Position numbers and translations under genes: made by a program
The notes under the pieces: model-generated
The model's input: only the letters and a program-made list of their open reading frames with translations
The model's database searches: none
Told to the model about the DNA's origin: nothing
Source: Bacilli bacterium
Lineage (GTDB): Bacteria > Bacillota_I > Bacilli_A > RF39 > UBA660
Length of the DNA stretch: 32,566 nt
Assembly (NCBI GenBank): GCA_028709545.1
Contig: JAQVWT010000006.1
Location: forward strand, 1 to 32,566
Direction of reading: 5' to 3'
Part shown: positions 1 to 32,566 of the stretch, one piece after another
Layout: every line of letters begins with the position of its first letter
How positions within the stretch are numbered: the stretch's first letter is position 1

Positions 1-459
1 GGTACTTCATTTTTTTACCGGATGGACCGTATAACTGATTTTGTAAAAGGAGATGGATATCAACTAAATAAAGCTTTAGTTTCAATTGGCTCATCAGGAA
101 TGTTTGGAAGAGGTTTAAGAAACATTCCTGAATATTTTCCAGAAGCTCCGACTGATTTTGCTTTTGCACTGCTGATTAATAATATTGGTTATATCGGTAT
201 TGTTTTATTTATATTTATTTATAGTTTACTTATTTATAATATAATAAAAATTATTAATAAACAGAATAAATTGTTTGTATTTCCCGTTGTGTTTTTATTG
301 TTATTTCAGTTTACTGTTAATATCTTAATGAATATTGGTTTATTTCCAGTAATCGGTATAACGCTTCCTTTTATTAGTTATGGAGGTAGTAATTTACTTT
401 CTTATATGATTATTATCGGGCTTATATTAAACATTAAAAAAGTATCATTTGATACTTAA
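1..459 (+). CDS. FtsW/RodA/SpoVE-family (SEDS) protein, C-terminal fragment; 5' end outside window
   Basis: Frame is open from base 1; IGSSGMFGRGL...FPEAPTDFAFALLINNIGYIG...LPFISYGGSNLLSYM is the conserved SEDS C-terminus. Confidence 0.9.
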   Translation, partial: GTSFFYRMDRITDFVKGDGYQLNKALVSIGSSGMFGRGLRNIPEYFPEAPTDFAFALLINNIGYIGIVLFIFIYSLLIYNIIKIINKQNKLFVFPVVFLLLFQFTVNILMNIGLFPVIGITLPFISYGGSNLLSYMIIIGLILNIKKVSFDT

Positions 460-693
460 TTATCTATAAAAATAGGGATTGTAGTTATATCCTCCATAAT
501 AATTATAGCCATAACCTGGCTGTCCTTGTTGGTAAGATTGTTGTGGATAAGATTGTTGTGGGTAAGCAGGTGAGGTTATGTAAACTGGTCTTGGTCTTGT
601 TGCACTTACTATTGCGGCGCCCCCAAGTCCCCCTAACAAAAATGGTGCCCAGAAAAATCTTTCACCTTCTACTGGCATCGTATTATAATACAT
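460..693 (-). CDS. Small Y/P/Q/G-rich protein (77 aa) with short hydrophobic segment and PQQSY repeats
   Basis: ORF with SD GAAAGGAG 8 nt upstream of ATG; low-complexity YPQQSYPQQSYQQGQPGYGYNYYGGYNYNPYFYR tail. Confidence 0.6.
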   Translation of the reverse strand: MYYNTMPVEGERFFWAPFLLGGLGGAAIVSATRPRPVYITSPAYPQQSYPQQSYQQGQPGYGYNYYGGYNYNPYFYR

Positions 694-695
694 TT

Positions 696-735
696 AAAAA
701 ACTCCTTTCATTTTATTATATGAAAAGAGTTTTTT
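696..735. terminator. 16-bp hairpin AAAAAACTCCTTTCAT/ATGAAAAGAGTTTTTT, bidirectional A/T tracts
   Basis: Inverted repeat with 8-nt loop and a single G.U pair, between the 740-1573 and 460-693 minus-strand genes. Confidence 0.7.
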
Positions 736-739
736 CGTG

Positions 740-1573
740 CTATTTATTATAGAGTCTATAGAAGTTAAATGATGGATGATTAAATAATCTAAAAGGGTAT
801 TTACTTGTACCAAGTCCTCCAGATATATACATAGGAGATTCCTTTATAATATATTCAGGATCATAATAAGTTTTAGCGCCATTTACTTTTAATATTGCTC
901 CGATAAACGGAAGTCTTACTTGGCCATTATGAGAATGTCCGGCAAGGATTAAATCAGCATGATAATCATCTAACTTATTTACTGAATCAGGCTCATGCAT
1001 TAAAAGAATCGTATAATATTCTTCATTATAATTTTCAAAAGCTAAATCAATATCTTGATTACCAACTAAGTAGTCGCTAAGGCCAATAATTAAAAGTGGG
1101 GTATCACTATTGTAATAAAATAATTCTGATTTATTATCAAGTAGTTTAATATTAATATTTTTTAATATTTCATTATAGTTTTCACTATGATCATGATTAC
1201 CTCTTACCATATATGATTCTATTTCTGGATCAATCTTATTTAACAGGCTTATTACTTTGGGGATTTCATCTTTTGAAACAGATGCATCATTATCAATTAA
1301 ATCACCGGTAAAAAATACGATATGAGGTTTAAGTACATTAATTTCATTAACTATGTTTTCAAGTTCTTTAAGACGAATTGTCGTGCCATAATGTAAATCA
1401 GAAAAATGAATAATTTTTAGTCCGTGAAAATTACTGGTGAGTTTATTGTTAATAACTGAGTATTCTCTGACAACTAATCCTTTAGTACCAATAAAATAAC
1501 TATATAATATAACACCAATTATTAAAATTATAATAGATAATATAAAATTTTTAAATCTAGATTTTTTCTTCAT
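740..1573 (-). CDS. Metallophosphoesterase (YkuE-like), N-terminal TM
   Basis: HFSDLHYG, FTGDLIDND, VRGNHDH, LAGHSHNGQVRLP motifs. Confidence 0.92.
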   Translation of the reverse strand: MKKKSRFKNFILSIIILIIGVILYSYFIGTKGLVVREYSVINNKLTSNFHGLKIIHFSDLHYGTTIRLKELENIVNEINVLKPHIVFFTGDLIDNDASVSKDEIPKVISLLNKIDPEIESYMVRGNHDHSENYNEILKNINIKLLDNKSELFYYNSDTPLLIIGLSDYLVGNQDIDLAFENYNEEYYTILLMHEPDSVNKLDDYHADLILAGHSHNGQVRLPFIGAILKVNGAKTYYDPEYIIKESPMYISGGLGTSKYPFRLFNHPSFNFYRLYNK

Positions 1574-1582
1574 AAACGCTCC

Positions 1583-2242
1583 TTAAAATATAATATAACA
1601 AATTAAAACAACTAAATTATGTAGTGAGTGAATGAATATACTATTAAATATATTCTCACTTCGGTAATATATAATCCCAAAAGTAATTCCTAAAACAAAA
1701 TACGGCATGATATAAATTAGACTAATTAAATTATTAAATGATCCTATAGCGTGAAGTAAGCTAAATACTAAGCTAGAGGTAATTAAATATAAATACTTAT
1801 TACTAATGTTATTAAAACTTAATCTAAAGACTATTTCTTCGATAATAGGAACGATAATTATAAAAGAGATAATAGAAGCTAGTAAATACTTATCATACAT
1901 TTCCCTTACTAAAACTTCATTAGTGATTGTTTGATTGGGAATAATTATCATTATTAAATAATTAGCAATCATCATTAAGATAAAGCCAATAATCCAAGTT
2001 ATAAGGTTTTTCTTTAAATTTTTAGTCGGATTTTCTTTAAATTTATCAAACATTTCTTTTATTTCATATCTATTTAAAAAATAAACTGCTAAAAGAACTA
2101 TAATATTAATTATGATGGTCCCGGTTGAATAAATAAGCGGTGTTTGATAATCTTTAATACCCATTAAAATCATTTGTAGTATTAAAGTTAAAAACAAATA
2201 AGTAAATATTGTTTTAATAAGTTTGTTTTTCATATATATCAC
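1583..2242 (-). CDS. CPBP-family intramembrane metalloprotease
   Basis: Multi-TM protein with PIIEEIVFR, SSLVFSLLHA and FIHSLHN motifs. Confidence 0.85.
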   Translation of the reverse strand: MIYMKNKLIKTIFTYLFLTLILQMILMGIKDYQTPLIYSTGTIIINIIVLLAVYFLNRYEIKEMFDKFKENPTKNLKKNLITWIIGFILMMIANYLIMIIIPNQTITNEVLVREMYDKYLLASIISFIIIVPIIEEIVFRLSFNNISNKYLYLITSSLVFSLLHAIGSFNNLISLIYIMPYFVLGITFGIIYYRSENIFNSIFIHSLHNLVVLICYIIF

Positions 2243-2287
2243 TTATTAATCTTATCATATTTTTAAGAAATTTGTTGTTTTTTTTCT

Positions 2288-2315
2288 TTGAAAATAAAAG
2301 AACCTATGTTATACT
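2288..2315 (+). promoter_or_regulatory. Putative promoter TTGAAA-N16-TATACT for the Tad-like operon
   Basis: -35/-10-like hexamers upstream of AGGAGG SD and ATG at 2344. Confidence 0.5.
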
Positions 2316-2343
2316 AAATACATGAGCATAGGAGGGAATTATT

Positions 2344-3066
2344 ATGCGATTAAAAGTGTTTATATTACTTGGCATATTAAGTTCTTTTATATTAATGTTA
2401 GATGTTAAAGCTGATTGTACATATATAGAAAAAGCAAATTTAAATGAAATAGCTGCAATGGTTAAAACTAATTATGAGGTAATAGAAGAAGATATTACTG
2501 AAGAGTTTGTTGATCCTGATACTGGAGAGGTAAGCAATATTGAAGCGGTTAAGACTAGTTTTAAAATTAGTATTTATAATATTGTTAAAGATTTATATGT
2601 TGTAGAGAGTAATAGTTTAACTAAAGAAGAGAAATATTTATTTTATGAAGATACTACTGATGGAGTATATTCTTTTGTAAGTGAAGATATAAAAAATATA
2701 ATAAAATATGAATATAATATATATTCTAATTTAGAGAGTTGCCCTGGCAATATATTAAAAACTTATAATTTTTTAAAACCAAAAATTAATATGTATTCTC
2801 AATATAGTATGTGCGTAGGTCTTGAGCATGTTCCATATTGTAAAAGATATATTACTGAGGAAGTTTCCGTGCCAGAGGTAAGTTTAAGAGATGAAATTTC
2901 AAAGTATGTTTTAGAAGAGAAGAATGAAAAAGAAGAAGATGAAGAAAAAATAAGAATTAAAGAGTTTATAGAAAATAATTATATTTATATAATTGTTGGG
3001 GTGGTAGTTGTTTCTAGCATAACAATCTTAAGTGTAGTAATAATTAAGAAAAGGAGTGCTTTATGA
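2344..3066 (+). CDS. Secreted/single-pass membrane protein, signal peptide plus C-terminal TM and KKR tail, unknown function
   Basis: ORF with strong SD (GGAGGG), N-terminal signal-like segment, C-terminal IIVGVVVVSSITILSVVIIKKRSAL. Confidence 0.75.
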   Translation: MRLKVFILLGILSSFILMLDVKADCTYIEKANLNEIAAMVKTNYEVIEEDITEEFVDPDTGEVSNIEAVKTSFKISIYNIVKDLYVVESNSLTKEEKYLFYEDTTDGVYSFVSEDIKNIIKYEYNIYSNLESCPGNILKTYNFLKPKINMYSQYSMCVGLEHVPYCKRYITEEVSVPEVSLRDEISKYVLEEKNEKEEDEEKIRIKEFIENNYIYIIVGVVVVSSITILSVVIIKKRSAL

Positions 3067-6000
3067 AAGTTGTAAAAAGATTAGTAATATTTGTAATAAG
3101 TTTATTTTTAATAAACTTAAATGTGAGTGGGGCAACTGAATTTGGAGTTGGGACCCATGGTGTATGTTATGGAAAAGACCTTCTTGATAAATCTGGTTAT
3201 TGCCTTCTACCATCACCGATTAGTAATATTGGTTCAAGATATTATTATCAAGATTTAGAAGACAAAATATCTTATGATAATAAAAAAAGTCCAGCCAATA
3301 AAAAGTATTTTGGAGTGATATCTGGAAAATCACAGACTTTATTTTGTATTGATCCAAATTTAAATGCTCCTAAAGATGAGTTTCCGTATATATTTGCTAG
3401 AGGTATTACATTAAATTGGGACTACGATAGAGCAATTGCTAAAGTATATCAAATGTATATTAACGATTCGGTTTATTTAATGAACCAAAGTGGGGTTAGT
3501 TTTTCAACAGCCTCGGGAAATTATTTACAAGCTGCCAATGTAGCAATGCGAGCAATAACCAACAAGTTTGAGTTTGATCTAATTAGTAATGTACCCAATC
3601 ACTTTGATAATGTTGTAAACCAGCTTGAGGGACGTCCGGCAAGTTCACCGAAATTAGTTGAAGGAACTGCTGCTTATAATTTAGTCAAAAAATATTATTG
3701 TTCAGCACTTGCTCTTACTTCAAAATCGACTAGTCACTGTGCTAATTTAGCCGGTATATCCAAAGTAAAGGTTGCAGAGTATAATTTTACATTTAATGTA
3801 ATGCCAGCAGAGACAGAGGATGCCCCTGCTGGTCAAGATAAATTTGAGAAGATTATTTCGATAAAGATAAATGGAATTCAAAAATTAGCGGCTCAATATG
3901 ATTCTTATAAAAATACTAATCCATCATTTTATATTACTGATATATCATGTGGAAATGATAATTTACTGTCATGTACTCCTGTTGACACAAGTATTACTAC
4001 TAAGAATTTAATTCAAAATAATCAAAATCAAGATTATGTTTTAAAGGTAAGAGTCTCAGGAAGAAAAGAAGATTTTAAAAATGCGGCTTCAACAAACATT
4101 TCGATAAAATATAAATATCATCATATTTTAAATGTCGAGAACCTTGCAATTTTAAGAAATCATTTAACTGAGCAAAAGACGCAAAGATTAATGGCTTTAA
4201 TGCCTGACCGTGAGCAAGAATCAGTACAAAACATCAAAATAAATTTACCTTCAATGTGTGAGGTTCGAGAAGAAAATGGTAAAACATCTTACTATTATGG
4301 TGGAACTTTATTAAAAACCGAGCTTGAATACATTCGAAAGGGATGTTGTAATGTTAAACCAAATAAGCTAAAAGAAGATGCGGCAATTAATCTATATATG
4401 GCAACTTGTGCCCTAGGAGATAGTGTAATCTTAGATACTAAGTGTGACAACGATGGAGATATAACCAATCCAAGTAGATCGATTCTTAAGCAAAGAGATA
4501 TTTACACTATTATGAACTTGGTTAATAATACTGAGAAAAATAAAAGTTCATATTCAGTTGCTGATTATAATGCCTTAATGGCAAATACAAATAATTATCG
4601 TGATGATATTTATATGGAAGAGCTTATTGCTAAAGGAAATAATTATTGCAAACTTTATACAAGTGAAAGCCAAGTAATTGAGTTTCCTGGAACCGCTGAG
4701 GCAACAAGTGGTAGGTTCTTTATCTTTGACGAAGCTCAACAACCTAAAGTAGAAGGGGAAATAATGCTGAACTTCCATACTAATTACGAACAATGGAAAA
4801 CAGATTATTTAGCAGCAATTGAAGATGAGAAGGAAGCTTATACAAAGTGGCAAACTGCACTGGCAGTTGAAAGTGCTAAAGATAATTTAGGCAGTTGTGT
4901 TAAATCAATAAAAAAAGACTGTGACTGTAAATGTTGTAGAAATGTAAGCTCATCAAATCCATTACAGCCATCAAATCCTTTGTTTCCACTGGACCATTGT
5001 TTCTCATATGATTGTGACTGTGAAAGTTATAGTTATAGTGGGGATGAGACAAAAAGACCTACAAAAAACACATATTTTGATGCAAATGGAAATGATTTAT
5101 ATCATTCTGTTACAGCTTCACTAAGTTGTTATTGTGATAGTGGAACTTCCGGAAGTGTATCATCAAATAAAAATCCAGGAGGAACATCTAGAACTTTATA
5201 TAGTGCTTACAAAGAAAAATATAATAAAAGAATAAAACTTCAAACAGATAAAAATGATTGTGAAAAAAAATCTAATTTAGCCAGTAACTGGAATTATTAT
5301 TTAGCACCAGACTTATATTTTAATTATAAACAAGAATATTATAAAAATAATAAGATGGTTCATACTGCTTTAGATCAACCAATTAAATTAGTACCTTCTT
5401 ATAATAAAGAAAAATATTGGCCAAATGTAAGTACATCAGTTAAACAAATTGCTGGTACAAAAATCGGAAAAAAATCAAGTGAAGCGTTTTCTATAAATTA
5501 TGGTGGAGGAACAAGTGCTAAAAATGAAAGGGTATCTTTTGATATAACAACTGATTACCAAATTGGTTATGAGCAAACTTTATATTATAAACCTACGGTT
5601 AAATATTATAGTTTATTACCAGATGGGCATTATATAACGAATATAACTAATTATAAAAGTGAAAATATTATCGATGTAGGTTATGTATTTAATGTAGAAA
5701 TTACGAATTATACGAATCAATATTTAACTTGGTTTTCAATAAAAAATATTGGCCATTTAATGCAGAATCCTAGTAGATATTCTAAATTACAGTCAAATCT
5801 TCAAAAAGCAATGGATCAAGCAATTTATGAAATAGAAGATCAAACAATATTAAAAATTTATAATGATGAGCAGTTAGATAGTTCTGCATTTAATAATATT
5901 TGTTATTATAATAATGAACAAATACTTTATAGGCCAGAGTGTCCAACATGTATTGATTTTAGTCCACAATACTTTACTAGAACTGTTGCTAAAGAAAATA

Positions 6001-6437
6001 TGTTCCCTAATGAGGGAGTTGGTAGTAGAACAACAGGAGCTAACTGGACAAGTACTAAAGGAAGAGAACTAGAGGCAGAAATAGCAAGAAATGGTGATAT
6101 GATTTATGGTGATATTGATGGAAGTAAGGGCTTCTTAGAAGCATCATTTAGATTAACTCCAGCTAAAATGAATGAGATTAATAATCATTATAATAAAGGA
6201 AAATCTTATAGCGACTTTAACTTAAGTTGTAATAAAGATGAGCCTGGATATGAATGTATAAGTTCACTGCTAACTGAACTGGTAAAAGATTCAAATGAAA
6301 ACCGAGCGATTTTAGAAAATAGCCGAGCAAATGGTTGGCGATATTTTGTAGATGGAAAGTGGTCACGAGGATCAATAGCATCACTACTTAAAAACGGTTA
6401 TCCTGAAGAAACTGAAAATCTTCCAGATTTGCCATAA
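3063..6437 (+). CDS. Large Cys-rich secreted protein (1124 aa) with possible N-terminal thioester-type domain
   Basis: Signal peptide; overlaps upstream gene by 4 nt; FCIDPNL and YLQAANVAMRAI motifs; CDCKCC and CDCESYSYSG clusters; no LPXTG or C-terminal TM seen. Confidence 0.8.
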   Translation: MKVVKRLVIFVISLFLINLNVSGATEFGVGTHGVCYGKDLLDKSGYCLLPSPISNIGSRYYYQDLEDKISYDNKKSPANKKYFGVISGKSQTLFCIDPNLNAPKDEFPYIFARGITLNWDYDRAIAKVYQMYINDSVYLMNQSGVSFSTASGNYLQAANVAMRAITNKFEFDLISNVPNHFDNVVNQLEGRPASSPKLVEGTAAYNLVKKYYCSALALTSKSTSHCANLAGISKVKVAEYNFTFNVMPAETEDAPAGQDKFEKIISIKINGIQKLAAQYDSYKNTNPSFYITDISCGNDNLLSCTPVDTSITTKNLIQNNQNQDYVLKVRVSGRKEDFKNAASTNISIKYKYHHILNVENLAILRNHLTEQKTQRLMALMPDREQESVQNIKINLPSMCEVREENGKTSYYYGGTLLKTELEYIRKGCCNVKPNKLKEDAAINLYMATCALGDSVILDTKCDNDGDITNPSRSILKQRDIYTIMNLVNNTEKNKSSYSVADYNALMANTNNYRDDIYMEELIAKGNNYCKLYTSESQVIEFPGTAEATSGRFFIFDEAQQPKVEGEIMLNFHTNYEQWKTDYLAAIEDEKEAYTKWQTALAVESAKDNLGSCVKSIKKDCDCKCCRNVSSSNPLQPSNPLFPLDHCFSYDCDCESYSYSGDETKRPTKNTYFDANGNDLYHSVTASLSCYCDSGTSGSVSSNKNPGGTSRTLYSAYKEKYNKRIKLQTDKNDCEKKSNLASNWNYYLAPDLYFNYKQEYYKNNKMVHTALDQPIKLVPSYNKEKYWPNVSTSVKQIAGTKIGKKSSEAFSINYGGGTSAKNERVSFDITTDYQIGYEQTLYYKPTVKYYSLLPDGHYITNITNYKSENIIDVGYVFNVEITNYTNQYLTWFSIKNIGHLMQNPSRYSKLQSNLQKAMDQAIYEIEDQTILKIYNDEQLDSSAFNNICYYNNEQILYRPECPTCIDFSPQYFTRTVAKENMFPNEGVGSRTTGANWTSTKGRELEAEIARNGDMIYGDIDGSKGFLEASFRLTPAKMNEINNHYNKGKSYSDFNLSCNKDEPGYECISSLLTELVKDSNENRAILENSRANGWRYFVDGKWSRGSIASLLKNGYPEETENLPDLP

Positions 6438-6452
6438 AGGAGAGATTGATAA

Positions 6453-6860
6453 ATGAAAGAAAGTTTATGGGGCTACTGGATAGTAGTCCTCGGATTGTTT
6501 ATTTTAGTTGTGATGATGCTTCTTCAAAATTATACAACAACTAATCAACAAGATTATTATTTGCTTAAAGAAGTAACTGATGCAGCAATGGAAGAATCCA
6601 TTGATCTTGCTCATTATCGCAAATATGGTGAACTTAGAATAGTTAAAGAAAAGTTTATGGAAAATTTTGTAAGAAGATTTTCGGCAACAGTTAATATTAA
6701 CAAGACATATGACATTGACTTTTATGCAATTTATGAGGCACCACCAAAGGTAAGCGTTATGGTAACAACTAGTACTGAGCAATATGCTGTTATGGGAGAT
6801 GTTGATAAAATAGGGATAGTAAATAGAATAGATGCAATTTTAGAAACATATGAAAAATAG
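6453..6860 (+). CDS. Small single-TM protein, pseudopilin/TadE-like topology (possibly DUF5411-type)
   Basis: N-terminal TM WIVVLGLFILVVMMLL followed by a ~100-aa soluble domain; located in the Tad-like operon. Confidence 0.6.
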   Translation: MKESLWGYWIVVLGLFILVVMMLLQNYTTTNQQDYYLLKEVTDAAMEESIDLAHYRKYGELRIVKEKFMENFVRRFSATVNINKTYDIDFYAIYEAPPKVSVMVTTSTEQYAVMGDVDKIGIVNRIDAILETYEK

Positions 6861-6865
6861 GAGGA

Positions 6866-7690
6866 ATGAAAATGGGAAATATTGGTATATCAATTAAAAG
6901 GTTTTTAGGAAATAAGAATACGGTAACAATAATCGGGGTTCTTGCAGGAGTAGTTGTGTTATATCTTGGATATAACTGGCGAGTAAATCAAGCAGTAGAA
7001 CCACAATCAGTGCCATTTGCAAAAATGACAATTGCTGGTAATACGGAAATAACATCTGATATGATAGGTAGTATTAAAGTGTCAAAAAACATGGTCGATA
7101 CGACAAGAAATTTAGTGACATCTGCTGGTCAAGTTGTTGGTAAATATGTGAAATATGATACAACAATTCCCGAGGGAGCACTATTTTATGCAAGCCAGCT
7201 TATGACTGAAGAAGAACTTCCTAACACTGTTATTAAAGATATTCCAGAAGGCTATGCGGTTTATCCTTTAAAAGTTGATCTTCATTCAACATATGGTAAT
7301 TCAATAATGCCAAAAGATTATATTGATTTATATTTTAAGGCTGTTGATGATAATAACTATATAGTTTTTGGTAAATTTATTGAAAGTATTCAAGTACTAG
7401 CTGTAAAGGATTCAGGAGGACATCATGTATTTACTTCGTCATCAAGCGGAATACCTTCAGAGCTACTATTTGCTGTACCCGAAGATTACTTTTTATTACT
7501 TAAAAAAGCAGGATACATTAGAACCAATTCAATTGAAATAGTTCCTGTGCCAAGAAATAAAAATTATACAGATAAACCGGGTGAAACGCAAATTACAAGT
7601 GAAGAAATTAAAGCATTTATTAATGCTAAAGCAATAGATGCAAGACAAACTGATGTAGTAGAGGAAACAACTGAAGAACCGATTGAATAA
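6866..7690 (+). CDS. SAF-domain CpaB/RcpC-like pilus assembly protein
   Basis: N-terminal TM, then VPFAKMTIAGNTEITSDMI...GKYVKYDTTIPEGALFYASQL (SAF-like), followed by CpaF-like ATPase. Confidence 0.75.
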   Translation: MKMGNIGISIKRFLGNKNTVTIIGVLAGVVVLYLGYNWRVNQAVEPQSVPFAKMTIAGNTEITSDMIGSIKVSKNMVDTTRNLVTSAGQVVGKYVKYDTTIPEGALFYASQLMTEEELPNTVIKDIPEGYAVYPLKVDLHSTYGNSIMPKDYIDLYFKAVDDNNYIVFGKFIESIQVLAVKDSGGHHVFTSSSSGIPSELLFAVPEDYFLLLKKAGYIRTNSIEIVPVPRNKNYTDKPGETQITSEEIKAFINAKAIDARQTDVVEETTEEPIE

Positions 7691-7712
7691 TTAAATTTAA
7701 AGAATAAAAAGG

Positions 7713-8786
7713 ATGGAAAAAATGAACGACACAATATTTTCACAATTAGATTTTGGTCCATTAAATGAATTTTTAACCGACGATAACATTACTGATATAT
7801 CATATAGTAATGGTGGGCAAGTCTGGTTAAAAACCCTCGACAAAGGTGTTTATAAAATTGAAAGACCTGGGGTAAATAATATTTTAATGGAAAAACTAGC
7901 CTTTCAATGTTCCAATGTTATGGGGAAAACCTTTAATATGGCTCATCCTTTTTTGGACGCAGAAAGTGCAGAACTTCGTCTTAACTTTATTCATGATTCT
8001 ATTGCAACCAATGGTATTGCGTGTGTTATTCGTAAGACGCCAGCTAAAATAAGATTAAATAAAGAAAAATTATTAAATGAGAAATATTGTATTTTGCAAA
8101 TCCATGATTTTTTAGTTAAGTGTGTTGAAGGACACTGTAATATTATCGTTAGTGGTGAAACTGGTTCAGGTAAAACAGAACTTGTTAAGTATCTAGCTAG
8201 TCATACTAAAGAGAATGAAAAAATTATTACGATTGAAGATACTTTGGAACTTCATCTTGATCGGATTTTTCCACATCGTGATATTGTTGCGATGAAAACT
8301 AATAATATTGCCTCATATTCAGATGTACTTGTAACATGTATGAGACAAAACCCAAGATGGATTTTACTATCAGAAGTTCGTTCTGCAGAAGCAGTTATGG
8401 CCGTGCGAAATTCTATTTCATCAGGACACAATATATTATCAACAATTCATTCTGATAAAGCTGAAAGTATTCCTATGCGTATGTATTCATTACTTGAAGG
8501 AAGCCAAGATATTGATCAATTTCTAGCATCAATTCATAGATATGTACAGTTAGGTGTATCAGTTAAAGGTTATATGAGTAAAGAACTCGGACGTTTTCAA
8601 AGAGAAATCGTTGAAGTTTGTGAATTCTTTGTCGATGAAGATAATGTTGCTCGTAAAAATATAATTTATAAAAAAGCTATTAGTGGGGGATTTGCTTTAA
8701 AAAATCCATCTAAGCATTTACTTGAATATTTAAGTTTACAAGGTATTAATTTACCAGTAGATACATTTGGCATAGAACAATCGTAA
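7713..8786 (+). CDS. CpaF/TadA-like type II/IV secretion ATPase
   Basis: Walker A GETGSGKTE, IEDTLEL, WILLSEVRSAEA, ISSGHNILSTIHSD motifs. Confidence 0.93.
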   Translation: MEKMNDTIFSQLDFGPLNEFLTDDNITDISYSNGGQVWLKTLDKGVYKIERPGVNNILMEKLAFQCSNVMGKTFNMAHPFLDAESAELRLNFIHDSIATNGIACVIRKTPAKIRLNKEKLLNEKYCILQIHDFLVKCVEGHCNIIVSGETGSGKTELVKYLASHTKENEKIITIEDTLELHLDRIFPHRDIVAMKTNNIASYSDVLVTCMRQNPRWILLSEVRSAEAVMAVRNSISSGHNILSTIHSDKAESIPMRMYSLLEGSQDIDQFLASIHRYVQLGVSVKGYMSKELGRFQREIVEVCEFFVDEDNVARKNIIYKKAISGGFALKNPSKHLLEYLSLQGINLPVDTFGIEQS

Positions 8787-8799
8787 AGGAGGCCTTACT

Positions 8800-9693
8800 A
8801 TGGAACTAGTAATTCTAATATTAATTACAATTTTTATTATAACTTACCGTAAAAATACTGGTGATAATTTCTATAAATTTTTAATGAATGAAATTAATAG
8901 TGTTTATGAAAAATATGCACCATATAGTTTTCAAATGGTTAGAGAAAAGACCAAAGAACTAGGTCAAGAATATACGGCAAAAGAATATATTTCTCAAGTA
9001 ATTATATTTGGTGCTGCTGGTGCAGGTATTGCTTATTTATATTTCTCAAGTATTTTATGGGCGATTATTTATGCAGTAGCGGCTATTGCGTTTATTCCCT
9101 ATCTTGCCTATCTAAGAAGTCAAAGAATCTATAGTGAGTTTCTTTTTGAGCAAATTCAAGTATATACAACCAATGTTATTATGGAATTTAATACTACTCA
9201 AAGCTTTGTTAAAGCCCTTGAAGGAGTTCTTGAGTCAGGAGTTTTAGAAGATCCTGTTAAAAGTGATGTTAAATTAATGATTGATTTATCATATCAAAAT
9301 GGAACTATTGATGAATCAGTTGATTACTTCAATGAGAAATATCCTTATTATATGGTTAGAAATATGCATCAATTATTTTTACAAATTACTAAGGAAGGTG
9401 CTAAAGATTCAGGTGAATCACTTGAGAATATGCTTCTTGATATTGATATGCTTGTTGAAGGAGTTTACCGTGATAAAATGGATCGATCAGCATTTCATAA
9501 AAAGTTTTTAACTTTTGGTTTTGCTTTATATCTTTTAGTAATGCTTACGCAGTTTTTACTAGGAACTGAAAATTATATTAAAATGCTTGATGAATGGTAT
9601 GTTCAAGTACTTCTTCATTTAATTTTAATAATAAATACTTACTTTCTATTGTCAGGTGAAAAATTTTATAATGAAGATACGGGGGCTGAGTAA
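8800..9693 (+). CDS. TadB-like inner membrane platform protein
   Basis: Position after CpaF-like ATPase; TM pairs flanking a helical cytoplasmic domain. Confidence 0.7.
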   Translation: MELVILILITIFIITYRKNTGDNFYKFLMNEINSVYEKYAPYSFQMVREKTKELGQEYTAKEYISQVIIFGAAGAGIAYLYFSSILWAIIYAVAAIAFIPYLAYLRSQRIYSEFLFEQIQVYTTNVIMEFNTTQSFVKALEGVLESGVLEDPVKSDVKLMIDLSYQNGTIDESVDYFNEKYPYYMVRNMHQLFLQITKEGAKDSGESLENMLLDIDMLVEGVYRDKMDRSAFHKKFLTFGFALYLLVMLTQFLLGTENYIKMLDEWYVQVLLHLILIINTYFLLSGEKFYNEDTGAE

Positions 9694-9695
9694 TT

Positions 9696-10487
9696 ATGTT
9701 AATTGAAGTTTTAATATTAGGAGTCCTTTTATATATAATTCTTGAATATAACGGTAGTATTAGTACTAATAAATTTATTATTGATAATTCAGATATCTTT
9801 ATCAAATTAAAAGAAAAAGACTATGAGTTTTATGCTAAAGCTAAATATGGAGATACTATTGATGTTGATAAGTTATTTAATGTCCGTCTTAGAAATGGGT
9901 TATTAGTAATAATTGTAATGATTTTCTTATTTATAACCGATCTTAACTATGCTAATATATTATTTTGTATTATTGTTGGTTATGGGATGTTTAAGTTATC
10001 TTATATTCAGTTAAAGAAGTATTATAATGCTCATTTACATAAGATTGATTTAATGCTTCCATATTATTTAAAAAATTTAGAAATATTAATTCAGCATTAT
10101 ACAGTGCCAGTAGCGCTTGGTAAATCAGTTGATGAGGCACCTGAAATATTTAGAGAAGGTTTAAGAATGCTAATTGAAAAAATAAATGCTGGTGATTCAA
10201 CAATTGAACCATATATGCAGTTTGCTAGAGATTATCCAGTCAGAGATTCAATGAGAATGATGAGACTACTTTATCGTCTATCCCTTGGTAGTAATGAAAG
10301 AAAACAAGAGCAATTACTTACTTTTTCAAGGAATATTTCAAATCTTCAACAAAAGGCTAGAGAATCTAGATATAAAGAAAGACTTGAAAAGATGGAAAGC
10401 AAAACAATGATTATGTTAGTTACTACGGGAGTAGGAGTAATGGTTTTACTAGTAATATCGATTTTAATGATGTTTACAGCTGCTTAA
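9696..10487 (+). CDS. TadC-like (T2SS F-type) membrane platform protein
   Basis: Follows TadB-like gene; N- and C-terminal TMs; KARESRYKERLEKMESKTMIMLVTTGVGVMVLL typical of T2SSF C-terminus. Confidence 0.72.
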   Translation: MLIEVLILGVLLYIILEYNGSISTNKFIIDNSDIFIKLKEKDYEFYAKAKYGDTIDVDKLFNVRLRNGLLVIIVMIFLFITDLNYANILFCIIVGYGMFKLSYIQLKKYYNAHLHKIDLMLPYYLKNLEILIQHYTVPVALGKSVDEAPEIFREGLRMLIEKINAGDSTIEPYMQFARDYPVRDSMRMMRLLYRLSLGSNERKQEQLLTFSRNISNLQQKARESRYKERLEKMESKTMIMLVTTGVGVMVLLVISILMMFTAA

Positions 10488-10551
10488 ATATAGATAATTT
10501 AACAATTATTCAACAAATTGACACTTTTTGTGTTTTTTTGTTAATTTATGC

Positions 10552-10580
10552 TTGCTTTTTGTAAAATTATGTTTTATACT
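10552..10580 (+). promoter_or_regulatory. Putative promoter TTGCTT-N17-TATACT for intergenic RNA
   Basis: Near-consensus sigma-A hexamers with 17-nt spacer in the non-coding gap. Confidence 0.55.
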
Positions 10581-10586
10581 TAAATT

Positions 10587-10976
10587 GCTTAGATAAAATA
10601 TACATACATTAATGACTTGCATATTTTTATTTATAAAAGTATGCAACCAAATTATTTGTAAAAAAATAATTTGCAATTTATTTATTAAATCTTAGATAGT
10701 AATTTTTAATTAAATTATTAACTAACTTAATAAATGATAATTAGTTTATGTATTAGTAATGAAGTTTGCTATTTATAGGAATCTTATCTACGCTAAGCAT
10801 GACAATTGTTAGGGAGAGTGTGTTACTCCAAAAGGTAAGTAGTTACCGGCATGTACTGATAATACGCCGTATAATGTTTATGTTTGGGTATCTTAATTGA
10901 TATTTGGATATAGATGTTAATGTAACTATTCAATCAAACCAGACCAGCTATTTTATCAGATTAGCTGGTTTTTTTT
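10587..10976 (+). ncRNA. Candidate structured ncRNA, ~390 nt, family unassigned
   Basis: No good ORF; hairpins 10617-10646 and 10648-10673, GGTAA-GTAG-TTACC, CGGC..GTA..TAC.GCCG; locally GC-richer 3' half; own promoter and terminator. Confidence 0.55.
10943..10976 (+). terminator. Rho-independent terminator ACCAGCTA/TAGCTGGT followed by T8
   Basis: 8-bp stem plus T-run. Confidence 0.85.
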
Positions 10977-10977
10977 G

Positions 10978-11006
10978 TTGCAATAAGATACTTGATTTGC
11001 TATAAT
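10978..11006 (+). promoter_or_regulatory. Putative promoter TTGCAA-N17-TATAAT for the AAA+/surface-protein operon
   Basis: Consensus-like hexamers directly after the terminator and upstream of GTG 11032. Confidence 0.65.
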
Positions 11007-11031
11007 AAATAATAGAATAGAGGTTGTCTTA

Positions 11032-12156
11032 GTGAATACTGATTTAATTGGTGCTTATAGCAAATATAAAAATTCTTGTTTAAATGAGTATATCAATCTT
11101 ATTTCTAGAATTATCTCTGTCGATCATAAAAAAATTCTTGGTAATAAAAGAAGAAGTGCAGAGATATATGCAGGAGTAATTGATATTTATTTAAAGAAAT
11201 ATTTACTGATTAATGAAGTAAGATATGATTTAAGTAAAATATTTATTGAAAGTCCATATATTGATGAATATAATTTGACTAAAGAAATAAATGCTATATC
11301 AGAATATTTTATGAAAAACAACATTATATTTGATTTAGTTAGGAATGAAGAAGAGATAATACTCATGGCCTCCTTACTTCAGATGGCACTTGCACTTGAT
11401 GAGCTTGCAACTAACTTTTCCAAAACAGGAACTAATTATAATAATATTATTCATAAAATGTTAAATAAATATCATAAAATAAATTATATATTTTTAATAG
11501 ACGAGGGTAAAAAGAATACTAAAGAGCTTATAAATCTTGTTAAAAAGAAAAGTATATTAGAAAAAGATCTTTATGAAACTTTAACTGATAAAAATTCTTT
11601 TAATAAATATATTTTGATTAATAAAAAAACGCCTATATATATTACTCAATATAATTATTATATAGAAGAGTTAGAGAAATATGATACCAAAGAGGCATCA
11701 AAAATATATTTTAAGAAAAATATTGATGATGATTTTACTTTAATAAGTGTTGGAACTGCTATTAACACTTTAACAAAAGAGATTCAAAGCCGAAAGAAGT
11801 TAAGTACATTTTTAATCCCAATTAAGAAAAAGTTTTTTGATAAAGAAAAAAATACTCGCGAATATAAAAAACTGATTTCTTCAAATATTACTTCAAAGTG
11901 CATTAAGCTTTTAATAGATTGTAATGAGATAGATGATAATTTAATTAGGAAATTAAAGACCAATAAACTAGATTATTATATATATTGTAATAAAGGATCA
12001 ATACTTAATAAAGTAGAGGAACATGCTAAATACATATTTAGTAAAGAGTTTATGAAAAATAACCAAATAATTGTTGCAGACAATGAGAATATTATTGTTG
12101 AAACAACAAATATATTTATGGAAGATAAAGATTTTATCTTAGAAAAGGAGAATTAA
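11032..12156 (+). CDS. Hypothetical protein (374 aa), first gene of AAA+ operon
   Basis: GTG start with GAGG-type SD; followed 2 nt later by the next gene; no family recognised. Confidence 0.8.
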   Translation: MNTDLIGAYSKYKNSCLNEYINLISRIISVDHKKILGNKRRSAEIYAGVIDIYLKKYLLINEVRYDLSKIFIESPYIDEYNLTKEINAISEYFMKNNIIFDLVRNEEEIILMASLLQMALALDELATNFSKTGTNYNNIIHKMLNKYHKINYIFLIDEGKKNTKELINLVKKKSILEKDLYETLTDKNSFNKYILINKKTPIYITQYNYYIEELEKYDTKEASKIYFKKNIDDDFTLISVGTAINTLTKEIQSRKKLSTFLIPIKKKFFDKEKNTREYKKLISSNITSKCIKLLIDCNEIDDNLIRKLKTNKLDYYIYCNKGSILNKVEEHAKYIFSKEFMKNNQIIVADNENIIVETTNIFMEDKDFILEKEN

Positions 12157-12157
12157 A

Positions 12158-13666
12158 ATGAGTGCATATAATGAATTTTTTCTAAATTTTATGGGACCGT
12201 TCTTTAATGGAATAATTAATTTGTTTAAACAGGTTGCTCTATCATTATTTCAAATATTTAATGTATTAAATTATATTGATGTAATTAAAGAACATAAAAG
12301 TGATTTAACAGGAGCAGGAGTTATAATAATAATATTAGCTAGTCTTTGTCTACTACTACTATTTGGTTTATTCTTTTATCTTATATATAAGATAATAACA
12401 GGTTTTGTTAAATATCGTCACCGAGCAGCTCATCAACAAGCTTTAGTTGATGAAATTGATAATTTAAATAATGAGGTAATAAAATTAACAAGTGAGAATC
12501 AAAAGTTTTTGGCAATGTCAGATCCGAGTGTAAGTGGCATTGAATATGATGAAGAAGGTAATGTTATTAATAAACTTGAAGAGGGAGAAAGTAGATTCTT
12601 TAAACTATCTCAAGTTGATGCTGCTATGCAAAGCTATACACCAGATGCACTTAATACCTCAATTAATTTAGAGGAGTTATGTCAGCAGTTTTTAAACTAT
12701 GCCGCATCTGAGATGGGTTTATACTATAGTATTGATTTAATTAGATTATTTATTGCCGCTTTTGCATCAAATAGATTAATTATTTTGCAAGGTATATCTG
12801 GAACCGGTAAAACGTCACTTGCTTATGCTTTTGGTAGTTTTATTAATAATGATGCAGTAATAGCACCTGTTCAGCCTTCATGGCGTGATTCATCTGAGTT
12901 ATTTGGTTACTTTAATGAATTTACAAAAAGATTTAATGAAACCGAAGTATTAACTAAAATGTATGAGGCTAAATATCGTGATAATATTTATGTTACTTTA
13001 CTAGATGAGATGAATATCTCAAGAGTTGAATATTACTTTGCTGAGATGCTTTCAATTTTAGAGCTTCCAAGTGCTGATGAATGGGTAATTGATTTAGTAC
13101 CTAATGCTTGGGCAAGTGATCCAAAATTAATTGAAAACGGACGTTTAAAAATACCTACTAATATGTGGTATATTGGAACGATTAATAATGATGACTCAAC
13201 CTTTATGATTACTGATAAAGTTTATGACCGAGCGATGCCAATTAATATTGATGATAAAGGTGTTGCCTTTGATGCACCTAAGACGGGAAAAGTAAATATA
13301 TCAAGTCAATATTTTGTGACTATCTTAAAAGCAGCAGGGAAGGATCATCCAGTATCTGATGAAACCCTGAGAAAGATTGCTTTAATGGATGATTACGTTA
13401 TAGAAAAGTTTAGACTTGCATTTGGTAACCGAATTATTAAACAATTAAAAGAATTTGTTCCAGCCTATGTTGCTTGTGGTGGAGATGAAATAGTTGCGAT
13501 AGATTACTTAATCGCTCATAAAATCCTAAGAAAATTTGATCAATTAAACCTAGCATATATCCGTAATGAACTAGATGGATTTATTAATTTTCTTAATGAA
13601 ACTTTTGGTGATAATAATATGAAAGAATGTATCGCATATATTGAAAGATTAAAGAAAACAATTTAA
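12158..13666 (+). CDS. Membrane-anchored McrB/MoxR-like AAA+ ATPase
   Basis: TM at ~aa 50-80 and predicted coiled coil; ILQGISGTGKTSLAYAFG Walker A; VTLLDEMNISRVEYYFAEMLSILE Walker B; YIGTINNDDSTF sensor 1. Confidence 0.88.
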   Translation: MSAYNEFFLNFMGPFFNGIINLFKQVALSLFQIFNVLNYIDVIKEHKSDLTGAGVIIIILASLCLLLLFGLFFYLIYKIITGFVKYRHRAAHQQALVDEIDNLNNEVIKLTSENQKFLAMSDPSVSGIEYDEEGNVINKLEEGESRFFKLSQVDAAMQSYTPDALNTSINLEELCQQFLNYAASEMGLYYSIDLIRLFIAAFASNRLIILQGISGTGKTSLAYAFGSFINNDAVIAPVQPSWRDSSELFGYFNEFTKRFNETEVLTKMYEAKYRDNIYVTLLDEMNISRVEYYFAEMLSILELPSADEWVIDLVPNAWASDPKLIENGRLKIPTNMWYIGTINNDDSTFMITDKVYDRAMPINIDDKGVAFDAPKTGKVNISSQYFVTILKAAGKDHPVSDETLRKIALMDDYVIEKFRLAFGNRIIKQLKEFVPAYVACGGDEIVAIDYLIAHKILRKFDQLNLAYIRNELDGFINFLNETFGDNNMKECIAYIERLKKTI

Positions 13667-13682
13667 GTAGAGGAAGATATTT

Positions 13683-14786
13683 ATGAGTGAAGAATTACAA
13701 AGTATTGTTAACAACTTAAATGCTGATGAAACAAAAGATTTTATTACTAAAACAAAATCAAAAGTAATCGCGAAAAAAAATAGTGAGAAATTAACTATTG
13801 ATTTTTCATGGGTTGATATAATTATTGATGCCATTCCTTATTTAGATAATATTATTCGAAATCCAAGACGTTTTATAGTTCAAGAAGAAGATATTATTCC
13901 GATTGAAAAAACTAAAAAAGTAACAGAAGAATCTATTAAACATCTTGCTCAGCATACTTCACTAATTCAGGAAGTTGATAAAGATGGGGTAGTAAAGCCA
14001 ATTAAACTACTTAATATTTTTAAAGAAGAAACAATTGACTTATATGAAAATAGATTTGTATATTCACTGATTAATAATTTATATGTTTTTGTTCAAAATC
14101 AGTTAGCATATAAAGATGAAGAATCTAGTTTTAAAGAAATAAAAACAGTTAATTATGAGGCAAAAACTAAATTTAAAAATGAAGATATTAATTATGCTAT
14201 TTCTTTGAAATCAGTTAATTATGAAAAGTTAGCTTCAGGGCCTAGTAAACCTCTTAATTTACAAGAAAAGATAGAAGAAATTAGAGATATATTAGATGAC
14301 TTTAAAAGTAGTCAATTTATGAAAAATATGATAAGTGCTACTCCAGTAAGATCACCAATTCGTAAAACTAATGTTATTTTAAAAGATCAAAACTTTATAT
14401 ATGCTTTAAGATTATGGGAGTTTTTAGAACGTTTTCAAATTGAGAAACCAATTAGAAAATATAAAGAAACAAAAGACTTTAGTAATAATATAATTGACAA
14501 AAAGTATTCATTAACTTATTATCTAAATTATTGTATTTTAAATAATTTAGATGATGATGATATTGTTGTCGATAATTCTAAATATGCCGGACTTAAAAAA
14601 CTTATTTATGATACTGCTAAAAATTTTGATGTTAATGAAATGGAACTCAAGACAGTTATAAATAATGAATTAAAACAGGCAAGCAAATATAAGCAAGATC
14701 AAATAAAAGGAATTAATGCTACATATAAGAAATTTTATAATAAACATTTAGCAAGTGTTCAAAAAGTAATTACTATGTTAAGATAA
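13683..14786 (+). CDS. DUF2357/McrC-N-like partner of the AAA+ ATPase, nuclease domain not recognised
   Basis: LLNIFKEETIDLYENRFVYSLINNLYVFV resembles DUF2357 core (ENRFV); immediately downstream of McrB-like gene. Confidence 0.6.
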   Translation: MSEELQSIVNNLNADETKDFITKTKSKVIAKKNSEKLTIDFSWVDIIIDAIPYLDNIIRNPRRFIVQEEDIIPIEKTKKVTEESIKHLAQHTSLIQEVDKDGVVKPIKLLNIFKEETIDLYENRFVYSLINNLYVFVQNQLAYKDEESSFKEIKTVNYEAKTKFKNEDINYAISLKSVNYEKLASGPSKPLNLQEKIEEIRDILDDFKSSQFMKNMISATPVRSPIRKTNVILKDQNFIYALRLWEFLERFQIEKPIRKYKETKDFSNNIIDKKYSLTYYLNYCILNNLDDDDIVVDNSKYAGLKKLIYDTAKNFDVNEMELKTVINNELKQASKYKQDQIKGINATYKKFYNKHLASVQKVITMLR

Positions 14787-14802
14787 CTAGGAGGGTGATA
14801 AA

Positions 14803-16104
14803 ATGAGGAAAAAAGAAGAAAAAGTAAATCCAATACTTGGTAGAGCTGATAAAACTCTTGATTTGATTAAATTCAATGTTTTATCAGAAAAAGACCAGCA
14901 TCTAGAAATTGAGAATATTTTAAAAGAAATATATCAATCAGATTTAGAAGTAAATAAAAAACATATTTATAAATGTATAAAACTTACATATAATCCCAGA
15001 GATGATTATACTTTTTTGCCTCATAGTTTAAAAGTTTCAAAAGAAAAATTAACTTTAAAGTTTACAATTGAAGAAAAAAAGACAATTAGTAGAAATTGGA
15101 TTATATTTTCGATTTGGTTATTTTTATTTGCACTCGCAGGTGCTACTTATGCTGGTTTTGCATATCTTAGCGTTGCATCCTTAAATAAAGATATTGATGG
15201 AGATGGAATCCCAGATATTAATATTGATATTAATAAAGATAATATTCCTGATATTAATATTGATATTAATGGGGATGATAAACCTGATATTAATATTGAT
15301 TATAAAGGAAATAGAAAAGCAAGATTTAATATTGATTCAGATGGAGACGGTAAAGCTGATACTAACTTAGTAAATTATGCAGTAGGAGATTTGTGTGGTA
15401 CTTGCACTATTAACTGTGATACTAATGGTGATGGCTGGCCAGATTTAAATTTTGATATTGATGGTGATGGAATCCCTGATTTAGATATTGATACAGATGG
15501 AGATTGTGCACCAGATTTAAATCTTGATTTGAATGGTGATGAATTATGTGACTTGTTTTGTGATACTGATGGAGATTTGATTTGTGATACTAATTGTAGT
15601 AAACCGACTCCACCAGAAGATGAAGATGATGATAACAAAATAGGAACGGGAACATCAATTGAAACTGGAAATTCAGGAGTTGAAACATCAACCCCATATA
15701 TTATAATTCATTATTCAGATGGTGAGACCATAAATGTAACTGGTCTTTTACCAGAAGATCAAGTTTTAATGCCAGGTTATGTTCCTAGTGAAAAACCAAT
15801 AAAAGAATTTACTGTCGAGAATTTATCTGATTATCCTTTAATGTATAATTTATCGTGGAAAGTAGAAAAGAACACATTTGTTACTGACAACTTAAAATAC
15901 AATATAATCGGGACGAATGGAGCACCTAATTTCTCAGCCAAAACAACCCCTAAATTAACAGGTGAAATAGTTCAAACCAATATATATATACCACCAAGAG
16001 TTATTCATAAATATACAGTTGAAATATATTTATATGGTACAGGAGCACCACAAAATGAAGATCAAGGTAAGGTCTTTATTGGAAATCTAGAAATATCAGT
16101 TTAA
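14803..16104 (+). CDS. Single-pass surface protein with TSP3/EF-hand-like Ca-binding repeats and C-terminal beta-sandwich-like domain
   Basis: Cytoplasmic N-terminus, TM WIIFSIWLFLFALAGATYAGFAYL, ~10 copies of D-x-(D/N)-G-D-x-x-P-D-x-N-x, then FTVENLSDYPLMYNLSWKV... Confidence 0.82.
   Translation: MRKKEEKVNPILGRADKTLDLIKFNVLSEKDQHLEIENILKEIYQSDLEVNKKHIYKCIKLTYNPRDDYTFLPHSLKVSKEKLTLKFTIEEKKTISRNWIIFSIWLFLFALAGATYAGFAYLSVASLNKDIDGDGIPDINIDINKDNIPDINIDINGDDKPDINIDYKGNRKARFNIDSDGDGKADTNLVNYAVGDLCGTCTINCDTNGDGWPDLNFDIDGDGIPDLDIDTDGDCAPDLNLDLNGDELCDLFCDTDGDLICDTNCSKPTPPEDEDDDNKIGTGTSIETGNSGVETSTPYIIIHYSDGETINVTGLLPEDQVLMPGYVPSEKPIKEFTVENLSDYPLMYNLSWKVEKNTFVTDNLKYNIIGTNGAPNFSAKTTPKLTGEIVQTNIYIPPRVIHKYTVEIYLYGTGAPQNEDQGKVFIGNLEISV
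15190..15600 (+). repeat. Coding array of ~10 degenerate 36-bp units (12 aa DxDGDGxPDxNx)
   Basis: DIDGDGIPDINI / DINKDNIPDINI / DINGDDKPDINI / DSDGDGKADTNL / DTNGDGWPDLNF / DIDGDGIPDLDI / DTDGDCAPDLNL / DLNGDELCDLFC / DTDGDLICDTNC. Confidence 0.9.
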
Positions 16105-16125
16105 GCAGAATTAATTCTGCTTTTG
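16104..16125 (+). terminator. Rho-independent terminator AGCAGAATTAATTCTGCT-TTT
   Basis: Perfect 18-bp palindrome followed by T-run, overlapping the stop codon. Confidence 0.75.
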
Positions 16126-16213
16126 AAATGTACTTTATTTAATATTTTGGCAATTTTAAATCGCCGTTTATACAACATCTTATTAAACAAAAAGAAGGGT
16201 AGAAAAAGACTAA

Positions 16214-16675
16214 TTAAAAATCATCTTTCATTAAAAAATCTATTGCGTTAATATGTATTATCCCATTTCTAGAATAGTTCTCTTTATCTAAAGATATTAC
16301 ATACTTAGTATGATTATCATTTATAACATCATAAGCTCCAAATTCTCTTTCGATAGTTTTTTCATTATTGGCTAGCAGATAAGAAACTTGAATATATTTT
16401 ATTTCTTTATTTTTAGTAACAACAAAATCAACTTCACCTTTTTTAGTTTTACCTATATAAACTTCATATCCTTTAGCTATTAAATCATTATAGATTAAAT
16501 TTTCTAAGCTAATAGAGTAGTTTTCAATATTAATATTACTTTATATTTTTTTAATTCCTAAATCAGAAACATAATATTTATTTAATGTTTTAAGGATATT
16601 TTTACCTTCGACATCATATCTATAAACTTTATTAATTAAGAAAGTTGAACACAAAGCTTTTAAATAACTATATTA
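16214..16675 (-). pseudogene. C-terminal remnant of an AAA_14/DUF4143-type ATPase
   Basis: Minus frame reads ...INKVYRYDVEGKNILKTLNKYYVSDLGIKKI*SNINIENYSISLENLIYNDLIAKGYEVYIGKTKKGEVDFVVTKNKEIKYIQVSYLLANNEKTIEREFGAYDVINDNHTKYVISLD...FLMKDDF*; internal stop and no N-terminus. Confidence 0.7.
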
Positions 16676-16695
16676 CAGTGCGGTGTAATAAGTAT

Positions 16696-17793
16696 TTATT
16701 TAACCTCTTTAGAAATATTAAGTATTATGCCAATACTTGCAAGTGACACTAAAAGTGATGATCCCCCATAACTAAAGAAGGGGAGTGTTACCCCTGTAAC
16801 TGGAACTAAACCGATAACTACACTAATATTAAGCACAGTTTGGATCATAATCCCAAATATTAATCCAAATGATAAGTATTTAGCAAATAAATCACTTGAA
16901 TTAATACTGATTTTTAATACTTTATAAAATAGAGTAAGATATAAAGTCGCTAAGATAATTATCCCTAAAAAACCAAATTCTTCACTAATTATAGCAAAGA
17001 TAAAATCAGTTTGGGGCTCTGGCAAGTAAAAATGTTTTTGAATTGAATTTCCAAAACCTAAACCAAACAATCCGGCTGGACCAATCGCGTATAAACTTTG
17101 AATGATTTGAAAACCTGATCCTAGAGGGTCACTCCAAGGATTTAAAAAGGATATGATTCTGGCAATACGATAAGGTGCGGCAATAATAAGAGCTGCTATT
17201 CCTACAAGTCCTGTAACCGCAGCATAGGCAAAAAAGTTTAGTTTTATATTTGAAACAAATAACATACCTACAAGTGTACCAACTATGACCATACCAGTGC
17301 CAAAATCTGGTTCAAGCATAATTAAAGCAAAAAAGAGAAATATAATTATTAAAATAGGCACCGCACCTTTTTTAAAGTTAGCCATTATTTTTTCATTATT
17401 AGCAAGATATTTAGCTGTAAATATTATAAGACCTATTTTCGCAAACTCACTTGGCTGGATACCAAAAGATCCTATTCCAAACCAACTTCTAGATCCATTT
17501 CTAATCGTACCTATTCCTGGGATAAGGACAAGCCCTAATAATAAAAAGCAAATTAGAATAATCAAATTTGCTTTTTTATAATATATTTTATAATCTATTT
17601 TTGAAAGAATATACATTCCGAGTATTCCTATGCACAAGAATAATCCTTGATGTTTAAAGAAATATAAAGAATCTTCAAATTTATATTCACTCCATATACT
17701 ACTTGATGAGTAGACCATTATTAAACCAAATAATGATAAACTTAAAACAGTTATTATAATTACTAAGTTATTTTTATTCACTTTAACCCCCAT
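16696..17793 (-). CDS. ftsW: Cell division/peptidoglycan polymerase FtsW (SEDS family)
   Basis: NGSRSWFGIGSFGIQPSEFAKIG, PEPQTDFIFAIISEEFGFLG, LPFFSYGGSSLL; next to mraY. Confidence 0.92.
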   Translation of the reverse strand: MGVKVNKNNLVIIITVLSLSLFGLIMVYSSSSIWSEYKFEDSLYFFKHQGLFLCIGILGMYILSKIDYKIYYKKANLIILICFLLLGLVLIPGIGTIRNGSRSWFGIGSFGIQPSEFAKIGLIIFTAKYLANNEKIMANFKKGAVPILIIIFLFFALIMLEPDFGTGMVIVGTLVGMLFVSNIKLNFFAYAAVTGLVGIAALIIAAPYRIARIISFLNPWSDPLGSGFQIIQSLYAIGPAGLFGLGFGNSIQKHFYLPEPQTDFIFAIISEEFGFLGIIILATLYLTLFYKVLKISINSSDLFAKYLSFGLIFGIMIQTVLNISVVIGLVPVTGVTLPFFSYGGSSLLVSLASIGIILNISKEVK

Positions 17794-17800
17794 ATTAAAT

Positions 17801-18802
17801 TTAGATCCAAACTCCGTAAATTATACCAAGCATTGCTAGTAGGAGTCCTACTACCCAAAACAGTTTAACTATATCAGTTTCTGCCCAACCAAGTTCTTCA
17901 AAATGATGATGAAGTGGGGCCTTTTTAAAAACCTTTTTATTAAATTTTCGAATCGCTATTATTTGAATTAAACTAGATAATGTTTCAACTACAAAGACTC
18001 CACCAATAACAATTAAAGATAGTTCATGTTTAGTGAGTATTGCTAAAGTAGCAAGTGCTCCACCTAAGGCAAGAGAGCCTGTATCACCCATAAAGACTTT
18101 AGCAGGATGAGTATTAAAAACTAGAAAACCAAGCAGTGAACCAATTAAGACAAAAGAGAAGATTGCTAGTTCTTGATATCCTAAGACCCAAGTTGTTCCC
18201 CAAGCAATAACTCCATAAGCAATAAATGCCATAACTGAAAGTCCACCACATAATCCGTCTAATCCATCAGTAATATTGACCGCATTAGTTGTTCCAACTA
18301 GGACAAGTAAGATAAAAATACCAAAGCCCCATCCTAGATGAATATCAATATTTAAAGAGCTAATTACTAGTGATGAATCACCACCATTATGTTTATATAT
18401 AATATAAAATACTAGGGCAATGATTATTTGAAAAAATAATTTTGTTAAAGTATTAATACCTTTATTATTATGATATCTAACTTTTAATAAATCATCGACA
18501 AATCCAAGTATTGCATAACAGACAAAGACATACATTAAAATAGTAAGGTTAAAATTCATCTCTATCGAGCCTCTTAAATAAAGAAGAATCATTATTACTA
18601 TTGTGGGGATAATAAATATTAAGCCGCCAATAGTTGGAGTTCCATCTTTTTTTAAGTGCCGTTTATTAATAAGCCTACTAACTGTCTGACTTGCTTTTAT
18701 TTTTTTTAAAAATGGTATTAATATAACTGCTGTGATTAAAGACAAAATAAATCCAAGCATTAAACCCAAAACTGATTTTGCTAATATTAACATTTTATGC
18801 AC
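17801..18802 (-). CDS. mraY: Phospho-N-acetylmuramoyl-pentapeptide transferase
   Basis: KKDGTPTIGGLIF, NAVNITDGLDGLCGG, HPAKVFMGDTGSLALGG, KKAPLHHHFE. Confidence 0.97.
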   Translation of the reverse strand: MHKMLILAKSVLGLMLGFILSLITAVILIPFLKKIKASQTVSRLINKRHLKKDGTPTIGGLIFIIPTIVIMILLYLRGSIEMNFNLTILMYVFVCYAILGFVDDLLKVRYHNNKGINTLTKLFFQIIIALVFYIIYKHNGGDSSLVISSLNIDIHLGWGFGIFILLVLVGTTNAVNITDGLDGLCGGLSVMAFIAYGVIAWGTTWVLGYQELAIFSFVLIGSLLGFLVFNTHPAKVFMGDTGSLALGGALATLAILTKHELSLIVIGGVFVVETLSSLIQIIAIRKFNKKVFKKAPLHHHFEELGWAETDIVKLFWVVGLLLAMLGIIYGVWI

Positions 18803-18842
18803 CTCTTTTTTATTATACTATTAATTACTGTTTATTGTAAAC

Positions 18843-20756
18843 CTAATTTAACATTAGCTTAACAGTGCTACCTTCTTTTATATAGCTTCCACCCTTAGGG
18901 CTTTGACTAATTATTTTAGTCCCACTGCCACTATATTCTATTTTAAAATTTTTTAAAAATTCTTTTATTTCCTTAATATCTTTTCCTTCAATATTTTCTA
19001 GATATAAATATTTTGTATCTAGCCATGTATAAGTTCTTAAAAGTTCATTTTTAACTGGCTTATATTCTTTATAATCAATAATACTTAGCATAATATTTTT
19101 AGCTATAGGTGCGGCAACGGTTCCGCCATATTGAGTAACCCCTTTGGGATTATCAATTGCTACATATACTAAATAATCAGGGTTATCTGCTGGCATAAAA
19201 CCAATAAATGATAATATATAATTCCCTACCATATATATGCCATTATTAACTTTTTGGGCAGTTCCTGTTTTTCCGCCAACCCGATAATTTTCAATATAGG
19301 CATTTCTCCCAGTTCCATGAGCAACAACTCTTTCCAGTGTATATTTTACCAGGTTAGATGTTTCTTCGGTTATTACTTGTTTAATAAACTGGGGTTTATT
19401 TAAAAGAATCATTTCATTGGTTTCTGGTTCACTGATACTTCTTAAAATATAAGGTGTATATAAATTTCCACCATTTATTGCCGCAGCAACCCCGCGAACT
19501 TGCTGGATAGGGGTAACACTTATTCCTTGTCCAAAAGCCGTGGTTGCTGTTTCAACTGGTCCCATCTGATCAAGTTTAAATAAAATACCTGATGCCTCAC
19601 CATTTAAATCAATACCAGTTTTAGAACCAAAACCAAAATCAATTAAATAATTATATAATCTCTTTGTACCAAGTTTTTGTCCTAAGGAAACAAAACCAGG
19701 GTTGCAACTGTTTTGAACAACCTCTAAATAAGTTTGAGTCCCATGACCACCAGCTTTCCAACATTTTATTCTAGCACCATCAACCATAACTGAACCAGTA
19801 TCATGAAAATAATCTTCAAATAAATTGACAGTTTTTTCCTCAAGAGAGGCAGCTAAAGTAATTATTTTAAAAGTAGAGCCGGGCTCATATGTTCCCCAAA
19901 TTGGCAGGTTTCTATTTATAACTTCAGTTGTATAATTTTGATAATTATTGGGATTAAAATTAGGTCTGCTACTCATTGCAATGATTTCTCCGTTATTAGG
20001 ATCCATGACTAAAATCAGTGCTTGCTCGGGATTAAAACTAGTCATAGCATTATCAAGTTCTCTTTCAACTGCTTCTTGAATATTAAGATCAATTGTAAGG
20101 GAAATGTTATTTCCATTTACTGGGGCATCATAAACTTCACTAAGTTTAAGTCTGGCACCTTTTCCATCGGAATAATATTTAATCGCGCCATTATTACCTT
20201 TTAAATATTTATCATACTGGAGCTCTATACCCGATAATCCTTGGTTATCAATACCTACATATCCTAGAACATGCGATAAAAGCTCATTATAAGGATAATA
20301 TCTTTTAGATTCTTTAACTAAATACACTCCATCATAACCAAGTTTATTAATCGCATCAGCTGTCTCATAACTAAGACCTCGTCCTTCTGGATGAATTCTC
20401 TCAATTGCTGTTTTTTTAGAAATATGTTTAAACATATTTAAATAATCGGTATTTAAAATATCAGCTAAATCTTTAGCTACTTTATCTTTTTCTTTAATTT
20501 GATTAGGAATTACTACTAAACTAGTTGTTGTAATATTACTAGCAAGAACTAAACCATTTCGATCAGTAATAAGTCCTCGATCAGCAAGAATTGGTAAATT
20601 ACGACTCCATAAATTATGAGCAAGCTCATTTAAATCTTTAGTCTTAAATACTTGAACATAAAATAGACGAATAATAATTGCCAAAAAACATAACAATATT
20701 ATTAAAAACATATAATATAATCTTTTTTGAATCTTATAATGAAACACTAAAATCAC
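18843..20756 (-). CDS. Penicillin-binding protein, FtsI/SpoVD type, with C-terminal PASTA domain
   Basis: YEPGSTFKI (SxxK), SCN motif in VVQNSCNPGF, GGKTGTAQK (KTG) and PASTA-like tail. Confidence 0.95.
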   Translation of the reverse strand: MILVFHYKIQKRLYYMFLIILLCFLAIIIRLFYVQVFKTKDLNELAHNLWSRNLPILADRGLITDRNGLVLASNITTTSLVVIPNQIKEKDKVAKDLADILNTDYLNMFKHISKKTAIERIHPEGRGLSYETADAINKLGYDGVYLVKESKRYYPYNELLSHVLGYVGIDNQGLSGIELQYDKYLKGNNGAIKYYSDGKGARLKLSEVYDAPVNGNNISLTIDLNIQEAVERELDNAMTSFNPEQALILVMDPNNGEIIAMSSRPNFNPNNYQNYTTEVINRNLPIWGTYEPGSTFKIITLAASLEEKTVNLFEDYFHDTGSVMVDGARIKCWKAGGHGTQTYLEVVQNSCNPGFVSLGQKLGTKRLYNYLIDFGFGSKTGIDLNGEASGILFKLDQMGPVETATTAFGQGISVTPIQQVRGVAAAINGGNLYTPYILRSISEPETNEMILLNKPQFIKQVITEETSNLVKYTLERVVAHGTGRNAYIENYRVGGKTGTAQKVNNGIYMVGNYILSFIGFMPADNPDYLVYVAIDNPKGVTQYGGTVAAPIAKNIMLSIIDYKEYKPVKNELLRTYTWLDTKYLYLENIEGKDIKEIKEFLKNFKIEYSGSGTKIISQSPKGGSYIKEGSTVKLMLN

Positions 20757-20799
20757 CTTATAAATAATATGCAGAATTAAAGAAAATATAAAAAGGTTG

Positions 20800-20828
20800 C
20801 TGACAAATCAAGTAAAATAAGTTATAAT
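20800..20828 (+). promoter_or_regulatory. Putative promoter CTGACA-N17-TATAAT
   Basis: Near-consensus hexamers upstream of AAGGAG and ATG 20859. Confidence 0.7.
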
Positions 20829-20858
20829 CTATATTAGATGATAACAAAGGAGATGCTT

Positions 20859-22610
20859 ATGAAAATAAAAGGCTTTAAAATATCAAGAAGAAAAGCAATT
20901 ATTTATTTAACATACGCTGTTATTGTCATGTTAGGTATTGTTTTAACTAGCACTTTCAGTGACTTTACAAGTAGAAGTGAAGGTGAGGCTGCTAATATAA
21001 AAGTAGCAGGTATGAATTATAATGTTAAAATAAATGGAATAGATACTAAAATAATAACTGCTCCCGGTAATAAAGATACGATAGCAAACGTTATAATAAT
21101 ATCTCAAAATACAGTAGATTCAAAATATGAACTTATTTATAAAGTATGTTCAGATTCATCATGCACAGCATATATAGCAAAGCCAGAAGATTTATATATA
21201 GAATACTCATCAAAAACAACAGATGAAGTTAGTGGAGCAATTACTAGTTTAGGTGCTAAACAAATAAGAATAGCTGTAATTAATACAAGCTCAACAACAT
21301 ATTATGTTGAACTTGATATCAATGCAGGCTATATCCACAATACTCTAGCACTTAAAAACCAAATAGCTTCTGAATATAATGAAGAAGATGTAACAATAGC
21401 CGCTATTATAGATGGGGATCTATCAACAACATTTCCAACAACAAAAGAATATATAGCAACAGTAGAATGTGAGACAAACAAGGGAAAATCAAACGCAAGT
21501 GGAACAGCAACACGGAATGGTACAAAATGGGTAGTAGATATAATTGGCACCGATTCAGGTAAGACTGTTTGTAATGTATATTTTAATGAGCCTACCTTAA
21601 GAGATAAGATTTTATCGCAAGGTGGAGGAGCAACAGTAATTGAGGCCAAAGGCACTCCAGACTTTAGTGTTATAAATGTCCCAAGTGGATTATACGCATC
21701 TGCAGATGAATATGGTACCTCATATTATTATCGTGGAGTTAAAACTGAGCTTGATAATAATTTAATCTGGGGAGGCTTCCAGTGGAAGTTGGTCAGAATC
21801 AATGGAGATGGATCTATAAGACTTATATATAATGGAACAGCGGCACAGTTTGATACAAACGGAACAGTCAATGATATAGGACTCGATACACAAATAGAAG
21901 AAACTCATGCCTGGAATGAAACAAATAGAGACGATGCCAAATATATTGGATATATGTATGGAGGCGCCAATGGAAGTGCATCCACATCAAGACATGGAAG
22001 TATACCAACCGCAGCTACCTACAATCAAACCAATACCAATATGAAAACAATACTAGATAATTGGTATAAGATTAACATATTTGATAAAGGCTTAGGATCC
22101 CAGGTAGCAGATAATCTATTTTGTAATGACCGACAACTTCAAAGTGAGGTAGGTGGAGGATCAACAGGTACTGGTATAGGAACTAGTGTGACCTATTATG
22201 CCGCATATTATCGTTTATATAAACTTAGCACAAAATCACCAACCTTAAAATGTGGATTACAAAATGATCAATTTACCATCAGTGTGGATGGAGAAGTAGG
22301 AAATGGAGCCCTTACTTATCCAGTGGGGTTGTTAACAGCAGATGAAGCATCAATGGCAGGCTTAGTATATGGAATAGCTAATAGTACAAATTATTTATAT
22401 ACCAATCAGCATTGGTGGTTGTTTTCGCCGTTCATTATGTTCTCGTATGGGAATGCGAACGGGTGGAACGTTCTTTCGTCTGGTGATTTGTACGCCAGCA
22501 TCGTGAATAACACCTACGGGGCGCGTCTGTCCGTTTCTCTTATATCATCTACCAGAGTAACCGGAACCAGTAGTGCAAACGATCCATTCATAGTACTAGC
22601 TGTAGAGTGA
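20859..22610 (+). CDS. Secreted surface protein with C-terminal FGE/C-type-lectin-like domain; putative DGR target
   Basis: ORF-track start 20838 overlaps the SD, so ATG 20859 (AAAGGAG upstream) preferred; N-terminal TM/signal; WWLFSP...NANGWNVLSSGDLYASIVNNTYGARLSVSL C-terminus. Confidence 0.85.
   Translation: MKIKGFKISRRKAIIYLTYAVIVMLGIVLTSTFSDFTSRSEGEAANIKVAGMNYNVKINGIDTKIITAPGNKDTIANVIIISQNTVDSKYELIYKVCSDSSCTAYIAKPEDLYIEYSSKTTDEVSGAITSLGAKQIRIAVINTSSTTYYVELDINAGYIHNTLALKNQIASEYNEEDVTIAAIIDGDLSTTFPTTKEYIATVECETNKGKSNASGTATRNGTKWVVDIIGTDSGKTVCNVYFNEPTLRDKILSQGGGATVIEAKGTPDFSVINVPSGLYASADEYGTSYYYRGVKTELDNNLIWGGFQWKLVRINGDGSIRLIYNGTAAQFDTNGTVNDIGLDTQIEETHAWNETNRDDAKYIGYMYGGANGSASTSRHGSIPTAATYNQTNTNMKTILDNWYKINIFDKGLGSQVADNLFCNDRQLQSEVGGGSTGTGIGTSVTYYAAYYRLYKLSTKSPTLKCGLQNDQFTISVDGEVGNGALTYPVGLLTADEASMAGLVYGIANSTNYLYTNQHWWLFSPFIMFSYGNANGWNVLSSGDLYASIVNNTYGARLSVSLISSTRVTGTSSANDPFIVLAVE
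22413..22541 (+). other. Putative DGR variable region (VR)
   Basis: ~50% GC and ~18% A over 22441-22500 in an otherwise ~30% GC region; consecutive TAC GCC AGC ATC codons; followed by conserved-type VNNTYGAR. Confidence 0.72.
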
Positions 22611-22650
22611 GATAATAGAAGCTCGCTACTCTGAACTCTGAACCGATCTT

Positions 22651-22669
22651 CCCGAAAAACATTTCCGGG
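22651..22669 (+). other. GC-rich hairpin CCCGAAA-AACA-TTT(C)CGGG just downstream of the target gene
   Basis: Inverted repeat with 4-nt loop and one bulged C; about 110 nt after VR. Confidence 0.55.
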
Positions 22670-22747
22670 GTGGAAAAAAAGAGTGTTTCCAGTTTATTGG
22701 ATCTATTAAGAATCATTGAAATGAGTGTAAAGATAGGAATATGATAT

Positions 22748-23419
22748 ATGAAAAATAATAAAGTAAATGGACCCTTACTTGCTATAATTATTACCATTAT
22801 TATTTTAATTGGTGGGTATTTTATTGGTAAATATGTTGCGGGTTTATATAATAAAAAACATAATACTAATCAGAATATTTTACAAATATTAAGAATAATA
22901 AATGATGTTCCAATTGATTATGTTTTAGAAGATGGTTCTAAAACATTAAGTGAACTTTGTAAAAAAGATACAGGTATTTGTAATGAGGAAGTAGGAGTAA
23001 TAACTTTAGATAATCAAGATTTAAGACTATTTATATATGCTAAGTTTGATAATCCTAATGATTTAGAAACTATATATTTTAAATTTAATGATAAAAAAAT
23101 CGGTTCTTTTATTTATCTTAATAAGTTTGAAATATTTGCTGAAAAGTATTTACTTATAACTGAACCTAATAGTGATAATAATAATTTTGTTATTCATTTA
23201 TATGATAAATCAGGAAAAGAAGTTGCAAGTTATGAGGCAACTAATATTGAATATGATTATAAACTTGAAAGTAACGAACTTTATTATTATCATTGTAATT
23301 TATCCAATTCTAATATAGTTGATGGAGAAGTATTACCAAAAGTTTCTTATTATAAAATTAAACCAGATAATATCACTGAAAAAGTAGAAATATCATCTAG
23401 TTATCAAAGATGTAATTAG
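22748..23419 (+). CDS. Hypothetical single-pass membrane protein (223 aa)
   Basis: ORF with N-terminal TM GPLLAIIITIIILIGGYFIGKYV. Confidence 0.7.
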   Translation: MKNNKVNGPLLAIIITIIILIGGYFIGKYVAGLYNKKHNTNQNILQILRIINDVPIDYVLEDGSKTLSELCKKDTGICNEEVGVITLDNQDLRLFIYAKFDNPNDLETIYFKFNDKKIGSFIYLNKFEIFAEKYLLITEPNSDNNNFVIHLYDKSGKEVASYEATNIEYDYKLESNELYYYHCNLSNSNIVDGEVLPKVSYYKIKPDNITEKVEISSSYQRCN

Positions 23420-23487
23420 AATTAAATTTATATAAATAAAAATTTATTCTGTATGATATAATAATAAGTAGATGGGAGTTTTATAAT

Positions 23488-24513
23488 ATGAATAAGATTA
23501 AATTAAATCTTATAACAGATGAATTAGATTTATTATTTAAAGATATAATTAAACTTTTTAATGATTCGGAAGGTTTAAATGATTATCCAGAGTTTGATTT
23601 ATCAGAGTTTGCTGGCAAAATGACTGAACAAATGACTTTAAAAGAGGCTAGAGAATTGTTGAAAAAGATTAATCAAGTTGTAGAAGTACAAAAAAAGATT
23701 ATCGATGATGTTTATGAAAAAGAGAACATGTTTGCAAAATTAGATTATGCGCGTTTTGGATATCCTAGAATTTCAAAATATAATAATTATTATATTATTA
23801 CAATTGATGCATTAAAAAACAGTCATAAAAAACAAGTTGAAAGAAATGCTAAGACAGTATTTTCTTGTGTTTATGATAAGGATGGCAATATTCTAATACC
23901 TTTTAATGAAGAAAATAATCAAATACAAAGTTTAGATGAAAATAATTTTATTATTAAATTAAACGGAATAAAAAAGGTTGATCACTATAAACTAAACGAT
24001 AATAAATGTGAGAAAGTTTTTACTGTTGATTATAATTATCAAGATAAGTATAGCTTTAATAAGAATATGAGTGCTTGGGCAAGTAAAGGACTTGCAATTG
24101 TAGTAATTAATAATCGTGAATATTTATATTCTATAAAAGATGCTAAGCTATTATCTTATGGTTTTACTAAAATTGAATCTATCCAAGATAATAATTGGGA
24201 AAAAACTGATTTTACTAAGGAATATAATTGTTGCCGAGCGACTTTAGATGTTGAATCTGATATTGAGTTTGATGGTAAAGATCCAAATATTTCAGCAACA
24301 TTAGTTGGTTATATTAGTTCTGATGGAAAGCTGATAAATAACTTTATTAATTTAGAAAGTGGAGATATAATTTTAACTCCACCAGGAAAAGAAAACGAAA
24401 CAGAAGAAGTTACTATGAAAGATTTGAATAACAAGGTTATTTATAATCTAAATACATTAGATAGACTTTCTAAAAACAGAGAAGCGATGATTAAATATTT
24501 AAACTTAAGATAA
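23488..24513 (+). CDS. Hypothetical protein (341 aa)
   Basis: ORF with GGGAG SD; no family recognised. Confidence 0.75.
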   Translation: MNKIKLNLITDELDLLFKDIIKLFNDSEGLNDYPEFDLSEFAGKMTEQMTLKEARELLKKINQVVEVQKKIIDDVYEKENMFAKLDYARFGYPRISKYNNYYIITIDALKNSHKKQVERNAKTVFSCVYDKDGNILIPFNEENNQIQSLDENNFIIKLNGIKKVDHYKLNDNKCEKVFTVDYNYQDKYSFNKNMSAWASKGLAIVVINNREYLYSIKDAKLLSYGFTKIESIQDNNWEKTDFTKEYNCCRATLDVESDIEFDGKDPNISATLVGYISSDGKLINNFINLESGDIILTPPGKENETEEVTMKDLNNKVIYNLNTLDRLSKNREAMIKYLNLR

Positions 24514-24540
24514 GAACAAAAGCAGTTCTTATTTTTTCTT
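24511..24540 (+). terminator. Rho-independent terminator ATAAGAAC/GTTCTTAT plus T-run
   Basis: Stem overlapping stop codon followed by TTTTTTC. Confidence 0.75.
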
Positions 24541-24600
24541 TACAAAAGACTGCAAAAAAGTTCCTTTTTGTTATATAATGGAACTAGAGGTGAATGCAAG

Positions 24601-25677
24601 GTGCGTGTAATTATAACAGCCGGTGGAACTGGGGGACATATTATTCCAGCTCTGGCAATAGCAGATAAAGTTATGGAACTTGATAACGGAAGTGAAATTC
24701 TTTATATAGGGACTCATAACCGGATGGAAAAAGATCTTGTTCCCAATAGAGGTTATCGATATGAACCGATTGAAATTTATGGTCTTAGTAAAAGAGATTT
24801 TAAAACTAATTTTAAAAATATTGGTTTAATAATTAAAGCTAAAAAAAGATGTTTAAAGTTAATTGAAGAATTTAAGCCTGACGTAGTTGTTGGGGTAGGT
24901 GGCTATGTTACTTTTCCAGTTTTAAGAGCTGCTAAAAAGTTAGGAATAAAAACTTTTATTCATGAGCAAAATAGTATTCCTGGTAAAAGTAATCGCGTTT
25001 TAGCACATTCAGCAGATAAAATTGGCCTTAGTTTTGCCGATTCAATCAAATATTTTGATGTAAAAAAATGTGTAATAACTGGGAACCCATGTTCTGAGTT
25101 TGCACTTGATGCTAAAGCAACACCTAAGACAAAATTTGGCTTAAGTAGAAGTAAAAAAAGTATTTTAATTGTTCAAGGTAGTCTGGGATCAAGTGTTATG
25201 AATAATAAGATGTTAGATTATTTAATGAGTATTGATAAAGAAGATTATGATGTTTTATATATAACTGGAAAAGATCATTATGATACATTTTCTCAAAATA
25301 AATTTAGTAAGAATGTTAAAGTTGTGCCTTATGTTGATAATCTAGCAGCTTTAATGAAGGATATGGACTTAATTATTTCAAGAGCAGGAGCGAGTACAAT
25401 TAGTGAGATAACCGCACTTGCAATTCCTAACATATTAATTCCTAGTCCATATGTTGCTAATAATCATCAGTTTTATAATGCTCTTAGTATTAAAGAAGCA
25501 GGAGCTGGTGATATGATAGAAGAGGCAGATTTAACAACAGAGTTATTAAAGAAAAAAATAAACAAAATTTTAACAAATAATAACTATAAAGAAAAAATGA
25601 TTAAAAACTTAAAGAAAATAGCTATTCCAAATAGTAGTACGATTATATATGATGTTTTAAAAGACTTAACAAAGTAG
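24601..25677 (+). CDS. murG: UDP-N-acetylglucosamine--lipid II transferase
   Basis: VRVIITAGGTGGHIIPALAIAD, VGVGGYVTFP, HEQNSIPGKSNR; GTG 24601 preferred because 24568 lies upstream of a TATAAT -10 element. Confidence 0.96.
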   Translation: MRVIITAGGTGGHIIPALAIADKVMELDNGSEILYIGTHNRMEKDLVPNRGYRYEPIEIYGLSKRDFKTNFKNIGLIIKAKKRCLKLIEEFKPDVVVGVGGYVTFPVLRAAKKLGIKTFIHEQNSIPGKSNRVLAHSADKIGLSFADSIKYFDVKKCVITGNPCSEFALDAKATPKTKFGLSRSKKSILIVQGSLGSSVMNNKMLDYLMSIDKEDYDVLYITGKDHYDTFSQNKFSKNVKVVPYVDNLAALMKDMDLIISRAGASTISEITALAIPNILIPSPYVANNHQFYNALSIKEAGAGDMIEEADLTTELLKKKINKILTNNNYKEKMIKNLKKIAIPNSSTIIYDVLKDLTK

Positions 25678-25686
25678 GTGGAAAAA

Positions 25687-26400
25687 ATGAAAACTTCTAA
25701 AAAGAAAAAATTAAATATTAAGAAATTATTTGTTTTTATATTATTGTTATATTTAATTATTTATGGAGTTTATTATTTATTTGATGTGCCGATTAAAAAT
25801 ATAATCATAACTGGAAATACTTATGTTAAAGATTATGAAATTATTGAAGCATCTGATATCAAAGATTATCCATCTATTTTTGGAATAAGTATTAAATCAT
25901 TAAAGAAGAAAATAAAAACTATACCTTTAGTTGAAGATGTTATTATTAAAAGAGATTTAAAGTTTATATTATATCTTGAAATTGTTGAAACAAAAATTGT
26001 TTTACTTAACAATATGACTAATAAATTAATGTTAGGAACAGGTGAAAGTATTGAAATAACTTCTGAATACTTTGGAGTACCTACTTTAATAAATTATGCA
26101 GATGAAAAGATTCTTAAAAAGTTTTTAATATGTTTAGGAAAGCTTGATTATGGGATTATTAGTTTAATTAGTGAAATAGAGTATTCTCCATCAATTAGTG
26201 ATGAGGGAGAAGCGATAGATGAAGAAAGGTTTATTTTATATATGAATGATGGAAATACTATTTATATTAATGTTGAAAAGTGTAATACACTCTTTCATTA
26301 TAGAGAAATATATGCAAGTTTAGATAATAAAAAAGGCTTTTTAAATTTAGATAGTGGTAATTCTGAAAACTTCGTCTTTACTGAGTATAGCGATGAATAG
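25687..26400 (+). CDS. ftsQ: Cell division protein FtsQ/DivIB (POTRA domain)
   Basis: N-terminal TM, VPIKNIIITGNTYVKDYEIIEAS POTRA, follows murG; ATG 25687 preferred start. Confidence 0.85.
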   Translation: MKTSKKKKLNIKKLFVFILLLYLIIYGVYYLFDVPIKNIIITGNTYVKDYEIIEASDIKDYPSIFGISIKSLKKKIKTIPLVEDVIIKRDLKFILYLEIVETKIVLLNNMTNKLMLGTGESIEITSEYFGVPTLINYADEKILKKFLICLGKLDYGIISLISEIEYSPSISDEGEAIDEERFILYMNDGNTIYINVEKCNTLFHYREIYASLDNKKGFLNLDSGNSENFVFTEYSDE

Positions 26401-26935
26401 ATTACTACTACATAGTTGCTGTGCACCATGTTCAAGCAGTGTGATTGAAAAACTTAAAGGAGAGTTTTCTTTAGCTATTTTGTTTTATAATCCTAATATT
26501 GAGCCATATGCTGAGTATACTAAAAGAAAAGAAGAGCAGATTAAACTATTAAAAAAATTTAATATTGATTATTTAGAAATAGATTATTTAAATGAAGAAT
26601 TTAAAAATAAGGTTATTGGTTTTGAAAAAGAAAAAGAGGGCGGTAAAAGATGCCATCTGTGTTATGAGTTAAGACTTGAAAAAGCTGCAGAGCTTGCCAA
26701 AAAGTATAATTTTAATTTCTTTACAACAACTTTAACCGTTAGTCCTTATAAAAACAGTAAAATTATTAATGAAATAGGTAAAAATCTTGAAGAAAAGTAT
26801 CAAGTAAAATATTTAATTTCTGATTTTAAAAAAGAAGATGGTTATAAAAAGAGTATTGAACTTTCAAAAAAATATAATTTATATCGTCAAAATTATTGTG
26901 GATGTTTATATGGAAAGGATAGTTATGAAAAATAA
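26393..26935 (+). CDS. queH: Epoxyqueuosine reductase QueH
   Basis: LLHSCCAPCSSS, FYNPNIEPYAEYTKR, KRCHLCYELRLEKAAELA, YCGCLYG; ATG 26393 preferred. Confidence 0.94.
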   Translation: MNRLLLHSCCAPCSSSVIEKLKGEFSLAILFYNPNIEPYAEYTKRKEEQIKLLKKFNIDYLEIDYLNEEFKNKVIGFEKEKEGGKRCHLCYELRLEKAAELAKKYNFNFFTTTLTVSPYKNSKIINEIGKNLEEKYQVKYLISDFKKEDGYKKSIELSKKYNLYRQNYCGCLYGKDSYEK

Positions 26936-27374
26936 TAAAGGATTTACATTAGTTGAGGTTTTAGTAGTTATTGTAATTTTAGGAATTATTTTAACTATTG
27001 GTTATTCAGCTATTAGTAGTTCAATTGCTGCTAGTCGTAAAAAAACAAATGAGTTAACAATTGCTAATATTAAAGATGCATCTCTTGTGTTTGCTCAAGA
27101 GATGTATATATGTGATGATACTAGTAATATTTTAACTATTTTGCGTACGGGAATGGGCTTAACAAGTATAAAAAAATGTCTTGATGCTAAGAATGCTTTA
27201 GTGGGAGGTATTACAGTACCACTAAGAATCTTAGAACAATACGAGTACATTACTAAAACTAAAAAATGCGATGGTGATATTGAAATATATTTTGATTGTA
27301 GTAGTGATCTAAATGAAGACTGTAAAAGGATGACGAATTTAAAAGTATCAGTCGAAGATATTACATGTAATTAA
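26925..27374 (+). CDS. Type IV prepilin-like protein (GFTLVEVLVVIVILGI N-methylation motif)
   Basis: MKNNKG|FTLVEVLVVIVILGIILTIGY; SD GGAAAGGA upstream of ATG 26925; overlaps queH 3' end. Confidence 0.9.
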   Translation: MKNNKGFTLVEVLVVIVILGIILTIGYSAISSSIAASRKKTNELTIANIKDASLVFAQEMYICDDTSNILTILRTGMGLTSIKKCLDAKNALVGGITVPLRILEQYEYITKTKKCDGDIEIYFDCSSDLNEDCKRMTNLKVSVEDITCN

Positions 27375-27384
27375 AGGAGAGAAT

Positions 27385-28353
27385 ATGGGACTATTTAATA
27401 AATTTAAACAAATATTTGTGCCTGGGAACAAAGAAAATATTGCTGCATATGATAAAGGTCTTGAAAAGACTAGAAAAGAATTTGTCAGTGAACTTAATTT
27501 ACTTGGTCTTAAATTTCATAAAGTGACAGATGATTACTATGATGAACTCGAACATATTTTAATTAAAGCTGATATCGGTGTTAAAACTGTTCACAATTTT
27601 CTTAATCGACTAAAAAAGAGAGTTAAAGAGGAAAGTATAAGTGATCCTAAATTTTTACAAGAAGTTATTGTTGATGAACTTTTTATGATTTATGTTGAAG
27701 GCGAGTCTCTAACTGATAAAATAAAAATGGCGGAAACTGGTCCAACGGTTATTTTAACAGTCGGGGTTAATGGAGTAGGTAAAACAACAACGATTGGGAA
27801 GCTTGCTAGTAAATATATTAAGGAAGGCAAAAAAGTAATGCTTGTTGCCGGTGATACTTTTAGAGCTGGAGCAGTTCCCCAACTTGAGGAGTGGGCTAAA
27901 ACCACCGGTTCTCTATTTGTTGGCAAAGAAAAGGCTGATCCTGCCAGTGTTATCTTTGATGGCCTTGATAAGGCCTTAAAAGAAAACGTTGATATAGTTT
28001 TAATTGATACAGCTGGAAGACTTCAAAATAAAGTGAATTTAATGAATGAACTGGAAAAGATAAATAAAGTAATAGGTAAACATATCCCAGATGCTCCTCA
28101 TGAAACCTTATTAATAATTGATGCAACTACTGGCCAAAATGGAATTAGCCAAGCCTCTAGCTTTAAAGAAATAACAAATATTACCGGAATAGTTTTGACT
28201 AAACTTGATGGAACAGCTAAAGGTGGAATAGTTTTAGCTATTAAAGAAGAAGTTAATCTTCCCGTTAAATTTATTGGCTTAGGTGAGGGCGTCAATGATT
28301 TAAAACCATTTGATATTGAAGAATATATTTATGGTTTATTTAAGGATATGTGA
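27385..28353 (+). CDS. ftsY: Signal recognition particle receptor FtsY
   Basis: VGVNGVGKTTTIGKLA, AGDTFRAGAVPQLEEW, VLIDTAGRLQNKVNLMNEL, TKLDGTAKGG, IGLGEGVNDLKPF. Confidence 0.98.
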   Translation: MGLFNKFKQIFVPGNKENIAAYDKGLEKTRKEFVSELNLLGLKFHKVTDDYYDELEHILIKADIGVKTVHNFLNRLKKRVKEESISDPKFLQEVIVDELFMIYVEGESLTDKIKMAETGPTVILTVGVNGVGKTTTIGKLASKYIKEGKKVMLVAGDTFRAGAVPQLEEWAKTTGSLFVGKEKADPASVIFDGLDKALKENVDIVLIDTAGRLQNKVNLMNELEKINKVIGKHIPDAPHETLLIIDATTGQNGISQASSFKEITNITGIVLTKLDGTAKGGIVLAIKEEVNLPVKFIGLGEGVNDLKPFDIEEYIYGLFKDM

Positions 28354-28637
28354 AAATGGAAAATATTTTATATTATAGTAATTTATATGATTACTATGGA
28401 AAATTACTAACTGATACGCAAATTAAATATTTTGAAGAATATTATTTTAATAATTTATCTCTTCAAGAGATAGCTGATATTTATCAGGTATCTAAAAATG
28501 CGATAAGTAAAACTTTAATTGAAATAACAAATAAATTAGATGACTATGAAACAAAATTACAACTATATCAAAATAGTAAACAAATAAAAAAAATATTAGA
28601 ACCTAATATTTTTAAAAAAATTGAAGAATATATTTAA
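28350..28637 (+). CDS. YlxM-like HTH protein (SRP-associated, UPF0122)
   Basis: YDYYGKLLTDTQIKYFEEYYFNNLSLQEIADIYQVSKNAISKTL; overlaps ftsY stop. Confidence 0.88.
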   Translation: MKMENILYYSNLYDYYGKLLTDTQIKYFEEYYFNNLSLQEIADIYQVSKNAISKTLIEITNKLDDYETKLQLYQNSKQIKKILEPNIFKKIEEYI

Positions 28638-28663
28638 AGCAAAATCATTTGATTTTGCTTTTA
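28637..28663. terminator. Bidirectional terminator AAGCAAAATCA/TGATTTTGCTT
   Basis: 11-bp perfect stem with A/T flanks between convergent genes. Confidence 0.8.
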
Positions 28664-29052
28664 TGATTAAAATAACTAAAAACATTAATAGTAATAATGG
28701 GAATAAATAACATTATAGTACTCACTATATTATTAATATTTCCTTTAATATCAAGAGCTAAAATAAACAACATAAACCAAAGAAGAATACTAATAAATTG
28801 AAATTTTAAATCTTTATAAATAAATGAGATTAAACTAAAAATAGTTATTAAACATAAAGTTAAGATAATTAAAGCCCACCAAGTACTAGTAAACATATTT
28901 TCAATTAATAAAGCTAAATCAACTTCTTTATAAATAATACTCTCTTGATAAGATAATCTATCTATATAATTAAAATAAAAGAGGGTCCATAGACATAATA
29001 CACTTTCAAGTGTTACTGTAATAAATAATAATTTACTTCTTTTTTTAAACAT
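28645..29052 (-). CDS. Hypothetical membrane protein (135 aa)
   Basis: Several hydrophobic segments; overlaps upstream DHH gene by 8 nt. Confidence 0.7.
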   Translation of the reverse strand: MFKKRSKLLFITVTLESVLCLWTLFYFNYIDRLSYQESIIYKEVDLALLIENMFTSTWWALIILTLCLITIFSLISFIYKDLKFQFISILLWFMLFILALDIKGNINNIVSTIMLFIPIITINVFSYFNHKSKIK

Positions 29053-29923
29053 TTAAACCATTTCTTTCTAAAAAATCTAAGGCATCTTTTAATACAATTG
29101 TTGATCTTGAAGCAATTATATTATACTTTTTTTCAAAATATAAATCATTATATTTAAAAAATAAATATGTCTCTTTTTCATGGTAGTTAACCCAAATACC
29201 TAATATATTTTTTTCTCCCTTTTGGATAAAATTTTTATAATCTTCTTTTAAATCATTATTCAGAGCTTCAATAATACTTCCTTCAAATTTAATATCATTA
29301 AAAAGATAATTTTTATGATTAGAAGTAATAAAAGCTTTTTCTTTATTAATTAGATTTGTTGGCGTAAAGTATTTTAAGAAAGTATCACTAAAATCAGGAT
29401 TAAAGCCCAGCTCTTTAATAATCTTTTTATCAGAATCTTTATATCTAGAATTATTACCATAAGAACTATCATCTAAAGTAGCATGATAAATTTGCTTTTT
29501 TTGAATCTCACTAAATTGATATTCATCTTTAAAAATTAGGTAAATAGCAATTGCTGTTGAACATACATCCATAAATATAGCATTATTAATACTTTTATTA
29601 TTTGGATGGTGATCAAGCACGCCTATTACTAAAGAAGAATCATTTACGCTTTGAGAAACGTCATTATGGTCAACTAAAAAGTATTTATAATTAAAAATTT
29701 CATCTTTTTTTATAATTACAGGTTTATAATCTAGACAATCTTTGACAACTTTTTTAATCTCTAAATTCTCCATATCTTTTTCTAATATCCCATATTTAGC
29801 ATCAAGACCAGCATCACAAAATATATCCGCCATTAATTTAGAAGATATCATTGAATCTGGATCAGGTGTACTATGACCAATTACTATTATATTTTTATAA
29901 TTTTTAAATTTATTTATTTCCAT
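29045..29923 (-). CDS. DHH-family phosphohydrolase, PpaC-like (Mn-dependent inorganic pyrophosphatase type)
   Basis: IGHSTPDPDSMISSKL, LVDHNDVSQSV, GVLDHHP motifs. Confidence 0.82.
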   Translation of the reverse strand: MEINKFKNYKNIIVIGHSTPDPDSMISSKLMADIFCDAGLDAKYGILEKDMENLEIKKVVKDCLDYKPVIIKKDEIFNYKYFLVDHNDVSQSVNDSSLVIGVLDHHPNNKSINNAIFMDVCSTAIAIYLIFKDEYQFSEIQKKQIYHATLDDSSYGNNSRYKDSDKKIIKELGFNPDFSDTFLKYFTPTNLINKEKAFITSNHKNYLFNDIKFEGSIIEALNNDLKEDYKNFIQKGEKNILGIWVNYHEKETYLFFKYNDLYFEKKYNIIASRSTIVLKDALDFLERNGLNV

Positions 29924-30031
29924 ATCTTTATTCTATCAAAGAAATGATATTTTATCATTAATTTTAGCTTAAAGGTTAAAATTTTTAAAAGTAGTGTTAT
30001 AATAATGCGGAAATGAAAGGAAGAATAAGTT

Positions 30032-30457
30032 TTGGAAAATCAAACAAATAATATTGAAGAAGTTCTAAATCAAGAAACTATATTAATACTTGAATTAGAT
30101 TTAATATTACCGTGTATTCCATCAAGACTTAAAGCTAACCTAACAGAAGCAAAAGTCGAAAAACTAGTCGATATTTATCATAAAGGTTTAATTTGCTTAG
30201 GTTGGAATGATAATAATGTTCAAGAAGTATGTTTCACCTTAACAGGAAAATATGAAGTGTTTAAAGTTAAATATGCTGATGAAATTCTATGCTTTAAAGA
30301 ACATCTTAAAATGCGTGGTTATAGTTATAATTCAAAAGAATTAGACGGATTTCTATTAAATCAAGATTTATCAAGACCAGTTGAAGAATTATTAACATTT
30401 AATAATTTTGATGAATACTGGGCAGCTTATGGTCAATATTTTGAAAGCAAGCGTTAG
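30032..30457 (+). CDS. Hypothetical protein (141 aa)
   Basis: ORF with TTG start, GAAAGGAAG SD, TATAAT-like -10 upstream. Confidence 0.65.
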   Translation: MENQTNNIEEVLNQETILILELDLILPCIPSRLKANLTEAKVEKLVDIYHKGLICLGWNDNNVQEVCFTLTGKYEVFKVKYADEILCFKEHLKMRGYSYNSKELDGFLLNQDLSRPVEELLTFNNFDEYWAAYGQYFESKR

Positions 30458-30475
30458 CTTGTTTTCTTAATAATA

Positions 30476-30507
30476 AAAAGATCACACATTATTTTGTGTG
30501 ATCTTTT
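30476..30507. terminator. Hairpin AAAAGATCACACA/TGTGTGATCTTTT (bidirectional terminator)
   Basis: 13-bp perfect inverted repeat with 6-nt loop. Confidence 0.8.
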
Positions 30508-30573
30508 AAGAAGGTAAAATAATATCTTACCTTCTTAATAATAATATATGTAATTTCTTTTTAAATATACATA

Positions 30574-31371
30574 TTAATTAATAAAATTAATATTAATTTC
30601 TCCAATGCCACTGTCTATTTTTAAATTATTTTTCCCAGTACCATATATTATATCATTAGGTTGGTTAACTTTATCTATATAGATACTACCAATTCCTTTC
30701 GTAATATCTAGTCGATATTCTTCTTTATTATTAAGATTTAAATTAACTTTACCAACACCACTGTCAATTTTACTATTTCCAGTAATTTCTGAATTAATAG
30801 CTATATTTCCAATTCCTGCATCTAAGTCTAAATTATTTAGTTTAGATTTATCAATAAGAAACTCTCCAACCCCACCATTAATAATTGTATTATTAAAATG
30901 TGAATTATTAATAGTTACAGTTCCAGCTCCCTGATTTATTTTAAAATCATTTGCTAAAATTCCTTCAATTTTTATTTTTCCGGCACCACTATCAATTATA
31001 ACTTCTGATAGTAAATGATTTTTAGGAATATATAATATTATATTAGAAGCGTTTTTTTGATAAAACCACCTTGTGTTTTCATCAATTTTTAAAGTGTTAT
31101 TTATATATGTTTCTTTAAAACTCTTAGAGGCTTCACTTACAACAAGTTTAAATGAAGTGCCTTCTTTAATAACTAGACTAGCAGCACCTATATCAATATC
31201 AATATTTTCAATATAACTATATGTATTAGAATACTCCTCAGAGTTTTTAACTGGGTTTGCTATTTTAATAACTAAAGCAACACCAAATAGTAGAGCGCTA
31301 ACTATATTAGTTATGATAAATACTGCAAAGCAAACAGCAATTATTTTAATGCTTTTTTGTAAACCGCTCAT
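30574..31371 (-). CDS. DUF4097-like beta-helical envelope protein
   Basis: N-terminal TM; repeating DSGAGKIKIEG / GAGTVTINNS / GVGEFLIDKS / GIGNIAINSE units. Confidence 0.78.
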   Translation of the reverse strand: MSGLQKSIKIIAVCFAVFIITNIVSALLFGVALVIKIANPVKNSEEYSNTYSYIENIDIDIGAASLVIKEGTSFKLVVSEASKSFKETYINNTLKIDENTRWFYQKNASNIILYIPKNHLLSEVIIDSGAGKIKIEGILANDFKINQGAGTVTINNSHFNNTIINGGVGEFLIDKSKLNNLDLDAGIGNIAINSEITGNSKIDSGVGKVNLNLNNKEEYRLDITKGIGSIYIDKVNQPNDIIYGTGKNNLKIDSGIGEININFIN

Positions 31372-32045
31372 TTTATATCAAGTCCTCCAAATAAACAGAA
31401 AGATTCAATGTAAATTGTTTTTTTATTCGTAGTTTTATTTGGAATTTTGTTAGATACACCTCCAAAAATTGGGGTTGATTTTATTTTTATATTTACGTCA
31501 CTTGGAACAATTATTTTAATACCAGCAAATACAGAACTTGTTTTTATAATAGTTTCTTTATCAATATCTGCTTTAGTTAAATCTAAGATGATACTACCAA
31601 AAACTGCATCTAAGTTAGCACCACTAAATTTTTCGTTATCTTTATCAATTTTTTGTTCTGCAAAAGTTGCTACTATTGATTCTAATCCATCTTTATTAAT
31701 GGTTTTGAATTTTTCAGTTACTTTATTTTTAATAACATTATTGAAAATAATAGATAATCCAATAATAATAAAGATTGACGGTATAATTAAAATACCAATA
31801 ATTTCAAAGTCAATAATACCTCGCACAGATAAAAGTAAGATTGATCCTATTAGGAGACCAATTATATTACCTGTTATATCTCCTTTGTTTTTAAATAGTC
31901 CGATAAAGTTAGGAATAATAATGAATAGAGTCCACCAACCATTAAAAAATATTTCTATATTAGTTAGTCCTAGAGCATTAGTTCCTAATATAAGACCAAG
32001 CAGAATAAAGATTAACCCCCACATTACTTTGTTTAATTGATTCAT
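31368..32045 (-). CDS. LiaF/LiaI-like membrane protein (cell-wall stress response type)
   Basis: WGLIFILLGLILGTNALG...NGWWTLFIIIPNFIGLFKN and C-terminal LDAVFGSIILDLTKADI...ASSVFAGIKIIVPSDV-like region. Confidence 0.8.
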   Translation of the reverse strand: MNQLNKVMWGLIFILLGLILGTNALGLTNIEIFFNGWWTLFIIIPNFIGLFKNKGDITGNIIGLLIGSILLLSVRGIIDFEIIGILIIPSIFIIIGLSIIFNNVIKNKVTEKFKTINKDGLESIVATFAEQKIDKDNEKFSGANLDAVFGSIILDLTKADIDKETIIKTSSVFAGIKIIVPSDVNIKIKSTPIFGGVSNKIPNKTTNKKTIYIESFCLFGGLDIK

Positions 32046-32174
32046 ATAAACCTCTTTTCTAATATAATTATATGCTAATTTTAGTTTATAGTAAAGAAAT
32101 TTGCAAACTAAAGCATCATGTTTCTATTCTTAGAATCTTTTCGTTAGTAAATTAAAATCTTCGCCCAAAAACAA

Positions 32175-32201
32175 GCAAACCCTTATAATATAAGGGTTTG
32201 C
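32175..32201. repeat. 12-bp perfect inverted repeat GCAAACCCTTAT-AAT-ATAAGGGTTTGC
   Basis: Direct reading; possible terminator between the LiaF-like gene and the IS fragment. Confidence 0.8.
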
Positions 32202-32271
32202 AATGGATAAGTTAGCTGTTTTTTGGTATAATTAGTTTGATAATAAAATACAAAAAGGAGCAACTTAACCA

Positions 32272-32566
32272 TGAATAATATAACACAAAAAACATTTTTT
32301 GACTATGAAGAAATAGAAATTTTAGGTGACCTAGAAAGATTAGTGCTTTTTTAGATAATATTGAAGACAACGAACTTTGCGAAACTCTTCAAAAAGCCAG
32401 AGATAATGGTAGAGATGATTACCCTATTAGAACAATGCTCAATCTTATTTATGCAATGGAGATTTTTGGACACAGAACTTTCTAGGAATTCTGGATTAAG
32501 AAAAATTTGTGGATTAAAAGATGAAGATTACTTATATCTAGGCAAAAGGAATCATTTTCTTAGAAT
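32272..32566 (+). pseudogene. Decayed/frameshifted transposase N-terminus (IS1182/IS5-like DUF772 type), continues past window edge
   Basis: MNNITQKTFFDYEEIEILGDLERLVLF* then +frame LDNIEDNELCETLQKARDNGRDDYPIRTMLNLIYAMEIFGHRTF* then SRNSGLRKICGLKDEDYLYLG; SD AAGGAGC. Confidence 0.7.

Follow-up and report, generated by a model that had tools for sequence, protein, structure and literature searches.

The 3' end of the gene at positions 20859-22610 of the window (the whole 32,566-nucleotide stretch of Bacilli DNA analysed here) is almost certainly a variable region (VR) of a diversity-generating retroelement (DGR), the matching cassette of which is absent from the assembly and the present copy of which does not appear to have been rewritten recently. 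Its variable codons fit a putative template repeat (TR) of the form ...GGN AAY YTN AAC AAC AAY AAY GTN AAY AAY... with randomised adenines, and TRs of such form adjoin YMDD-containing reverse transcriptases (RTs) with Avd-like genes in relatives. The features concerned are the following, where G002 and G025 denote the genomes of two relatives.

20859..22610, + strand: proposed DGR target gene, encoding 583 aa from the ATG at 20859
21588..22607, + strand: C-terminal module of the encoded protein, member of a paralogous family that is matched 9 times in the source genome
22410..22547, + strand: DGR variable region, defined by differences at codon positions 1 and 2 among three paralogues, which coincide with adenines in the TRs of G002 and G025
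22491..22502, + strand: hypervariable codons TAC GCC AGC ATC, opposite AAC AAC AAC AAT of the G002 TR
22518..22547, + strand: near-invariant GC-rich 3' end of the VR, near-identical in the three paralogues except at 22528 and 22532
22651..22669, + strand: imperfect inverted repeat CCCGAAAAACATTTCCGGG, 3' of the stop codon of the target gene

The sequence-only reading of this DNA had placed a VR at 22413-22541. A VR is indeed found there, although the span is slightly too short: the 5' limit lies at or before 22410, and the conserved GC-rich 3' part extends to about 22547. Recounting returns exactly the values it had given for GC (31/60 at 22441-22500 and 28/60 at 22501-22560) and for adenine (11/60 at 22441-22500), and its four consecutive NNC codons are correctly placed at 22491-22502. 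The GC content amounts to 65/129 (50%) in 22413-22541, against 539/1575 (34%) over the rest of the target gene. This jump is likely to reflect the VR having the composition of a GC-richer TR, with the remainder of the gene being AT-rich like the genome, and it is missing from most modules of the family that show no sign of homing.

Within the genome, GGGGCGCGTCNGTC, from the GC-rich 3' end of the VR, is confined to the window VR and its paralogous VRs, and a homing-initiation (IMH-like) site would be expected within 22518..22547. The CCCGAAAAACATTTCCGGG inverted repeat is a possible homing hairpin, and the paralogue on contig C32 has a perfect 7-bp stem with a 4-nt loop at the same distance from its VR; in both cases this is 109 nt beyond the VR, outside the range of 4-34 bp for hairpins in published DGRs (PMC3240598). 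No hairpin with a GC-rich stem of 7-10 bp and a 4-nt loop could be found downstream of the VR on contig C13. As stated earlier, the window contains no RT ORF or TR, and comparison of the window with itself reveals no partner repeat for the VR. Elsewhere in the window, the gene order at 6453-10487 (a SAF/CpaB-like protein, a CpaF-like ATPase and two TadB/TadC-like membrane proteins) resembles, as judged by eye, that of a Tad-type pilus, and the ORF at 14803-16104 contains tandem Asp-rich repeats of the D-x-D-x-D-G type at 15181-15594.

The source assembly, which comprises 1.15 Mb in 80 contigs and is 95.8% complete, was searched piece by piece. The same 3' end as that of the window gene is found on C32 and on C53/C13, the latter being a single gene split over two contigs, the overlap of which inside the VR is exactly 127 bases long (L021:1-127 and L023:1-127). 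The ends of C53 and C13 were discarded as evidence of VR polymorphism, as the overlap shows only branching of the assembly graph; strain variation or repeats may account for contigs ending inside these VRs. A further contig end, that of C6 (L159), has 29 bases identical to the end of the TR on contig C63, again possibly reflecting strain variation or repeats. More distant copies are found on C35 and C70, each with a gene of two tandem modules; at L022:189-2819 and L024:2473-4626, two VR-type modules follow each other within one protein.

In the three close copies (window, C32 and C53/C13), NNC/NNT codons vary at their first and second positions, and the surrounding bases are almost fixed. The counterparts of the codons at 22491-22502, for example, are GGC TAC AGC GTC on C32 and GGC AGC GAC AGC on C53. 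The differences at codon positions 1, 2 and 3 of the VR number 15/13/4, 14/16/3 and 12/10/1 in the three pairs of paralogues, while the pooled flanks differ by 8/6/10, 6/7/17 and 7/8/13 (Fisher p = 0.03, 9e-5 and 0.001, the three pairs being mutually dependent). This codon-position pattern of the VR is beyond chance. Two VRs in another genome, G006, differ by 12/9/0 over the three codon positions and the preceding 150 bp by 11/6/19, as is expected if the VRs were overwritten from one template.

The variable columns coincide with the adenines of TRs in relatives, which upholds the adenine-directed origin earlier proposed for the NNC codons. In G002, a member of the same genus, a cassette of MutS_I-like, Avd-like and RT (YMDD) genes adjoins uvrB, and the TR (L084), which lies upstream of the cassette genes, reads SPYNFNGSNANVWNVNSTGNLNNNNVNNSNALRPAIS. 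The VR of this genome is on a separate contig, beside thiI, and 19 of its 20 mismatches with its own TR are at TR adenines. Taking as variable those columns that differ among the three paralogues of the source genome, alignment of the window VR to the G002 TR finds adenine in 19/21 variable columns against 5/42 constant columns (Fisher p=1e-9), and the same test with the G025 TR finds it in 19/21 and 4/42, respectively (p=3e-10). Shifting the TR alignment by 1-9 bases causes the match between adenines and variable columns to be lost. The run of AAC codons that had been predicted for the template is observed as AAC AAC AAC AAT in the G002 TR, and the run also occurs in TRs of other genera in the family.

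A TR was also inferred by writing A at the variable sites of the three VRs, and is hereafter called W-type (window-type). When compared with 386 genomes of the family, it has matches in 41, and several of the loci examined, in other genera, prove to be genuine TRs adjoining YMDD RTs. Relative to the inferred TR, adenines are kept at 26/26 positions and other bases at 44/65 in the TR of G121 (L165), with corresponding values of 25/25 and 41/61 in G111 (L167) and of 25/25 and 34/56 in G169 (L172). As BLAST scores matches at adenines and at other bases equally, this excess of adenines is not an effect of the search. Mismatches between the local TR/VR pairs are likewise concentrated at A, with 19/20 in G121, 20/22 in G111 and 22/25 in G169. 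The call of a VR at the 3' end of the window gene is thereby borne out both by its paralogues and by the TRs of relatives.

Under the proposed mechanism, TR RNA would be copied by an adenine-error-prone RT acting with Avd, and in some relatives with a MutS-domain-I accessory, and the cDNA would then have acted in trans, replacing the ends of a number of dispersed target genes, the window gene among them. An origin without a DGR would instead invoke the usual divergence of paralogues, positive selection or gene conversion between lectin-like domains, and recombination among copies is conceivable in so large a module family, which is represented in all eight genomes of the genus that were checked. 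Such processes are nevertheless a very improbable source of variation that falls on the TR-adenine columns of another species, that avoids third codon positions, unlike the variation in the flanks, and that leaves the intervening bases unchanged; they are already contradicted by the alignment to the G002 TR and by the W-type TRs found in other genera. There is even less reason to believe that horizontal transfer brought in the GC-rich tail, with its NNC codons reflecting the codon use of the donor. A GC step from 34% to 50% does exist, but DGR-type paralogues of several genomes show it at the corresponding position, while in most other members it is absent or small, and the 150 bp 5' of the VR are 94% identical, in frame, between the window and C32; the paralogue alignment as a whole contradicts such an acquisition. 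The VR core has no match among viral contigs, and a tblastn comparison of the target protein with phage and plasmid records returned no match, hence there is no sign of a phage-borne system.

In the list of open reading frames, that of the target gene opens at an in-frame ATG at 20838 (590 aa), while the start at 20859 is plausible because AAAGGAG is found just 5' of it. The frame remains open through 22610 and is therefore intact across the VR. The protein consists of an N-terminal hydrophobic segment, likely to be a signal or anchor, a middle region and a C-terminal module of approximately 340 aa with the VR at its end. Between 4 and 17 matches to the module family are found in each of seven other genomes of the genus, and 21 relatives were aligned. 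Searches of the protein against Pfam and NCBIfam families gave no matches, a DUF6273 domain staying below the Pfam cut-off. An AlphaFold2 model of the module (mean pLDDT 85, pTM 0.88) has no match below E 0.001 in the PDB, the many C-type lectins being weak matches at E of about 0.5-3, and DUF6273 proteins of a viral structure library are matched at E 5e-4 to 8e-3. The resemblance of the tail to C-type lectins suggested from the sequence finds weak structural support in these DUF6273-like and C-type-lectin matches. The tail probably presents a variable face for ligand binding on a C-type-lectin-like (DUF6273-like) module exposed at the cell surface, the surface role being suggested by the hydrophobic N-terminus.

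Two DGR cassettes are present in the source genome, on C63 and C80, both of TR types other than W. The former comprises a TR, the translation of which ends SFRPGVRVA, followed by a MutS-domain-I-like gene, a weakly Avd-like gene and a gene for a 369-aa RT with YMDD; the best PDB match of this RT is 8ub7 (E 3e-49), presumably the RT of the Bordetella phage DGR. All 13 of the mismatches between the C63 TR (L018:60-215) and a VR on C64 (L160:3585-3712) are at TR adenines, which shows that writing in trans occurs in the source genome, for a target family different from that of the window gene. More distant copies on C6, C71 and C35 also match this TR. In the C80 cassette, a TR is accompanied by two VRs side by side, with 15/17 and 16/20 of mismatches at A. 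Its RT (L019:3763-4740, - strand) has no YxDD, since it shows an in-frame gap of 32 residues against a 66% identical RT of G003 that has YMDD; this deletion may represent a recent loss or a misassembly, or the cassette may be served by another RT.

The FGE-type TR of C63 and the TR of C80 were both rejected as templates of the window VR, each being a sequence of another type. The inferred W-type TR and the 3' core of the VR match the source assembly only in VRs, with no cognate TR detected, and no third RT is present in its contigs. The DGR RTs that do occur elsewhere in the genome, on C63 and C80, accompany TRs of other types. The remote (trans) location proposed for the target is supported. 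As the assembly is incomplete, the absence of the cognate TR is unproven; moreover, published remote and leftover targets also have no nearby or matching TR (PMC4891356), and so its absence bears on the activity of the system rather than on the status of the VR.

A C-to-T difference is seen at each of five non-adenine sites of the window VR (22420, 22436, 22488, 22508 and 22528). A fresh copy of the same TR would not show these, which suggests that the window copy has not lately been rewritten. By comparison, C32 and C53 agree at non-adenine sites except at 22450 and 22532, and the simplest reading is that these two stem from a more recent round of writing, from one template, and the window copy from an older round. 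Whether the W-type cassette has been lost from the lineage or is missing from the assembly is an evenly balanced matter. The chances are therefore equal that the window gene is a leftover target with a now frozen VR, as was judged for the remote SP32 target of Treponema denticola (PMC4891356), or that a live cassette lies outside the assembly. Loss is favoured by the lack of both a W-type TR and a third RT from an assembly of such completeness, by the C-to-T changes, by the breaking of an RT in G003 by stop codons and by the presence of family modules with no detected RT in 5/8 genomes of the genus (83-90% complete). Against this, C32 and C53 differ only at the two sites above, which are doubtful as template adenines, suggesting that one template wrote both of them recently, and the end of two contigs of this 80-contig MAG inside one such VR indicates that repeats of this kind are hard to assemble. 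An RT is detected in 3/8 of the genus genomes and family modules in 8/8. The G003 remnant (G003:C12:9890-10851, L150), which contains several stop codons and is 48% identical to the G002 RT, represents a decayed cassette, near which no W-type TR was found. It appears unlikely that the DGR parts are pooled within the genus, with modules spreading independently of cassettes and one live C63-type RT serving other templates in trans, including that of C80 and perhaps an unassembled W-type.

Remote targets and leftovers without a matching TR have already been published (PMC4891356, PMC7517822), and the window VR adds another case. In T. denticola, remote DGR targets are found together with the SP32 leftover, which fits a TR type absent from the genome (PMC4891356), and the present system is alike in its dispersed targets, surface-directed proteins, 3'-end VR and missing TR type. 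It differs in that the accessory in T. denticola is HRDC (PMC4891356), whereas the relatives here carry Avd-like genes and some a MutS-domain-I gene, and in having a Bacilli MAG as its host. Both MutS domain I (MSL) and Avd have been described before as DGR accessories (PMC10053308). The dispersed paralogous lectin-type domains with TR-like 3' VRs are also reminiscent of the remote variable proteins of cyanobacterial DGRs, but these are mostly predicted to be cytosolic regulators (PMC7517822), whereas the window protein has a hydrophobic N-terminus. Gut-phage DGR targets have their VR in the C-terminal part of a DUF6273 domain with a C-type-lectin-like model (PMC10743442, PMC11792537). The window gene shares with them the C-terminal VR and the structural match of its module; however, they are phage proteins, and the window gene has neither a phage or plasmid match nor a DUF6273 domain above the cut-off. 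With the DGR of the Bordetella phage BPP-1, the present system has in common that the target gene has its 3' end replaced in an adenine-directed manner and that the RT is accompanied by Avd. In BPP-1, VR, TR, Avd and RT are found together, whereas the target described here has no linkage to a cassette, and the hairpin beyond its VR is imperfect and lies 109 nt away.

These results show that a single target is enough for a DGR VR to be recognised even when no cassette is visible near it, and that searching with a template derived only from VRs can lead to real templates of other genera. In this small-genome Bacilli lineage, target modules are far more widespread than cassettes, and it offers a system for studying the gain, retention and abandonment of remote targets.
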